From the NCBI GenBank assembly GCA_026400755.1, contig JAPLOM010000048.1, positions 7,085 to 68,103 of the forward strand: DNA of 61,019 nt, read 5' to 3'. Below are positions 1-61,019 of the stretch, piece by piece. Both the position numbers and the translations under genes were made by a program. The notes beneath the pieces are model-generated. The model saw nothing but the letters and a program-made list of their open reading frames with translations. It made no database searches and was not told the DNA's origin. Origin of the DNA: Alphaproteobacteria bacterium. Lineage in GTDB: Bacteria; Pseudomonadota; Alphaproteobacteria; CADEGL01. Within the stretch, counting starts at the first letter, position 1; each line of letters begins with the position of its first letter.

Positions 1-2
1 CC

Positions 3-959
3 AAGAAAACCGTCCTGGTCACGCGCAGGCTGACGCCGTCCGTCGAGGCGCGCCTCACGCGCGACTATGACGCGCGGCTGAACCTGGGCGACGAGATCTA
101 TACGCCGGACAAGCTGGCCGCGGCGGCCCAGGGCGCCGACGCGCTGCTGGTGGCGGCCACCGACAATGTGGGACCCGCCGTGATCGCGAAGCTGCCAGAC
201 AGCGTGCGCGCTATCGCCACCTTCTCCGTCGGCTACAACCACATCGACATCGAGGGCTGCAAGAAGCGCGGCATCTGCGTCACCTACACGCCCGACGTGC
301 TGACCGACGCAACCGCCGACCTGACTATGCTGCTGATCCTGGGCGCCGCGCGGCGCGCGGGCGAAGGCGAGCGCATGGTGCGCAACGGCGAATGGAACGG
401 CTGGGCGCCGACCCAGCTTCTCGGCACCCAGGTCACGGGCAAGCGCCTGGGCATCCTGGGCATGGGCCGCATCGGCCAGGCCGTGGCCGACCGCGCGCGC
501 GGCTTCGCCATGCAGATCCATTACAGCAACCGCAAGCGCCTGCCGGCCGAGCAGGAAAAGGGCGCCATGTTCCACGCCGACCCCGAAGCTATGCTGAAGC
601 AGATCGACATCCTGTCGATCAACTGTCCCGCCACGCCGGAGACGACGCGCTTTCTCGACGCCCGCCGGATCGGGCTGATGAGGGATGGCGCCATCGTGGT
701 CAATTCGGCACGCGGCGCGATCGTGGACGACCATGCGCTGATCGCGGCGCTGCGCGCGGGTAAGCTGGCGTCGGCGGGATTGGACGTGTTCGACCGCGAG
801 CCGGACCTGGAGCCGGCCTACCGGGGCCTGGCCAACACGTTCCTGCTGCCGCATCTGGGCAGCGCGACGATCGAGACACGCGACGGCATGGGCAACAAGT
901 GCGTCGACAACCTGGACGCGTTCTTCTCCGGCCGGACGCCGCCCGACCGGCTGGCCTAG
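3..959 (+). CDS. D-2-hydroxyacid dehydrogenase (glyoxylate/hydroxypyruvate reductase type), 5' truncated
   Basis: The reading frame is open from the window edge, so the start codon lies just upstream; 318 residues are visible and few can be missing because the first residues (KKTVLVTRRL) look like the usual first beta strand. The Rossmann motif LGILGMGRIGQ lies near residue 149. The catalytic Arg is in VNSARGAIVD, the Glu in DVFDREP and the His in LPHLGSAT, in the order expected for this NAD(P)-dependent family. The likely role is cytosolic reduction of glyoxylate or hydroxypyruvate; the exact substrate cannot be read from sequence. The gene converges on the SPOR lipoprotein with one base between the stops. 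Confidence 0.85.
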   Translation, partial: KKTVLVTRRLTPSVEARLTRDYDARLNLGDEIYTPDKLAAAAQGADALLVAATDNVGPAVIAKLPDSVRAIATFSVGYNHIDIEGCKKRGICVTYTPDVLTDATADLTMLLILGAARRAGEGERMVRNGEWNGWAPTQLLGTQVTGKRLGILGMGRIGQAVADRARGFAMQIHYSNRKRLPAEQEKGAMFHADPEAMLKQIDILSINCPATPETTRFLDARRIGLMRDGAIVVNSARGAIVDDHALIAALRAGKLASAGLDVFDREPDLEPAYRGLANTFLLPHLGSATIETRDGMGNKCVDNLDAFFSGRTPPDRLA

Positions 960-960
960 C

Positions 961-1722
961 TTAGATCGGCAGCAGCCACGCCTTCTCAGAAACGTTGCGG
1001 CGCATCGATTCGGCCTGCTGGGACTCGAACGGCCCGGCGACCACGCGATACATCTTCCGTCCATCGATCGTGGCCGTGATCACACGCGTTCCCTTAGCCG
1101 CGTTGGATGCCGCGGCAGCGCGCTCCGCATCCTGGAAGCTGCCCAGCACAACCAGCACCTTTCGTCCGTTACCGGCGGGCGCGGCGACCGGAGCAGGCGC
1201 CAAGGAGGCCGTCCGCGCATTGACGGGCACCGTCGCCCTGGGCGGGCTGGACGCGCGAATCGGTTGCACGGTCGCCACCGGCTGGGTGGGCAAGGGCGCA
1301 GCGGGGGCGATGGCGGCGACCTGCGGCGCGGGTGCTGGAGCAGGCAAGCTTTCGGTGGCGATCGCGGCCTCGGGCGCCTTCTCCGGCGCAGGCGCGGGCG
1401 AGACACCAACCGGTGTCATCGCGGGGGGCGCAAAGGCCAGGGCGCCATTGCCGGGGGCATAGAGCACCGCATGCGCGCCCGTCCCCTTAGGCTCGACGCA
1501 GACCGGTTTTTCTTTCACCACCCGCCAGACGGCGCAATCTTCCCCGGTGACCACAGATAAAGCGTGGTCATGGGGCGCTTTGCCGGTCGCCGTATAGCTG
1601 AGCCCGTCGAAGGCCGCCGAGGCGGCGGTGAGGCCCACCGGAATGGCCACGCAGCCCCCCAAAGCGGCCACCACCAGGCCGGCAAAAACCGTATCGCGCG
1701 CGAATCTGGAATCCTTCTGCAC
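961..1722 (-). CDS. SPOR-domain lipoprotein
   Basis: A 253-residue secreted protein. I chose the GTG at 1722 because an AAGGGGAGG Shine-Dalgarno lies 8 bases upstream (1731-1739) and translation from there gives a compact lipoprotein signal ending LGGC (Cys24). A longer frame reaches 1806 but has no such ribosome site. The middle is a long Ala/Pro-rich, low-complexity linker. The last 70 residues form a SPOR domain (KVLVVLGSFQDAERA ... YRVVAGPF), a fold that binds denuded septal peptidoglycan. Inferred role: envelope-anchored cell-division or peptidoglycan-binding protein. It is not clearly RlpA, FtsN or DamX, so no symbol is given. Confidence 0.75.
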   Translation of the reverse strand: MQKDSRFARDTVFAGLVVAALGGCVAIPVGLTAASAAFDGLSYTATGKAPHDHALSVVTGEDCAVWRVVKEKPVCVEPKGTGAHAVLYAPGNGALAFAPPAMTPVGVSPAPAPEKAPEAAIATESLPAPAPAPQVAAIAPAAPLPTQPVATVQPIRASSPPRATVPVNARTASLAPAPVAAPAGNGRKVLVVLGSFQDAERAAAASNAAKGTRVITATIDGRKMYRVVAGPFESQQAESMRRNVSEKAWLLPI

Positions 1723-1796
1723 CGGCAAAACCTCCCCTTGGCAGCCGCCCGGCATGGCCGGAATGTGGCGATAATTGATGCAGGATGAGAATCCTC

Positions 1797-1841
1797 TTTG
1801 ACTCATGTGTCAAATATTTTGTGTACGTCTTTGACTTACAC
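1797..1841. promoter_or_regulatory. AT-rich double palindrome between SPOR lipoprotein and rnd
   Basis: Two inverted repeats stand side by side in an AT-rich patch that is unlike the GC-rich surroundings. TTTGAC-N6-GTCAAA is at 1797-1814. GTGTACGTC-TTT-GACTTACAC (8 of 9 arm bases pair) is at 1821-1841. Both contain a direct TTTGACT repeat. The site lies between the divergent SPOR lipoprotein and rnd genes, so an operator for one or both is plausible. No regulator is identified. A GACTC (GANTC methylation-type) site falls inside the first palindrome. Confidence 0.4.
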
Positions 1842-1858
1842 GCAAAATCTTGTAGATT
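1831..1858 (+). promoter_or_regulatory. Candidate sigma70-type promoter for rnd
   Basis: TTGACT at 1831-1836 and TAGATT at 1853-1858 are separated by 16 bases and precede rnd by about 125 bases. The -35 hexamer lies inside the second palindrome, so a protein bound there would block it. Pattern only; no transcript start is known. Confidence 0.4.
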
Positions 1859-1873
1859 TCTTATCTCATCGCC

Positions 1874-1882
1874 TGTGGATAA
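1874..1882 (-). promoter_or_regulatory. Perfect DnaA box (TTATCCACA on minus strand)
   Basis: TGTGGATAA at 1874-1882 is the exact reverse complement of the consensus high-affinity DnaA box. It sits in the AT-rich stretch upstream of rnd. Only one perfect box is present, so this is more likely a regulatory or titration site than an origin. Confidence 0.4.
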
Positions 1883-1984
1883 GTCCTTGAAAAAGAGTCG
1901 CTTTTTGATCCAGCCGGCGCGGTTTCGGCACCTAGTCGGCACGGAAACATTGCGCGCCGCGCTGCAGCGCTATAGGCCGGTGGC

Positions 1985-3169
1985 ATGACCCCACTCGCCG
2001 ATACCGCGACGCTCGACGCCCTGTGCGCCCGCCTTTCCAAGGCCCCCTACGTCACCGTCGACACCGAGTTCATGCGCGACAAGACCTATTGGCCGCGCCT
2101 GTGCCTGGTCCAGGTCGCCGGGCCGGACGAGGCCGCCGTGATCGACCCCTTGGCGCCCGGCCTGGACCTGGCCCCCTTCCTGCGCCTGATGGCCGACCCG
2201 AACGTGGTCAAGGTGTTCCACGCCGCGCGCCAGGACGTGGAGATTTTCTTCCATCTGACCGGCAAGGTCCCTGCCCCCCTGTTCGACACCCAGATCGCCG
2301 CCATGGTGGCCGGCTTCGGCGAGCAGGTGTCCTACGAAACGCTGGTCGCGCATTTCTCCGGCGCGCGCATCGACAAGTCGTCGCGCTTCACCGACTGGTC
2401 GCATCGGCCGCTTTCGGAGCGCCAGCTCACCTACGCGCTGGCCGACGTCACCCATATGCGCAAGATCTACGAGGCGCTGCAGGCCCAGTTGCAGAAGAAC
2501 AAGCGCGAATCCTGGCTGGCCGAGGAGCTGGCCACGCTGTCGGACCCCGCCACCTATCGCCTGGAGCCCGACGAAGCGTGGCAACGGCTAAAGCCGCGCG
2601 GCATGTCGCCGCGCAGCCTAGCGGTGCTGAAGGAAATTTCAGCCTGGCGCGAACGCGAGGCGCAAAAGCGCGACGTGCCGAGCAACCGCATCGTGCGCGA
2701 CGAGGCGTTGACCGAGATCGCGGCCGGCCGGCCGAAGACCGCGGACGAGCTGGCGCGCGTGCGCGCCCTGTCCCGCGCCATCGCCGACGGGCCGTTCGGA
2801 CGCGAAATCCTGGCAGGCGTAGCACGCGCGCTGGCACTGCCGGAAAAGGACTGCCCCACCCTGCCGGACAGGCCCCAGTTGCCGCGCGGCATCGGGCCCG
2901 CGGTCGAACTGCTCAAAGTCCTGCTCAAGCTCAAAAGCGAACAGCAGCACGTGGCCACCAAGCTGATCGCCAACGTCTCGGACCTCGAGCGGCTGGCGGC
3001 CGGCGAGACCGACCTGCCCGCACTTCACGGCTGGCGTCACGAGGTGTTCGGCGCGGACGCGCTGGCCCTGATCGAGGGGCGTCTAGCCCTGGCCATCTCT
3101 GGCAAGGAGCTAGAAGTGGTTGAGCGGGTGGCGGATACGCCCGTGCGGCCGAAAGCGGCCCGGCGCTGA
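1985..3169 (+). CDS. rnd: Ribonuclease D
   Basis: A 394-residue 3'-5' exoribonuclease that trims tRNA 3' ends. The DEDDy active site is complete: D26 and E28 in VDTEFMRDKTYWPRLCLVQ, D84 in HAARQDVEIF, and Y150-xxx-D154 in LTYALADVTHM. After the exonuclease domain an HRDC domain is visible around residues 205-290 (LKEISAWREREAQKRD ... VPSNRIVRDEAL). Length and domain order are normal. It starts at the ATG following the AT-rich regulatory patch and converges on a minus-strand SDR. Confidence 0.93.
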   Translation: MTPLADTATLDALCARLSKAPYVTVDTEFMRDKTYWPRLCLVQVAGPDEAAVIDPLAPGLDLAPFLRLMADPNVVKVFHAARQDVEIFFHLTGKVPAPLFDTQIAAMVAGFGEQVSYETLVAHFSGARIDKSSRFTDWSHRPLSERQLTYALADVTHMRKIYEALQAQLQKNKRESWLAEELATLSDPATYRLEPDEAWQRLKPRGMSPRSLAVLKEISAWREREAQKRDVPSNRIVRDEALTEIAAGRPKTADELARVRALSRAIADGPFGREILAGVARALALPEKDCPTLPDRPQLPRGIGPAVELLKVLLKLKSEQQHVATKLIANVSDLERLAAGETDLPALHGWRHEVFGADALALIEGRLALAISGKELEVVERVADTPVRPKAARR

Positions 3170-3175
3170 TCTAGC

Positions 3176-3955
3176 CTAGAACGTGCCCGGGTACGCGCCG
3201 CCGTCGAGCACCATGTTCTGCCCGGTGATGAAACCGGCCTGGGCGCTGCACAGATAGGCGCAGGCGTCGCCGAATTCGGCCGCCGTGCCGAAACGCTTGG
3301 CCGGATTGGCGTCCATCCGTTCCTGACGCACCACGTCCACCGGCTTGCCGGTTTTCTTGGCCGTGGCCTCGAAAAGACCCCGCAACCGGTCGGTGTCGAA
3401 CGGCCCTGGCAGAAGATTGTTGATAGTCACGTTGTGCTGCACGGTCTCGCGCGCGATGCCGGCGATGAAGCCCGTGAGGCCCGCGCGCGCGCCGTTGGAC
3501 AGGCCCAGAATCGGGATCGGCGCCTTCACCGAGGTCGAGGTGATGTTGACGATGCGGCCAAAGCGCCGCGCGATCATGCCGTCGACCACGGCGCGGATGA
3601 ACAGGATGGGCGCGATCATGTTGGCGTCGGCCGCGGCCATCCACTGTTCGCGGCCCCAGTCGCGGAAATCGCCCGGCGGCGGGCCGCCCGCGTTGTTGAC
3701 CAGGATATCGGGCTCTGGGCACGCCTCGAGGATCTTGGCGCGGCCAGCGTCGGTGGTGGTATCGGCCGTGATCGCCGTGACGGTCGCGCCCGTCGCGCGC
3801 CGGATCGCCTCGGCCGTTTCGTTCAGCGGGCCTTCGGTGCGTGCCACGATGGTGATGACCACGCCCTCGCGCGCAAGAGACTCGGCGCAACCGCGCCCTA
3901 GGCCCTTGCTGGCGGCGCAGACGATGGCCTTGCGGCCCTTGAGGCCCAGATCCAT
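3176..3955 (-). CDS. SDR-family oxidoreductase lacking the usual Tyr/Lys active site
   Basis: A 259-residue Rossmann protein of the short-chain dehydrogenase/reductase family. The N-terminal cofactor motif is AASKGLGRG and the NNAGG strand-4 motif is intact, with a serine in NITSTS. At the place where YxxxK should be, the sequence reads LSNGARAG, so Tyr is Leu and Lys is Arg. A known SDR subgroup annotated as 3-oxoacyl-ACP-reductase-like also departs from the catalytic tetrad, so this may be a distinct chemistry or a binding protein rather than decay. Four bases separate it from hdaA upstream, suggesting co-transcription. Confidence 0.75.
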   Translation of the reverse strand: MDLGLKGRKAIVCAASKGLGRGCAESLAREGVVITIVARTEGPLNETAEAIRRATGATVTAITADTTTDAGRAKILEACPEPDILVNNAGGPPPGDFRDWGREQWMAAADANMIAPILFIRAVVDGMIARRFGRIVNITSTSVKAPIPILGLSNGARAGLTGFIAGIARETVQHNVTINNLLPGPFDTDRLRGLFEATAKKTGKPVDVVRQERMDANPAKRFGTAAEFGDACAYLCSAQAGFITGQNMVLDGGAYPGTF

Positions 3956-3959
3956 GGCG

Positions 3960-4643
3960 TCAGACGTCGATGCCGTGGGAGCGCAGCACGTCGCGCACGA
4001 ACGGCACGGTGATGTTGCGCCGCGCCGACATGGCGGCCTCGTCGATCACGGCCACCATCTTGCGCGCCATGGCGAAGGACCGCTCGATGCGGGCAACCAG
4101 GAAGTCGATCACGCCCGGCCCGACGCGAATCTGCCGGTCGCCGAACATCTTCTCCAGCACGGCCGCGATCAGCGCGTCCTCGGGCTGGCTGACCTCGACC
4201 GAGGGCAGCGCCAAAAGGCGCGAGCGCAGGTCGGGCAGCGACACATCCCAGCGCGCGGGCGCGCGGCGAGCGGTCAGCAGCATCTTGCCGCCTTGCTCGG
4301 CGACATAGTTGTAGAGATGGAGAAACTGCCTGGGGAGCTGTTCGGCCGCGCGGCCGGCGTCGCCGAGAACGAAATGACGGGCGTCGCCCATCAGGCGCGG
4401 CGGATCGGATTCGTCGAGCATGGGCGGCGTCAACAAGACCGCACCCGTGGTGGCGCGGAAGACGTGCGCCAGATGCGTCTTGCCGCAGCCGGGCTCGCCG
4501 TGGATGACCAGCGCGGACGCCGGCCAATCCCGCCAGCGGTCCAGCCACGCCACGGCCTCGCTGTTGCTGGGCGCCACGACGAAATCGTCCATCGCGAGCG
4601 CGGGACGGAATTCGAACTGCAGCGGAAGTTGTTGCGTAATCAA
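3960..4643 (-). CDS. hdaA: DnaA-related regulatory inactivator HdaA
   Basis: A 227-residue AAA+ protein homologous to the central domain of DnaA. It begins with QLPLQF (residues 5-10), the sliding-clamp-binding motif of Hda proteins, followed by Walker A GEPGCGKT (49-56). Hda with the DNA-loaded beta clamp stimulates ATP hydrolysis by DnaA and prevents over-initiation. No DNA-binding domain IV is present, which separates it from DnaA. The start is a TTG at 4643 overlapping the stop of the AI-2E gene (TTGA), with AAGG seven bases upstream. It ends an operon running from the DUF2066 gene. Confidence 0.87.
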   Translation of the reverse strand: MITQQLPLQFEFRPALAMDDFVVAPSNSEAVAWLDRWRDWPASALVIHGEPGCGKTHLAHVFRATTGAVLLTPPMLDESDPPRLMGDARHFVLGDAGRAAEQLPRQFLHLYNYVAEQGGKMLLTARRAPARWDVSLPDLRSRLLALPSVEVSQPEDALIAAVLEKMFGDRQIRVGPGVIDFLVARIERSFAMARKMVAVIDEAAMSARRNITVPFVRDVLRSHGIDV

Positions 4644-5725
4644 GTCTCTCCGCCTTGCGGACCGGCCGGGCGGTCACCTCGGTAAAAGGAACCAGCCAGA
4701 TAGCGGCTAACGCCGAAACGCGCAAGCACCCCGATGGCCGCCGCCGCGGGGACCGCGATCAGGATCCCGATGAAGCCCATCAACGCCCCGCCCACCATCA
4801 GGGCGAAAACGATCCAGAGCGGGTGCAGGCCGACCCGGTCGCCGACCAGCTTAGGCTTGAGGGTATTGCCCTCGAAGGCCTGGATGGTGGCGAAGATGGC
4901 TGCGATCGTGAGGACGCCTTCCCAGGTGCCGAACTGGATGATGGCCAGGCTGATGCAAGCCACGGCGCCGATGGCCGTGCCCACGATGGGGATGACGGCC
5001 AGCACGCCGATCAGGATGCCGAGAAGAAGGGCGAACTGCAGGCCCGCGGTCGTCAGCGCGATGGTGTAGGCCACGCCCAGGAACAGGCAGACAAACGCCT
5101 GACCGCGGATGAAACCGGCCAGCGCGCGGTCGATGTCGGCCAGCACCGCGCGGATCGTGCCGGCATGACTGCGCGGCAGGCAACGGTCGATCGACGCTAC
5201 GACCTTCGGCCAGTCCCGCATCAGGTAGAACGTCACCAGCGGCGTGATAAAGACCAGCGAGACGATGTTGATGATGGCCAGGCCGCCGCTCCACACTCCG
5301 CCGAACAGGCCCGCCAGCCAGGCCAGGGCCTCGCCGGCATGGCTGCCGACGGTTTCCTGGACCTTCTCGTACTGCTCGGCCGACAGGCGCGCGGTGAATT
5401 TTTGCAGGCTGCTCTGGATGATCGCCATGGCGCGGCTCATCAGCTCGGGCAGGGCGCCGATCAAGGCTACGATCTGTTCATAGAGAAGCGGCGCGATGAC
5501 GAAGATGACGCCAGCCACCACGCCCGCGAAGCCGACGCAGATCACCGTGGTGGAAAGAGCACGCGACCAGCCGAAACGCTGGAGCCACACGACCACCGGG
5601 TCGAGCAGATAGGCGGCAGCCGCACCGATCAGGAACGGCGTCAGCACCTCGCGCAGCGCACTGAACAGCGCGCCGATGACAACGGCCACGCCCAACGCGA
5701 CCAGCAAGCGTTGGAACCTCGTCAT
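4640..5725 (-). CDS. AI-2E family transporter (PerM-like)
   Basis: A 361-residue polytopic inner-membrane protein. Its hydrophobic segments are arranged as in AI-2E/PerM permeases: two near the N-terminus, a charged soluble stretch around residues 85-150, then a cluster of helices in the C-terminal half, including GxxxG-rich segments. The start ATG at 5725 forms an ATGA overlap with the stop of the upstream CDP-alcohol transferase; a longer frame to 5761 is unlikely. The family exports small solutes or autoinducer-type molecules; the substrate here is unknown. Confidence 0.85.
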   Translation of the reverse strand: MTRFQRLLVALGVAVVIGALFSALREVLTPFLIGAAAAYLLDPVVVWLQRFGWSRALSTTVICVGFAGVVAGVIFVIAPLLYEQIVALIGALPELMSRAMAIIQSSLQKFTARLSAEQYEKVQETVGSHAGEALAWLAGLFGGVWSGGLAIINIVSLVFITPLVTFYLMRDWPKVVASIDRCLPRSHAGTIRAVLADIDRALAGFIRGQAFVCLFLGVAYTIALTTAGLQFALLLGILIGVLAVIPIVGTAIGAVACISLAIIQFGTWEGVLTIAAIFATIQAFEGNTLKPKLVGDRVGLHPLWIVFALMVGGALMGFIGILIAVPAAAAIGVLARFGVSRYLAGSFYRGDRPAGPQGGET

Positions 5726-6267
5726 GGGGACGCCCCCATGCGCGACGCCCGCCGCCCCCACTTGAGCACATAGCCCAAACCGGACGCGAAGGTGGTGACC
5801 GCGACGAAATAGGTCAAAGGCATTTCCACGTCCGGATCATGAAAGCCAAAGCCGTTCAACGCCAGCACATAGCCCGCGAAGACGATCTGCGCCACGGTGT
5901 TGGCCTTGCTAAGCCACATGGGGTCGATCCGGGTCTGGCTGCCGAAGCGAAACACCAGCGCCGACCCGCCCAGGATCAGGACGTCGCGCAGCACCACCAG
6001 AAACACCAGCCAGGACGGGATGAAACCCTTCGCGCCCAACAGGATATAGATCGAAACCAACAGCGCCTTGTCGGCCATCGGGTCCAGAAAGCTGCCGAGC
6101 GGCGTGCGCCAATCGAATCGTTTAGCCAGAAACCCGTCGATCCCGTCCGATATCCCTGCCCCCAGGAAGATCCAGAACGCAAGATCGAGGCGGCCGTCCA
6201 ACACGACCCAAACCATGAGTGGCACGCACAAAAGCCGCCCCAGGCTGATGATATTGGGCAGGGTCAT
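5722..6267 (-). CDS. CDP-alcohol phosphatidyltransferase
   Basis: A 181-residue integral membrane enzyme. The signature D-x2-DG-x2-A-x8-G-x3-D-x3-D is readable as SDGIDGFLAKRFDWR...GSFLDPMADK around residues 40-66, supplying the metal-binding aspartates. These enzymes join a CDP-diacylglycerol-type donor to an alcohol to make a phospholipid head group; PgsA-like or cardiolipin-synthase-like roles are both possible. ATGA overlaps couple it to the AI-2E gene downstream and to the DUF2066 gene upstream. Confidence 0.85.
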   Translation of the reverse strand: MTLPNIISLGRLLCVPLMVWVVLDGRLDLAFWIFLGAGISDGIDGFLAKRFDWRTPLGSFLDPMADKALLVSIYILLGAKGFIPSWLVFLVVLRDVLILGGSALVFRFGSQTRIDPMWLSKANTVAQIVFAGYVLALNGFGFHDPDVEMPLTYFVAVTTFASGLGYVLKWGRRASRMGASP

Positions 6268-7415
6268 TGCGGCGTGGGCGACGACAGGGGAAGCGGCGCG
6301 GCCAGCCGCAGGATTCGCGCCTCCCCTTGGGTCTCGAGGCGAAGATCGAGTTGGGCGAGGGCCTGGGAAAGCTGCGCCTCGTCGCCAACGTAGTGCAGGA
6401 CCACGCGGGCGTCGCGCTTCGACACGGCGCGCAGATCACTGCGCCGGATTTGGGCCACACGGCCCAGCCGGTTGCGGATCTCGACCCATTCGCGCAAGGA
6501 GCCGAACGGCACGTCGGCCTCCAGCGCCTGTTCGCTGCCACCAACACGCAGCAGGTTGTCCTGCTTCCACCGCTCCTCGATCTGCGTGGCGACGGAATCC
6601 GCCGCGCGCTGGAGAAGCGCCTCGCGGCTTTCGCCCGGAGACGGCCTGAACTTCTCGACCACCGTCTGGGGCGCGCCGGTGGTCCCCAGGCGCGTGCTGG
6701 TCACCTGCAATTCGCCGCTCGCATCGACCTTGGCCACCGCGACCAGCGTTCCGCCCGCGTTGTACTTCGCGGCCAAGGCCTTCAACTTGACCGAATCGCC
6801 GTCGCGCGCCTGTTCGGCCTTGACCGTGCCTGTGTCGGACGGGTCGCCCGCCGGCAGGATCATGGGCACCAGCCCATCGCGCGGCAGTTTCGCGGCCCAT
6901 GCCTCGCGCCAGGGATTGGGAATGTCCCACAACGTGGGCGCACCACCGCCCTCGAAAACCGGCACAACGACCAGCGGGCGGGACGCCGCCTCGGCGAAGG
7001 GCGCGCCCTCGGCGCGCAGCATGGCGCGCACCGCATCGGGCTTGAAACGGACATTCAGCTTGGCGATGTAGCGCACACCCGAGCTTTTCTCCTCCGCAAT
7101 ATCGAAGTCGCGCACCAGTTCGGCCGCGCGCGCCGTGGTGACGGTGGCGGCGATCCGGTCGGAAGCGGGCCTGGCCGCGAGACGTTTGATGAGGAGCTGG
7201 AGCGCCAGACGTTGCCCTTCGGTGATGGCATCGGCCCGAGCGGCGGCGGCGCTCTGCGCGGTCTTGTCGACGGCCACGCCCGAGACCGTGAACGGATCGA
7301 ACGCCCCGCCCCGCCCCGCCGTCTGCGCGTGCGCGGGCTCCAGACCCACCGCCAGCGGCGCGAAGACGAGGAGGATAAGGCCTGCCCAAAGCTTGCGGGC
7401 GGGGCGATGGACCAT
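6264..7415 (-). CDS. DUF2066 domain-containing exported protein
   Basis: A 383-residue protein with an N-terminal signal peptide (positively charged start, hydrophobic core LILLVFAPLAVG, AHAQ cleavage site). The following sequence (FTVSGVAVDKTAQSAAAARADAITEGQRLALQLLIKR... is described here only in part) has the Ala-rich helical opening of DUF2066 proteins. This family sits beside purM and hda genes in many Proteobacteria and has no assigned biochemical function. The protein is predicted periplasmic. It is the first gene of the minus-strand operon and is divergent from purM. Confidence 0.75.
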   Translation of the reverse strand: MVHRPARKLWAGLILLVFAPLAVGLEPAHAQTAGRGGAFDPFTVSGVAVDKTAQSAAAARADAITEGQRLALQLLIKRLAARPASDRIAATVTTARAAELVRDFDIAEEKSSGVRYIAKLNVRFKPDAVRAMLRAEGAPFAEAASRPLVVVPVFEGGGAPTLWDIPNPWREAWAAKLPRDGLVPMILPAGDPSDTGTVKAEQARDGDSVKLKALAAKYNAGGTLVAVAKVDASGELQVTSTRLGTTGAPQTVVEKFRPSPGESREALLQRAADSVATQIEERWKQDNLLRVGGSEQALEADVPFGSLREWVEIRNRLGRVAQIRRSDLRAVSKRDARVVLHYVGDEAQLSQALAQLDLRLETQGEARILRLAAPLPLSSPTPQ

Positions 7416-7442
7416 TGCAAACGGCTCCCCGTAAAGTATCTT
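7415..7442 (+). promoter_or_regulatory. Candidate promoter for purMN
   Basis: TTGCAA at 7415-7420 and TATCTT at 7437-7442 with a 16-base spacer lie about 58 bases before the proposed purM start. The -35 touches the start codon of the divergent DUF2066 gene. Weak matches, reported because the gap is short and the promoter must be here. Confidence 0.3.
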
Positions 7443-7499
7443 CGCGGCGCGGGATAAACGCCGGAATCTTATACAAGTTCAGCCAAAGGCGAGGAAGCC

Positions 7500-8564
7500 A
7501 TTAGCGGACGCACCTACAAGGACGCGGGCGTCGATATCGACGCGGGCGACGCGCTGGTCGAGGCCATCAAGCCGATGGCCAAATCCACCAACCGCAAAGG
7601 CGTCATGGGCGGGCTGGGCGGCTTTGGCGGCTTGTTCGACCTCAAGGCGGCGGGTTTTCACGATCCCATCCTGGTCTCCTCGACCGACGGCGTCGGCACC
7701 AAGCTGAAATTGGCCATCGATCACAAAAAGCATGACGGCGTCGGCGTCGACCTGGTCGCCATGTGCGTCAACGACATTGTCGTTTGCGGCGCGGAGCCGT
7801 TGTTCTTCCTCGACTATTACGCGACCGGCAAGCTGACGGTCGACGAGGCCAAGGACGTGGTGGGCGGCATCGCGCGCGGCTGCCGCGACGCGGGCTGTGC
7901 CTTGCTGGGCGGGGAGACGGCCGAGATGCCGGGCATGTATGCGCGCGGCGACTACGATCTGGCGGGTTTCGCGGTCGGCGCGGTCGAGCGCGCTTCGATC
8001 ATCGACGGCGGCAAAGTGCGCGAAGGCGACCTGCTGCTCGGCCTGTCCTCCTCGGGTGTCCATTCCAACGGCTATTCGCTCGTGCGCCGCGTGGTGGCCG
8101 ACCTGAAGCTCGATTTGGCCAAGCCCGCGCCGTTCGATTCTTCTCGCTCCCTGGGCGATGCGCTGCTGGAGCCGACGCGCATCTATGTGAAGAGCTGCCT
8201 GGCCGCGATCCGCACCGGGGGCGTGAAGGCGCTGGCCCATATCACCGGCGGCGGCATCGTCGAGAATCTGCCACGCGTTCTGCCTAAGGGCACCGACGCC
8301 GAAATCGACGCCACCGCATGGACAGCGCCACCCGTGTTCGCCTGGCTGGCCGAGCATGGCGGCATTGCCCCGGCCGAAATGGCGCGCACCTTCAACTGCG
8401 GCATCGGCATGATCGTAGCCGTGGCCGAAGCCGACGCCACGCGGGTGGTGGATGCCTTCGCCCAGGCGGGCGAGCGGGTGCAGCGCATCGGCCGCATCGT
8501 GAAGGGAAGCGGCCAGGAGCCCGAAGTCCGCATGATGGGCATGGGCGCGCGATGGCCGCGCTGA
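7500..8564 (+). CDS. purM: Phosphoribosylformylglycinamidine cyclo-ligase (AIR synthetase), probable ATT start
   Basis: A cytosolic ATP-dependent enzyme that closes the imidazole ring of AIR in purine synthesis. Conserved blocks are [51 protein letters not shown] and THITGGG-like AHITGGG. The conserved N-terminal block [18 protein letters not shown] lies upstream of the first ATG (7575), and the frame has no ATG, GTG or TTG between the stop at 7455 and that ATG. The best start is ATT at 7500, which has GAGGAAG at 7491-7497 in front of it. That gives 354 residues, a normal length. purN overlaps its 3' end by 13 bases. Confidence 0.93.
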
Positions 8565-9211
8565 AGGTCGGCGTCCTTATTTCCGGACGCGGGTCGAACC
8601 TGCAGGCACTGCTCGACGCGACCTCTGTGCCGGGCTTTCCCGCCCGGATCGTGGCCGTCGTTTCCAATAAGGCCGATGCGGGCGGACTAGAACGCGCGAA
8701 GTGCGCGGGCGTGCCCGCCTTCGCGATCCCGCACAAGGGCTATCCGGATCGCGAAAGCTTCGACCGCGCGGTAGACGCATGCTTGCGCGAGCACGGCGTG
8801 GAGTTCCTTTGCCTCGCGGGCTTCATGCGGCTGTTGAGCGATTGGTTCATCGGCCAATGGGCCGATCGCATCGTCAACATCCACCCCTCGCTCCTGCCCG
8901 CCTTCAAGGGACTGCACCCGCAGGCCCAAGCGCTGGAAGCGGGCGTGCGGCTTTCCGGCTGCACGGTCCATATCGTGCGGCCCGAACTCGACTCGGGCCC
9001 GATCATCGCCCAAGCCGCCGTGCCGGTGATGCCGGGTGACACGCCCGAAACACTGGAAGCCCGTATCCTGACAGCCGAGCATCGTTGCTATCCGCTTGCC
9101 TTACGACTGATCGCGGAAAAGCGCGTGCATATCGAGGGCGACGTCGTGCGCGTCGACGGCGCGACACCGTCGGCCGACGCGTTGTTCCACCCGAAACCGG
9201 ATCAGACGTAG
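8552..9211 (+). CDS. purN: Phosphoribosylglycinamide formyltransferase
   Basis: A 219-residue enzyme transferring a formyl group from 10-formyltetrahydrofolate to GAR. It opens with [15 protein letters not shown], the phosphate-binding loop. The catalytic Asn-His-Asp set is present: N and H in [14 protein letters not shown] and D in [18 protein letters not shown]. The ATG at 8552 lies inside the end of purM, giving translational coupling. Its stop overlaps the stop of the convergent M24-family gene by 10 bases. Confidence 0.95.
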
Positions 9212-10365
9212 ACGGGCGCCTTCGGGCTTTTCGTCAGACGCTCGATGCCTGTGTCGGTGATCAGGATGGTTTCGCTGACGCCGATCCCAAATCGCGCGGG
9301 GTCCAGCAAGTAGACCATGACGTGGAACATCATGTTGGGTTGGAACACCGTTTGGCCGCCCGGCACGATGTTGACCGGCATCGATTGCGCCCAGGTCGGC
9401 GGGAAGGCCACGCCGATCGTGTAGCCGAAGCGCGAGTGGGCGTATTTGGCGCAATCCATCTCGACCACCACCGCGCGGATGGCGCGGTCGAGCGCGTCGA
9501 TGGTGATACCCGGTTTCAGCACCGCGAGGCCCGCGTCGTGAGCACGCACGGCGCATTCCGCTGCGCGCCGAACCTCCTTATCGGGCTCGCCGGGGATGAC
9601 GGTTCGGAACAGCGGCGAATGGTAGCGCTGGACCGAGGCCGCGAATTCGATCGCGACCGGCTCGCCCGCCGTCACCACCGTGCCGTCCCAACCGGCATGG
9701 GCCAGCCCACCGCGCCAGCCGACCATCACATTGGGCCAGGTCGAGCAGTACTCACTGCCGTGGCGGATCAGGCCGGCCAGCGCGACCGCCGCGATCTCTC
9801 GATCCGTCGCGCCGACTTTCACGGCCTTGATGGTTTCCAACACCGCCGCATCCGAAATGGCAGCCGCCTTGCGGAAACAGTCGATCTCGGCAGGCGACTT
9901 GATCAGGCGGCAGGTGTCGACCAGGTGGCTGGCGTCCACCAGCGCCGCGTCGGCCAAGGCATCGCGCAGGGCCTCGAAGCGAGAGACGCCGAGATATTGA
10001 TTGATCTTCTCGACGCCGATGCGCCGCGCGCGCGGATACTTCTCTTTCACCAACTTGGCGCCCGCTTCGGTCGGTACCGACGTATCGCCGTAAGTGACGA
10101 ATTCGTCGATCACCGAATCATCGGGCATACAAACGACGTTGCCCGTCTCGATCGCGCGCGTGACCAGCCGCACCTCGCCATCCGCCGGCACGATCAGAAT
10201 CTGAAACGCGAAGATACCCTTGGCCTGATAACCCGAGAGCCAGAGGATGTTTTCCGGCGAGGAGACCAGCAGCAGGTCGAGCTTGGCCTCGGCCATGGCG
10301 CGGCGCGTGCGCGCGATGCGATCGAGATACTCGGCACGCGTGAAGGGCAGACTGTGCTTGGGCAT
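9202..10365 (-). CDS. M24-fold (creatinase / ectoine hydrolase DoeA-like) hydrolase without metal ligands
   Basis: A 387-residue protein with an N-terminal creatinase-type domain and a C-terminal pita-bread domain. The five metal ligands of Xaa-Pro aminopeptidases are all absent: the D...D strand reads IEFAASVQRYHSPLFRT, the GHG His region reads RFGYTIGVAFPP, and the two Glu regions read MMFHVMVYL and GIGVSETILIT. Those last motifs resemble ectoine hydrolase DoeA and creatinase, which work without the dinuclear metal site. It probably hydrolyses a small C-N compound. No ectoine genes are adjacent, so the substrate is open. Confidence 0.72.
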   Translation of the reverse strand: MPKHSLPFTRAEYLDRIARTRRAMAEAKLDLLLVSSPENILWLSGYQAKGIFAFQILIVPADGEVRLVTRAIETGNVVCMPDDSVIDEFVTYGDTSVPTEAGAKLVKEKYPRARRIGVEKINQYLGVSRFEALRDALADAALVDASHLVDTCRLIKSPAEIDCFRKAAAISDAAVLETIKAVKVGATDREIAAVALAGLIRHGSEYCSTWPNVMVGWRGGLAHAGWDGTVVTAGEPVAIEFAASVQRYHSPLFRTVIPGEPDKEVRRAAECAVRAHDAGLAVLKPGITIDALDRAIRAVVVEMDCAKYAHSRFGYTIGVAFPPTWAQSMPVNIVPGGQTVFQPNMMFHVMVYLLDPARFGIGVSETILITDTGIERLTKSPKAPVYV

Positions 10366-10424
10366 GGCGGCCTCGCGGACGGGTTGTTCGTCCTGCGAGA
10401 CTATGCGACCCGCACGGGCCGGCG

Positions 10425-11285
10425 CTATGCCTTGAACAACGCGGCGTGCTCCGAAAAGAACGCGTCGAGCGTGCGCGCGGGCTTACCGGTGATGACTTCC
10501 GTCCAGGCGTTCACGGCGCCGCTGCCGACCTCGCGGTAATGTTGCTGCAAGCTCAGGCTGCCGCGCGCGGCCGCGGGCGAGGAACCGGCCGCCACCAGCG
10601 AATGAACCAGCTCGGCGTCCGAGATGGGCTCGTAGCGGAACTCCAGCCCCGTGGCCTTGGACAGTTTCGCCGCCACGTCGTGATAACTCAGCGCCTCCGG
10701 CCCACTCAGATCGTAGGCGCGGCCTTCGTGCCCGCCTTCGGTCAACGCCAAGACCGCAATGGCGGCGATGTCGCGCGTGTCGATAAAGGCGATGCGCGCA
10801 TCGCCCACCGCGTGACGCAGCGTGCGCGACTTGGCCAGCCCGGCCACGTTGTAATAGATGAAATTCTGCATGAAGTTGGTCGGGCGCAGCATGGTGTAGG
10901 GCACGCCCGCCTCCATCACCCGCCGCTCGGCCATGCCGTTCATCCGCTTGGCATGGGTGGAAGACATGTCCGACGCCGCCATGGCCGACAGCTTGACGAT
11001 CCTGCCCGCGCCCGCCCCGCGAGCGGCCAGGGCCACCGCCCCTTCCAGCGCCGGTTGGTCCGGCCCACCGCGGCAGGACAGATAGACAGCGGCCACGCCC
11101 TTCATGGCATTGGCCAGCGAGGCAGCGTCGGTGAAGTCCCCAAGAGCCGTCTCGGCGGGGGACAGGCCCAGTTTCGCGGCGCCTTCCTGGCCCCGCACCA
11201 AGGCGCGGAACGCGTGGCCGCCCCCGCGAAGCTGCTTGACGACTTCGCGGCCGACCGATCCGGTTGCGCCCGTGACGAGAATCAT
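10425..11285 (-). CDS. NmrA-like NAD(P)-binding protein
   Basis: A 286-residue atypical SDR. It starts with the NAD(P)-binding motif ILVTGATGSVGREVV (GxxGxxG form). LSAMAAS, PYTMLRPTNFMQNF and DTRDIAAIAV follow, the strings seen in NmrA/QorB-type proteins. There is no YxxxK dyad, as is usual in this subgroup. Family members sense the nicotinamide redox state or reduce quinones. It stands alone on the minus strand, divergent from the small oxidase gene. Confidence 0.75.
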   Translation of the reverse strand: MILVTGATGSVGREVVKQLRGGGHAFRALVRGQEGAAKLGLSPAETALGDFTDAASLANAMKGVAAVYLSCRGGPDQPALEGAVALAARGAGAGRIVKLSAMAASDMSSTHAKRMNGMAERRVMEAGVPYTMLRPTNFMQNFIYYNVAGLAKSRTLRHAVGDARIAFIDTRDIAAIAVLALTEGGHEGRAYDLSGPEALSYHDVAAKLSKATGLEFRYEPISDAELVHSLVAAGSSPAAARGSLSLQQHYREVGSGAVNAWTEVITGKPARTLDAFFSEHAALFKA

Positions 11286-11411
11286 GGAATCCCCCGTGTG
11301 ACGATGCCCCCTCCCGAAACTAATCCGTCCGGCCCCTACGGCAAGCCTTTCCCTGGGGCGTCACTTTCGCTATAGAAGCCCGCGCCCGAACGCGGAAAAG
11401 ACGAGGACAGA

Positions 11412-11540
11412 ATGACAGTTCACGGCAATCATCAGCATTCGCCCTACGAGCAGAATTGGATCGGCTTCCTCAAGGCGACGAAGTATCTCAGCGCCTTCGT
11501 CATCCTGACCCTGGTTTTGATGGCCATCTTCCTACTCTGA
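11412..11540 (+). CDS. Small aa3-type cytochrome c oxidase subunit IV-like protein
   Basis: A 42-residue protein: a short polar, His-rich N-terminus (HGNHQHSPYEQNW), then GFLKATKYLSAF and one transmembrane helix ending VLMAIFLL. This matches the pattern of the single-helix bacterial aa3-type cytochrome c oxidase subunit IV. A plausible -10 (TATAGA, 11371-11376) lies upstream and a strong hairpin terminator follows the stop. No other oxidase subunit is in the window, so it is an orphan here. Confidence 0.7.
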   Translation: MTVHGNHQHSPYEQNWIGFLKATKYLSAFVILTLVLMAIFLL

Positions 11541-11564
11541 ACCGCGACGCGGCTTCACGAATGC

Positions 11565-11596
11565 AAAGGGCGGCGCCGTAAGGCACCGCCCTTTTT
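11565..11596. terminator. Bidirectional rho-independent terminator between oxidase subunit IV and ndk
   Basis: GGGCGGCGCC, a four-base loop and GGCACCGCCC form a 10-bp stem with one mismatch, flanked by AAA on the left and TTTTT on the right. It can end transcription of the plus-strand oxidase gene and of the minus-strand ndk gene. Confidence 0.85.
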
Positions 11597-11616
11597 CGTA
11601 GCTCCGGCGAATACCG

Positions 11617-12039
11617 TCAGCCGACGATCTCGATCCCGCTGAAGAAGAACGCGATCTCGTTCTTGGCGTTCTCGGCCGAATCCGAACCATGGGCTGAGTT
11701 GGCCTCGATGGATTCGGCGAATTCCTTGCGGATGGTGTCCGGCGCCGCCTTGGCGGGGTCGGTCGCGCCCATCACCTCACGGTTCTTCTCGACTGCGCCC
11801 TCGCCTTCCAGCACCTGCGCCACCACGGGGCCGCTGGTCATAAAGGCGCACAGGCTCTTGAAGAACGGCCGCTCCTTGTGAACAGCATAAAACGCCTCGA
11901 CCTGGGCCTGGCTCAGATGCAGGCGCTTCTGCGCCACAATCTTGAGACCGGCAGCTTCCAGTTTCGCGTTGATCTTGCCCGTCAGGTTCCGGCGCGTGGC
12001 GTCCGGCTTGATGATCGACAGGGTGCGGGTGATGGCCAT
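11617..12039 (-). CDS. ndk: Nucleoside diphosphate kinase
   Basis: A 140-residue enzyme exchanging the gamma phosphate among nucleoside triphosphates. It opens with [10 protein letters not shown], the conserved nucleotide-binding strand. The catalytic histidine is H117 in NSAHGSDS. Length is typical. It is monocistronic, with its own promoter (12067-12095) and the shared terminator at 11565-11596. Confidence 0.96.
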
Positions 12040-12066
12040 GAAAAATCCTCTTCAAAACGGTCGTGC

Positions 12067-12095
12067 CTTATAGCCGGTCGGCCCCAGGGCGACAA
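12067..12095 (-). promoter_or_regulatory. Predicted promoter of ndk
   Basis: On the minus strand TTGTCG (12090-12095) and TATAAG (12067-12072) are 17 bases apart, with the -10 about 28 bases before the ndk ATG. A good sigma70-type match with a short leader. Confidence 0.55.
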
Positions 12096-12206
12096 TGCCG
12101 GACGGGGCCGGTCTTTTCTCGATACCAGGCACACGGAAAGGCTATGCTTGCGGCCGAAGACGCGACGCCGGACGGGGGATCGAGATGGATACAGGTCAGA
12201 TCCATT

Positions 12207-12449
12207 CCAGCCAGCCGCTTTCCCAAGTTCGACCAGATCCTTAAGGACGCGCGCGCGATCACCGACGTGGCGAAGCGAAAGCAGCTTTATTGCGACGCCC
12301 AGCGCATCCTGTCGGACGAAGGGCCGACGGTCATTCCCGTCTTCTCCAATTGGCTCGACGCCAAGTCGCCGAAGCTCAAGGGTATCGTCAACCACCCGCT
12401 CGGCCCGCTGGGCTGGTATCTCTGGGACGGCGCTTACCTGGACGCCTGA
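12207..12449 (+). pseudogene. C-terminal remnant of a family 5 (peptide/nickel-type) ABC substrate-binding protein
   Basis: About 75 codons in one frame match the last part of extracellular solute-binding proteins of family 5: FPKFDQILKDARAITDVAKR, then AQRILSDEGPTVIPVFSNW, then a Gly/Trp-containing end and a TGA. The rest of the roughly 500-residue protein, its signal peptide and all transporter partners are missing. No ribosome site or start fits the piece. It occupies most of the 12.04-12.57 kb gap; the remaining bases hold the ndk promoter and nothing else I can identify. Confidence 0.6.
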
Positions 12450-12572
12450 CGCCGGCTCTTCTGACAGTATGGGACGGGCCGCCCGGCGAATTTGGGCGGC
12501 CCGTTACGCCGTTGTGGGTTATGGTGCTCTCTGGCGGCAACGACCCGGAACGGTTCCGGGACCGCAAGGCGC

Positions 12573-13262
12573 ATGCTCCGACCGAACATCCCCCTCGCCC
12601 TCGCCTTGACCCTGACCGCTGCAGCATGCGGCGGCGGGTCCAAACGCGAACCGCCGCCCCTTACCGATTCCTCGAAGGTCCTGGAGGAAGGAACGCTGCT
12701 TCAGGCGGCTGGGAAGTGCGACCAGGCCGTGCCCTATCTCTATCACCTGGCCGACCAGGGACAGGGGTTTGAGATCGCCCAATACCGGCTGGGTAAGTGC
12801 CGCCTGACGCAAGGCGGCGGTGATCCCAACTCCGACGCGACGCTGGACGGTCTCTTGTGGCTGCGGCGCGCTGCCGGCGGCGGGCAACCCGAGGCCCAGG
12901 CGGAACTGGCTAATTTCTATACGAACGGACCGGCCAAGCTGCGTGATCCGGTGGAAGCGGCGATGTGGCTATCGATTTACGAATCGAACGGCCGCCGCCA
13001 CCTGGTGGGCTTCAACCCCATGCCTGTAACAACCTTGCGCCAACTCAAGGAGACCTTGGGCGATGACAATTTGGCCGAGGGACAGAAGCGCGCCAACGCC
13101 TGGCGCCAGATTCCGTGGAGCCCACCCGATCGCGTCCTGAAGCCGGGAGGGGGCGGCTCGCGCTTCACAGCACCGCCCGCTGACCAGGGCGGGCCGACCG
13201 GTCAGGGCGGCAAGGAACCAGGCCTGACCCTGCCGCCGCTCATTCCGCAGAAATCCCCGTAG
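12573..13262 (+). CDS. Sel1-repeat-like lipoprotein
   Basis: A 229-residue predicted lipoprotein. From the ATG at 12573 the signal peptide runs to LTAAAC (Cys19), and GCAAGG precedes the start. The central part contains Sel1/TPR-like helical repeats, for example around PEAQAELANFYTNG and PVEAAMWLSIYE. A Gly/Pro-rich tail follows. Sel1 repeats mediate protein contacts, so an envelope scaffold role is plausible, but no partner is known. It converges on holC. Confidence 0.65.
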   Translation: MLRPNIPLALALTLTAAACGGGSKREPPPLTDSSKVLEEGTLLQAAGKCDQAVPYLYHLADQGQGFEIAQYRLGKCRLTQGGGDPNSDATLDGLLWLRRAAGGGQPEAQAELANFYTNGPAKLRDPVEAAMWLSIYESNGRRHLVGFNPMPVTTLRQLKETLGDDNLAEGQKRANAWRQIPWSPPDRVLKPGGGGSRFTAPPADQGGPTGQGGKEPGLTLPPLIPQKSP

Positions 13263-13269
13263 GCTGGCG

Positions 13270-13719
13270 CTACGCCTTTTTCTCCCAGCCACCACGATCG
13301 GTCTGCTGCCAATAGGTTACGGCATGACCGGCAGCGGCGTATTCCTTCCAGCGCGCACGCGCGGCGGACACTCGATCGGCATCGTTGCCGTCGAATAGTT
13401 CGCAGCAGATCTTGAACCCGCCGATATCGAGCGCGGCCGCGCCGTCGGTCAGCACCAGTACGTCGGCGCCGTTGGGATTCTCCTCGGACGCGGTCAACCA
13501 CACCGGCTGTTCGGCCGCATTGCCGTCGCGCGCAGTGCCGTGGGGTAGGAAGGCGCGCTGGTCGTAAGTCCACAGATGGGTGGCCAGCGCTTCGACCCGT
13601 TCGTCCGAACCCACCATCACCACCGCGCGCGAGCCGCGCTCCAGAATCTTCTCAAGGAGCTGCGGCAGCGTCTGCTCAAGCGAGCGCCGCTGCAGGTGGT
13701 AGAAGCGGATGTCGGTCAC
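13270..13719 (-). CDS. holC: DNA polymerase III chi subunit
   Basis: A 149-residue replisome accessory protein. It starts MTDIRFYHLQRRSLEQTLPQ, typical of HolC, and contains the ERVEALATHLWTYDQRAFLPHG block and a D/N-rich strand (ADVLVLTDG). Chi links the clamp-loader psi subunit to single-strand binding protein. Its ATG overlaps the pepA stop by four bases (ATGA), the usual alphaproteobacterial pepA-holC pairing. Confidence 0.9.
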   Translation of the reverse strand: MTDIRFYHLQRRSLEQTLPQLLEKILERGSRAVVMVGSDERVEALATHLWTYDQRAFLPHGTARDGNAAEQPVWLTASEENPNGADVLVLTDGAAALDIGGFKICCELFDGNDADRVSAARARWKEYAAAGHAVTYWQQTDRGGWEKKA

Positions 13720-15203
13720 GTTTCGTAGTGGTCGGCCACCATGCGGTCGAGCAGACGCAAGCCAAACGCCGTGGCGCCCTTAGGCACGGTTGGCGCGTCC
13801 TTCTTCGACCAGGTGGTGCCCGCGATGTCGAGGTGCGCCCAGGGCACCTTGTTGACGAATCGCTGGAGGAACTGGGCCGCCGTGATGCTGCCCGCGCCGC
13901 CATCGCCGATGTTTTTCATGTCGGCCGCGTCGGAATCGATCATCCGGTCGTAACCATCGGCCAGCGGCAGACGCCAGAGCAACTCGTCCACTTTCTTGCC
14001 CGCATCGGTCAGGCGCTGCGACAGCTCGTCGTTGTTGCTGAACAGGCCGGCGTGAAGGCTGCCCAGCGAGACGATGATCGCGCCGGTGAGCGTGGCCAGG
14101 TTGACCATGAATTGCGGCTTGAAACGTTCCTGCGTGTACCACAGCGCGTCGGCCAGGATCAGACGGCCCTCGGCGTCGGTGTTCAGCACCTCGATGGTCT
14201 GCCCCGACATCGAATGCACGATATCGCCCGGACGCTGAGCGTTGCCGTCCGGCATATTCTCGACCATGGCGCAGACGCCGACGGCATTCACCTTGGCCTT
14301 GCGGCCGGCCAGGGCGCGCATCAACCCGAGCACGACGCCCGCGCCGCCCATGTCCCACTTCATGTCCCACATGCCGTTCGCGGGCTTGATCGAAATGCCG
14401 CCCGTGTCGAACGTGACGCCCTTGCCGATGAAGGCCACGGGCTTCGCATCCTTCGCCGCGCCATTCCAGCGCATGACCACGAGGCGCGGCTTGAAGGCAC
14501 TGCCCTGGGCCACACCCAGCAAGGCACCCATGCCCAGCTTCGCCATCTGCTTCTCGTCCAGTACCTCGACCTCAACGCCTTCGTCCTTCAGCGTCTTGGC
14601 CTGCGCGGCGAAGGTCTCGGGATAGAGCACGTTGGGCGGCTCGGAGACCACATCACGCGTCATGAAGACGCCTTCGGCGACCTTCAGCATCGGCGCGAAG
14701 GCCTTACGCGCGGCCGCGGCGCCATCGACCAGGATGGTGATGCGCTTCAGGCGCGGCTTGTCTTCCTTCTTTTCCTTGGTCCGGTATTTGTCGAAGCGGT
14801 AAGTGCGCAGCTTGACGCCGAGCGCCAAGTGCGCGGCGCGAGTCGGACTATCCAGCTTGGACTCGGCCACGGGGCCGACGGTCAGGTAGACGGGACCGGA
14901 CAATCTGGCCGTGTGCGCATAGATCGTTCCGCCCAGCGATTCGATTGCCAACGCATCCAGTTTCTCCGGGTCGCCGATGCCCAGCAGCAGGACGCGGTCG
15001 AGGCGCGTCTTGGGCGGCAGCAGGATCTCCTTGACCGTCCCTTTCTTGCCCTTGAACTCGGATGTCGCGATGGCGCGCTTGATCGCGCCGCCCATCTTCT
15101 TGTCCAACAGCGTCGCGGGCCCGCCCAACTTGCCGCCCGCCTTGATCGCGACCACAAGCGTGCCCGAGGTGGGCAAGGTCAGTTCGGAAAACGTGATGTC
15201 CAT
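13716..15203 (-). CDS. pepA: Leucyl aminopeptidase (cytosol aminopeptidase, M17)
   Basis: A 495-residue two-zinc exopeptidase removing N-terminal residues from peptides. The C-terminal catalytic domain has GKGVTFDTGGISIKP, WDMKWDMGGAG and the signature NTDAEGRLILADAL, which supplies metal ligands and the catalytic arginine. The N-terminal domain is variable, as usual. It precedes and is translationally coupled to holC. About 100 bases upstream separate it from the methyltransferase stop. Confidence 0.95.
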   Translation of the reverse strand: MDITFSELTLPTSGTLVVAIKAGGKLGGPATLLDKKMGGAIKRAIATSEFKGKKGTVKEILLPPKTRLDRVLLLGIGDPEKLDALAIESLGGTIYAHTARLSGPVYLTVGPVAESKLDSPTRAAHLALGVKLRTYRFDKYRTKEKKEDKPRLKRITILVDGAAAARKAFAPMLKVAEGVFMTRDVVSEPPNVLYPETFAAQAKTLKDEGVEVEVLDEKQMAKLGMGALLGVAQGSAFKPRLVVMRWNGAAKDAKPVAFIGKGVTFDTGGISIKPANGMWDMKWDMGGAGVVLGLMRALAGRKAKVNAVGVCAMVENMPDGNAQRPGDIVHSMSGQTIEVLNTDAEGRLILADALWYTQERFKPQFMVNLATLTGAIIVSLGSLHAGLFSNNDELSQRLTDAGKKVDELLWRLPLADGYDRMIDSDAADMKNIGDGGAGSITAAQFLQRFVNKVPWAHLDIAGTTWSKKDAPTVPKGATAFGLRLLDRMVADHYET

Positions 15204-15301
15204 GGATGGGCTCCTTTAGGCGTCCGGGCCAAGCCTGCCGCGACTTTAGCCGATCACACGGCAAAGGACAGCCGGGCCGCTCAAGCCGTGGAATCGGTGT
15301 T

Positions 15302-16051
15302 TCAGGAACGCGCGAGTTTCTTCGCCCGGCTACGCGACCATGCGGCGCGGCCCATCTTGAGCCAGCGCCCGAAGCTAGGTTCTGCATGGCGACGTTGCTG
15401 TACGAAACATTCGGGATGGACCAGCGCCTTCACGGCGCTCGGCGAGGGCGCAGCCGCGGCCGCGAGCGCGGGTCGCGCCGCGCACGTGGCCTCGTCGCAA
15501 AACAGCATGAGGTTCTGTCGATACCACCATGCCACGCCACGATCGGACCAAAAGTGAAAACGCAGGCAATCCACCGTGGCGTAGCCATGCCGCGCGAACA
15601 AGGTCGCCCAGTATTCCGGCCATTGTTCATTCAAATGGTTGTGCCCGCCCTGGCCGGGAATGGCCGCTGACAGAAGCACGCATGGCGCCAACGAAACGAG
15701 ATCGGAAACGAAGGACTCCGCGCGGGCGGGCGGCAAGTGCTCGGCGACTTCGAGAGAGAGAGCGAGATCGAAGCGGCGATCGACGCGGATGGCTTGATCG
15801 AGCCGCATGCGCCGTACCTTGTCGGTCGGAATCTTGAGTTGCTGGGACGAGATCCAAGGCCCCTCGACGCCCATGATGTCGTCGACCCCCAAGACCGAAA
15901 GCGCTGCCAGCCAGCTTCCGTCGCCACAACCCACGTCGACCGCGCTGCGCAAGGGCAAGAGGGACAACACGAACGGAAGAACGCGCGCAGCCGGCGGACC
16001 CGAGGTCTGGTCCAAATCCCGATAGAACTCGGCCGAATACGCCGCCGTCAT
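15302..16051 (-). CDS. SAM-dependent methyltransferase
   Basis: A 249-residue class I methyltransferase. Motif I is AVDVGCGDGSWLAAL near residue 40, an acidic residue ends the next strand (MGVEGPW), and LALSLEVAEHLPPA acts as the post-motif segment. A second half with many aromatic residues (HFWSDRGVAWWYRQN) follows, as in FkbM- or glycan-modifying enzymes. The substrate is unknown. Seven bases separate it from the PagL-like gene, so the pair is probably co-transcribed, which suggests an envelope glycan or lipid target. Confidence 0.75.
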   Translation of the reverse strand: MTAAYSAEFYRDLDQTSGPPAARVLPFVLSLLPLRSAVDVGCGDGSWLAALSVLGVDDIMGVEGPWISSQQLKIPTDKVRRMRLDQAIRVDRRFDLALSLEVAEHLPPARAESFVSDLVSLAPCVLLSAAIPGQGGHNHLNEQWPEYWATLFARHGYATVDCLRFHFWSDRGVAWWYRQNLMLFCDEATCAARPALAAAAAPSPSAVKALVHPECFVQQRRHAEPSFGRWLKMGRAAWSRSRAKKLARS

Positions 16052-16058
16052 CGCCAGA

Positions 16059-16658
16059 CTATTTCTTGAAGATTTTGTCGATCGGCACGGAGAAGGTCGC
16101 GCCGGCCACCTCGGTGCCCGGATTGTAGCTGCTCATGACCTTGCCGTGAGACATATGGGTGAAATAGGCACCCATCTGGTAGCCGCCATCGAAGATGTAG
16201 GCCAACTCGACGCTCGAGCGTAGAACGCCATTGGAACCCAAATCCTTGCCGTTGTTGCCCGGTACGTACAACGTCGGAGCGGTGTTAACCGACAACAGGA
16301 TGCGCTTGGTGAAATACGCATCCAGACGCAAGCCGAGATAGGTGTAGATACTGCCGTCGGACGTTCCGTCGATACCGATGAAAGGCTTGAACTTCCAAAG
16401 CCAAAGGTTCGAGCGGTATTCCAAGCCGAAGTCAGCCGCCGTTTTCTCGCCATCGACCACATCGAACATGCCACCCTTGACGGTCAGCAGATCGGGACCT
16501 CGTAGCTGCGGATCGGGTTCGAACAGCGCCCACAGGAGCATCGGTGCGGCAACCGCTCCAATCGCGATCGCGGATGGGTCGGACGCGCGCGGGGCGCGCG
16601 CCGGAATAATCGCGACGAAGGCCGCGCCTACCAATAAGACCAATAGTTTGCGAGCCAT
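16059..16658 (-). CDS. Lipid A 3-O-deacylase PagL-like outer-membrane protein
   Basis: A 199-residue exported protein with a signal peptide ending near residue 25. The remainder alternates short amphipathic strands rich in Tyr, Phe and Gly, as expected of a small beta barrel. H168, S170 and E183 in THMSHGK...NPGTE have the spacing of the His-Ser-Glu catalytic triad of PagL. PagL removes the 3-linked acyl chain of lipid A. It is first in a pair with the methyltransferase and divergent from a PAP2 phosphatase. Confidence 0.68.
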   Translation of the reverse strand: MARKLLVLLVGAAFVAIIPARAPRASDPSAIAIGAVAAPMLLWALFEPDPQLRGPDLLTVKGGMFDVVDGEKTAADFGLEYRSNLWLWKFKPFIGIDGTSDGSIYTYLGLRLDAYFTKRILLSVNTAPTLYVPGNNGKDLGSNGVLRSSVELAYIFDGGYQMGAYFTHMSHGKVMSSYNPGTEVAGATFSVPIDKIFKK

Positions 16659-16790
16659 CGCCCCCGACCCTTACCGCACCGGCGCGCATCATGGGTGTAT
16701 GATTTCTTAGTTTCAAGCGGGAAGCCCATGCCGGCCGGTGCGGCGATGGGGTAAAGGATTAAAAATGCAGATACTTTCGGGGAGCAGGGT

Positions 16791-17501
16791 GTGGACCGAG
16801 CCGGCCGACTGAGCCTATGGATATGCTTGGCTGCCGTCGCCTCGGCTGCTGTTTTCATCGTCTTTCCCGGCTTCGATCTGTTCCTTTCGCGGCTGTTTTA
16901 TTTGCCGGGGCGCGGTTTTCCGGCGGAAGCCGACCGGACGGTGCAGACCGTGCGCTATCTTTGGCGGCTGTCGGCCTGGATCGTGGTGATCGGGGCCAGC
17001 GGCCTGCTTCTGGCCAGCGCCCTTCTCGGCCGGCCGCGCCTATTGGGCGTGGGACGTGCAGCGCTGGTGTTCTTCCTGCTGGTGCAAGCGCTCGGGCCGG
17101 GTCTTCTGGTCAATACGGTCCTGAAGGACAATTGGGGCCGGGCCCGCCCTTCCCAGGTGGCCGAGTTCGGCGGCGCCAAACGCTACGATCCGCCCATCCT
17201 GCCCACCGACCAATGCGGCCGGAATTGCTCGTTCGTAGGCGGCGAAGCGGCCTATGCCTTTTCCTTCATGGCCTTGGGTTTCCTGCCAGGCCCCGTCCAT
17301 CGGCGGCGGTCGTGGTTCGCCTTTGGCGCGGCCTTCGGCGTGGCCGTTTCCGCCGTCCGCGTCGCCCAGGGCGGGCACTTCGTCAGCGACTGCCTGTTCG
17401 CCGGGTTCCTCATGTTGCTGATCGGCTGGGCCCTTCACGCGCTTCTATACCGCGCGCCCCTGCCCCAGCGGCTCGCGCGCTGGCTGGGGACCGGCCCTTA
17501 G
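16791..17501 (+). CDS. PAP2-family phosphatase (LpxE-like)
   Basis: A 236-residue inner-membrane protein with about five or six hydrophobic helices. The three PAP2 motifs are present: K112-DNWGRARP, NCSFVGGEAAYAFS, and VAQGGHFVSD with H196 and D200. The SFxxGEA form of motif 2 is that of lipid A or phosphatidylglycerophosphate phosphatases. The start is GTG at 16791 with GGGGAGCAGGG before it. It is divergent from the PagL-like gene and directly upstream of the Lpt operon, which favours a lipid A substrate. Confidence 0.77.
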   Translation: MDRAGRLSLWICLAAVASAAVFIVFPGFDLFLSRLFYLPGRGFPAEADRTVQTVRYLWRLSAWIVVIGASGLLLASALLGRPRLLGVGRAALVFFLLVQALGPGLLVNTVLKDNWGRARPSQVAEFGGAKRYDPPILPTDQCGRNCSFVGGEAAYAFSFMALGFLPGPVHRRRSWFAFGAAFGVAVSAVRVAQGGHFVSDCLFAGFLMLLIGWALHALLYRAPLPQRLARWLGTGP

Positions 17502-17523
17502 CCCCCCGGTTTCGTCTGTTGTC

Positions 17524-17543
17524 TATCGGAGGAAATACCGATA
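17524..17543. promoter_or_regulatory. Inverted repeat upstream of the lptF operon
   Basis: TATCGG and CCGATA form perfect 6-bp arms around an 8-base AGGAAATA spacer in the roughly 100-base gap before lptF. It could be an operator or a weak hairpin in the leader. TTGACG at 17549-17554 lies just after it, but no convincing -10 follows. Confidence 0.3.
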
Positions 17544-17606
17544 AACCTTTGACGTGGTTGGAATTTGGCCATCCGGCCCCTTGCGGACGGGACCAGCGGT
17601 GACCCC

Positions 17607-18725
17607 ATGACGGCGATCTGCCACTATATCTTGCGCCAGCTCTTCGAAGCGACGGTGTTCATCACCATCGTGCTGGCTTGCACCATCTGGCTGACGCAGT
17701 CTCTGCGCTTCGTCGAGCTGATCATCAATCGCGGCCTGTCGCTGGGCGCGTTCCTCTATTTGACTTCGCTTTTGCTGCCCAGCTTCTTGGTCATCATTCT
17801 GCCAGTCGCCCTGGCCTGCGCGATTCTCTACGTCTACAACAAGCTGACCATGGACAGCGAACTGGTGGTCCTGCGCGCGGCCGGGCTGAACCAGTTCCGG
17901 CTCGCGGAGCCTGCCCTGCTCATGGGCGCGGCGGTCAGCGTGATCTGCTTCAGCCTGTCTCTCTATTTCCTCCCAGCTTCGTTCCGGCAATTCAAAGACC
18001 TGGAATCGTCGATCCGCAACGACTATTCGGCCGTCTTCCTGCGGGAAGGTATGTTCAACACCGTTTCCGACGGCTTTACGGTCTATATCCGGGCACGGGA
18101 CAGTTCAGGCGAATGGCTTGGCATCCTGGTCCATGACAGCCGGGTTCCCGACAAGCCGGTCACGATGATGGCGGAGCGCGGCGCCATCCTGGCCACCGAG
18201 GACGGGCCGCGCGTGTTGCTGGTGGAAGGCAACCGGCAAGAGGTCGAGCGCCAAAGCGGACGGCTGTCCCTGCTCTATTTCGACCGCTACACCGTCGATC
18301 TGAGCCAATTCACGCGCGCGTCCGAGGACCGCTGGCGCGAACCGCCGGAGCGGTTTCTGAACGAGTTGTTTTATCCAGACCTCAGCGACCCAAACGACCG
18401 ACACTACGAGAAAAGCCTTCGCTCGGAAGGCCATCAGCGCTTGGTCGCGCCTCTGTATCCGATCGTCTACGCATTGATCGCGGCCACAGCGATGCTGTCG
18501 GGCCAATTTGACCGGCGGGGCCAAGCGCGCCGCATCGCGGCTGCCGTCGCCATCGTGGCCGTCGCTCAGACCGCGCAGATCGGATTTTCGAATGTGAGCG
18601 CGAAACTGCCCTTCATGATCATCATCATGTATCTGAGCCCATTCTTCTTCGCGGCTGGCGCGTTTTATTTGCTACTGCGCCACCAAAGATGGCGTCCGCG
18701 CGGCACCGTTTTGGCTTCGGCCTGA
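17607..18725 (+). CDS. lptF: LPS export ABC permease LptF
   Basis: A 372-residue YjgP/YjgQ-family permease. Hydrophobic helices lie near residues 12-32, 45-75 and in a C-terminal cluster around 285-360, with a periplasmic beta-jellyroll region between. LptF and LptG form the inner-membrane channel that, with the LptB ATPase, lifts LPS into the LptC-LptA bridge. The ATG at 17607 gives the family's usual N-terminus (YILRQLFEATVFI); a TTG at 17565 is the alternative. It is followed by lptG after 12 bases. Confidence 0.9.
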   Translation: MTAICHYILRQLFEATVFITIVLACTIWLTQSLRFVELIINRGLSLGAFLYLTSLLLPSFLVIILPVALACAILYVYNKLTMDSELVVLRAAGLNQFRLAEPALLMGAAVSVICFSLSLYFLPASFRQFKDLESSIRNDYSAVFLREGMFNTVSDGFTVYIRARDSSGEWLGILVHDSRVPDKPVTMMAERGAILATEDGPRVLLVEGNRQEVERQSGRLSLLYFDRYTVDLSQFTRASEDRWREPPERFLNELFYPDLSDPNDRHYEKSLRSEGHQRLVAPLYPIVYALIAATAMLSGQFDRRGQARRIAAAVAIVAVAQTAQIGFSNVSAKLPFMIIIMYLSPFFFAAGAFYLLLRHQRWRPRGTVLASA

Positions 18726-18737
18726 GGGGGGGCGGCT

Positions 18738-19835
18738 TTGCGAGTCTCCACCACCCTTTCGCGCTATGTCGGTCGGCACTTCATCATTTCGTGCCTGTCC
18801 GTCTTCGCGTTGCTGGCGACCCTGGCCTTCGTGATTGACCTGGTCGAGATGTTGCGGCGCTCCTCGTCTAAAGCCGACGCGACGTTTCGCGTCGTGCTCA
18901 GCATGTCGTTGCTGAAGCTCCCGAACATCTCCGAGCACTTGATGCCCTTCGCAGTGCTGTTCGGCGGCATGATCGCCTTCTCGCGCCTGGCCCGCAGCCG
19001 CGAGGTTATCGTCATGCGCTCGGCCGGCGTGTCCGTATGGCAGTTCCTGCTGCCCGTCATCGCCATTGCCTTCGCGATCGGCGTTTTCAAAGTCACGGCC
19101 TTCAATCCGATCGCCGCCGTGACGCTGTCGAAATTCGAGCAGCTCGAAAACAAATACCTCAAAGGCCGCTCTAGCCTGCTAGCCGTCTCACCTGCCGGCG
19201 TCTGGCTGCGGCAGGCCGACGCTTACGGTCAGTCCGTCGTCCATGCACGAAACGTGGCGCCGCGCGACATGGAGATGCAAGATTTCATCATCTTCCTCTA
19301 CGACACGCAGAACAGATTTGTCGGACGTATCGACGCGGCGAAGGCACGGTTGGAAAACGGCTACTGGCATTTGCACGACGCTTGGATCACGGGGCCGGAT
19401 CGGCCCGCGCGTCATGAAAATGAGTACCTTGTCCGCACCGATCTGACGGTCGCCAAGATTCAGGAAAGCTTCGCCACGCCGGCATCGATCTCGTTTTGGG
19501 AGATGCCGCGCTTCATCCGCCTCCTGGAGAACGCCGGCTTCTCGGGCTTGCGGCATCGCATCTATTGGTACGCCAAGCTGGCCGATCCCGCGCTTCTCTG
19601 CGCCATGGTCATCTTCTCCGCGGTGTTCACCCTGCGTATGAATTTGCGGCGCGGGGTGCCCGTGATGATGATCGGCGGCGGCTTGGCGACCGGCTTCTCA
19701 CTGTATTTCCTCTCCGACGTCGTGTTCGCACTCGGTGCGTCAGCCAGCGTGCCGATGATGCTGGCGGCATGGAGTCCCGCGGGAGCCAGCCTCCTGGTCG
19801 GTACGTCCATGCTGCTCTTCAGCGAAGAAGGCTGA
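18738..19835 (+). CDS. lptG: LPS export ABC permease LptG
   Basis: A 365-residue partner of LptF with the same architecture: N-terminal helices (LSRYVGRHFIISCLSVFALLA is the first, quoted in part), a periplasmic domain, and a C-terminal helical bundle ending near the ASVPMMLAAWSPAG segment. The start is TTG at 18738 after a GAGGGGGG purine run. No ATP-binding subunit (lptB) is in this window. Confidence 0.9.
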   Translation: MRVSTTLSRYVGRHFIISCLSVFALLATLAFVIDLVEMLRRSSSKADATFRVVLSMSLLKLPNISEHLMPFAVLFGGMIAFSRLARSREVIVMRSAGVSVWQFLLPVIAIAFAIGVFKVTAFNPIAAVTLSKFEQLENKYLKGRSSLLAVSPAGVWLRQADAYGQSVVHARNVAPRDMEMQDFIIFLYDTQNRFVGRIDAAKARLENGYWHLHDAWITGPDRPARHENEYLVRTDLTVAKIQESFATPASISFWEMPRFIRLLENAGFSGLRHRIYWYAKLADPALLCAMVIFSAVFTLRMNLRRGVPVMMIGGGLATGFSLYFLSDVVFALGASASVPMMLAAWSPAGASLLVGTSMLLFSEEG

Positions 19836-19841
19836 TGCGCG

Positions 19842-22025
19842 GTGCGCCGGCTGCTGGCACGCGCATTTTTGTTTTTGTGCCTTTCGGCAGGAGTGAACGG
19901 CGCAGGGGCCCAGAATCCTGCCGAGGGCGGCCCTATCGTCTTCACCGCGGACGAGGTCACTTATAACGAGGAACTCGGCATCGTCGTCGCGAGCGGCAAG
20001 GTCGAGTTTGCGCAGGGCGATCGCGTCCTCCAGGCCGACACGGTCACTTACAACCAAAAGACGAACATCGTCACGGCATCGGGCAATGTCAGCCTATTGA
20101 GCGAAAACGGCGACGTCATCTTCGCGAATTACGTCGAGATCACCGACGATCTGAAGAACGGCATCATTCGAGACATCGCCCTCCTACTGTCCGACCGGTC
20201 GCGCCTGGCCGGAGCGGGCGGCCGCCTCCAGGGCGGCACCAAGCGGGAGATCCGCAAAGGCGTCTATTCGCCTTGCGAACTGTGCCAAGAAAACAAAACG
20301 GCCCCGCCGTTGTGGCAGGTGAAATCCGTCGAGATCGTACACGACACCGAGACGAAGGAGATCGTCTACAAGGATGCATGGCTGGAAATGGGCGGCGTGC
20401 CCGTTCTCTACACGCCGTATCTGTCACACCCCGATCCGACCGTCACGCGCAAGAGCGGCTTCCTAACCCCGACCTACGGCAGCGATTCGCAGCTCGGCCT
20501 TATCCTGAAGACGCCCTATTTCTTCAATCTCGCGCCGGACAAGGACCTGACCGTCGAGCCAGTGTTCTTGACGAAGGAACGCCCTGCGATAGGCGGCGAA
20601 TATCGTCAACGGTTTACCAACGGCTTCCTGCAAACGTCAGGCAGCTATACCTACGTCGATACCGAGACGCCCAACGGCTTGGGAACGGTCGATAAATACA
20701 GCCGAGGGCATATGTTCGCCAAAGGCCTGTTTGACATCGATCCCACTTGGCGGGCCGGCTTCAACGGCGGCTACACCAGCGATGACACCTATCTGCGTAT
20801 GTATCGGATTTCATCTCAACCGATGATCGTAACGCGACCGTTCGTCGAGGGCTTCCGCGGTAATAACTACGCATCCATGCAAGGCTACTACTTCCGCGGC
20901 CTGCGCCAGGAGGACGACGAGTCCACCAGCCCCATCGTCGCCCCTTTGATGGACTATAATTACGTTAGCTTCGCGGACAAAATCGGTGGGCGTTGGTTCG
21001 GGAACGGCAACCTCATGCTGTTGACGCGGCAAGAAGGCGCTGACAGCCACCGCCTTTCCTCGCAAGTTGGCTACAGCCGTCCCTACACCACGACGCGCGG
21101 CGACGTGTGGACAACCACCGTCGTCTGGCAGAACGACGTCTATAACGTCAACAACGTCACCCCCACGACCGAACCGGGCACGGTGCTCAGCGGATGGACG
21201 GGCCGTTCCCTTCCGCAGGCACGGCTCGACTGGAAGTATCCATTCGTCCGCGAAATGGGCACATTCCGGCAGATCATCGAACCCGTGGCGTCATTCATTG
21301 TCGCGCCCAACGGCGGCAACCCGATGAAGATTCCGGGCGAGGACACGGCCGACTTCGAATTCGACGACACCAATCTCTTCAACACGAACCGGTTGGGCGG
21401 CCTGGACCAGGTCGAAAGCTCCCAGCGCGTCATCTACGGCCTTCGCGCCATGGCTCTCGGAAACACGGGCGGCCGTAGCGAACTGTTCTTCGGACAAAGT
21501 TACCGCGTCACGCGCGACGACCAGCTTTTCCAGGACGGCTCGGGTTTGGAAGACAACCTGTCCGACTATGTCGGCCGGCTTCGCATCTCACCGTCGCGGT
21601 ATTTCGACACGCTGTATCGCTTCCGCTTCAACCATGACACGCTGGCTTCGGAACGGAACGAGGTGGCCGCCACTATGGGCGTTCGGGCGCTTCGCTTGAC
21701 CACCAGCTACCTCTATTTTCGCGACAATGCGCTCCTCAGCAAGACCGGCTCCAGCCAGCAGATCGCGGTGGGCCTGAATTCACAGATGACGAAGCGTTTC
21801 TCAGGACGGGCCTCGATGGTACGCAACCTCAGCGGTATCGATGAGGGGCCTCTGTCCTACGCCTTCGGGCTTACCTATGAAGATGAGTGCTTCCTGTTTG
21901 ACGCCCGCGCGGCCCGCAGCTACGCGGTCGACCGCGACTTTATCCCCAAGAACATGTTCTTGTTCAGGGTGGTTTTCAAAACGCTTGGTGAGTTCCAGAC
22001 GTCAGGCTCAGCATCCAATCAATGA
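19842..22025 (+). CDS. lptD: LPS-assembly outer-membrane protein LptD
   Basis: A 727-residue protein with a signal peptide cut near AGAQ. An OstA/LptA-like beta-jellyroll follows (VTYNEELGIVVASGKVEF, DTVTYNQKTNIVTASGNV), then a long beta-barrel domain ending in Phe-rich strands. SPCELCQ supplies a conserved cysteine pair and DECFLFDAR one C-terminal cysteine, the residues that form disulfides between jellyroll and barrel in this family. It inserts LPS into the outer leaflet together with LptE, which is not seen here. The start is GTG at 19842; its stop overlaps surA. Confidence 0.92.
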   Translation: MRRLLARAFLFLCLSAGVNGAGAQNPAEGGPIVFTADEVTYNEELGIVVASGKVEFAQGDRVLQADTVTYNQKTNIVTASGNVSLLSENGDVIFANYVEITDDLKNGIIRDIALLLSDRSRLAGAGGRLQGGTKREIRKGVYSPCELCQENKTAPPLWQVKSVEIVHDTETKEIVYKDAWLEMGGVPVLYTPYLSHPDPTVTRKSGFLTPTYGSDSQLGLILKTPYFFNLAPDKDLTVEPVFLTKERPAIGGEYRQRFTNGFLQTSGSYTYVDTETPNGLGTVDKYSRGHMFAKGLFDIDPTWRAGFNGGYTSDDTYLRMYRISSQPMIVTRPFVEGFRGNNYASMQGYYFRGLRQEDDESTSPIVAPLMDYNYVSFADKIGGRWFGNGNLMLLTRQEGADSHRLSSQVGYSRPYTTTRGDVWTTTVVWQNDVYNVNNVTPTTEPGTVLSGWTGRSLPQARLDWKYPFVREMGTFRQIIEPVASFIVAPNGGNPMKIPGEDTADFEFDDTNLFNTNRLGGLDQVESSQRVIYGLRAMALGNTGGRSELFFGQSYRVTRDDQLFQDGSGLEDNLSDYVGRLRISPSRYFDTLYRFRFNHDTLASERNEVAATMGVRALRLTTSYLYFRDNALLSKTGSSQQIAVGLNSQMTKRFSGRASMVRNLSGIDEGPLSYAFGLTYEDECFLFDARAARSYAVDRDFIPKNMFLFRVVFKTLGEFQTSGSASNQ

Positions 22026-23368
22026 GGTTCTTAACTCCACGCTCCGAGACGCTTGCAAGACGGCAGCGCTTGCCTAGAGTGGCACCCCGCATGTTGCTGC
22101 CGACAAAAGCATTTCGCCTGATGTTCGCCTTCGCCACCCTGATGACAGCCGCGGGCGCGATTTCAACCGCCAGCCGCGCGCAGGATGTGGGACATATCGC
22201 GGCGGTGGTCAACGACGAGGTGATCTCCGTCTACGACCTGAATGCGCGCACCCGCGTCATCATGTCCTCGACGCGGCTGCCCGATAACGCGGAGACACGG
22301 CGCCGTCTGGTGCCACAGATCCTGCGCTCGCTGATCGACGAGAAGCTGCAGCTTCAAGAGGCCAAACGCCTGAATATCGGCGTGACGAACGAAGAGCTGG
22401 CCGAAGCGTTCCGCACCATCGAAAAGCAGAACGGCATGCCAGCGGGCAAGCTGAAGGACGCCGTCGAAAGCGCCGGCATCCCCTTCACGACGATCGAAAG
22501 CCAGACCCGGTCGGCTCTGGCATGGGGCAAGGTGGTGCGACGGCAGATTCGCAACCTGGTCCAGGTCGGCCCCGAAGAAGTCCAGGACGAGATCGCCCGC
22601 CTGGAAGCGGCGCGTAACAGACCGCAGAGCCTGGCGTCCGAAATTTTTCTGTCGGTCGATTCGATCAACCAGGAAGACGAGGTCCGCAACGCCGCGATTC
22701 GGCTGGCCGAACAGGTCCGGGGCGGCGCCGCGTTCGAAGCCATGGCCCGGCAATTCTCGCAAAGCGCCAGCGCGGCCAACGGCGGCGATCTCGGCTGGGT
22801 CGTGCCGGGTACCCTGCCGGAGGAATTGGACAGCGCCTTGACGCGGCTTCAACCCGGCCAGATCACGGACCCCATCCGATCCGTTGCCGGCTATCATATC
22901 CTTCTGCTGCGCGACAGACAGGTGCGCGGCGGGCCGGGCACGGACGACACCACGGTCGGGCTACAGTACGTCTTCCTCAAGCTGCCCCAGACTCCGACGG
23001 CCGAGGACAAGGAAAACATGATGTCGATCGCCAAGCTTGTCCGGGAAAACGCCCAGGACTGCGCCGACATGGCGAAATTGCGCGGCGAGGTGGGCGGCGC
23101 CCAGTTTCCGCTGCCCGAAAAAGCCAAGATGAAGGACATGTCCGAAAACCTGCGCGCGATCATCGGGAACCTCGAAGTCGGCAAGCCGAGCGAACCGGTT
23201 CCGATCGCAAACGGTGTGCTGGTCATCATGGTGTGCAGCAAGGAGAAGGACGAGGGGTTGAACCCGGAAGACGTCGAAGCCCAGCTCTCGGAAGAAAAGA
23301 TCGAGATTCAGGCGCGCCGCTACATGCGCGACCTCCGCCGCTCGGCCTTCATCGACATCCGGGTATGA
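22022..23368 (+). CDS. surA: Periplasmic chaperone / peptidyl-prolyl isomerase SurA
   Basis: A 448-residue protein beginning in an ATGA overlap with lptD. An internal ATG at 22091 would give a cleaner signal peptide (MLLPTKAFRLMFAFATL) and may be the true start. The N-terminal SurA domain starts AAVVNDEVISVYDL. A parvulin domain follows around residues 205-300 (FSQSASAANGGDLGWV, ITDPIRSVAGYHILLL). SurA escorts outer-membrane proteins, LptD among them, which explains the conserved gene order. Confidence 0.92.
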   Translation: MRFLTPRSETLARRQRLPRVAPRMLLPTKAFRLMFAFATLMTAAGAISTASRAQDVGHIAAVVNDEVISVYDLNARTRVIMSSTRLPDNAETRRRLVPQILRSLIDEKLQLQEAKRLNIGVTNEELAEAFRTIEKQNGMPAGKLKDAVESAGIPFTTIESQTRSALAWGKVVRRQIRNLVQVGPEEVQDEIARLEAARNRPQSLASEIFLSVDSINQEDEVRNAAIRLAEQVRGGAAFEAMARQFSQSASAANGGDLGWVVPGTLPEELDSALTRLQPGQITDPIRSVAGYHILLLRDRQVRGGPGTDDTTVGLQYVFLKLPQTPTAEDKENMMSIAKLVRENAQDCADMAKLRGEVGGAQFPLPEKAKMKDMSENLRAIIGNLEVGKPSEPVPIANGVLVIMVCSKEKDEGLNPEDVEAQLSEEKIEIQARRYMRDLRRSAFIDIRV

Positions 23369-24390
23369 CCGCCCGCCAATCCAGCATGCCGCCCTTGGCC
23401 GTGACCTCCGGTGAGCCAGCCGGTATCGGTCCCGAAATCACGATCAAGGCCTGGCATGCGACGCGGCGCGAGGGCCCGCCATTTTTCTTTCTCGGCGACC
23501 CCGACCAGATTTCCCAAGCGGCGGTACGCATGGGCCTTGCGACCGAGATTGCTGTGATTGCGCGCGCGGATGAGGCTGCGGCGGCCTTCCCGAGGTCGCT
23601 TCCCGTCCTGCCCGAGAAACTGACGGTCCCGGTGGTGCCGGGCAGTCCCGATCCGCGAAACGCGAATGCCGTTCTGTCGTCGATCCGGCGCGCCGTCGAA
23701 CTGGTCCGCGCGGGCGAAGCCGGCGCCGTGGTCACCAACCCGATTCACAAGGGCGTACTTTACGAGGCCGGCTTCCGCCATCCCGGCCACACAGAATTTC
23801 TGGCCGAACTGGCGGGCGGCGGCGAACGGCCGGTGATGATGCTGGCCTGCCCCGAGCTGCGCGTGGTTCCCGTCACCGTCCACCTGTCGCTGGCCGACGC
23901 CGTAAAGGCGCTGAAGCGAACCGAGATCGTGGCCTGCGGAGAGATCACTGCCCACGCGTTGCGCATCGATTTCGGCATTGCCGATCCCGTTCTCGCCGTC
24001 GCGGGCCTCAACCCCCACGCGGGCGAAGGCGGCCATTTGGGGCGCGAGGAGATCGAGGTGATCGCGCCCGCGATCGAGGAACTGCGCGCCAAGGGCATTC
24101 GCGTGAAGGGCCCCGCACCGGCCGACACCCTGTTCCATCCCCGCGCGCGCGCATCCGTCAGTGCCGTGCTCTGCATGTATCACGACCAAGCGCTGATCCC
24201 ATTGAAGACCATCGACTTCGACGGCGGCGTGAACGTGACGCTCGGTCTTCCCTTCGTGCGCACCTCGCCCGACCACGGCACCGCCTTCGATATCGCCGGC
24301 ACGGGCAAGGCCAACGCGGACAGCCTGATCGCATCCTTGCGCATGGGCGCGGACATGGCGGCGCGGCGCGCGGCCCATGCCGCGAGATGA
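23365..24390 (+). CDS. pdxA: 4-hydroxythreonine-4-phosphate dehydrogenase
   Basis: A 341-residue enzyme of vitamin B6 synthesis that oxidises 4-phosphohydroxy-L-threonine with NAD(P). Motifs are [14 protein letters not shown] at the N-terminus, [24 protein letters not shown], and a metal-binding histidine in [11 protein letters not shown]. The ATG at 23365 overlaps the surA stop (ATGA). Its own stop overlaps rsmA in the same way, completing the surA-pdxA-rsmA cassette known from many Proteobacteria. Confidence 0.95.
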
Positions 24391-25226
24391 CGACTTCCGC
24401 CCTGCCGCCGCTGCGCGAGGTCGTGAAGCGCCACGGCATCGCCGCCAAACGCGGCCTGGGTCAACATTTCCTCTTCGACCTTAACCTTACCGGGCGCATC
24501 GCCCGCACGGCGGGGTCCCTGGCCGGCAAGACCGTGATCGAGGTCGGTCCCGGCCCCGGCGGCCTGACCCGCGCCCTGCTCGACGCGGGCGCCGAGCGCT
24601 TGGTGGTCATCGAACGCGATTCCCGCTGCATCGACGCGTTGCGCGAGATCGCGGACGCCTATCCGAACCGGCTGGAGATCCTGGAAAACGATGCGCTGGA
24701 AATCCGCGCCGCTTCGCTGGGACCGCCACCGCGCGTGATCGTGTCGAACCTGCCGTACAACATCTCTACCGTGCTGTTGCGCAACTGGCTCGACGAGCTG
24801 GATGCGATCGAAAGCATGACCCTGATGTTCCAGCGCGAAGTCGCGCAGCGTCTCGCGGCGCCGCCGGGCGGCAAGGATTACGGGCGGCTGAGCGTCCTCA
24901 CCCAATGGCTCTGCAAGGTCTCGCTGGCGTTCTCACTGCCCGCCGCAGCCTTCACGCCGCCGCCCAAGATCGATTCCAGCGTGGTGCGCTTCACCCCACG
25001 CCCCGCCCCTCTCGCGCCCGCGCGCAAGGATATCCTGGAGAAGACGACAGCGGCCGCTTTCGGCCAGCGCCGCAAGATGCTGCGCGCCAGCCTGCGCAGT
25101 CTGGGCGGCGACGCGGAAGCGCTGCTGGCGGAGGCCGGCATCGAGCCGACCCGGCGAGCGGAGACATTGAGCGTCGTGGAGTTCTGCGCGCTAGCCCGCG
25201 CAGTCGAAAAGCGCGAGACGGCTTAA
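24387..25226 (+). CDS. rsmA: 16S rRNA (adenine1518/1519-N6) dimethyltransferase
   Basis: A 279-residue KsgA/RsmA-type methyltransferase that dimethylates the two adenines of the 3'-terminal 16S rRNA hairpin. It shows [10 protein letters not shown], motif [17 protein letters not shown], the acidic ribose contact VVIERD and the catalytic NLPYN. A C-terminal helical domain completes the normal length. Its stop overlaps the stop of the convergent gmk gene through a shared TTAA. Confidence 0.95.
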
Positions 25227-25858
25227 GCCTGCGTCAGGCCGACCACGAAATCGCGTAAACCCACTTGGCGGGCGCGGCGCAACCGCTCGGCGGTCAGGAT
25301 GGCCCGCACCGAGGCCACGCTGTGCTCGATGTCCTGGTTGATGATGATGTAGTCGTATTCCGCCCAATGACTCATCTCGTCGGACGCCTTGGCCATGCGG
25401 CCGGCAACGACCTCCGGCGTATCCTGGGCGCGACTGTGTAGCCGCTTCTCAAGCTCGGCGAACGACGGCGGCAGGACGAACACGCTGACCACGTCGTCAC
25501 GCGACGTTTGCTTAAGCTGCTGAGTTCCCTGCCAGTCGATGTCGAAGAGAACGTCCCGGCCGGAAGTCAGGGCCGCTTCGACCGGCTTGCGCGGCGTGCC
25601 GTACCGGTTTCCGAACACCTCGGCGTGTTCCAGCATGTCACCTTGCCCGATCATGCCTTCGAACGCGATGGCGTCGACGAAATGGTAATCAACCCCCAGT
25701 ATCTCGCCCGGACGCTTGGGCCGCGTGGTGCACGAGACGGACATGGTCAGGGTGGCGTCGCGTTCCAAGAGCAGGCGGGACAGCGTGGTCTTGCCCGCGC
25801 CTGACGGGGACGACAGGACCAGCATGATGCCGCGGCGGCGGATGTTCGGTGCGTTCAT
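25223..25858 (-). CDS. gmk: Guanylate kinase
   Basis: A 211-residue kinase converting GMP to GDP. The P-loop [10 protein letters not shown] lies at residues 16-25. The GMP-binding segment [21 protein letters not shown] follows (quoted in part), and the DIDWQG motif is intact. It is transcribed with yicC, two bases upstream. Confidence 0.95.
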
Positions 25859-25860
25859 CT

Positions 25861-26751
25861 CTATTCGATGTTCTGGATCTGCTCGCGCAACTGCTCGACC
25901 GAGGCCTTGAGCTTGAGCCCAATTGCGGTCAGTTCCACGTCACCCGACTTCGAGCACAGAGTGTTGGCCTCACGGTTGAATTCCTGGCACAAGAAATCGA
26001 GCGGTCGTCCCACCGCGCCGTCCTTGGCTATCAACTCGCGCGCCGCCGAAATGTGGGCATCGAGGCGATCCAATTCTTCACGGATGTCCGCCTTGGTCGC
26101 CAGCAGAGCCACTTCCTGGACGAGCCTGTCCTCCGGCAAGGCGCGCGATGCGTCGAGAAGTTCGACCAACTGCATCTTCAGCCGCGCCTTGATGGCCTCG
26201 GGCCGCGCCGCGGCCGTTCGCGCGGCGGCATCGCACAACGCAGCGATTTCGCTCAGCAGCGTTTCGATCACGGCGGCCAGACGGGCACCTTCTCGCGCAC
26301 GCGTCTGGGTCAACTCCGTCGCGGTTTCGTCGAGCGAGGTCAGGATCGCGGCATCGCGCCGCTCGATTTCCTCGGACGCATCGGGCGCCGTCTCAACCAC
26401 ATCGACGACGCCGCGCACCGCGAGCAGCGCATCCAAGCGCAAGGGCGCGGCGTCCACTCGGCGGGCATAGCGCGCCTGTACCGCCAGCAACTGATCCAGC
26501 ACCAGCTCGTTGACGACGACACGCTGTCCGGCTTCCGCCCGCTCCAGGGCCAACTGGACGGTGACGTTGCCGCGCCGCAAATGCTTCGCGAGCGCCGCGC
26601 GCGCGGCAGTTTCGAGGTGGTCGAGGCCGGGGGGAAGGCGGAAGCGAAGCTCGAGGCTTCGGCCGTTGACGCTTTTCAGCTCCCAGATCCAGCGCGCCGC
26701 GCCTAAGTGGCCGGAATGGCGGGCGAATCCTGTCATGCTGGAGACGGCCAC
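25861..26751 (-). CDS. YicC-family endoribonuclease
   Basis: A 296-residue YicC-like protein. The N-terminal block SSMTGFARHSG and the C-terminal DUF1732 block (GRPLDFLCQEFNREANT, then Cys and Ser) are both present. E. coli YicC is reported to be an RNase. I chose the GTG at 26751 because GAGG lies five bases before it and family members normally carry three to five residues before SMTGFAR. The central region is helical and rich in Ala and Arg. It stands directly upstream of gmk. Confidence 0.85.
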   Translation of the reverse strand: MAVSSMTGFARHSGHLGAARWIWELKSVNGRSLELRFRLPPGLDHLETAARAALAKHLRRGNVTVQLALERAEAGQRVVVNELVLDQLLAVQARYARRVDAAPLRLDALLAVRGVVDVVETAPDASEEIERRDAAILTSLDETATELTQTRAREGARLAAVIETLLSEIAALCDAAARTAAARPEAIKARLKMQLVELLDASRALPEDRLVQEVALLATKADIREELDRLDAHISAARELIAKDGAVGRPLDFLCQEFNREANTLCSKSGDVELTAIGLKLKASVEQLREQIQNIE

Positions 26752-26837
26752 GGCGACCTCAATGAACACGGATATTGCGGTATTGGACGACCCGGCCACT
26801 ATATACTGTGGGGAAAAGGCCAACAACAGGAGCGTCC

Positions 26838-27629
26838 ATGAGGGTGCCGACGAGCGTGTTGCTCAGCGGGGCTTCAAGCGGGATCGGCGCGGCGCTGGCG
26901 GTCGCCTATGCGCGCGAGGGCGCGCGATTGGCGCTGGGCGGCCGCGATGCGGCGCGCCTAGACGCCGTCGCGGGACGCTGCCGGGCCGTGGGCGCACAGG
27001 TATCGACCGCCCTCGTCGACGTGACCGACCGCGCGGCGACCGCTTCCTGGGTCGCCAATGCCGACGCCGATCTGGTGATCGCGAACGCGGGCATCTCGGC
27101 CGGCACGGGCGGCGAAGGCGAAAGCGACGCGCAGGTGCGGCGCATCTTCGCCGTCAACGTCGACGGCCTGTTCAACACGGTCCATCCGGCCATCGAAGTT
27201 TTGCGCGCGCGGACGCCCGCACCGGGCGGGCGGCGCGGCCAGATCGCGATCATGGCCTCGCTGGCGGGCTTCCACGGCTTCGCAGGCGCACCCGCCTACT
27301 GCGCCAGCAAGGCGGCGGTGAAGGTCTATGGCGAGGCGTTGCGGCCCGACCTCGGCGTGCACGGCATCGGCGTGTCGGTGATCTGTCCCGGCTACGTGCG
27401 CAGCGCCATGACCGACGCCAACGACTTCCCCATGCCGTTCCTGATGGATGCGGACAAGGCGGCCGAGATCATCCAGCGCGGCCTCGCGCGCAACGCCGCG
27501 CGCATCGCCTTCCCCTTCCCCATGTACGCGGCCGCATGGCTGTGCGGCGCCTTGCCACCCGGATGGCTCGACAGCCTCATGCGCCGTTTGCCGCGCAAGA
27601 GCAGCGCGATCTCGGCGAACCGGCTCTAA
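26838..27629 (+). CDS. SDR-family oxidoreductase
   Basis: A 263-residue short-chain dehydrogenase with an intact active site: cofactor motif LSGASSGIGAAL near residue 9, IANAGIS, serine in IMASLAG, and Tyr/Lys in AYCASKAAV. Substrate unknown; the C-terminal stretch (FPFPMYAAAWLCG) is hydrophobic, so membrane association is possible. The start ATG at 26838 has AGGAG seven bases upstream. It converges on mltG with one base between the stops. Confidence 0.8.
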   Translation: MRVPTSVLLSGASSGIGAALAVAYAREGARLALGGRDAARLDAVAGRCRAVGAQVSTALVDVTDRAATASWVANADADLVIANAGISAGTGGEGESDAQVRRIFAVNVDGLFNTVHPAIEVLRARTPAPGGRRGQIAIMASLAGFHGFAGAPAYCASKAAVKVYGEALRPDLGVHGIGVSVICPGYVRSAMTDANDFPMPFLMDADKAAEIIQRGLARNAARIAFPFPMYAAAWLCGALPPGWLDSLMRRLPRKSSAISANRL

Positions 27630-27630
27630 C

Positions 27631-28632
27631 TCACTCCGACGCCGGTTGGCCGTCGCGCAGGGCGCGATAGCGCGCCACGTTCTTCAGATGCTCGGCGTAG
27701 GTGCGGGCGAAGCGGTGGCCGCCCGCGCCGTCCGCCACAAAATACAACTCGTCCGTCGCCATGGGCGATAGTGCGGCAGCCAGCGCCGCACGCCCCGGGT
27801 TGGCGATCGGGCCCGGCGGCAAACCTGTGTTGCGGTAAGTGTTATATGGATCGTCCGTCTCCAGATCCTTGCGGGTGAGCGGACGGCCGAGCGGCTCGCC
27901 GCCGCGACTGAGCGCATAGACCACGGTGGGATCGGATTCGAGTCGCATGCCCTGGCGCAGGCGGTTGATGAACACGCCCGCCACCCGCGCGCGCTCGGCC
28001 TCGACGCCGGTTAAGGGCAGGTTCGGCGCGCGCCGCTCCCAGAGTTCAGCCAACGTGCGCTGCATAGCGGCGGCCATACGAGCCATCACGGCGTCGCGCC
28101 TGTCGCCGTATGAATAATTATACGTTTCCGGCAACAGCTCGCCCTCGCCGGGCTGCCTTTCAATCAGGCCGGTCAGGCCTTCCGCAACGGCTACGATCTC
28201 CAGCGCCTCGGCCACCGTCAGCCCTTCAGGCACGGTCAGGCGCCGGACATAGGTCTTGCCGCTGGCCAACAGATCGACGATCGCGTGCGCGCTCGCCTGG
28301 GCGGGGATCTCATACTCACCCGCGCGCAGCGAGCGGCCATGCAGAAGCCGCGCGCCGATCGCAAAGACGAATGGCTGATCGATCACCCCCGCCTGCTCCA
28401 GGCGCCGCGTGATGCCCGAGACGCCCGCACCGGGCGGGATCATGACCAGAACGGTCTCGGCGCTGGGTCCGGGCCGTTCGAAGGCGCGATAGCCCCACAC
28501 GCCCGCACCGGTCGCGCAGAGGAGCAGGACGGCCAAAACAATGAGAAGAAAAATCCGCCACGGATGGCGGCGGCGCGGCGCGGGCGATTCCGAAGAGAGG
28601 CCGTCACCAGGAGGGGCGGCCGAACCCTCCAT
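27631..28632 (-). CDS. mltG: Endolytic transglycosylase MltG, catalytic segment missing
   Basis: A 333-residue protein with a cytoplasmic Pro-rich start, one membrane helix (IFLLIVLAVLLLCATG), a LysM-like part (VMIPPGAGVSGITRRLE) and a YceG domain. The C-terminal half is well conserved: ARVAGVFINRL, RLESDPTVVYAL, YNTYRNTGLPPGPIANPG, ELYFVADGAGGH. Between NLPL and GVEAERARVAG about 15-17 residues that normally contain IVEKET, including the catalytic glutamate (E218 in E. coli), are absent in frame near 28003-28014. The protein may be catalytically dead, or the assembly may be wrong. Four bases separate it from fabF. Confidence 0.85.
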   Translation of the reverse strand: MEGSAAPPGDGLSSESPAPRRRHPWRIFLLIVLAVLLLCATGAGVWGYRAFERPGPSAETVLVMIPPGAGVSGITRRLEQAGVIDQPFVFAIGARLLHGRSLRAGEYEIPAQASAHAIVDLLASGKTYVRRLTVPEGLTVAEALEIVAVAEGLTGLIERQPGEGELLPETYNYSYGDRRDAVMARMAAAMQRTLAELWERRAPNLPLTGVEAERARVAGVFINRLRQGMRLESDPTVVYALSRGGEPLGRPLTRKDLETDDPYNTYRNTGLPPGPIANPGRAALAAALSPMATDELYFVADGAGGHRFARTYAEHLKNVARYRALRDGQPASE

Positions 28633-28636
28633 CCCG

Positions 28637-29899
28637 TCAGGATGCGGCGGAGAAGATCAGCGAGACGTTGGTGCCGCCGAAGCCGAAGGAGTTGCTCATC
28701 ACGTTGTGGAGCGTCTTCTTCTGCGCGACCTTGGCCACCAGGTTGATGTCGCAGCCTTCCGACGGATTCTCGAGGTTGAGCGTCGGCGGCACGACGCCGT
28801 CGCGCATCGCGAGGATGGAGAAGACGGCCTCGACGCTGCCCGCCGCGCCCAGAAGGTGGCCGATGGCCGACTTGGTCGAGGAGACACAGAACTTGTAGGC
28901 GTGCTCGCCGAACAGATGCTTCACCGCGCCCAGCTCGATCTCGTCGCCGAGAGGGGTCGAGGTACCGTGCGCGTTGACGTAGTCGATGTCGGTCGTCTTC
29001 AGGCCCGCGCGCTTCAGCGCGTTACGCATCGCGCGGAACCCGCCGTTGCCGTCCGGCGGCGGCGCGGTGATGTGGTGCGCGTCGCCCGACAGGCCATAGC
29101 CGACCAATTCGGCATAGATTTTCGCGCCGCGCGCCTTGGCGTGCTCGTATTCCTCGAGCACCACGATGCCGGCGCCCTCGCCCATGACGAAGCCGTCGCG
29201 GTCCTTGTCCCACGGACGCGAGCCGCGTTCGGGCGTATCGTTGAAGTTGGTGGACAATGCGCGCGCGGCCGCGAAGCCCGCCATGCCGATGCGGCAGACA
29301 GCCGCTTCCGCGCCGCCCGCGATCATCACGTCAGCGTCGTCGCACTGGATCATGCGCGCGGCGTCGCCTAGCGCGTGCGCGCCGGTCGAGCAAGCCGTCA
29401 CCACCGCGTGGTTCGGGCCCCTGTAACCGTAACGGATCGAGACGTGGCCCGAGGCCAGGTTGATCAGCGCTGCCGGAATGAAGAACGGCGACAGGCGGCG
29501 CGGTCCCTTCTCGTGGAGCAGCAGCGTGCCGTTGTAGATCTCCTCCAGCCCGCCGATGCCCGAACCGATCAGGACGCCCGTGCGATCGAGCGCCTCCTCG
29601 TCAGTCGGCTTCCAGCCCGCGTCGCCGATGGCCTGCTCCGCGGCAGCCAGGGCGTAGACGATGAAGCGGTCCATCCGCCGGCGTTCGCGCGCGTCGACCC
29701 AGTCGTCGGCATTGAACAGCCCGTCGGCGGAGCTGCCTTGCGGCACCTGCCCCGCGATCTTGGACGTGATGTCGGAAACGTCGAAGTTCTTGATCGACGT
29801 GATGCCCGATTCGCCCGCGATCAAGCGCGACCAAGTCTTCTCCACGCCGCAGCCCAGCGGCGTGACGAGACCGAGACCTGTGACGACGACCCGGCGCAT
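28637..29899 (-). CDS. fabF: 3-oxoacyl-ACP synthase II
   Basis: A 420-residue condensing enzyme that elongates acyl-ACP with malonyl-ACP. The catalytic cysteine is C170 in VVTACSTGAH. The two histidines lie in YVNAHGTSTPLGD and KSAIGHLLGAAG, with the lysine just before the second. The start MRRVVVTGLGLVTPLG is standard. It follows acpP by about 75 bases and is followed closely by mltG, the usual acpP-fabF-mltG order. Confidence 0.96.
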   Translation of the reverse strand: MRRVVVTGLGLVTPLGCGVEKTWSRLIAGESGITSIKNFDVSDITSKIAGQVPQGSSADGLFNADDWVDARERRRMDRFIVYALAAAEQAIGDAGWKPTDEEALDRTGVLIGSGIGGLEEIYNGTLLLHEKGPRRLSPFFIPAALINLASGHVSIRYGYRGPNHAVVTACSTGAHALGDAARMIQCDDADVMIAGGAEAAVCRIGMAGFAAARALSTNFNDTPERGSRPWDKDRDGFVMGEGAGIVVLEEYEHAKARGAKIYAELVGYGLSGDAHHITAPPPDGNGGFRAMRNALKRAGLKTTDIDYVNAHGTSTPLGDEIELGAVKHLFGEHAYKFCVSSTKSAIGHLLGAAGSVEAVFSILAMRDGVVPPTLNLENPSEGCDINLVAKVAQKKTLHNVMSNSFGFGGTNVSLIFSAAS

Positions 29900-29974
29900 G
29901 GCGTCAGAGCCCGGCGCGGTCAGTCGGGAGGGAAAGGATCAACGAATGGACCGCCGAACCGAACTCTCGCAAAC

Positions 29975-30217
29975 TCACGTGGCCTGCGAGATATAGTCGA
30001 TGGCGTCCTTCACCGTGACGATCTTCTCGGCGGCATCGTCAGGGATCTCGCAGCCGAACTCTTCTTCGAACGCCATGACCAGTTCGACTGTGTCGAGGCT
30101 GTCCGCGCCCAGGTCATCGATGAACTTCGCGCTGCCCGTAACCTTGGCTTCGTCCACGCCCAGGTGCTCGACCACGATCTTCTTCACGCGTTCGGCGACG
30201 TCGTTGCTATCTGCCAT
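29975..30217 (-). CDS. acpP: Acyl carrier protein
   Basis: An 80-residue, strongly acidic four-helix protein. S40 in [15 protein letters not shown] is the site of 4'-phosphopantetheine attachment. It carries growing acyl chains for FabF, FabG and FabD, all encoded alongside. A possible -10 (TATGAT on the minus strand, 30320-30325) lies in the 153-base gap between fabG and acpP, so it may have its own promoter, as the most abundant product of the cluster would need. Confidence 0.97.
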
Positions 30218-30349
30218 CTATGAGTTCCCTTGAGTGACTTTTCTGAAGTTACATCCGCCGAACCGGCGCGCCGGCGATCGCCCCCTGAAACACTGCGCCG
30301 CTAAAAGGCGCGGCTTCGTATCATAGTCCCAGCGCGTTTTCTAGCGTCT

Positions 30350-30361
30350 GGCCGTACGGCC
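30350..30361. repeat. GGCCGTACGGCC palindrome in fabG-acpP gap
   Basis: A perfect 12-bp palindrome nine bases beyond the acpP-proximal end of fabG, that is, upstream of the fabG start and downstream in transcription of nothing on the minus strand except the acpP-fabG gap itself. No T tract follows on either strand, so it is not a convincing terminator; a protein-binding site is as likely. Confidence 0.25.
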
Positions 30362-30370
30362 AATTTCCCA

Positions 30371-31108
30371 TCATATCATCGCCATACCGCCGTTCACATG
30401 CAAGGTCTGGCCCGTGACGTACGCGGCCTCCTGCGAGGCCAGGTAGACGGCGGCCCCGGCGATATCAGCAACGGCGCCCAGGCGCGCGGACGGGATGCGT
30501 TCCAAAAGCTTCTTCCGCTGCTCTTCCGTCAAGGCGTCGGTCATCGGCGTGGCGATGAAGCCAGGCGCGATGCAGTTCGCCGTGATACTGCGCGAGGCCA
30601 CTTCGGCGGCCAGCGCCTTGGTCATGCCGATCATGCCGGCCTTGGCGGCGGCATAATTGGCTTGGCCGGGATTGCCCGTCACGCCCACGATCGAGGTGAT
30701 GCCGATGATCCGGCCCCAGCGCCGCTTCATCATGCCGCGCAAACACGCCTTGGACAGGCGGAACGCGGCTGTGAGATTGACGTTAAGGACGGTCTGCCAA
30801 TCCTCCTCGCTCATCCGCATGGCCAGCGTGTCGCGCGTGAGGCCCGCGTTGTTGACCAGGATGTCGAGCGCGCCCAACTCGGCCTCGACCGTCTTCACCA
30901 GCGGCTCGGCCGCGGCGGGATCGCCGAGGTCGGCGGGCGTCACGATCGCGCGCTCGCCCAGCTCGGCCTTCAGCGCGTCCAGCGCCTCGCGCCGCGTGCC
31001 GGACAGCGCGACCTTCGCGCCCTGGGCATGGAGCGCACGGGCGATCGCGCCGCCGATGCCGCCGGACGCACCGGTGACCAGCGCCGACTTGCCGCTCAGA
31101 TCGAACAT
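30371..31108 (-). CDS. fabG: 3-oxoacyl-ACP reductase
   Basis: A 245-residue NADPH-dependent SDR that reduces 3-oxoacyl-ACP. The cofactor motif TGASGGIGGAIA starts at residue 13, NNAG is in ILVNNAGLTRD, serine lies in ITSIVGVTG and the Tyr/Lys pair in NYAAAKAGM. Its C-terminal QTLHVNGGMAMI is the standard FabG end. It lies between fabD (9 bases) and acpP. Confidence 0.95.
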   Translation of the reverse strand: MFDLSGKSALVTGASGGIGGAIARALHAQGAKVALSGTRREALDALKAELGERAIVTPADLGDPAAAEPLVKTVEAELGALDILVNNAGLTRDTLAMRMSEEDWQTVLNVNLTAAFRLSKACLRGMMKRRWGRIIGITSIVGVTGNPGQANYAAAKAGMIGMTKALAAEVASRSITANCIAPGFIATPMTDALTEEQRKKLLERIPSARLGAVADIAGAAVYLASQEAAYVTGQTLHVNGGMAMI

Positions 31109-31117
31109 CGAAATCTC

Positions 31118-32059
31118 CTAGAAGAGTTTGATCAACGCGTCGATGTCGCCAGGCGCGCCAACCGACAGAGCGTTCATGTCCTTGCTGATCCGCTTGACCA
31201 GTCCAGACAGGACCTTGCCCGCGCCCAACTCGACCACCATGTCGACGTCGTGCGCACGCATGTAGAGGATGCTTTCGCGCCACCGAACCAGCGCCGTCAC
31301 CTGCTCGACCAAAAGGCGGCGGATCTCGGCGGGGTCGGTCACGGCGGACGCCGTCACGTTGGCAATCACCGGCACCGACGGCGGCGCCATCGCCACCGTG
31401 CCCAGCTTCTCCTCCATGACTCGCGCGGCGGGCTCCATCAACGCGCAATGGAACGGTGCGCTGACCGGAAGCATGATCGCGCGCTTGGCACCCTTTGCCT
31501 TGGCAAGTTCCGCCGCGCGCGCGACGGCCGCTGCCGCGCCGCTGATGACCACCTGCTCGTCGGAATTGTCGTTCGCCGCCTGGCAGGCCTCACCCTGAGA
31601 TGCTTCTTCGGTCACCGCGCGCACAGCATCGAGGCCAAGGCCGAGGACGGCCACCATGGCGCCCTGCCCGACAGGCACAGCCTTCTGCATGGCCTGGCCG
31701 CGTGTCTTGAGAAGTCGCGCCGTGTCGGCCAGCGAAAACGTACCCGCCGCCGCCAGGGCCGAATACTCGCCCAACGAGTGCCCGGCCACGAAGTTCGCCA
31801 CCTGGCCGATCTTGTGACCGGCCTCCTTCTCCACCACGCGGACGACCGCCATGCTGACCGCCATCAAGGCGGGCTGTGCGTTCTCGGTCAGAACCAGATC
31901 GGTTTCCGGCCCCTCGAACATCAGGCGGGACAGGTTTTGCCCCAGGGCATCGTCAACCTCTTGAAAAACCTGGTGGGCCGCCGGAAAGGCGGTGGCCAGG
32001 TCCCGTCCCATTCCGACCGCCTGGGAGCCTTGGCCGGGAAACACGAATGCGCGCGCCAT
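31118..32059 (-). CDS. fabD: Malonyl-CoA:ACP transacylase
   Basis: A 313-residue acyltransferase loading malonate onto ACP. It begins with AFVFPGQGSQAVGMG, has the nucleophile S95 in GHSLGEYSAL and the catalytic His in SAPFHCALM. It is first gene of the fabD-fabG-acpP-fabF-mltG group, divergent from rpsF. Confidence 0.96.
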   Translation of the reverse strand: MARAFVFPGQGSQAVGMGRDLATAFPAAHQVFQEVDDALGQNLSRLMFEGPETDLVLTENAQPALMAVSMAVVRVVEKEAGHKIGQVANFVAGHSLGEYSALAAAGTFSLADTARLLKTRGQAMQKAVPVGQGAMVAVLGLGLDAVRAVTEEASQGEACQAANDNSDEQVVISGAAAAVARAAELAKAKGAKRAIMLPVSAPFHCALMEPAARVMEEKLGTVAMAPPSVPVIANVTASAVTDPAEIRRLLVEQVTALVRWRESILYMRAHDVDMVVELGAGKVLSGLVKRISKDMNALSVGAPGDIDALIKLF

Positions 32060-32167
32060 GGAGAATCGCCGTTGGAGAAGCCGGGGACAGTGATACCCTG
32101 GCTTCCCGGCCTGTCAAGGCGACGGTTCCGGCCCGTCACCTAAGGGCCTTTTTGCCTGGAAAACCCT

Positions 32168-32195
32168 TGCGGAAAAGGGTGCTTGCTGTATAAAG
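32168..32195 (+). promoter_or_regulatory. Predicted promoter of the rpsF operon
   Basis: TTGCGG (32168-32173) and TATAAA (32190-32195) are 16 bases apart, about 100 bases before rpsF. A second, consensus-perfect TATAAT lies at 32257-32262, nearer the gene but without a good -35. Two start points for a ribosomal-protein operon would be normal. Confidence 0.5.
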
Positions 32196-32294
32196 CGGGC
32201 GCTCACGGAAGGTCGGTGCGCGTCGAGCGGGTCCCGAACGAGATCTCGCTGTGGCGTATAATGTTTTTGCGCCGCCGCCAATCGAGGAGACCTT

Positions 32295-32795
32295 ATGGCG
32301 TACTACGAGAACATCATCATTGCCCGCCAGGAGATTTCTCCCGCGCAGGTCGATGCGCTGGTCGAGAAGTTCACGGGCATCGTGACCGAGGGCGGCGGCA
32401 CCGTCACGAAGAAGGAATATTGGGGCCTTCGCAGCCTGTCCTACCGGATGAAGAAGAACCGGAAGGCGCATTACGTGCTGCTGAACCTGGATGCGCCGCC
32501 GGCCGCCGTGAAGGAGCTGGAGCGTAACGAGGGCCTCGACGAAGACATTTTGCGCTTCATCACCGTGCGCGTGGAAGCGTTGGAAGAAGGTCAATCGGCC
32601 ATGATGCGCCGCGACCGTGACGAACGCAGCGACTTCGGCGGCGGCGGACGCGGCTTCGGCGGTCCCGGCCGCGGTGGTTTCCGTGGCGGCCCCGGCGGTG
32701 GACGCGGCGGTTTCCGTGATGAAGGCGGCCGTGGCCGCGGACGCGATGGCGACGCCCCCGCCCCCGCCGCGCCGGTCGAAGGAGAGACGGCATGA
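32295..32795 (+). CDS. rpsF: Ribosomal protein S6 with Gly/Arg-rich C-terminal tail
   Basis: A 166-residue small-subunit protein. Residues 1-105 are an ordinary S6 ([32 protein letters not shown]), which pairs with S18 on the platform. Residues 107-166 form an unusual tail: a Gly/Arg/Phe-rich stretch at 114-150 with RGGF- and GRGRGR-type repeats, then an Ala/Pro/Glu end. GGAG precedes the ATG. Its 3' end overlaps rpsR by four bases, so both partners are made together. Confidence 0.95.
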
Positions 32796-33076
32796 GAGAC
32801 GCAGCCCCCAAGCGTGATGGTGCTGGTGGTGGCGCTGGTGGCGCGGCCGCAGGCCGCCGCCCGTTCTTTCGTCGCCGCAAGAGCTGCCCGTTCTCGGGCC
32901 CGAACGCGCCGAAGATCGACTACAAGGACGTGCGCATGCTGTCCCGCTTCATCTCGGAGCGCGGCAAGATCGTCCCGAGCCGCATCACGGCCGTGTCGAC
33001 CAAGAAGCAGCGCGAGCTGACCAAGGCGATCAAGCGCGCCCGTTATCTCGGCCTGCTGCCCTACATGATCCATTAA
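32792..33076 (+). CDS. rpsR: Ribosomal protein S18
   Basis: A 94-residue S18. The C-terminal 70 residues are standard ([37 protein letters not shown] in part, then a basic end LGLLPYMIH). The N-terminal 22 residues are Gly/Ala-rich. The ATG overlaps the rpsF stop. A GC-rich hairpin-prone gap of about 110 bases follows before the DUF2232 gene. Confidence 0.96.
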
Positions 33077-33188
33077 ACCCGCGCCGCTTCGGCGGTCGCG
33101 AGGTCACGGCGCCGGCAAGGTCCCATTTTCGGGGCCCCGGCCGCCGCGCCGCCATCGGGCGGCGAGACGTGGAGTTGGATTCGAAACC

Positions 33189-34133
33189 ATGTCGAAGACG
33201 ACGGTGATCGCGCTCGTGGGTGGCGTTGCGAGCGCGTTGCTGTTCGTCGCGCTGCTGACCGGCACTCCGGCCGCCATGCTGTTCGTCTACATGGTGCCGC
33301 TGCCGCTGTTCCTGGTCGGCTTTTCCCAAGGCTTGGTCGCCGCCGCCATCGCGGCCGCCGGCGCCGCGGTGGTGACAGGCGCCATCGGCGGCCTATCCCT
33401 GGCCTTGATCTTCGGCGTCGCGATCGCCCTGCCTGTTCTCTTCACCGTGCGCCAAGCGCTGTTGTCACGCACCAGTCCGGACGGCACGGCCGAATGGTAT
33501 CCGCCCGGATTGCTGCTGGGTTGGCTGACCGGCCTGGCCGCCACGGCGCTTGCGTTGGTGGTGTTGGTCCAATGGGGCGGCGGCGGCGATCTGCCTGACG
33601 CGATCCGCGCCCGCTTTCAGGAGGGGCTGGCGCAGTTCCAAGGAGACCCCGACACAGCCGCCGTGGCCGCGCGGCTGGAAATGTGGGTCGACGTGCTGGC
33701 CAATTTCCTGCCCGCCATCCTGGCCTCGGTGTGGCTGGTCGTCCTGTCGCTGAACGCCATCGTCGCCCAAGGCGCCTTGACCCGCGGCGGTCATGCCAAG
33801 CGCCCTACGCCGCGGCTTTCCACCATCGAGCCGCCGGGCTGGGTGATGTACGCCCTGGCCGCCACGCTGCTGGCTTGGGTTACCGGCCTGGATGGACTTG
33901 AATTCCTGGGCCAGAACTTGACTCCGGTGCTGGCCATTCCTTTCTTCTTCGTCGGTCTAGCGGTCGTACACAGCTTCGCCCGCCGTTTCTCCGGTCGCGC
34001 CCTGATCTTGGCCGCGTTCTACATGATATTGATCTTGCTCGGCTTTCTTGCCATGTTGCCGGTCACCGCGATAGGGTTCGCGGAGACGTGGACGCAGTTC
34101 CGACGGCGCTGGGCCAGAGCCGAGCCCGTTTAG
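33189..34133 (+). CDS. DUF2232 multi-pass membrane protein
   Basis: A 314-residue, very hydrophobic protein with about eight predicted membrane helices and few charged loops. It matches the DUF2232 pattern, found between rpsR and rplI in many alphaproteobacteria. Function is unknown; a link to ribosome or envelope assembly is only suggested by position. Spacing of 13 bases to rplI indicates the same operon. Confidence 0.7.
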
Positions 34134-34146
34134 AGAGGACGACCCA

Positions 34147-34788
34147 ATGCAAGTCATTCTACTGGAGCGCATCGAGCGCCTGGGCAACATGGGCGACGTG
34201 GTCAACGTCAAGCCCGGCTTCGCGCGGAATTTCCTTCTGCCGAAGAAGAAGGCGTTGCGCGCGACCGACGAGAACAAGGCGTTCTTCGACAAAAAGCGCG
34301 TCGAACTCGAAGCCAGCAACAACCAGCGCCGCGATGCGGCCGGTGCCCAGGCCGCGAAGGTCAAGGGCCTCTCGGTCCTGCTCGTTCGCCAGGCCGGCGA
34401 GACCGCGCAGCTTTACGGCTCGGTCAGTGCCCGCGACATCGCGGAAGCCATCACCAATGCCGGCCATGCCGTGAATCGCACCCAGGTGCTGCCCGACCGT
34501 CCGATCAAGACGCTGGGCCTTTACCCCGTCCGCGTCGCGCTGCACCCGGAAGTGATCGAGTCCGTCACGGTCAACGTGGCGCGCAACGCCGAAGAGGGCG
34601 AGCGCCAGACACGCGGCGAAACCATTACCGCGACGGACGAGGAAGAGCCCGAGGTCGCGATCGAGGAATTGGTGGAGACGCCGCCTGAGGCGTCTGCGGA
34701 AGCCGAGAATGCTGAAGAAGTTACGGCCGAAGCGAAGCCCAAGGCGAAGCGCAAGAAAGCCAAGGCGAAGGACAACGAGGAGGAGTAA
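34147..34788 (+). CDS. rplI: Ribosomal protein L9 with extended C-terminus
   Basis: A 213-residue L9. The N-terminal globular domain is clear ([34 protein letters not shown]), the connecting helix follows, and the second domain ends near residue 150 ([18 protein letters not shown]). The final 60 residues are a Glu-rich then Lys-rich tail, a common alphaproteobacterial extension. GAGAGGACGACCC precedes the ATG. Confidence 0.95.
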
Positions 34789-34800
34789 CCTCTCCTCGAA

Positions 34801-34846
34801 TTTCCGGCGGGTCTCCTAGCGGCGGTGGGGTCGGGAGACCCGGAAA
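34801..34846 (+). terminator. Intergenic hairpin between rplI and cfa
   Basis: GGGTCTCC (34809-34816) pairs with GGAGACCC (34834-34841), extended by TTTCC/GGAAA outside a three-base bulge. No T run follows, so it may attenuate or stabilise the rplI 3' end rather than fully stop transcription into cfa. Confidence 0.4.
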
Positions 34847-34860
34847 ACATGGGGGAGCAG

Positions 34861-36087
34861 ATGCTATTTGCGCGTCTGTTGCATCATGTGGTTCGCACCG
34901 GCACCCTGACGGTCGTCGACGCCAACGGCGTCACGCACCGGTTCGGTGACGGTAGCGGTCACCCTATCGCCATCAAGCTCCACGACCGCGAGCTTCACTA
35001 CAAATTATTCTTTAATCCCGAACTCCATCTGGGCGAAGCCTACATGGAGGGCACGCTGACCTTCGAGGAAGGCACGCTGCGGGATCTTCTGATTCTATTC
35101 GGCCACAATCTGGCGAACTATCGGCAACAGGGCTTCCACCGCGCGGCCAGCCGTCTGCGCACGATGCTGCGCCATCTGTGGCAGCACAATCCGATCGGCC
35201 GCGCGAAGGAAAACGTCGCGCATCATTACGACCTATCGGGAAGGCTTTACGATCTGTTCCTCGACAAGGACCGGCAATACTCCTGCGCTTACTTCCTGAC
35301 CGGCAACGACACGATCGAGAGCGCGCAGGAGAACAAGAAGCGCCATATCGCGGCCAAGCTTCTGCTGAAGCCGGGACAGAAGGTGCTGGATATCGGCTCG
35401 GGCTGGGGTGGCCTGGCGCTCTATTTGGCCGACGTCGCCAACGTAGACGTGACGGGCGTGACCCTGTCGGAAGAACAGCATGCGCTTTCGACCCGCCGCG
35501 CCGCCGAGGGCGGGCTTTCGAACCGCGTGCGCTTTCATCTGAAGGACTACCGGAACGAAACCGATCGCTACGACCGTATCGTTTCCGTCGGTATGTTCGA
35601 GCACGTCGGCGCCCAGCACTATGACGAGTTCTTCGCCCAGGTTCGTACGCTTTTGAAGGACGACGGCGTGATGCTGCTGCACTCCATCGGCCGGATGGAG
35701 CCGCCGAGCCACACCAATGCCTGGCTGCGCAAATACATCTTCCCGGGCGGCTACTCCCCTGCCCTTTCCGAGGCCGTCGCCGCGGTCGAGCGCGCGGGTC
35801 TGTGGATCACCGACGTCGAGATCCTGCGCCTGCACTACGCCGAAACGCTGGCCGAGTGGACGCGCCGCTTCCGCGCCAACCGCGATGTGATCGAGAAACT
35901 ATACGATGAACGTTTCTGCCGGATGTGGGAATTCTATCTAACGGGCTGCGAGGTCTCGTTCCGATATTTCGACCAGATGGTCTTCCAGATGCAGATCGCC
36001 AAGAAACCGGACGCCGTGCCGCTGACCCGCGATTACATGACCGAATGGGAACGTGACCAGCGGCGCGGAATGGCGGCAGCGCAGTAA
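34861..36087 (+). CDS. Cyclopropane-fatty-acyl-phospholipid synthase family methyltransferase
   Basis: A 408-residue SAM-dependent enzyme. An N-terminal lipid-binding part is followed by NVAHHYDLSGRLYDLFLD, the Cfa family signature, and SAM motif I KVLDIGSGWGGLALYLA. Then come VTLSEEQHALS, VSVGMFEHVG and an aromatic C-terminal region (MWEFYLTGCEVSFRYFDQM). It would methylenate cis double bonds of membrane phospholipids. I start at 34861; ATG at 34849 is an alternative. It interrupts the otherwise standard rplI-dnaB adjacency. Confidence 0.88.
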   Translation: MLFARLLHHVVRTGTLTVVDANGVTHRFGDGSGHPIAIKLHDRELHYKLFFNPELHLGEAYMEGTLTFEEGTLRDLLILFGHNLANYRQQGFHRAASRLRTMLRHLWQHNPIGRAKENVAHHYDLSGRLYDLFLDKDRQYSCAYFLTGNDTIESAQENKKRHIAAKLLLKPGQKVLDIGSGWGGLALYLADVANVDVTGVTLSEEQHALSTRRAAEGGLSNRVRFHLKDYRNETDRYDRIVSVGMFEHVGAQHYDEFFAQVRTLLKDDGVMLLHSIGRMEPPSHTNAWLRKYIFPGGYSPALSEAVAAVERAGLWITDVEILRLHYAETLAEWTRRFRANRDVIEKLYDERFCRMWEFYLTGCEVSFRYFDQMVFQMQIAKKPDAVPLTRDYMTEWERDQRRGMAAAQ

Positions 36088-36090
36088 CGC

Positions 36091-36133
36091 TTATCCCCAT
36101 TCTCCACATCCTGTGGATCGATCTTCTGGGGAT
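36091..36133. repeat. Nested inverted repeat with DnaA-box-like arms upstream of dnaB
   Basis: TCCACA-TCC-TGTGGA (36103-36117) is a perfect 6-bp hairpin. It is enclosed by ATCCCCA (36093-36099) and TGGGGAT (36127-36133). TTATCCCCA at 36091-36099 differs from the DnaA box consensus at one position. It lies just after the cfa stop and about 100 bases before dnaB; terminator and regulatory roles are both possible. Confidence 0.4.
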
Positions 36134-36233
36134 GGTTCTACCGAACCGACATTTGCGGTTACGCCGGAGATCGGCGGCTGATACCCTCTCTTAGTCCGCG
36201 GTCACCTCCAAGCGCGATTGAGCATCGGGCATC

Positions 36234-37736
36234 ATGAACCAGAACGTCACCCAATTCCAGGGCCCTTCGGCGCCGGACGAACCGCCCACCTACCGCACCC
36301 CGCCCCACAACGTCGAGGCCGAGATGGCCCTGTTGGGCGCCATCCTGACCAACAACCGCGCCTATGAGCGGGTGTCCGAGTTCCTGCTGCCACAGCATTT
36401 CTACGATCCGACGCACGAGCGCATCTTCGGCGCGATCATGAAACTGGTCGAGCAGGGCCAGATCGCCGACCCGGTCACGCTCAAGAATTTCTTCGAGCAA
36501 GCCGGCGACCTGGAGCAAGTCGGCGGGCCTCAGTATCTGGCCCGGCTGGCGTCCTCGGTCGTAACCCTGGTCAACGCCGGGGATTACGGCCGCACGATTT
36601 ATGACCGTTTCCTGCGGCGGCAGTTGATCGCCATCTCCGAGGATACGGCCGACAGCGCCTACGGTTACGATCTCGACGTTCCAGCCAACGCGCAGATCGA
36701 GCGCACCGAACAAGCGCTGTTCGACCTGGCGACCTCCGGGCAATACGGCCAAGGCTTCAAGACCTTCAGCAAGGTTTTGACCGAAGCGGTTCAGATCGCC
36801 GAGGCCGCCTACAAACGCGACGGCCAGACCACCGGCATCGCAACGGGCTTCACCGAACTGGACGCCAAGCTGGGCGGCCTGCACAGCGGCGAACTGATCG
36901 TTTTGGCCGCCCGCCCGTCCATGGGCAAATCGGCCTTGGCCACGAACATCGCCTTTAATGCCGCGCGCGCCTTCCGCGAAGAAACCGACGAGACCGGCAA
37001 GCAAAAGGTCGTCGATGGTGCGGTCGTGGGCTTCTTCTCGCTGGAAATGTCGTCGGAAGAGTTGGGCACCCGCATCTTGGCGGAAGAATCCAAGATTTCC
37101 TCGCACCGGATCCGCAAGGGAGAGATTTCCCAGACCGAGTTTCCGGAGATCGTACGGGCGGCCCAAGCTCTCTCACGCGCGCCGTTCTTCATCGACGACA
37201 CGCCGGCCCTTTCCATCTCTGCCATGCGCACGCGCGCGCGACGCCTGAAACGACAGCACGGGCTGTCTCTGATCGTGGTCGACTATCTGCAGCTTCTGCG
37301 TCCGTCGGGCGAATCACGCTATGACAGCCGCGTCCAGGAAGTCGCCGAAATCACGCGATCCCTGAAGGCTATCGCTAAGGAATTGGATGTCCCGGTCGTG
37401 GCCCTGGCGCAGCTTTCGCGCGGGCCCGAGCAACGAGAGGACAAACGGCCGCAACTCGCGGACTTGCGGGAATCCGGCACCATCGAACAGGATGCCGACG
37501 TGGTCATGTTCATCTACCGCGAGGAATATTACCTGCAGCGCCAGGAGCCGAGCACCGGCACGGCCGAGCACGCCAAGTGGCAGGAAGACATGGCTAAGGT
37601 TCACAACGTGGCCGAAATCATCGTCGGCAAGCAGCGCAACGGCCCAACCGGCACGGTACGGCTTTATTTCCGCCCAGAGTTCACGCGCTTCGAGAATTAT
37701 ATGTCGGACGATCATCTGCCCGACCACGAGCTATGA
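36234..37736 (+). CDS. dnaB: Replicative DNA helicase DnaB
   Basis: A 500-residue hexameric helicase. The N-terminal DnaG-interacting domain starts PPHNVEAEMALLGAIL. After the linker the RecA-like domain has Walker A ARPSMGKSALA, then VGFFSLEMSSEELGTR, Walker B LIVVDYLQLL, and ALAQLSRGPEQR with the LRESGTIEQDADVVMF block. Length and motifs are normal, with no intein. The stop is one base from the alr start. Confidence 0.96.
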   Translation: MNQNVTQFQGPSAPDEPPTYRTPPHNVEAEMALLGAILTNNRAYERVSEFLLPQHFYDPTHERIFGAIMKLVEQGQIADPVTLKNFFEQAGDLEQVGGPQYLARLASSVVTLVNAGDYGRTIYDRFLRRQLIAISEDTADSAYGYDLDVPANAQIERTEQALFDLATSGQYGQGFKTFSKVLTEAVQIAEAAYKRDGQTTGIATGFTELDAKLGGLHSGELIVLAARPSMGKSALATNIAFNAARAFREETDETGKQKVVDGAVVGFFSLEMSSEELGTRILAEESKISSHRIRKGEISQTEFPEIVRAAQALSRAPFFIDDTPALSISAMRTRARRLKRQHGLSLIVVDYLQLLRPSGESRYDSRVQEVAEITRSLKAIAKELDVPVVALAQLSRGPEQREDKRPQLADLRESGTIEQDADVVMFIYREEYYLQRQEPSTGTAEHAKWQEDMAKVHNVAEIIVGKQRNGPTGTVRLYFRPEFTRFENYMSDDHLPDHEL

Positions 37737-37737
37737 C

Positions 37738-38841
37738 ATGGGCGCCGACAGCGGGGCCGGCGCCCTTCTCACCATCGACCTCGACGCCATCGCCGAGAAT
37801 TACCGCCGGCTGCGGGCTCGGCTGGACCGCGCGGCGTGCGGCGCGGCCATCAAGGCCGACGCCTACGGCCTGGGCGCCGAGCATGTCGGGCCCGCCCTGG
37901 CCCGCACCGGCTGCCGCGATTTCTTCGTCGCCCATCTGGACGAGGGCGTGGCGCTGCGGCCGCGCCTGCCGGACGCCGCGATCCATGTTCTGAACGGTGT
38001 CCTGCCGGGCGAGGAAGCCGAGTTCGCCGCCCATGATCTGATCCCCGTCCTCAATTCCTTGCCGCAGCTCGACCGCTGGGCGAAATGGGGTTGCGAACAC
38101 GGCGTGCGCCCGGCCGCGCTGCACGTCGATACCGGCATGTCGCGTCTGGGGCTGGAAGAGGCGGATGTCGAGGTGTTGGCGGACGATCCAACCCGTCTGA
38201 ATGGCATCGATTTGTGCCTGGTGGTCAGCCATTTGGCCTGCGCCGAGGAGCCCGAAAACCCGATGAACGCGGTTCAGCGCGTGGCCTTCGAGCGGGCGTG
38301 CAGACGCCTGCCCCGCGCGAGGGCTAGCCTGGTCAATTCCTCCGGTATTTTCCTGGGGCCGGACTACCAGTTCGACGTGGCCCGGCCGGGCGCCGCCCTC
38401 TACGGCGTCAACCCCACGCCAGGACGGCCAAATCCGATGTTGCCGGTGGTCCGCCTGGAGGGACGCATCATCCAGGTGCGCGACATTGACCACCCCAGGA
38501 CGGTTGGGTACGGTGCCGCGCACTCCATCCGCCGGAGATCGAAAATCGCCACTGTTGCAATCGGTTACGCCGACGGATACCTCCGCTCCCTGAGCGGCCG
38601 CGGCATGTGCCGCCTGGCCGGGCTGGAAGTTCCAATCGTGGGCCGCGTCTCCATGGACCTGATTACCATCGACGTCACGGACGTGCCCGCGAACCAAGCC
38701 ATCGAAGGCGCGGTGGTCGAAGCCATTGGCGGCCAGCATACGGTCGATGACGTGGCCGAGACGGCAGGGACCAACGGATACGAAATTTTGACATCGCTGG
38801 GGCCGCGCTACCGGCGCCGCTATATCGGGGCCGGAGCCTAG
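37738..38841 (+). CDS. alr: Alanine racemase
   Basis: A 367-residue PLP enzyme making D-alanine for peptidoglycan. K39 in AAIKADAYGLG holds the cofactor. HVDTGMSRLG, NSSGIFLG and RPGAALYG are typical TIM-barrel blocks. The second catalytic base is the Tyr of VGYGAAHS, and GRVSMDLITIDVT is the C-terminal-domain signature. It is packed between dnaB and mlaE. Confidence 0.94.
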   Translation: MGADSGAGALLTIDLDAIAENYRRLRARLDRAACGAAIKADAYGLGAEHVGPALARTGCRDFFVAHLDEGVALRPRLPDAAIHVLNGVLPGEEAEFAAHDLIPVLNSLPQLDRWAKWGCEHGVRPAALHVDTGMSRLGLEEADVEVLADDPTRLNGIDLCLVVSHLACAEEPENPMNAVQRVAFERACRRLPRARASLVNSSGIFLGPDYQFDVARPGAALYGVNPTPGRPNPMLPVVRLEGRIIQVRDIDHPRTVGYGAAHSIRRRSKIATVAIGYADGYLRSLSGRGMCRLAGLEVPIVGRVSMDLITIDVTDVPANQAIEGAVVEAIGGQHTVDDVAETAGTNGYEILTSLGPRYRRRYIGAGA

Positions 38842-38843
38842 AC

Positions 38844-39617
38844 ATGCCCATCATCACTCCCATCGGCCGTGTCGTGCTGTCGTTTCTCGCGGCGGCGGGA
38901 CGCTTGACACTCTTCGCGCTCAACGGCCTGCAACATTGCTTCCGGCCGCCGTTCTTCCCGCGCCTGATCGGCCATCAGATGATGGAGATCGGCTATTACT
39001 CGCTTCCCGTCGTCGGCCTGACCGCCATCTTCACCGGCATGGTGCTGGCGCTGCAGAGCTATACCGGCTTCTCGCGCTTCAATGCCGAATCGGCGATCGC
39101 CACGGTCGTCGTCCTGTCGGTCACCCGCGAGCTGGGGCCCGTTCTGGCCGGCCTGATGGTCGCGGGGCGCATCGGCGCCGCCATGGCCGCCGAGATCGGC
39201 ACCATGCGCGTGACCGAACAGATCGACGCGCTGACCACGCTGTCGACCAATCCGTTCAAATACCTGATCGCGCCGCGCCTGATCGCCGGCGTCTTGATGC
39301 TGCCCTGTCTCGTGGTGGTGGCCGACATCATCGGCGTGTTCGGCGGCTATCTGATCAGCGTCTACAAGCTGGGCTTCAATCCCTCGACCTATATCAAGAA
39401 CACGTGGGACTTCCTGACCGTGATGGACGTCGTGTCGGGTTTGGTGAAAGCCGCGGTGTTCGGGTTCCTGGTCGCGCTGATGGGCTGCTATCACGGCTAC
39501 CATTCGCAGGGCGGCGCCCAAGGCGTCGGCCAGGCGACCACCAACGCCGTCGTCTCGGCCTCGATCCTGATCTTGGCCTTCAACTACATGATCACGTCGA
39601 TGTTCTTCGGCTCATGA
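38844..39617 (+). CDS. mlaE: MlaE-type ABC transporter permease
   Basis: A 257-residue permease of the MlaE/YrbE family with about five membrane helices. Diagnostic blocks are LTAIFTGMVLALQSYTGF, VTRELGPVLAGLMVAGR, AAEIGTMRVTEQIDAL and the late FGFLVALMGCYHGY. It moves phospholipid between membranes with the MlaF ATPase. The MCE-domain protein MlaD that normally binds the permease is not in this window. Its stop overlaps the mlaF start (ATGA). Confidence 0.9.
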   Translation: MPIITPIGRVVLSFLAAAGRLTLFALNGLQHCFRPPFFPRLIGHQMMEIGYYSLPVVGLTAIFTGMVLALQSYTGFSRFNAESAIATVVVLSVTRELGPVLAGLMVAGRIGAAMAAEIGTMRVTEQIDALTTLSTNPFKYLIAPRLIAGVLMLPCLVVVADIIGVFGGYLISVYKLGFNPSTYIKNTWDFLTVMDVVSGLVKAAVFGFLVALMGCYHGYHSQGGAQGVGQATTNAVVSASILILAFNYMITSMFFGS

Positions 39618-40384
39618 GCGTGCCCAAGATCCGCATCCGCGGCCTGCACAAGGCGTTCGGCCCGAAGAAGGTGCTGACGGGGTTGGATCTGGACGTGGGC
39701 GCTCGGGAGTCCGTGGTCATCATCGGCGGCTCCGGTACCGGCAAGTCCGTCCTGCTGAAATGCATCCTTGGCCTCTTGGAGCCCGACGCGGGCAGCATCC
39801 AGATCGACGGCGAGGAAGTCGTCGGCATGTCGGTCGGCGAGCGTGAGCGGGTGAACCGCAAGGTCGGCATGCTGTTCCAGGGCGCCGCGCTGTTCGACAG
39901 CCTGACCGTGTGGGAGAACACCGCCTTCGGTCTGATTCAAGCGCGCGGCCTGGCCCACCAGGAGGCCAAGACGATCGCGCTGTCCAAGCTGTCCCAGGTG
40001 GGTCTCGGCCCCGAGGTCGGCGAATTGTCACCGGCCGAGCTGTCGGGCGGCATGCGCAAGCGTGTCGGCCTCGCGCGCGCCATTGCGACCGAGCCCGAGA
40101 TCGTCTTCTTCGACGAGCCGACGACCGGCCTCGACCCGATCATGGGCGACGTCATCAACGACCTGATCGTGAAATGCATACGCGAGTTGGGCGCCAGTGG
40201 TCTGTCGATCACCCACGACATGGCCAGCGCCCGCAAGATCGCCGACCGCATCGCCATGCTGTACGAGGGCAAGATCATCTGGGCCGGACCCGTGCCGGAG
40301 ATCGACCGCTCGAACAACCCCTACATCGATCAATTCATCCATGGCCGGGCCGAGGGCCCGATCAAGATGCAGGTCCGCGCGTGA
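39614..40384 (+). CDS. mlaF: MlaF-type ABC transporter ATP-binding protein
   Basis: A 256-residue ATPase. Walker A GGSGTGKSVLL lies near residue 38, the Q-loop in VGMLFQGAALFDSLTV, the signature LSGGMRKRVGLARAI, Walker B EIVFFDEPTTGLDP and the His switch in SITHDM. GGMRKR and the GAALFDSLTV string mark the Mla/MKL subclass. It works with the preceding permease. Confidence 0.92.
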   Translation: MSVPKIRIRGLHKAFGPKKVLTGLDLDVGARESVVIIGGSGTGKSVLLKCILGLLEPDAGSIQIDGEEVVGMSVGERERVNRKVGMLFQGAALFDSLTVWENTAFGLIQARGLAHQEAKTIALSKLSQVGLGPEVGELSPAELSGGMRKRVGLARAIATEPEIVFFDEPTTGLDPIMGDVINDLIVKCIRELGASGLSITHDMASARKIADRIAMLYEGKIIWAGPVPEIDRSNNPYIDQFIHGRAEGPIKMQVRA

Positions 40385-40412
40385 CGCCTCACGGCGGACG
40401 CAGAGCGGCCTA

Positions 40413-41869
40413 GTGGCGCGCCCGGCGCCCAACTTCGTCTGCCAGCAATGCGGCGCGGTCCACCGCAAATGGGCGGGACGCTGCGATGCCTGCGGGGCCT
40501 GGAACTCGATAGTCGAGGAGGCCGCGCGGTCACGCGCGCCCGGCGGGCTCAAACCAGGTGCCACCACCACGCGCACCGGCCACGTGCCTACATTTCCGGC
40601 GAGGAGGCGCTCGACCAGGTTCGGCTGCGCGCCGAGCGGCTGGGTCTTGCCGACGCCCTCTCGCACCTCATGCGCATCTCCCGCCTTCTCTGCATGGCCC
40701 GCGGCTCGGCCCTCCTGGTCGGCGGCGATCCCGGCATCGGCAAATCGACCCTCCTGCTTCAGATCGCGGGCGCCCTGGCCAAGTCGGGCGCGCCTTGCGC
40801 CTATGTCTCGGGCGAAGAGGCCGTGGACCAGATCCGCATGCGCGCCGCGCGCCTCGGCCTCAAGGACGCGCCCGTGCAACTGGCCGCCACCACCGACATC
40901 CGCGACATCGCGGCCACGCTCGAGGCGGCGGCAGGCCCGCGCGTCGTGGTCATCGATTCGATCCAGACGATGTATGTCGACAACCTGGAGTCCGCGCCCG
41001 GCACCGTGGCCCAGGTGCGCGCGGCGGCACAGGAACTAATCGGCTTGGCCAAGCAACGCGGCTTCACGGTCCTCTTGGTCGGTCACGTCACCAAGGAAGG
41101 CGTCATCGCCGGCCCCAAAGTGCTGGAGCACATGGTCGATACGGTCCTTTATTTCGAGGGCGAGCGCGGCCACCAGTTCCGCATCCTGCGCGCGGTCAAG
41201 AACCGCTTCGGCCCGTCGGACGAGATCGGCGTCTTTGAGATGACCGACCGCGGGCTGATGGAGGTGCGCAACCCTTCGGCCCTGTTCCTCGGCGACCGGC
41301 ACGGCGGCGACGCGAGCGTCAGCGGCGCCGCCGTCTTCGCGGGCATGGAAGGCACGAGGCCCATGCTGGTCGAGATCCAGGCCCTGGTGGCGCCCTCGGC
41401 CTTCGCCACCCCGCGCCGGGCCGTGGTGGGCTGGGATTCGGCGCGGCTGGCCATGGTGCTGGCCGTGCTCGAGGCGCGCTGCGGCCTGTCGCTCGCAGGC
41501 CGCGACGTCTATCTGAACGTCGCCGGCGGCCTGCGCATCGCCGAGCCCGCCGCCGACCTGGCCGTCGCGGCGGCGCTGGTCTCCTCGCTGACCGACTTTC
41601 CCATGCCGGCGGAAACCGTGGTCTTCGGCGAGATCGGCCTGGGCGGCGAGGTGCGCCCCGTGGGCCAAACCGACGCACGGCTCAAGGAAGCCGCCAAGCT
41701 GGGCTTCGGCCGCGCCATTCTGCCCAAGCGGCGCAAGGACGGCGCGCGCGCCGGGGATGTGCGCACGACCGAGATCGGCCGGCTGGCCGAACTGGTCGAC
41801 GTGTTCGCCGGCGGCGCCGGTATGGTGAAGCCGCGTGAGAAGCCTTCGCGCGGCACGGCGGAGAGTTGA
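40413..41869 (+). CDS. radA: DNA repair protein RadA, N-terminal region frameshifted and rearranged (possible pseudogene)
   Basis: From Walker A onward the protein is normal: GGDPGIGKSTLLLQ, YVSGEEAVDQIRMRAARLG, VVVIDSIQTMY, GHVTKEGVIAGPKVLEHMVD and the Lon-like C-terminal domain. The zinc finger CQQCG...CDACGAW is also present, read from the GTG at 40413, but in a different frame; 40413-41869 is 1457 bases, not a multiple of three. Where the GELDRVxGGG segment should precede Walker A there is instead a second SGEE box (40589-40657) in the downstream frame. A 473-residue frame open from 40448 has a meaningless start. RadA is a recombination helicase; function here is doubtful unless the assembly is wrong. 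Confidence 0.8.
40589..40657 (+). repeat. Misplaced, diverged copy of the RadA SGEE box
   Basis: These 23 codons (YISGEEALDQVRLRAERLG and four more) match the true box at 40802-40870 in 17 of 23 amino acids, but only 7 of 23 codons are identical. Most differences are synonymous, so this is not a fresh tandem copy. It stands where the pre-Walker-A segment belongs. Confidence 0.6.
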
Positions 41870-41876
41870 GGCATCT

Positions 41877-42485
41877 ATGAACGTGGCCGATATCCTGGTC
41901 GTGGCCGCCCTGGCCCTGTCCGGCTTCCTGGCCTTCACCCGCGGCTTCGTGCGCGAGCTGCTGGCCATCCTGACCTGGGGCGGCGCGGCCGTGATCGCCT
42001 TCTTCGGCTTCCAGTGGCTCCAGCCCATCGGGCGCTCGTTCGTGAACCCGGGATGGCTGGCCGATATTGTCATCGGCCTGGGCCTTTTCATCTTGGCTTT
42101 CCTGCTTATCTCACTGGTAAGCCGGCCGATCGAAGCGCGTATCCGCGACAGCAACCTGAGGGGGCTGGATCGCGGGCTCGGCCTTCTGTTCGGCGTCATT
42201 CGCGGGGCGGCCTTGGTTTGCCTGGCTTACCTGGCCATGAGCTGGGTCATTCCGGCGGCCGACATGCCGTCCTGGGTGAAGGAGGCGCGGAGCCGCCCCA
42301 TGATCGAGCGGGGAACCGCGATGTTACGCAGCGTGATCCCGCGCGGAGCCGCGCAAGGTGACGCCAAAAGCGCCCTGGACGCACTGGGCGCGCCGCAGTC
42401 GAAAGACGCTGCGTCCGAGTTGGAGAAGGGCTATAAGAACGACGAACGGCAGGACCTGGACAGGCTGATCCAGACCACCAAATAG
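41877..42485 (+). CDS. cvpA: CvpA family membrane protein
   Basis: A 202-residue protein with four predicted membrane helices (VADILVVAALALSGFLAF; LLAILTWGGAAVIAFFGF; ADIVIGLGLFILAFLLIS; LLFGVIRGAALVCLAYLA). A soluble charged tail follows. It matches CvpA, first known from colicin V production and usually next to purF, as here. The ATG at 41877 lies seven bases after the radA stop. Confidence 0.87.
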   Translation: MNVADILVVAALALSGFLAFTRGFVRELLAILTWGGAAVIAFFGFQWLQPIGRSFVNPGWLADIVIGLGLFILAFLLISLVSRPIEARIRDSNLRGLDRGLGLLFGVIRGAALVCLAYLAMSWVIPAADMPSWVKEARSRPMIERGTAMLRSVIPRGAAQGDAKSALDALGAPQSKDAASELEKGYKNDERQDLDRLIQTTK

Positions 42486-42494
42486 AAAGGCGCG

Positions 42495-43949
42495 ATGCTC
42501 ACAACCCATCCTTACGACGACGATCACCTTCGCGAGGAGTGTGGGGTTTTTGGCATCTACGGCCATCCGGATTCTGCGGCGCTGACCGCCCTTGGCCTGC
42601 ACGCGCTCCAGCACCGGGGCCAGGAAGCGGCCGGTATCGTCACCTTCGACGGCGAACAGTTTCCCAGCCACCGGGCGCTCGGCCTGGTCGGCGACATCTT
42701 CGGCTCCGAAGAGGTCATGCGCCGCCTGAAGGGCGATAGCGCCGCCGGCCATGTGCGCTACTCCACCACGGGCGACACCATCGCCCGCAACATCCAGCCT
42801 CTTTTCATCGACTTCGCCTTCGGCGGCCTGGCGCTCGCCCATAACGGCAACCTGACCAACGCCGTCACCATCCGGCGCGACCTGGTCCAGCGCGGCGCCA
42901 TCTTCCAGTCCACCACCGACACCGAAGTGATCTGCCATCTGATCGCGACCAGCAGTCGCGACAAGCTGGTCGACCGCATCGTGGATGCCCTGCGCCAGAT
43001 CGAAGGCGCCTACTCGCTGGTGGCCCTCAGCCGCAAGAAGCTGATCGGCCTACGCGACCCCTTGGGCGTCCGCCCGCTGGTGCTCGGCCGGCTCGACGAT
43101 TCCTACATCCTGGCGTCTGAAAGCTGCGCGCTCGACATCATCGGCGCGCGCTTCGTGCGCGATATCGAGCCAGGCGAGGTCGTCATCATCGACGAGACCG
43201 GGCTGCAAAGCCTCAAGCCCTTCCCGCTCCAGCGCAAACGCTTCTGCATCTTCGAGCACATCTACTTTGCGCGGCCTGACAGCGTGGTCGAGGGCCACAG
43301 CGTCTACGATGCACGCAAGCGCATCGGTGCCGAGCTGGCCAAGGAATCCCCCGTGCCGGCCGACGTGATCGTGCCCGTGCCCGATTCGGGTGTGCCCGCC
43401 GCGCTGGGCTATGCCTCGGAATCCGGCGTGCCGTTCGAGTACGGCATCATCCGCAACCACTATGTCGGGCGCACCTGCATTGAGCCCGAGGAGCGCATCC
43501 GCCACCTGGGCGTGCGCCTGAAGCACAATGCCAACCGCGCCCACATCACGGGCCGGCGGGTGATTCTGGTGGACGATTCGATCGTGCGCGGCACCACCTC
43601 GAAGAAGATCGTCGAGATGGTGCGGGCCGCAGGGGCGCGCGAAGTGCATATGCGCATCTCGAGCCCACCCACCATGCATTCCTGCTTTTACGGCATCGAC
43701 ACACCCGAGCGCGACAAGCTGCTGGCCGCCCGCCATTCCGTCGAGGAGATGGCCAAGATCATCGGCGTCGATAGCCTGGCCTTCATCTCGATCGACGGGC
43801 TCTACCGCGCCATGAAGGAGCCCAAGCGCGACCCCGCCAATCCGGCCTTCTGCGACGCCTGCTTCACCGGCGACTACCCCACCCGCCTGACCGACAAGGA
43901 AGACGGCGGAAACGTCCGACAGCTTTCGCTTTTGGCCGAAATCGCGTAA
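42495..43949 (+). CDS. purF: Amidophosphoribosyltransferase
   Basis: A 484-residue enzyme catalysing the first committed step of purine synthesis, PRPP plus glutamine to phosphoribosylamine. A 15-residue propeptide precedes C16 (EECGVFGIYG), which becomes the N-terminal nucleophile. ALQHRGQEAAGIV and HNGNLTN build the glutaminase site. The PRPP loop is RRVILVDDSIVRGTTSKKI (quoted as seen), and Fe-S-type cysteines of the B. subtilis class (CDACFTGDYP) occur near the C-terminus. It follows cvpA by nine bases. Confidence 0.96.
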   Translation: MLTTHPYDDDHLREECGVFGIYGHPDSAALTALGLHALQHRGQEAAGIVTFDGEQFPSHRALGLVGDIFGSEEVMRRLKGDSAAGHVRYSTTGDTIARNIQPLFIDFAFGGLALAHNGNLTNAVTIRRDLVQRGAIFQSTTDTEVICHLIATSSRDKLVDRIVDALRQIEGAYSLVALSRKKLIGLRDPLGVRPLVLGRLDDSYILASESCALDIIGARFVRDIEPGEVVIIDETGLQSLKPFPLQRKRFCIFEHIYFARPDSVVEGHSVYDARKRIGAELAKESPVPADVIVPVPDSGVPAALGYASESGVPFEYGIIRNHYVGRTCIEPEERIRHLGVRLKHNANRAHITGRRVILVDDSIVRGTTSKKIVEMVRAAGAREVHMRISSPPTMHSCFYGIDTPERDKLLAARHSVEEMAKIIGVDSLAFISIDGLYRAMKEPKRDPANPAFCDACFTGDYPTRLTDKEDGGNVRQLSLLAEIA

Positions 43950-43983
43950 ACCGCGACCTCGTTCCACCTCCACGGAATACGCC

Positions 43984-44715
43984 ATGACTGGATCCCGCCT
44001 CGCCGACCGCGTCGCGGTCGTGACCGGAGCCTCGCGAGGGCTCGGCGCCGCCGTGGCCAAGCGCTTCGCCGCCGAAGGCGCGCATGTCGTGCTGGTCGCG
44101 CGCACCAGCGCGGGCCTTGAGGAGGTCGATGACGCGATCCGCACGGGCGGCGGCAGCGCGACCATCGCGGCCTTTGACCTATTGGATTCGCCGGCCATCG
44201 ATCGGCTCGGCGCGGCCCTATTCGAGCGTTACAAAAAGCTCGATATCCTGGTCGGCGCGGCGGCCCAACTCGGCACCATCACGCCCGTCGGCCATATCGG
44301 CCCCAAGGAATGGGACAAGGTCATGGCCGTCAACGCCACAGCCAACTGGCGCCTGGTGCGCAGCCTCGATCCCCTCCTCCGCGCGTCCGACGCGGGCCGC
44401 GCGATCTTCGTCACCGACCGCGTGGCCGATGACGCCGCCGCCTATTGGGGTACCTATGCTGCGAGCAAATCGGCGCTGGAAACCATGGCACGTATCTACG
44501 CCAACGAGATGGCGCGCAGCACGGTGCGGGTGAACCTGATCGACCCTGGCCCTTTGCGCACCAAGCTGCGCGCGGAAGCCTTTCCGGGTGAAGACCCCGC
44601 CGACCGACCGCATCCCGACACGGCGACCGAAACCTTCGTCGCCTTGGCCGAGCCGAAATGCACCCGGCACGGCGAGATCCTGCGGCCGGCCCCTTCGTCG
44701 AGCGCGGCTGCGTGA
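43984..44715 (+). CDS. SDR-family oxidoreductase
   Basis: A 243-residue short-chain dehydrogenase with TGASRGLGAAVA near residue 15, a GAAAQ sequence in place of NNAG, and Tyr/Lys in TYAASKSALE. Residues LIDPGPLRTKLRAEAFPGEDP (in part) resemble a subgroup often encoded after purF in Rhodospirillales-type genomes, by recollection of synteny. Substrate unknown. It is coupled to the downstream GST gene through a GTGA overlap. Confidence 0.8.
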   Translation: MTGSRLADRVAVVTGASRGLGAAVAKRFAAEGAHVVLVARTSAGLEEVDDAIRTGGGSATIAAFDLLDSPAIDRLGAALFERYKKLDILVGAAAQLGTITPVGHIGPKEWDKVMAVNATANWRLVRSLDPLLRASDAGRAIFVTDRVADDAAAYWGTYAASKSALETMARIYANEMARSTVRVNLIDPGPLRTKLRAEAFPGEDPADRPHPDTATETFVALAEPKCTRHGEILRPAPSSSAAA

Positions 44716-45323
44716 TCCGGCTCTATACCGGCGCGCGTTCGGGCAACAGCCACAAGATCGTGCTGTTCCTCTCGATCCTGCGCGTGCCGCACGAGACGAT
44801 CGAGATACCCTACGGTCCCGAACTGCGCACGCCGGAGTTCCTGGCCAAAAATCCGCGCGGCCAGGTGCCTGTTCTGGAAGCCGACGGCAAATGCATCTGG
44901 GATTCGATGGCGATCCTGGTCTATATCGCCCGCGCCCACGGCGGCGAGAAATGGCTGCCGACCGATGCCGCCGGCATGGCCGAGGTGATGCAGTGGCTGG
45001 CGCTGGCCGAGAACGAGCTTCTGTTCGGCATTGCCCAGGCGCGGATCATGCTGCGCTACCGGGGACCCGAGGACGAACTTGTGTTCCTGGATATGAAGCG
45101 CGCGCGCTATCTGATCCAGCGCGGCTTGACTGCCATGGAGCGCCGGCTTTCATCGCACGAATGGCTCGCACTCGACCGGCCGACCATCGCCGAGATGGCC
45201 TGCTATACCTATCCGGCGCTGAACGCCGAGGCCGAGATCGATATGACGCCCTATCCCGCCATCCGCGCGTGGATTGACCGGGTGCGCGCCCTGCCCGGCT
45301 TCATTCCGATGATCGGAACCTGA
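44712..45323 (+). CDS. Glutathione S-transferase family protein
   Basis: A 203-residue protein. The thioredoxin-like N-terminal domain has RLYTGARSGNSHKIVLFLS and the cis-Pro block NPRGQVPVLEADG, then the glutathione gamma-Glu contact WDSMAILVYIA. A helical C-terminal domain ends near PAIRAWIDRVRALPGF. The start is GTG at 44712 overlapping the SDR stop; a longer frame to 44658 would overlap the SDR much further. Probably conjugates or reduces an electrophile; substrate unknown. Confidence 0.88.
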   Translation: MIRLYTGARSGNSHKIVLFLSILRVPHETIEIPYGPELRTPEFLAKNPRGQVPVLEADGKCIWDSMAILVYIARAHGGEKWLPTDAAGMAEVMQWLALAENELLFGIAQARIMLRYRGPEDELVFLDMKRARYLIQRGLTAMERRLSSHEWLALDRPTIAEMACYTYPALNAEAEIDMTPYPAIRAWIDRVRALPGFIPMIGT

Positions 45324-45329
45324 ACCGCG

Positions 45330-45455
45330 TCAGAAGCAGTCTCTGAGCCAGCTCATGTCGAGCAGGATCGCCGGCCCGCGCGTGATCCACAGGTAAAGCG
45401 CGCCCACACCGATAAGCGCGGCGGCGCCGATGACGGAAAGGCGAATCGCATTCAT
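45330..45455 (-). CDS. Small single-helix membrane protein coupled to MFS transporter
   Basis: A 41-residue protein with one hydrophobic segment (LSVIGAAALIGVGALYLWI) and a short C-terminus ending WLRDCF. Its ATG at 45455-45453 overlaps the MFS stop (ATGA), the arrangement of translationally coupled genes. No family is recognised. It could be an accessory subunit of the carrier or an independent small protein. Confidence 0.5.
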   Translation of the reverse strand: MNAIRLSVIGAAALIGVGALYLWITRGPAILLDMSWLRDCF

Positions 45456-46648
45456 GCGCGCGCTGGCGCCGCGGCCAGGCGGGCCACGGGCCGTTCCATG
45501 ATCGGCCAATTCAAGGCCGCTGCCACCAGCCCCATCGCGACGCTGCCCCACCACATCACGTCATAGGAGCCCGTGAGGTCGTAGGCCACGCCCGCCAGCC
45601 ACGAACCCATGAAGCTACCGACCTGGTGCGACAGGAAGACGATGCCGTAGAGCATCGACATATAGGCTGGCCCGAAGATGTAGGCGACGAGCCCGCTGGT
45701 CAGCGGCACAGTGCCGAGCCACAACAAACCCAGCGTGACGGCGAAGACCAGAACCGACGTCTCGCTCAGCGGCATCAGGATGAACACGAGGAACACCAGC
45801 GAGCGCAGCAGATACAGCAGCGCCAGAAGATTCTTCTTTGGATACCGGCCGCCCAGCCAGCCGCAAGCGTAGGTGCCGACGATGTTGCCAAGCCCCACCA
45901 GCGCCAGCGACCACGCGCCGAGCCAGCTGGGCATGGCTTTGTCGGCCAGATAGGCCGGCAGATGCGTGGCAACGAACACGACCTGGAAACCGCAGACGAA
46001 GAAACCGAGGGTCAGCAGGATGAAGCCACGATGGGTCACGGCCTCGCGCAACGCCTCACCCAAACTTTGACGCGTCCCGCCCGCATCGGCCGGCTTTCCC
46101 GCGACACCTGCCGCCAGCGGCATGATCAAAAAAGACGTCAGCGCGAGACCGAGCAGCGCCCCGTGCCAGCCGAAAGAACTCATCAGTTCGTGGCCATACG
46201 GCACGATGGCAAATTGGCCGAACGATCCGCCCGCCGCCGCGATGCCCAGCGCCATGCTGCGCTTCTCCGGCGGCGCGGCACGCCCTACCGCTCCCAGCAC
46301 CGTCGAAAACCCGGCGCCCGCGAGGCCGAAACCGACCAGCACCTGGGCCAGGACGATCTGCGATCCGTCGGTGCCGAAGGCCATGCCCGCGAGGCCGAGT
46401 GCATAAAAGAACGACCCGGCGACGATAACGCGCCCAGTGCCAAGCCGATCCGCCCACGCACCCGCGAAGGGCGCCGCCACGCCCCACAGAAGATTCTGAA
46501 GCCCGATCGCGAAGGCGAAAACGCCGCGGCTGATGTCGAGGTCGACCGTCATCGGCTTCAGGAACAAGCCGAACGATGCGCGCAATCCCGTCGACAAAGT
46601 CAGGATCACTGCGCCGCAGGCGATGATGATCCAGAGCGCGCGCGCCAT
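45452..46648 (-). CDS. Major facilitator superfamily transporter
   Basis: A 398-residue carrier with twelve predicted membrane helices. The early loop contains GAWADRLGTGRVIV, the MFS loop 2-3 motif, and there is a central polar loop (GKPADAGGTRQSLGEALREA, quoted in part). It resembles oxalate/formate- or monocarboxylate-type members (LRASFGLFLKPM at the start), but the substrate cannot be set. A TGGA-type weak ribosome site precedes the ATG. Confidence 0.87.
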   Translation of the reverse strand: MARALWIIIACGAVILTLSTGLRASFGLFLKPMTVDLDISRGVFAFAIGLQNLLWGVAAPFAGAWADRLGTGRVIVAGSFFYALGLAGMAFGTDGSQIVLAQVLVGFGLAGAGFSTVLGAVGRAAPPEKRSMALGIAAAGGSFGQFAIVPYGHELMSSFGWHGALLGLALTSFLIMPLAAGVAGKPADAGGTRQSLGEALREAVTHRGFILLTLGFFVCGFQVVFVATHLPAYLADKAMPSWLGAWSLALVGLGNIVGTYACGWLGGRYPKKNLLALLYLLRSLVFLVFILMPLSETSVLVFAVTLGLLWLGTVPLTSGLVAYIFGPAYMSMLYGIVFLSHQVGSFMGSWLAGVAYDLTGSYDVMWWGSVAMGLVAAALNWPIMERPVARLAAAPARA

Positions 46649-46742
46649 ACGAATCCCCCTCGGTGATGAAGAAGACTCTGCGCCTCACCCCGCCCACAAA
46701 TCAAGCATAGGACCTTTGCGCGACACGCAAACGGTGGAGACT

Positions 46743-48089
46743 TTACTTCGGCGCGTAGGGATTCTTGCTGCGCCGGACGCGGATGCGAATCGGCACGCCG
46801 TCCAGATCGAACGTGTCGCGCAACCCGTTGGCCAGATAACGCAGATACGAGTCGGGCGCCTTGCCCACGCTCAGATTCGTGAACAGGGCAAAGGTCGGTG
46901 GCCGCACCGCCGTCTGCGTCATATAGCGGAACTTGATGCGCCGTCCGCTGACCATGGGCGGCGAGTGACCTTCCAAGGCACCCTCGAGCCAGCGGTTGAG
47001 CGAGCCCGTGGTGACCTCGCGCTCCCAGCGTTCGTGCATGCGGAAGACGGCGGCCATCAGCTTGTCCAGACCTTCGCCGGATGCCGCCGAGATCGTCACG
47101 GCGGCGATCCCCCGCACCTGCGGCAGCGAGGTCTCGATCCTGTCCTTGAGTTCGCGCACAGCCGCGCTGCGGTCGGCCACCAAGTCCCACTTGTTCGCGG
47201 CGATGATGAGCGCACGTCCTTCCTCGATGGCGATCTCGGCAATACGCAGATCGTGACGGTGCAGCATCTCGCGCGCGTCGAGCACCAGGACGACGACGCC
47301 GGCCTTGCCGATGGCGCGCGCGCTGTCATCCACCGCAAGCTGTTCGACGGCTTCACCGAACTTCGCCCGGCGGCGGATGCCCGCGGTATCGACCAGCCGA
47401 AGCAAACGGCCGTCGTAGGTCCAATCGATTTCGATGGCGTCGCGCGTCGTACCGGGCTCGGGACCAGTGATTTGCCGGTCCTCGCCCAAAAGGCGGTTGA
47501 TCAGCGTGGATTTGCCCACGTTGGGCCGGCCGACGATGGCGATCCCGATGCGCCCGGCCGACGTGGGCGCGGCTTCTTCGGCGAACACGCCGCTCTTTTC
47601 GTGCTCAGCGGCGATGGCGTCGTAAAGATCGCCCAAGCCCAAGGCATGTTCGGCCGAGATCGCGACAGGGTCGCCCAGCCCCAGCGAATAGGCTTCGTAA
47701 AACCCGGCGTCGCCGGCCTTCCCTTCACTCTTGTTCGCGATCAGAAGCGTCGGTTTCGACACCGCACGGATGATGTCGGCGAAATGCTCGTCGAGCGGCG
47801 TGATGCCTGCGCGAGCGTCCACCACCATCAGGATCAGGTCGGCTTCGGCCAGCGCACGATCGGTCTGTTCCTTGACGCGCACCTCCAGCCCGTCCTTGCG
47901 TCCCTCTTCCAGACCGGCCGTGTCGATGATGCGGAAAGACAGGCCGCCCAATGAAGCCTCGCCCTCGCGCCAATCGCGCGTCAGGCCCGGCGTGTCGTGA
48001 ACCAGCGCCGAGCGCCGTCCGACCAGGCGGTTGAACAATGTCGACTTGCCGACATTGGGGCGACCGACGATGACCACCGTGTAAGCCAT
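46743..48089 (-). CDS. der: Ribosome biogenesis GTPase Der
   Basis: A 448-residue tandem GTPase (EngA). Two G1 loops read GRPNVGKSTLFNRL near residue 9 and GRPNVGKSTLINRL near residue 191. G3 motifs are DTAG in both halves and NKSE and NKWD are the G4 motifs. A C-terminal KH-like domain ends in basic residues. It acts in 50S subunit maturation. bamB follows upstream in the operon by seven bases, the usual pairing. Confidence 0.95.
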   Translation of the reverse strand: MAYTVVIVGRPNVGKSTLFNRLVGRRSALVHDTPGLTRDWREGEASLGGLSFRIIDTAGLEEGRKDGLEVRVKEQTDRALAEADLILMVVDARAGITPLDEHFADIIRAVSKPTLLIANKSEGKAGDAGFYEAYSLGLGDPVAISAEHALGLGDLYDAIAAEHEKSGVFAEEAAPTSAGRIGIAIVGRPNVGKSTLINRLLGEDRQITGPEPGTTRDAIEIDWTYDGRLLRLVDTAGIRRRAKFGEAVEQLAVDDSARAIGKAGVVVLVLDAREMLHRHDLRIAEIAIEEGRALIIAANKWDLVADRSAAVRELKDRIETSLPQVRGIAAVTISAASGEGLDKLMAAVFRMHERWEREVTTGSLNRWLEGALEGHSPPMVSGRRIKFRYMTQTAVRPPTFALFTNLSVGKAPDSYLRYLANGLRDTFDLDGVPIRIRVRRSKNPYAPK

Positions 48090-48096
48090 CGGCGGC

Positions 48097-49431
48097 CTAT
48101 TTGAACGCGATCAGGTTGCCTTCGTCCGTCAGAACGTAAAGGACGCCCTCGGCGACGATGGGCGGAATACGAATCGGCTCGTCCACGTCAACCTGCCCCA
48201 GGATCTTTCCGTCATAAGGCGAGACGGTCAGGATCTTGCCGTGGGAGCCCGCGACGATCAGGCGATCCGAGGCCAGGACCGGTCCAACCCAGAAAACCTT
48301 GCCCTCCTGCTTTTTCTCGTCGGCCCAAGAGGGAAGCTGCATCACCCACCGGATGCGGCCGTCGCGCCGAGAAATGCAGGCGATCTCGTCCTGGGTGGTC
48401 AGGACGAACACGAATTCGCCGGCGACCCAGGGCGTCTGAACGCTGGGCACTGAGATATCCCAGATGCGCGAGCCCGAACGGATGTCGATCGCAGCCATGC
48501 GGCCGCTGTTGCTGATGGCATAGACGCGCCCGCGGTCGATCACCGGCAGGCCGCGGATGTCGGCCAGGGCGGACACGGCATCGGCGCGGCGCACCGCGGT
48601 CAGCGTGTCGGTCCAGCTCTGCCGTCCGTTGTCGATGCGGAGCGCGACCAGTTCACCGGAGGTATAGGGTGCGACGACGGTCGAGCCTTCGACCGCCGGG
48701 CTGGAGCCGCCGAGAAGCGCGGCCACCTCGGCGATGCCGGCATTGGACCACAGCTTCGCGCCGTCGCGCGCATCCAGCGCGTGGAGCTGGTTGTCGACAC
48801 TGACCGCGAAGATGCGGCTGGCGGAGACGGTCGGGCCGGAACGCACCGGCGCGGTCACCGACTGCCGCCAGATGATGTCGCCCGTCTGCGCGTTGAGCGC
48901 CAACGCCTCGGCCGCGCCCGTGGTGACGTAAACTCGTCCCGCATCGTAGGCCATGCCGCCGCCGAAGGCGTCTTCCTCGGCCTCTTCGGGCACGACGATC
49001 ACCCGCCACAGGCGCTTGCCCGTCCCCGTCTCGTAGGCGGTGACATGATTCTCGGTGTCCATCGTGAACACCTTGCCCTCGGCCACGATAGGCTGAGCCA
49101 GCAGGCGGCGCTCGTCCGACGACCCTTCGCCGATCTTGATCGACCAAGCCTTCTTGGGAACGTTCGCGACTGTCAGATGGTGCATGGCGTGGTCGGCATA
49201 ACCGCCGGTCTGCGGCCATGTCGGATTCACCTCGGGCGGCGGCAGGCGCACGGCCAAGTCGCCGATGCGCGGATCGGGCTCGAGCTTCTTTTCGAGCAGC
49301 ATGACCGGGATGCGCTCACCGGGCAGCGGCTCTTTCTTCTTCTTCTCGAAAAGCCCGCAGCCGCCAAGCGCAACGGCGAGCGCGACGGTCAGAAGGACGG
49401 GACGAAAGGCAAAGCCGCGCATGAGCCTCAC
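48097..49431 (-). CDS. bamB: BamB-like PQQ-repeat beta-propeller lipoprotein
   Basis: A 444-residue lipoprotein with a signal ending ALGGC (Cys25). PQQ-type blades repeat through the chain, for example TAYETGTGKRLWR, LALNAQTGDIIWR, HALDARDGAKLW and AAIDIRSGSRIWD. BamB is the propeller subunit of the outer-membrane protein insertion machine. The position between der and a YfgM-like gene supports this. The start overlaps the YfgM-like stop by four bases. Confidence 0.87.
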   Translation of the reverse strand: MRLMRGFAFRPVLLTVALAVALGGCGLFEKKKKEPLPGERIPVMLLEKKLEPDPRIGDLAVRLPPPEVNPTWPQTGGYADHAMHHLTVANVPKKAWSIKIGEGSSDERRLLAQPIVAEGKVFTMDTENHVTAYETGTGKRLWRVIVVPEEAEEDAFGGGMAYDAGRVYVTTGAAEALALNAQTGDIIWRQSVTAPVRSGPTVSASRIFAVSVDNQLHALDARDGAKLWSNAGIAEVAALLGGSSPAVEGSTVVAPYTSGELVALRIDNGRQSWTDTLTAVRRADAVSALADIRGLPVIDRGRVYAISNSGRMAAIDIRSGSRIWDISVPSVQTPWVAGEFVFVLTTQDEIACISRRDGRIRWVMQLPSWADEKKQEGKVFWVGPVLASDRLIVAGSHGKILTVSPYDGKILGQVDVDEPIRIPPIVAEGVLYVLTDEGNLIAFK

Positions 49432-50072
49432 GGGCCCAGGGAGGCCAGCATCTCGGTGGCGCGGGCGCGAAGCGCGGGCGGCGCGTTCTGGTCGTCGGCG
49501 ACGGCCTTGTACGCCTCCTTCGCGCCAGCGATATCGCCCACGCGCATGGCCAGAAGCGCGGTCGCCTCGCGCGCGGAAAAGCGCCAGGGATTGTCATCGG
49601 CCAAAAGCGGCTTCAAACGGGCCCGGCCTTCCGCCGGATCGACCTTGTCCAGATCGTGCATGACCGACAGCAGCACGGCCAGATCGCGCAAGGAACGCTT
49701 GGCGCTCGAATCGTTGGCCAGCTCGTCATAGGCCCGCTGCGCGCCCGCCGCGTCTCCCGCCTGGGCACGCATGCCAGCCTCCTCCAGGCGCGCCAACGCG
49801 CCGTAGTCGCCGCCCGCGTCCTTGGCAAGGGCGGCGAACGCGTCGGCCGCCTCGGGAATCTTGTTCTCCGCGATCAACATCATGCCGGCGGCATAGCGCT
49901 CGCTTTCGGCCGCGCGCTCCTTCCGCTCGTGATCGCGCCAGGCCACCGTGCCGGCCGTGGCCACCACGAGCGCCACCGCGGCGCCGATGACGTACTTGCC
50001 GTACTTCGCCCACAGCTTCGCGTAGCGCTCGGTACGGATCTCCTCTTCGACTTCGCGGAAGATGTCGGTCAC
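49428..50072 (-). CDS. YfgM-like tetratricopeptide membrane protein
   Basis: A 214-residue protein. A cytoplasmic N-terminus (VTDIFREVEEEIRTERY) leads to one membrane helix around residues 27-45 and a periplasmic helical-repeat region (AGGDYGALARLEEAGM, AGDAAGAQRAYDEL) of the TPR_21 type. YfgM works with the Sec translocon and periplasmic chaperones. I chose GTG at 50072 because GGAG lies nine bases upstream; the open frame reaches 50144 without a ribosome site. Confidence 0.78.
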   Translation of the reverse strand: MTDIFREVEEEIRTERYAKLWAKYGKYVIGAAVALVVATAGTVAWRDHERKERAAESERYAAGMMLIAENKIPEAADAFAALAKDAGGDYGALARLEEAGMRAQAGDAAGAQRAYDELANDSSAKRSLRDLAVLLSVMHDLDKVDPAEGRARLKPLLADDNPWRFSAREATALLAMRVGDIAGAKEAYKAVADDQNAPPALRARATEMLASLGP

Positions 50073-50304
50073 GTGAAAATTCTCCAAGGGGGGCGGCGTC
50101 GAAGGGGCCCCAACATAGCCCGCCGCCGGGCGCGAGGTAAACATGGGGATGGGGCCAAGGCGGCCTCAAAATGGCCAAAAAGGTCAGTGGGTTACGCCCG
50201 CCTTCTGGGTCCCCGCGGGCACCGCGGCAGCCACCCTTCGCCTGGACTCGAATCCGGATTTGGGGAACACTGTCGCCGTCGAAAACGTGAGGGAGAAGCG
50301 CTTC

Positions 50305-50652
50305 ATGACGACGTTGGTCCGCCTGGCGGATTATCGGCTTCGTCGAAGCTGCATCTTCTTCAACCGGATCGAACTCAACCAATTGCTGTCTGTCTACAGC
50401 CGCCGCGTCGCACGGGGCGAATGGCGGGATTACGCCATCGACCACCGCAAGGGCGTGGCCGTGTTTTCGTTTTTCCGCCACGCCTCAGCCCGGCCGATCT
50501 ATACGCTGATGAAGTTCGCGCCGGGCGCCCGGCGGCGCGGCGACTATGTCCTGACCCACGAAGGACGGCGCATCAAGGAAGGCCGCAATCTGGCCGATGT
50601 CCTGGCCGTTCTGCGCACCCCGGCCCTGTCCGTGGTGTCGAAATCGCATTGA
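50305..50652 (+). CDS. DUF2794 family protein
   Basis: A 115-residue protein starting MTTLVRLADYRL, with FFNRIELNQLLSVYSRRVARGEWRDYAID (quoted in part) and VFSFFRHASARPIYTL, the blocks of DUF2794, a family of alphaproteobacteria. Function unknown. GGGAGAAG lies eight bases before the ATG at 50305; the frame is open to 50143, but that part has no family similarity I recognise. Confidence 0.75.
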   Translation: MTTLVRLADYRLRRSCIFFNRIELNQLLSVYSRRVARGEWRDYAIDHRKGVAVFSFFRHASARPIYTLMKFAPGARRRGDYVLTHEGRRIKEGRNLADVLAVLRTPALSVVSKSH

Positions 50653-50701
50653 CGACGCCGATCCGTTTCACAGGCCAAAAAACAGAAACCAGGAGCACCC
50701 C

Positions 50702-51583
50702 ATGCCTGACGACATGAGCGCGGATATCCGCGGCATCCAGAACATCACCGGCCCGATTTGGCGCCGCAGATTCATGGTCACCTCCGCCTTCGCGGCGGGC
50801 TTCGCCCTGGCCGTCCGGCCGGTGGCCGGGCAATCGGTCATCACAACCGACACCACTGGCCTGACCACGGGCGACGTGAAGATTCCCGTCGCGGGTGGGG
50901 TGGCCAACGGCTATTTCGCGCATCCGGCCAGCGGCGGCCCGTTCGCCACGGTCCTGGTCATCCACGAGATCTTCAGCGTGCATGAGCACATCAAGGACGT
51001 CGTGCGCCGTCTGGCCAAGGCCGGCTACTACGCGATCGCGCCCGACCTGTTTTCCCGCGTCGGCGACGTAGGCAGCCTGAAGACGATCGACGAGATCCGC
51101 CCGGTGGTGGCCAAGGTGTACGACAAGGACGCCATGGCCGATCTCGATTCGACGGTCGCCTTCGCCAAGAGCAGCGGCAAGGCCAACACGGACAAGCTGG
51201 GCGTCACCGGCTTCTGCGCCGGCGGCCGCTACACCTGGATGTACGCCGCGCGCAATCCGAACCTGAAAGCCGCCGTGGCCTGGTACGGCCCGGTGGTGGG
51301 CCAAGCCAGCGAGACGCGCCCGACCAGTCCGATCGACGTGGTCGCCAATCTGAAATGCCCGGTCTTGGGCCTCTATGGCGGCGCGGACACCGGCATTCCG
51401 AACGACACGGTCGAGCAGATGAAGGCCGCCATGCAAAAGGCCGGCAAGGTCGGCGAGTTCATGGTCTATCCGGACACGCCGCACGCCTTCAACGCGGACT
51501 ACCGCCCCTCCTACCGCGAGGCGCCGGCCAAGGACGCGTGGCAGAAGATGCTGGACTGGTTCAAGAAGTACGGCGTGGCCTGA
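50702..51583 (+). CDS. Dienelactone hydrolase family protein with Tat-like signal
   Basis: A 293-residue alpha/beta hydrolase. The N-terminus has RRRFMVTSAFAAGFALA, which looks like a twin-arginine export signal. C172 in TGFCAGGR is the nucleophile, as in dienelactone hydrolase. Asp in GGADTGIP and His in DTPHAFNADY complete the triad. AGGAG precedes the ATG at 50702. It probably hydrolyses a lactone or ester; exported members are widespread and mostly uncharacterised. Confidence 0.82.
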   Translation: MPDDMSADIRGIQNITGPIWRRRFMVTSAFAAGFALAVRPVAGQSVITTDTTGLTTGDVKIPVAGGVANGYFAHPASGGPFATVLVIHEIFSVHEHIKDVVRRLAKAGYYAIAPDLFSRVGDVGSLKTIDEIRPVVAKVYDKDAMADLDSTVAFAKSSGKANTDKLGVTGFCAGGRYTWMYAARNPNLKAAVAWYGPVVGQASETRPTSPIDVVANLKCPVLGLYGGADTGIPNDTVEQMKAAMQKAGKVGEFMVYPDTPHAFNADYRPSYREAPAKDAWQKMLDWFKKYGVA

Positions 51584-51587
51584 CGCA

Positions 51588-52199
51588 TCAAGTCTTGGCG
51601 AGGCCGAAGGACGAACGCATCAGTCCTTCGGTCTCGGCCATCATTTCGTCGAACAACGAAAGCTGATCCGGCCAGTGCAGATGGGCCGCGCTTTCGGCCT
51701 GGCCGGATGCGACCTTCCATTTGAGTCCGAGATGAGCGGCGACACGGCGCATGGCCGTGTTCTCCGGCATGCACAGAAGTTCGACGTCGGAGACGAAGCG
51801 GTTGCGCACAATCGTCATGGCGCGGCGCAGAAGCGCCGTGCCCACACCGCGGCGGCGGAATTCGGCTTCGACGCTCAGGCCGATCTCGCCGGTACGCACC
51901 AGTTGGCCGCGGTTCCAGGACAGATGCGCGGCGGCGCGCACCTCACCGTCGACGAAATAGGCAATCACCACGCCGCCGAACCAATCCAGCGAATCGACAT
52001 AGGCCGAGACGGCCTCGTCGTTCAGGTAACCCTGGAAGCGCAGCAACCGGTCCTCGGCGTCCAGGCGCAAGAGATGCGCCGCGAACAGCGCGCGCTCCAC
52101 CGGCCACAAACGCCGGATGCTGCCCTCCGCGGGAAACGCACGCGGGACAGCCGGGTCGGTCACGGTTGGGGTCGGGTGGCCCACGGCTTGATCCTGCAT
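51588..52199 (-). CDS. GNAT family N-acetyltransferase
   Basis: A 203-residue protein with a GNAT fold. The acetyl-CoA loop is VEAEFRRRGVGTALLRRAM around the middle, preceded by the strand GEIGLSVEAEF and followed by LLCMPENTAMRRVAAHLG. Target unknown. The ATG at 52199 is used here; TTG at 52217 with AAGG eight bases upstream is an equally possible start. It converges on the dienelactone hydrolase gene. Confidence 0.75.
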   Translation of the reverse strand: MQDQAVGHPTPTVTDPAVPRAFPAEGSIRRLWPVERALFAAHLLRLDAEDRLLRFQGYLNDEAVSAYVDSLDWFGGVVIAYFVDGEVRAAAHLSWNRGQLVRTGEIGLSVEAEFRRRGVGTALLRRAMTIVRNRFVSDVELLCMPENTAMRRVAAHLGLKWKVASGQAESAAHLHWPDQLSLFDEMMAETEGLMRSSFGLAKT

Positions 52200-52201
52200 G
52201 T

Positions 52202-52264
52202 TGCGATGCACAATCAATATATGGGCCTTAAGGAAGGGCTTTCACCCCTCTATTGTGCAATGCA
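52202..52264. promoter_or_regulatory. Inverted repeat upstream of the GNAT gene
   Basis: TGCGATGCACAAT (52202-52214) and ATTGTGCAATGCA (52252-52264) are inverted copies, 11 of 13 bases matching with 8 contiguous, separated by 37 AT-richer bases. The span covers the region where the GNAT promoter should be, so a looping repressor or dimer sites are plausible. Confidence 0.35.
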
Positions 52265-52308
52265 CTCGTGAAAAGGTCGCAAAACCCTTCACCATGGATT
52301 CCAAGGGC

Positions 52309-52671
52309 TTAGCGCGTCTTGGGCAAAGCCTTTTCATATTGCTCGGTCTTGAAGCCGACCAGCAGCTTGCCGCCCGTCTCCAACACCGGCCGCTTGATCA
52401 TCGACGGTTGGGCCAGCATCAGCGCGACGGCCTTCTTTTCATTCAGCCCCACCTGGTCTCTGTCCGGCAGCTTGCGGAAGGTGGTACCCGCGCGGTTCAG
52501 CAGCGTCTCCCACCCCGCCTCGCGCGCCCAATCCTCGAGCGTGGCCCGCTCGATGCCCGACGCCTTGTAGTCGTGGAACGCATATTCGACGCCGCGCGCC
52601 TCGAGCCACGCGCGCGCCTTCTTCATCGTGTCGCAGTTCTTGATGCCGTAGATGGTGATGGGTTGGGCCAT
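52309..52671 (-). CDS. ArsC/Spx/YffB-family reductase-like protein
   Basis: A 120-residue thioredoxin-fold protein. It begins ITIYGIKNCDTMKKARAWL, with a single cysteine where Spx and ArsC have theirs. SMIKRPVLETGGKLLVGF is the family's C-terminal block. It may be a glutathione-dependent reductase or arsenate-reductase-like protein; no arsenic genes are adjacent. Separate from the AKR gene by about 54 bases. Confidence 0.82.
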   Translation of the reverse strand: MAQPITIYGIKNCDTMKKARAWLEARGVEYAFHDYKASGIERATLEDWAREAGWETLLNRAGTTFRKLPDRDQVGLNEKKAVALMLAQPSMIKRPVLETGGKLLVGFKTEQYEKALPKTR

Positions 52672-52725
52672 GGTTTCTCTCTCTCTCTCGCTGCGTCCTG
52701 ATGCGGTCTTACTCGTCGCGCGCCA

Positions 52726-53604
52726 TCAGGCCGGGCCGGCGCTGATGATGGTGTCCAGTTCCTTCATCGCATCATCCGCGAGCTGGAGGCCGGCCGCGGC
52801 GAGATTTTCCCGCAAATGGGCGACGGACGAGGTGCCGGGGATCAGCAGGATGTTGGGCGCGCGGCGGAGCAGCCAAGCCAGCGCCACCTGCATGGGCGTG
52901 GCGCCGAGGCGCTTCGCCACGTTGGACAAGGCGGACGACTGCAATGGATTGAACCCGCCGAGCGGGAAGAACGGCACATAGGGAATGCCGTCGCGGGCCA
53001 GACCGTCGATCATCGCATCGTCTCCGCGCTGCGCCAGGTTATACGAGTTCTGAACGCAGACGATCTTGCAGATGCGACGGCCTTCCGAGATCTGTGCCGG
53101 CGTGACGTTGCTAAGCCCGATATGACGCACGAGCCCCTTGCGCTGCAGCTCGGCCACGGCCGTGAGCGGCGCCTCGATCGAGCCCTCGGCGGGGCCATGT
53201 ATATCGAACATGGCACGCAAGTTGACGACCTCAAGAACGTCCAGGCCGAGATTGCGCAAATTGTCGTGGACCGCCTGGGTCAGTTCTTCGCGCGAGAAGG
53301 CCGGAATCCATGACGCATCTTTGCCACGCCGCGCGCTGATCTTGGTGACGATGACCAGATCCTTGGGATAGGGATGCAGCGCCTCGCGAATGATCTCGTT
53401 GGTGATATGCGGCCCGTAGAAATCACTGGTGTCGATATGGTTCACACCGTTCGAGATCGCTTCGCGCAACACGGCAAGCGCGGCGCCGCGATCCTTGGGA
53501 GGTCCGAACACGCCCGGCCCGGCGAGCTGCATAGCGCCATAGCCGAGCCGCTTCACGCTACGATCACCGAGAAGGAAGGTGCCGGATTGGTCGACGCTCG
53601 ACAT
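52726..53604 (-). CDS. Aldo/keto reductase (YdbC-like)
   Basis: A 292-residue TIM-barrel oxidoreductase. HIDTSDFYGP supplies Asp and Tyr and VIVTKI the Lys of the tetrad. Where most members have a His in DLYxxH, this one reads LEVVNLRAM, so that position is Arg, as in the YdbC-like subgroup. The NADP-binding end LIPGTSSVAHLRENLAA is intact. The ATG at 53604 follows AGGAG; the frame is open to 53670. Confidence 0.83.
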   Translation of the reverse strand: MSSVDQSGTFLLGDRSVKRLGYGAMQLAGPGVFGPPKDRGAALAVLREAISNGVNHIDTSDFYGPHITNEIIREALHPYPKDLVIVTKISARRGKDASWIPAFSREELTQAVHDNLRNLGLDVLEVVNLRAMFDIHGPAEGSIEAPLTAVAELQRKGLVRHIGLSNVTPAQISEGRRICKIVCVQNSYNLAQRGDDAMIDGLARDGIPYVPFFPLGGFNPLQSSALSNVAKRLGATPMQVALAWLLRRAPNILLIPGTSSVAHLRENLAAAGLQLADDAMKELDTIISAGPA

Positions 53605-53656
53605 GAGCGATCTCCTGTAAGGACTCGCCGAACTTACGCCATCGCCGCCGTTACCC

Positions 53657-55204
53657 CTACTCCCACTCAATCGTCCCGGGCGGCTTGGACGTGCAATCGT
53701 AGGTCACGCGGTTGATGCCGCGCACCTCGTTGACGATGCGGGTCGCGACGCGCGACAGGAAGGCGTGCTCGAAGGGATAGGAATCGGCCGTCATGCCGTC
53801 GGTCGAGGTGACGGCGCGCAGCGCGCAGACGTTTTCATAGGAGCGCGCGTCACCCATGACGCCCACGGTGCGCACGGGCAGGAGAACGGCAAAGGCCTGC
53901 CAGATGGCGTCGTAGAGGCCAGCGGCGCGGATCTCTTCCAGATAGATCGCATCGGCCTTGCGCAGAACCTCCAGCGCCTCGGGGGTGATGGCGCCCAACA
54001 CGCGGATGGCCAAGCCCGGGCCGGGGAACGGGTGGCGGCCGACCAGCGTGTGCGGCAGGTCCAGTTCGCGGCCCAGCGCCCGAACCTCGTCCTTGAACAG
54101 TTCGCGCAAGGGTTCGACCAGCTTCATCTTCATACGCGCGGGCAGGCCGCCCACGTTGTGGTGGCTCTTGATCGTCACGCTGGGACCGCCCGAGGGGGCA
54201 ATCGATTCGATCACGTCGGGGTAGAGCGTGCCTTGCGCGAGGAAATCGGCGCCGCCGATCTTCTTCGCTTCCTCATCGAACACATCGATGAAGGTGGCGC
54301 CGATGATCTTGCGCTTCTGCTCGGGGTCCGACACGCCGGCCAGGCGCGTGAGGAACAGGTCGCTGGCGTCGCGGTGGACCAGCGGGATGTTGTAGTGGCC
54401 GCGGAACAGGCGCACCACCTCCTCCGCCTCGCCCGCGCGCAGCAGGCCGTGGTCGACGAAGATGCAGGTGAGCTGACTGCCGATGGCCTCGTGGATCAGG
54501 ACAGCCGCGACGGAGGAATCGACGCCACCCGACAGGCCGCAGACGACGCGACCCTTGCCGACCTGGGCGCGGATGCGCTCGATCGCCTGAGCGCGGAAGG
54601 CGGCCATCGACCATTCGGCCTTGCAGCCCGCGACGCCGTGGGTGAACGCCTTGATGAGGTCACCACCGTGCGCGGTGTGCACCACTTCGGGATGGAACAT
54701 GGAGCCGTAATAGCGGCGCTTGTCGTCGCCGATCAGCGCGAAGGGCGCGCCTTCGCTGGTGCCTAGAACATGGAAGCCTTCGGGCATGCGCGTCACACGG
54801 TCGCCGTGGCTCATCCACACGGTCTCGTGGCCGCCCTTCTTCCACGCGCCGTTGAAGAGCGGGCTGTCCGCGATCAGGTCGACCACGGCGCGGCCGAACT
54901 CGCGGTGGTCCGAACCCTGCACTTCGCCGCCCAACTGGGCGCACATCGTCTGCTGGCCATAGCAGATGCCGAACACGGGCACGCCCAACTCGAACACCGC
55001 CTTCGGCGCGCGCGGGGTGTTCGCCTCGGTCACCGAGGCCGGGCCGCCGGACAGGATGACAGCCTTGGGCGCGAAGGCGCGCACCCGGTCGTCGCCCACG
55101 CTGTAAGGCAGGATCTCGCAATAGACGCCGCTTTCGCGCACGCGGCGCGCGATGAGCTGGGTCACTTGCGAGCCGAAATCGAGGATGAGAACGCGGTCGG
55201 TCAT
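53657..55204 (-). CDS. guaA: GMP synthase (glutamine-hydrolysing)
   Basis: A 515-residue two-domain enzyme converting XMP to GMP. The class I amidotransferase domain has C81 in VFGICYGQQ and a His-x-Glu later (MFHPEVVHT). The ATP pyrophosphatase loop is [15 protein letters not shown] and the C-terminal dimerisation domain ends KPPGTIEWE. It lies in one minus-strand group with rsmB and guaB. Confidence 0.97.
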
Positions 55205-55213
55205 GTCGAAGCC

Positions 55214-55771
55214 TTAGCAAGGATCGATGGGAGGGGGATCGGTGGGAGTGGGAACGGCGGACCAGCCATACGCGATTTCGCGGTGCGGCTTGTCGCCCAG
55301 TTTGTCGTCGCGCTCGCCCGCGCGCTTGCCGCCCAGACGCTCGTAGAAAAAGCGCGCCGGGTTGTCGGCCAGCACCCAGACCAAAGCGGGCATCAGCTCG
55401 CGCTTGGCCAGCCGGTCCAGGGCCACGGAGAGCAGCGCACGGCCGATCCCCTCGCCCTGGCGGTCGGGCAATACATAAAGTGTGAAGACCTCGCCCCGGT
55501 AGCCGTCCAGACGCGGGCGCGCGGCGCCGCAGGCCGCGAAGCCGACGACGCCCTGAGAATCGGCGACGAAGACGGATTGCTCACGCCCGCCGATCACGCC
55601 ACGCCAGTACGCAAACTGCCGCTCGACCGACAGGCCGGTCAGCACCCGCTCGGCCAGGATGCCGGGATAGGCAGCCTGCCAGGTCTCGACGAAGATGCGC
55701 GCCACGGCCTCAGCGTCCTGGCCGTCGGCCGGGCGGATGCGGGCTTCCGCGCGGGAGAGATAACCGGTCAC
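55214..55771 (-). CDS. GNAT family N-acetyltransferase
   Basis: A 185-residue protein with IRPADGQDAEAVARIFVETW at the start and the acetyl-CoA loop LYVLPDRQGEGIGRALLSVAL; RFFYERLGGKRAGER is the C-terminal motif. The start is GTG at 55771 in a GTGA overlap with the rsmB stop. Ten bases separate it from guaA downstream. Substrate unknown; the RimI/YqjY-like subgroup often acts on small molecules or amino groups. Confidence 0.82.
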   Translation of the reverse strand: MTGYLSRAEARIRPADGQDAEAVARIFVETWQAAYPGILAERVLTGLSVERQFAYWRGVIGGREQSVFVADSQGVVGFAACGAARPRLDGYRGEVFTLYVLPDRQGEGIGRALLSVALDRLAKRELMPALVWVLADNPARFFYERLGGKRAGERDDKLGDKPHREIAYGWSAVPTPTDPPPIDPC

Positions 55772-57045
55772 GCGCGCCGCTCTAGGATCGCGGCGAAGAA
55801 ACCGTCGGTGCCATGGCTGCCGGGCGTCAGGCGCAGAAACTCGCCGCAGCCCTCGGGCACGGCGCCACCGACCGCTTCGTGCCATAGATCGCGCGCCGAT
55901 ACGGGCGCGAAGGACGCATGGGTTTCGAGAAAACGCCGCACCTGCGCGCTGCCCTCCGCTTCGATCAGCGAGCATACCGCATAGACCAGCCACCCGCCTT
56001 CCCGCACCAGGGGCGCGGCCTCGGCCAGGATCGCGGCCTGCAGATCGACGAGTTCGGCCAGGCGTTCGCGTGTGAGACGCCATTTGGCGGCGGGATCGCG
56101 CCGCCAGGTGCCGCTGCCGCTGCACGGCGCATCGACCAGGACGCGGTCGGCGGATTCGGCCGCGCCACTTAAGACGCTCGGCACGGCAATCGTAACGCCC
56201 GCGCGCGCGAGGCGCGGCATCATGCGCGCGAGGCGCTCGGGCGCGATGTCGGAGGCCAGCAGGCGGCCTTGGTTCGCCATCGACGCGGCCAGGGCCAGCG
56301 TCTTGCCGCCGGCGCCGGCGCAGAAATCCACCACGGTCATGCCGGGCTTGGCGTCGGTCAGCAGCGCCGCCACCTGCGAGGCCTCGTCCTGCACTTCGAC
56401 CATGCCATTGCGGAACGTCTTCACCTGGTCCAGCGCCGCGGGCTTCTCCAGGCGCAGGCCCCAAGGTGACAGGCCGGTCGGGTGCGCGACGATGCCGTCC
56501 GCCGCCAGCGCAGCGATGGCTTCGTCCCGCGTGGCCTTGAGCGCGTTGACGCGCAGATCGACGGTGGCGGGACGGTTGAGCGCCTGCAACTCGGCGACGC
56601 CCAACGCGGCCAGCTCGGGCCACAGCGCCTCGGGCGCCTCGGCGCGGACGGATTCAGGCTGCGCCCCGTCGTCGAGCGACTTTCCGCTGAGCGCAGCGAA
56701 CAGCGCGGTCTCGTCCGACACCAGCGGCGCGGCGCGGTACTGCCCGCCGTCGAAGAGCGACGCCAGCGCGGGCGCCTCGGCCTGGTCCGTCAGCGCCAGG
56801 TCGGCGATCACCCGCCGCCGTCCGTCGACCGGCAGGCTTGGCGCGGCCTGCCGCAGCCACCAATCGAGCCGCGCGCGCCGGCGCATGACGCCATAGACGC
56901 GCTCGCGCACCGCCGCACGGTCGCCACCGCCCATGTAACGGCGCGCGCGCGTGTAGGCGGCCATCAGCCGGTCAGGCGGACGGCCATCGGCGTCGATCGC
57001 GTCGAGCAATTCGATGGCCGCTTGCAGACGCGCGCCCGGCGTCAT
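55768..57045 (-). CDS. rsmB: RsmB/NOP family class I SAM-dependent RNA methyltransferase
   Basis: A 425-residue enzyme with an N-terminal NusB-like region and a methyltransferase core. SAM motif I is VVDFCAGAGGKTLALAA, and the two cysteines lie in VDAPCSGSGTWRRDP and VYAVCSLIEAEG. It methylates C5 of cytosine in rRNA, position 967 of 16S in E. coli RsmB. I start at the ATG at 57045; the frame is open to an ATG at 57120 that overlaps guaB, and that start cannot be excluded. Confidence 0.85.
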   Translation of the reverse strand: MTPGARLQAAIELLDAIDADGRPPDRLMAAYTRARRYMGGGDRAAVRERVYGVMRRRARLDWWLRQAAPSLPVDGRRRVIADLALTDQAEAPALASLFDGGQYRAAPLVSDETALFAALSGKSLDDGAQPESVRAEAPEALWPELAALGVAELQALNRPATVDLRVNALKATRDEAIAALAADGIVAHPTGLSPWGLRLEKPAALDQVKTFRNGMVEVQDEASQVAALLTDAKPGMTVVDFCAGAGGKTLALAASMANQGRLLASDIAPERLARMMPRLARAGVTIAVPSVLSGAAESADRVLVDAPCSGSGTWRRDPAAKWRLTRERLAELVDLQAAILAEAAPLVREGGWLVYAVCSLIEAEGSAQVRRFLETHASFAPVSARDLWHEAVGGAVPEGCGEFLRLTPGSHGTDGFFAAILERRA

Positions 57046-57109
57046 GCCGGACCTGCCGTGGACGCACTTTGCTGGGGAAAGGCGGCGCGGGCGGGCTGGA
57101 CCCTCCGCT

Positions 57110-58623
<1,514 letters not shown>

Positions 58624-58718
58624 AGGATCGGAGAGGCCGGGCGCGGCCGCCCCGGTGACCGCCGCGAGTTCCCGTCAGATGCGCCTCGTTCGGGCCCTGG
58701 ACAAGGCCCGCCGCGGCC

Positions 58719-59378
58719 CTAGCCGACGCCGGGCCCCCGGAAGCCGGTCCCCAGCATATAGATTTCACGCGAATCGGCACGGCTCGAGACGGGCTTCAGG
58801 CGGCGCGCCACCTCGAACTTCCGGCGCAGCAGGCGCTCATACTCCACCTCGCCGCCGCCTTGCAGGATCTTAACGAGAAAGCCGCCGCCCGGGCGCAGGA
58901 GATCGTCCGCCAGCGCCAGAGCCGCCTCGGACAGCGCCATGCTGCGCAGATGGTCGGTGGAGCCGTGGCCCGTCGACGGCGGGGCCATGTCGCTGAGCAG
59001 CACGTCGGCCGACCCGCCCAGCGCCTCCCGTATGCGTTGGGGTGCATCAGACGCGAAGGCGTCGAGTTCCAGCACCGTCGCGTCCCCGATGGCGGCCATG
59101 GGCGCGATGTCGATGGCGACCACGACGCCCTTGCCGGAAGCCGGGTTCACCCGCTCGACCGCCACCTGGGTCCAGCCGCCGGGGGCCGCGCCCAAATCGA
59201 CAACGCGACGTCCGGGACGCAAAAGCTTGGCCTTGGCCTCCATCTCCACGAGCTTGAGCGCGGCACGGCTGCGATAGCCTTGGCGCTTGGCTTCGGCGAC
59301 GAAGGGGTCGGACAACTGGCGCTCCAGCCAGCGGCGCGACGAGATGGTCCGCTGCTTGCCGTCCTTGAGGATCTTCAT
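58719..59378 (-). CDS. rlmE: 23S rRNA (uridine2552-2'-O)-methyltransferase RlmE
   Basis: A 219-residue FtsJ-type methyltransferase. GYRSRAALKLVEM carries the first catalytic Lys, VVDLGAAPGGWTQVA is SAM motif I, LSDMAPPSTG the catalytic Asp and GGFLVKILQGG the second Lys. It modifies the A-loop of 23S rRNA late in 50S assembly. The ATG at 59378 overlaps the ppx stop (ATGA). Confidence 0.95.
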   Translation of the reverse strand: MKILKDGKQRTISSRRWLERQLSDPFVAEAKRQGYRSRAALKLVEMEAKAKLLRPGRRVVDLGAAPGGWTQVAVERVNPASGKGVVVAIDIAPMAAIGDATVLELDAFASDAPQRIREALGGSADVLLSDMAPPSTGHGSTDHLRSMALSEAALALADDLLRPGGGFLVKILQGGGEVEYERLLRRKFEVARRLKPVSSRADSREIYMLGTGFRGPGVG

Positions 59379-60367
59379 CGCTGCTCCGCCATCAGGTGAA
59401 GAAGGATACCCTCGCGTAAGCCCCTGTCGGCGACCGTCACGCGGCCGACCGGCCAGGTCTCGCAAATGGCGGCCAGGATCGCCGTGCCGGGAATGACGAA
59501 TTCGGCGCGCGCGCCCAGGATGCAAGGATGCGCGGCGCGCGTGTCGTAATCCATGCCCAAGAGCCGATCGGCGACGGCCCACATGGCGTCGAATTCCAGC
59601 CGCGTGCCATCGACCCGCGCACGGTCGTAGCGCGGCAGGTCGAGCAACATGCCCATCAACGTGGTGACCGTGCCCGACGTGCCGATCATCTGCACGCCAC
59701 CGCCTGCCACGCGCGCGCGAATGCTATGGCGTGCCTCGAACGGCGCCAGCCGCGCGGCCACCTCGCCGATCATCGCCCGGTAGACGTCCGGCGAAACGTC
59801 GCGGCCGTCATAGCGCTCGCTCATATCGACCACGCCGCACGGCAGCGACAGGGAATCGAGAATGCGCGGCTCCGCATCCACTTCGACCCATGCCACCTCG
59901 GTCGAGCCGCCGCCAATGTCGAACACCAGCACATGGGAGGTGCCGTCCTCGATCAGCGGCTCGCAGCCGGCCATGGCCAAGGCGGCTTCCTCCTCGGCCG
60001 AGATGATCTCGAACGCGAGGCCGGTTTCCACCGAAACCTTGGTCAGAAAATCGTCGCAATTGGTGGCGCGGCGGCAGGCTTCGGTCGCGACATGGCGCGA
60101 GCGAGTGACCCCTCGCCGCTTGATCTTGCCGGCGCAGACCTTGAGCGCGGCGATGGCCCGATCGACCGCGGGCTCGCCCAGGCGTCCGTTGGCGCCCAAC
60201 CCCTCGCCCAGCCGGACGATACGTGAAAAGGAATCGATGACACGGAAGCCCGCGTGCGTCGGCCGGGCGATCAGAAGGCGACAGTTGTTGGTGCCGAGGT
60301 CGAGGGCGGCATAAACATGGCCGTCGGCCGCCCCTTCCTCGCCCGCTATGCCGCCGCGTGGACCCAT
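59375..60367 (-). CDS. Ppx/GppA family phosphatase
   Basis: A 330-residue actin-fold phosphatase. YAALDLGTNNCRLLIA is phosphate loop 1 and VLVFDIGGGSTEVAWVE loop 2. The family cleaves polyphosphate or pppGpp; the short form without a C-terminal HD domain is the one commonly paired with rlmE in alphaproteobacteria. ATG at 60367 has GGAG five bases upstream; an in-frame GTG at 60388 is the alternative. No polyphosphate kinase gene is in the window. Confidence 0.85.
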   Translation of the reverse strand: MGPRGGIAGEEGAADGHVYAALDLGTNNCRLLIARPTHAGFRVIDSFSRIVRLGEGLGANGRLGEPAVDRAIAALKVCAGKIKRRGVTRSRHVATEACRRATNCDDFLTKVSVETGLAFEIISAEEEAALAMAGCEPLIEDGTSHVLVFDIGGGSTEVAWVEVDAEPRILDSLSLPCGVVDMSERYDGRDVSPDVYRAMIGEVAARLAPFEARHSIRARVAGGGVQMIGTSGTVTTLMGMLLDLPRYDRARVDGTRLEFDAMWAVADRLLGMDYDTRAAHPCILGARAEFVIPGTAILAAICETWPVGRVTVADRGLREGILLHLMAEQR

Positions 60368-60496
60368 GACAACTCCGCCGGCCGGCACGACCCCAGAGAG
60401 GCCAAGCCGCCATTTTGCGCTTGAGAGACGGTCTACCCAAATTCGGGCAAGACAGGAAGGGTGTAGAAGCGAGCAGAGAGGCTGTCCGTGGGCGGC

Positions 60497-60525
60497 TTGA
60501 CGGACTGGATCGCGCGGTCTATGTC
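60497..60525 (+). promoter_or_regulatory. Candidate promoter for tRNA-Gln
   Basis: TTGACG (60497-60502) and TATGTC (60520-60525) are 17 bases apart, about 57 bases before the tRNA. A weaker pair, TTGCGA/TAGCGT (60536-60563), is closer. Either could serve. Confidence 0.35.
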
Positions 60526-60581
60526 CAAGTCCTGCTTGCGATTTCGGCCTTGGCGCCTAGCGTCGCAGACCACCGCATTGG

Positions 60582-60655
60582 TGGGGGATCGTCTAATGGT
60601 AGGACAGCGGACTCTGACTCCGCCAGTCTAGGTTCGAATCCTAGTCCCCCAACCA
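60582..60655 (+). tRNA. tRNA-Gln (anticodon CTG)
   Basis: A 74-base cloverleaf. The acceptor stem TGGGGGA pairs with TCCCCCA, including the U1-A72 pair typical of tRNA-Gln. The anticodon stem GCGGA/TCCGC encloses CTCTGAC with anticodon CTG, reading CAG. The T arm CTAGG-TTCGAAT-CCTAG is perfect. Discriminator base is A and the 3' CCA is encoded (60653-60655). Confidence 0.95.
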
Positions 60656-60741
60656 CGCAGTCCTGAGCGTTCCAGCTCTCTCCGTAAGCTAGCCAAAAAA
60701 TCGCGATATTTCCGGACGTTAGCGGGTTCAATTTCATTCTC

Positions 60742-61019
60742 TGGTGGCGAAAAATGCCACTTTCAGCCTTCGCCTACCCTCGATAGGCGCGATTTTCTCT
60801 GGGAGCCATTTTCGTAGTCCACAACTTTGTGGACTGGTTCGAATCTGACACGGCACCCACTCAGTCTCGGAAAATTCTCTAGTGTGCACGGCGGTGACAA
60901 AGTCTGCCACTGGAGCGGCGGCGATGTGCGGCTGCGGCGGAGTAAAATCCAGCCAGTGGTAAGGCAGTCCTTTGTCCTCGGGACGAAGGGAAGCCGAAGG
61001 GATGTATGTCGTGGAGGTT
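60742..61019 (+). mobile_element. Left end of an IS21-like insertion sequence (partial, boundary approximate)
   Basis: The 346 bases between the tRNA and the last ORF hold no gene but are densely structured. Short hairpins occur at 60744-60760 (GTGGC/GCCAC), 60771-60789 (CGCCTA/TAGGCG) and 60816-60835 (AGTCCACA/TGTGGACT), with a long imperfect stem at 60896-60976. Base composition is lower in GC than in the core genes. The segment leads into a start reading MYVVEV, like IstA of IS21 elements, whose left ends contain multiple binding repeats. The outer boundary near 60742 (TG) is a guess. Confidence 0.45.
61002..61019 (+). CDS. Probable IS21-type transposase IstA, first six codons only
   Basis: The window ends inside a frame beginning ATG at 61002 and reading M-Y-V-V-E-V. 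IstA proteins of IS21 elements often begin with a very similar string. AAGGG lies upstream (60997-61001 region). Only six codons can be seen, so this rests on the start and on the structured region before it. Confidence 0.4.

Follow-up and report, generated by a model that had tools for sequence, protein, structure and literature searches.

The window, i.e. the whole stretch of 61,019 nucleotides that was analysed, opens with a reading frame for a dehydrogenase of the D-isomer type (identified by eye), followed by a gene with a SPOR domain (961–1722, minus strand; Pfam SPOR), an intergenic gap, and rnd, which encodes an RNase D of 394 amino acids (1985–3169, plus strand; an open reading frame with Pfam matches to DNA_pol_A_exo1 and HRDC). 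The SPOR-domain gene encodes a probable lipoprotein, its start and lipobox being judged by eye. Its longest open reading frame begins at 1806, inside a palindrome described below. The start is probably the GTG at 1722–1720, which is preferred over the longer frame because of a Shine-Dalgarno sequence (AGGGGAGG) upstream and a lipoprotein-like N-terminus downstream; both the GTG and the Shine-Dalgarno sequence are kept in the sister species. With this start, the gap between the two genes spans 1723–1984 (262 bp), in which a search for RNA families and tRNAs returned no match. A gene for HdaA (3960–4643, minus strand; Pfam Hda_lid match) lies about 2 kb away, in agreement with the original prediction, and the sequences named there are all present: two palindromes at 1797–1814 and 1821–1841, a GACTC at 1800–1804, and the DnaA box TGTGGATAA at 1874–1882.

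For comparison, five genomes were used, which constitute the whole family and likewise the whole order in the set: the genome of the window itself (G000), a sister species (G001), a member of a second genus (G002), and two members of a third genus (G003 and G004). The AT-rich island predicted within a GC-rich window is real, with a GC content of 0.369 (1790–1900) compared to 0.657 for the window, and the GC minimum of the 68-kb contig falls into the gap (0.34 over 100 bp, the next-lowest value being 0.44). The gap likewise holds the lowest-GC 100 bp of the surrounding stretch in all five genomes, runs of N aside, with minima of 0.34, 0.35, 0.35, 0.38 and 0.30 from G000 to G004. Across 468 kb of G000 sequence, 11 windows reach a GC content of 0.37 or below, nearly all of them outside gene calls; the islands elsewhere are mostly intergenic and near gene starts, e.g. 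of pstS-like and oxyR/ahpC-like genes (by eye). Such islands are therefore a normal class of promoter in this genome. Gene calls for the 468-kb counts and for the noncoding comparisons were made with a home-made rule based on third-position GC, which left a spurious ORF of 55 amino acids over the gap and counted the DnaA box at rnd as coding, a miscount that is of no help to the argument for DnaA.

A scan of 1500–2200 for sigma-70 promoters returned a single site on the plus strand (1831–1858), with a −35 TTGACT (1831–1836), a spacer of 16 nucleotides, and a −10 TAGATT (1853–1858). It matches the consensus at 9 of 12 positions, with 0.2 such sites expected. This is the only sigma-70-like site in the range, and the palindromes overlap it as had been claimed. 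Three-way alignment displays conservation in G001 and G002 of the TTG of the −35 and of a TTGTA beside the −10. Between genes, TTGAC is not enriched (ratio 0.94 in 468 kb); thus, the assignment of the −35 relies on the scan result and its sequence conservation. From this site, the rnd transcript would start near 1865, about 7 bases past the −10. The rightward half of a divergent promoter pair, with both a −35 and a −10, is thereby predicted. A possible leftward promoter for the SPOR-domain gene was recognized by eye on the minus strand (1785–1813), consisting of a −35 TTGACA (1813–1808), a spacer of 17 nucleotides, and a weak −10 TCTCAT (1790–1785); it lies below the threshold of the scan, and G002 does not retain its −10.

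Most of the gap has diverged between the two genera represented by G000, G001 and G002, yet 23 of the 26 positions of an element at 1798–1823 (TTGACTC-NNN-TGTCAAATATTTTGTG) are invariant in the three-way alignment. The element would lie at about −67 to −42 of the proposed rnd start. The gaps of G000 and G002 share an exact match of 16 bp, a length reached in none of 3000 local shuffles (maximum 13). In a wider test, a pattern search of the class (385 genomes), the element was found without mismatch in three genomes only (G000, G001 and G002), and only at rnd; with 3 mismatches, six further genomes matched, compared to two matches for the backward control. In the family genomes that carry it, it occurs once, at the rnd gap, plus one partial match with 2 mismatches in G002, and it was not found in the gaps of G003 and G004, though low GC is retained there. 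Of 19 rnd upstream regions (from 80 loci) that were read by eye, only two loci, both of the family, displayed the element.

This element contains most of the first palindrome, TTTGAC-N6-GTCAAA (1797–1814), the arms of which (TTGAC/GTCAA) are kept in three of the five family genomes. Read on the minus strand, the right arm is the TTGACA that may serve as −35 of the SPOR-domain gene. The left arm, TTGACTC, is conserved yet has no usable −10 behind it, which calls for another reason for its conservation, either an operator or the GANTC that it contains. In the G000 genome, TTGAC-N6-GTCAA occurs at four places, compared to two for the backward control; apart from the rnd gap, there are two copies within what looks like coding sequence and one in front of an HtpX-like gene (judged by eye), so that no regulon is visible. 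A role as a genome-wide operator was rejected on these grounds. Sites for FNR, CRP, LexA, PhoB, CtrA and IHF were also considered, and none fitted the gap on the basis of their consensus sequences.

The second palindrome, GTGTACGTC-TTT-GACTTACAC (1821–1841), in which 8 of 9 arm pairs match, is lost already in the sister species and is likewise not kept in G002 (alignment). It was rejected as a functional site for its loss in the sister species and is judged to be a chance product of adjacent elements. In addition, CTTTGACT occurs twice in the island (1796–1803 and 1829–1836, 33 bp apart). Chance levels for such features were taken from 1000 dinucleotide shuffles of 1790–1900: an inverted repeat with 6-bp arms arises in 24.5% of shuffles and three or more, as observed, in 2.2%; a repeat with 9-bp arms and one mismatch in 10.5%; a direct repeat of 8 bp in 10.2%; two or more GANTC sites in 13.3%; and a perfect DnaA box in 0.1%. 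Taken singly, only the DnaA box clearly exceeds chance. Conservation in relatives, by which the original prediction was to be judged, thus extends to two genera for the first palindrome and to one genus for the box, and is found nowhere for the second palindrome.

The DnaA box (TTATCCACA on the minus strand, 1874–1882) would be located at about +10 to +18 of the proposed rnd start. It is kept in G001 and absent from G002, G003 and G004: with up to 2 mismatches allowed, the gap upstream of rnd holds no DnaA box in G002 or G003 and one unrelated site with 2 mismatches in G004. No second box within 1 mismatch was found in the gap of G000. As 43% of the other 9-mers in the rnd gap are unchanged in G001, this box taken alone would have had a roughly even chance of surviving there without selection. 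The sequence fits the DnaA-box consensus of Caulobacter, [TC][TCG][AG]TCCACA, as given in the accessible part of the source (PMC2877005), so that the gap contains the kind of box expected of a DnaA-regulated promoter. The suggestion of a possible DnaA control of rnd or the SPOR-domain gene hence finds its box preserved in the sister species and missing from the gaps of G002 and G003. We regard the box as a plausible but putative DnaA target limited to one genus, which could let cell-cycle timing touch a gene for RNA trimming. A literature search for a link between rnd or RNase D and DnaA found nothing.

Throughout the 3.36-Mb assembly of G000, the perfect box TGTGGATAA occurs six times (backward control 17), and each copy is located either upstream of a gene or at its start, the genes being carD, rnd, lexA, dnaE, a DUF4167 gene, and an SLT transglycosylase gene. 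Since 20.3% of 9-mers with this letter composition fall at least partly outside coding sequence (468 kb), the chance for six of six is 0.203^6 = 7e-5. All six also have a counterpart at the orthologous position of G001. In that genome 44% of all noncoding 9-mers, and 57% of noncoding 9-mers with six A/T, are unchanged, which gives a probability of 0.007 to 0.034 for six of six. The box at dnaE is present in four of the five family genomes (G000, G001, G002 and G004; loci L100, L119, L126 and L121), and that at the transglycosylase gene is present also in G002. As a class, the perfect boxes look selected in the family, while the box at rnd taken alone does not pass. The set thus appears to lend some support to the idea of DnaA control, more for dnaE than for rnd.

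Three GANTC sites are located in the gap: GACTC (1800–1804), aligned in G000, G001 and G002; GAGTC (1895–1899), which aligns with a GATTC in G002; and GAATC (1789–1793), kept in G001 only. Two sites are accordingly aligned across three genomes. The gaps from G000 to G004 contain 3, 6, 2, 4 and 1 sites, the stretch counted for G001 running slightly into the SPOR-domain gene. The intergenic ratio of GANTC is 1.64 (468 kb), within the range of seven control palindromes (0.84 to 2.02), i.e. no special enrichment; six of seven aligned noncoding GANTC sites are kept in G001, a sample too small to carry weight. A CcrM-type methylase with a RAMA domain is encoded in all five family genomes (in G000 with N6_N4_Mtase and RAMA matches), and its specificity is presumably GANTC. 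MucR (PF05443) was also found in all five. GcrA (PF07750) was found in none of the five, and the Caulobacter positive control was detected. The Pfam model for GcrA also matches in Sulfolobus acidocaldarius, which is odd for an alphaproteobacterial cell-cycle regulator.

Methylation-dependent control of rnd or the SPOR-domain gene, the other mechanism proposed originally, is therefore unsupported in the manner known from Caulobacter, as GcrA is missing from the family although the CcrM-type methylase is present throughout. Promoters under GcrA/CcrM control, as described in the accessible portions of PMC3667746 and PMC7987155, resemble the rnd gap in combining a GANTC site close to a sigma-70 promoter with a genome that encodes a CcrM-type methylase, and differ in their dependence on GcrA; a reading of methylation by GcrA was rejected for this reason.

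Based on these data, we consider it likely that the gap is a shared divergent sigma-70 promoter region of rnd and the SPOR-domain gene, and a mostly ordinary one. RNA polymerase with the housekeeping sigma factor would start rnd from the predicted TTGACT-16-TAGATT site. For rnd, the AT-rich 26-bp element may be an upstream element or an operator; on the other strand it probably supplies the −35 of the SPOR-domain gene. Points against this reading are the weak and unconserved leftward −10 and the lack of the element in G003 and G004. If the element is an operator, the first palindrome may be bound by a dimeric regulator of the rnd/SPOR pair. Its arms and flank are kept in two genera, and it would be centred near −60 of the proposed rnd start, which is a usual position of an activator; but four genomic sites against two for the control, the lack of a visible regulon, and its absence from the third genus leave us doubtful of such a regulator. 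Still less probable in our view is a coating of the island by MucR, an H-NS-like zinc-finger protein, which by analogy would repress one or both genes and shield GANTC from CcrM. MucR targets are AT-rich according to published abstracts, and in Caulobacter MucR occludes GANTC, as far as the accessible text goes (PMC5172544). The hypomethylated promoters occluded by MucR in Caulobacter and Sinorhizobium that are described there share with the rnd gap an AT-rich sequence, GANTC, and genomes encoding both MucR and a CcrM-type methylase, and the low GC content kept in five gaps while the sequence is not, with GANTC in each of them, would suit this idea. However, low-GC islands are also ordinary promoters in G000, GANTC is not enriched in the rnd gap against shuffles nor especially between genes, and rnd is a housekeeping gene.

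The DnaA box offers a further explanation, by which rnd would be a member of a DnaA regulon, with DnaA-ATP binding at 1874–1882 and repressing rnd around replication initiation, and with HdaA resetting DnaA. DnaA bound just downstream of the proposed start would hinder transcription. This is possible, though we hold it to be rather improbable for rnd. The position of all six perfect boxes at gene starts, their retention in the sister species, and the company of lexA, dnaE, carD, the SLT transglycosylase gene and the DUF4167 gene argue for it, as does the fit to the Caulobacter consensus (PMC2877005) together with the use of single-box promoters there, gcrA and mipZ according to the accessible part of PMC3193534. 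The roughly even chance of survival of the rnd box, its absence from three of the five genomes, and the lack of a second box argue against it. The Caulobacter crescentus promoters regulated by DnaA (gcrA, ftsZ, podJ, mipZ and hdaA in the accessible portions of PMC3193534 and PMC8203912) are likewise alphaproteobacterial and have a perfect box near a sigma-70 promoter, whereas in the present case GcrA is absent and the box would lie downstream of the start; rnd is not among the targets in those portions. Under the divergent-promoter reading, the rnd box, if used, would serve for tuning and would have been acquired or retained in this genus alone, a notion that we find conceivable without favouring it. 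If DnaA does act on rnd, this would be a first hint of a replication-linked control of RNase D.

An AT-rich island with a perfect DnaA box, low GC being kept across the family, might also be taken for the chromosomal replication origin, which we consider extremely improbable. The gap has a single box within 1 mismatch and none in G002 to G004, and the sign of the GC skew is unchanged across it (−0.011 to the left, −0.023 to the right); with neither a cluster of boxes nor a switch in skew, the gap was rejected as oriC. Moreover, two TGTTTCACGTGAAACA sites, which we take to be parS-like, lie 30 bp apart on another contig of G000 (C62, 172149 and 172179) in the gap between mnmE and mnmG, a region that is likely origin-proximal. 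Very AT-rich stretches with a perfect DnaA box were seen in G002 (L104:1380–1610, GC 0.21) and G003 (L105:1390–1530, GC 0.29); the one in G002, beside hslU, is an origin candidate. The hslU region of G000 (7.5 kb) contains no 100-bp stretch below a GC content of 0.54.

With respect to the set of boxes as a whole, we tentatively hypothesize, while thinking it improbable, that in this uncultured family of alphaproteobacteria, which lacks GcrA and keeps CcrM, a few promoters with perfect boxes are under the direct control of DnaA, namely those of dnaE, lexA, carD, the SLT transglycosylase gene, the DUF4167 gene and, in one genus, rnd. Replication initiation would then be coupled directly to DNA synthesis, the SOS response, the cell wall and RNA maturation, with no GcrA step in between as there is in Caulobacter. 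Should the set be real, it would supply a small number of direct DnaA targets that can be tested in a lineage lacking GcrA, and the best one to examine first would be dnaE, rather than rnd, its box being present in four of five genomes. A literature search for DnaA boxes with dnaE and lexA in alphaproteobacteria found nothing.

Further observations concern individual boxes. In G002 and G004 the dnaE box and a TTTTCCACA located a few bases from it face each other as an inverted pair. In front of an sdhC-like gene, G000 has no perfect box; such a box is present in G001, G002 and G004 (L127, L133 and L109), which belong to three genera, and G002 and G004 have additional near-boxes there. The lexA box directly abuts the start codon (TTATCCAC-ATG; L099:1501 and L103), and binding of DnaA might therefore interfere with the expression of lexA.
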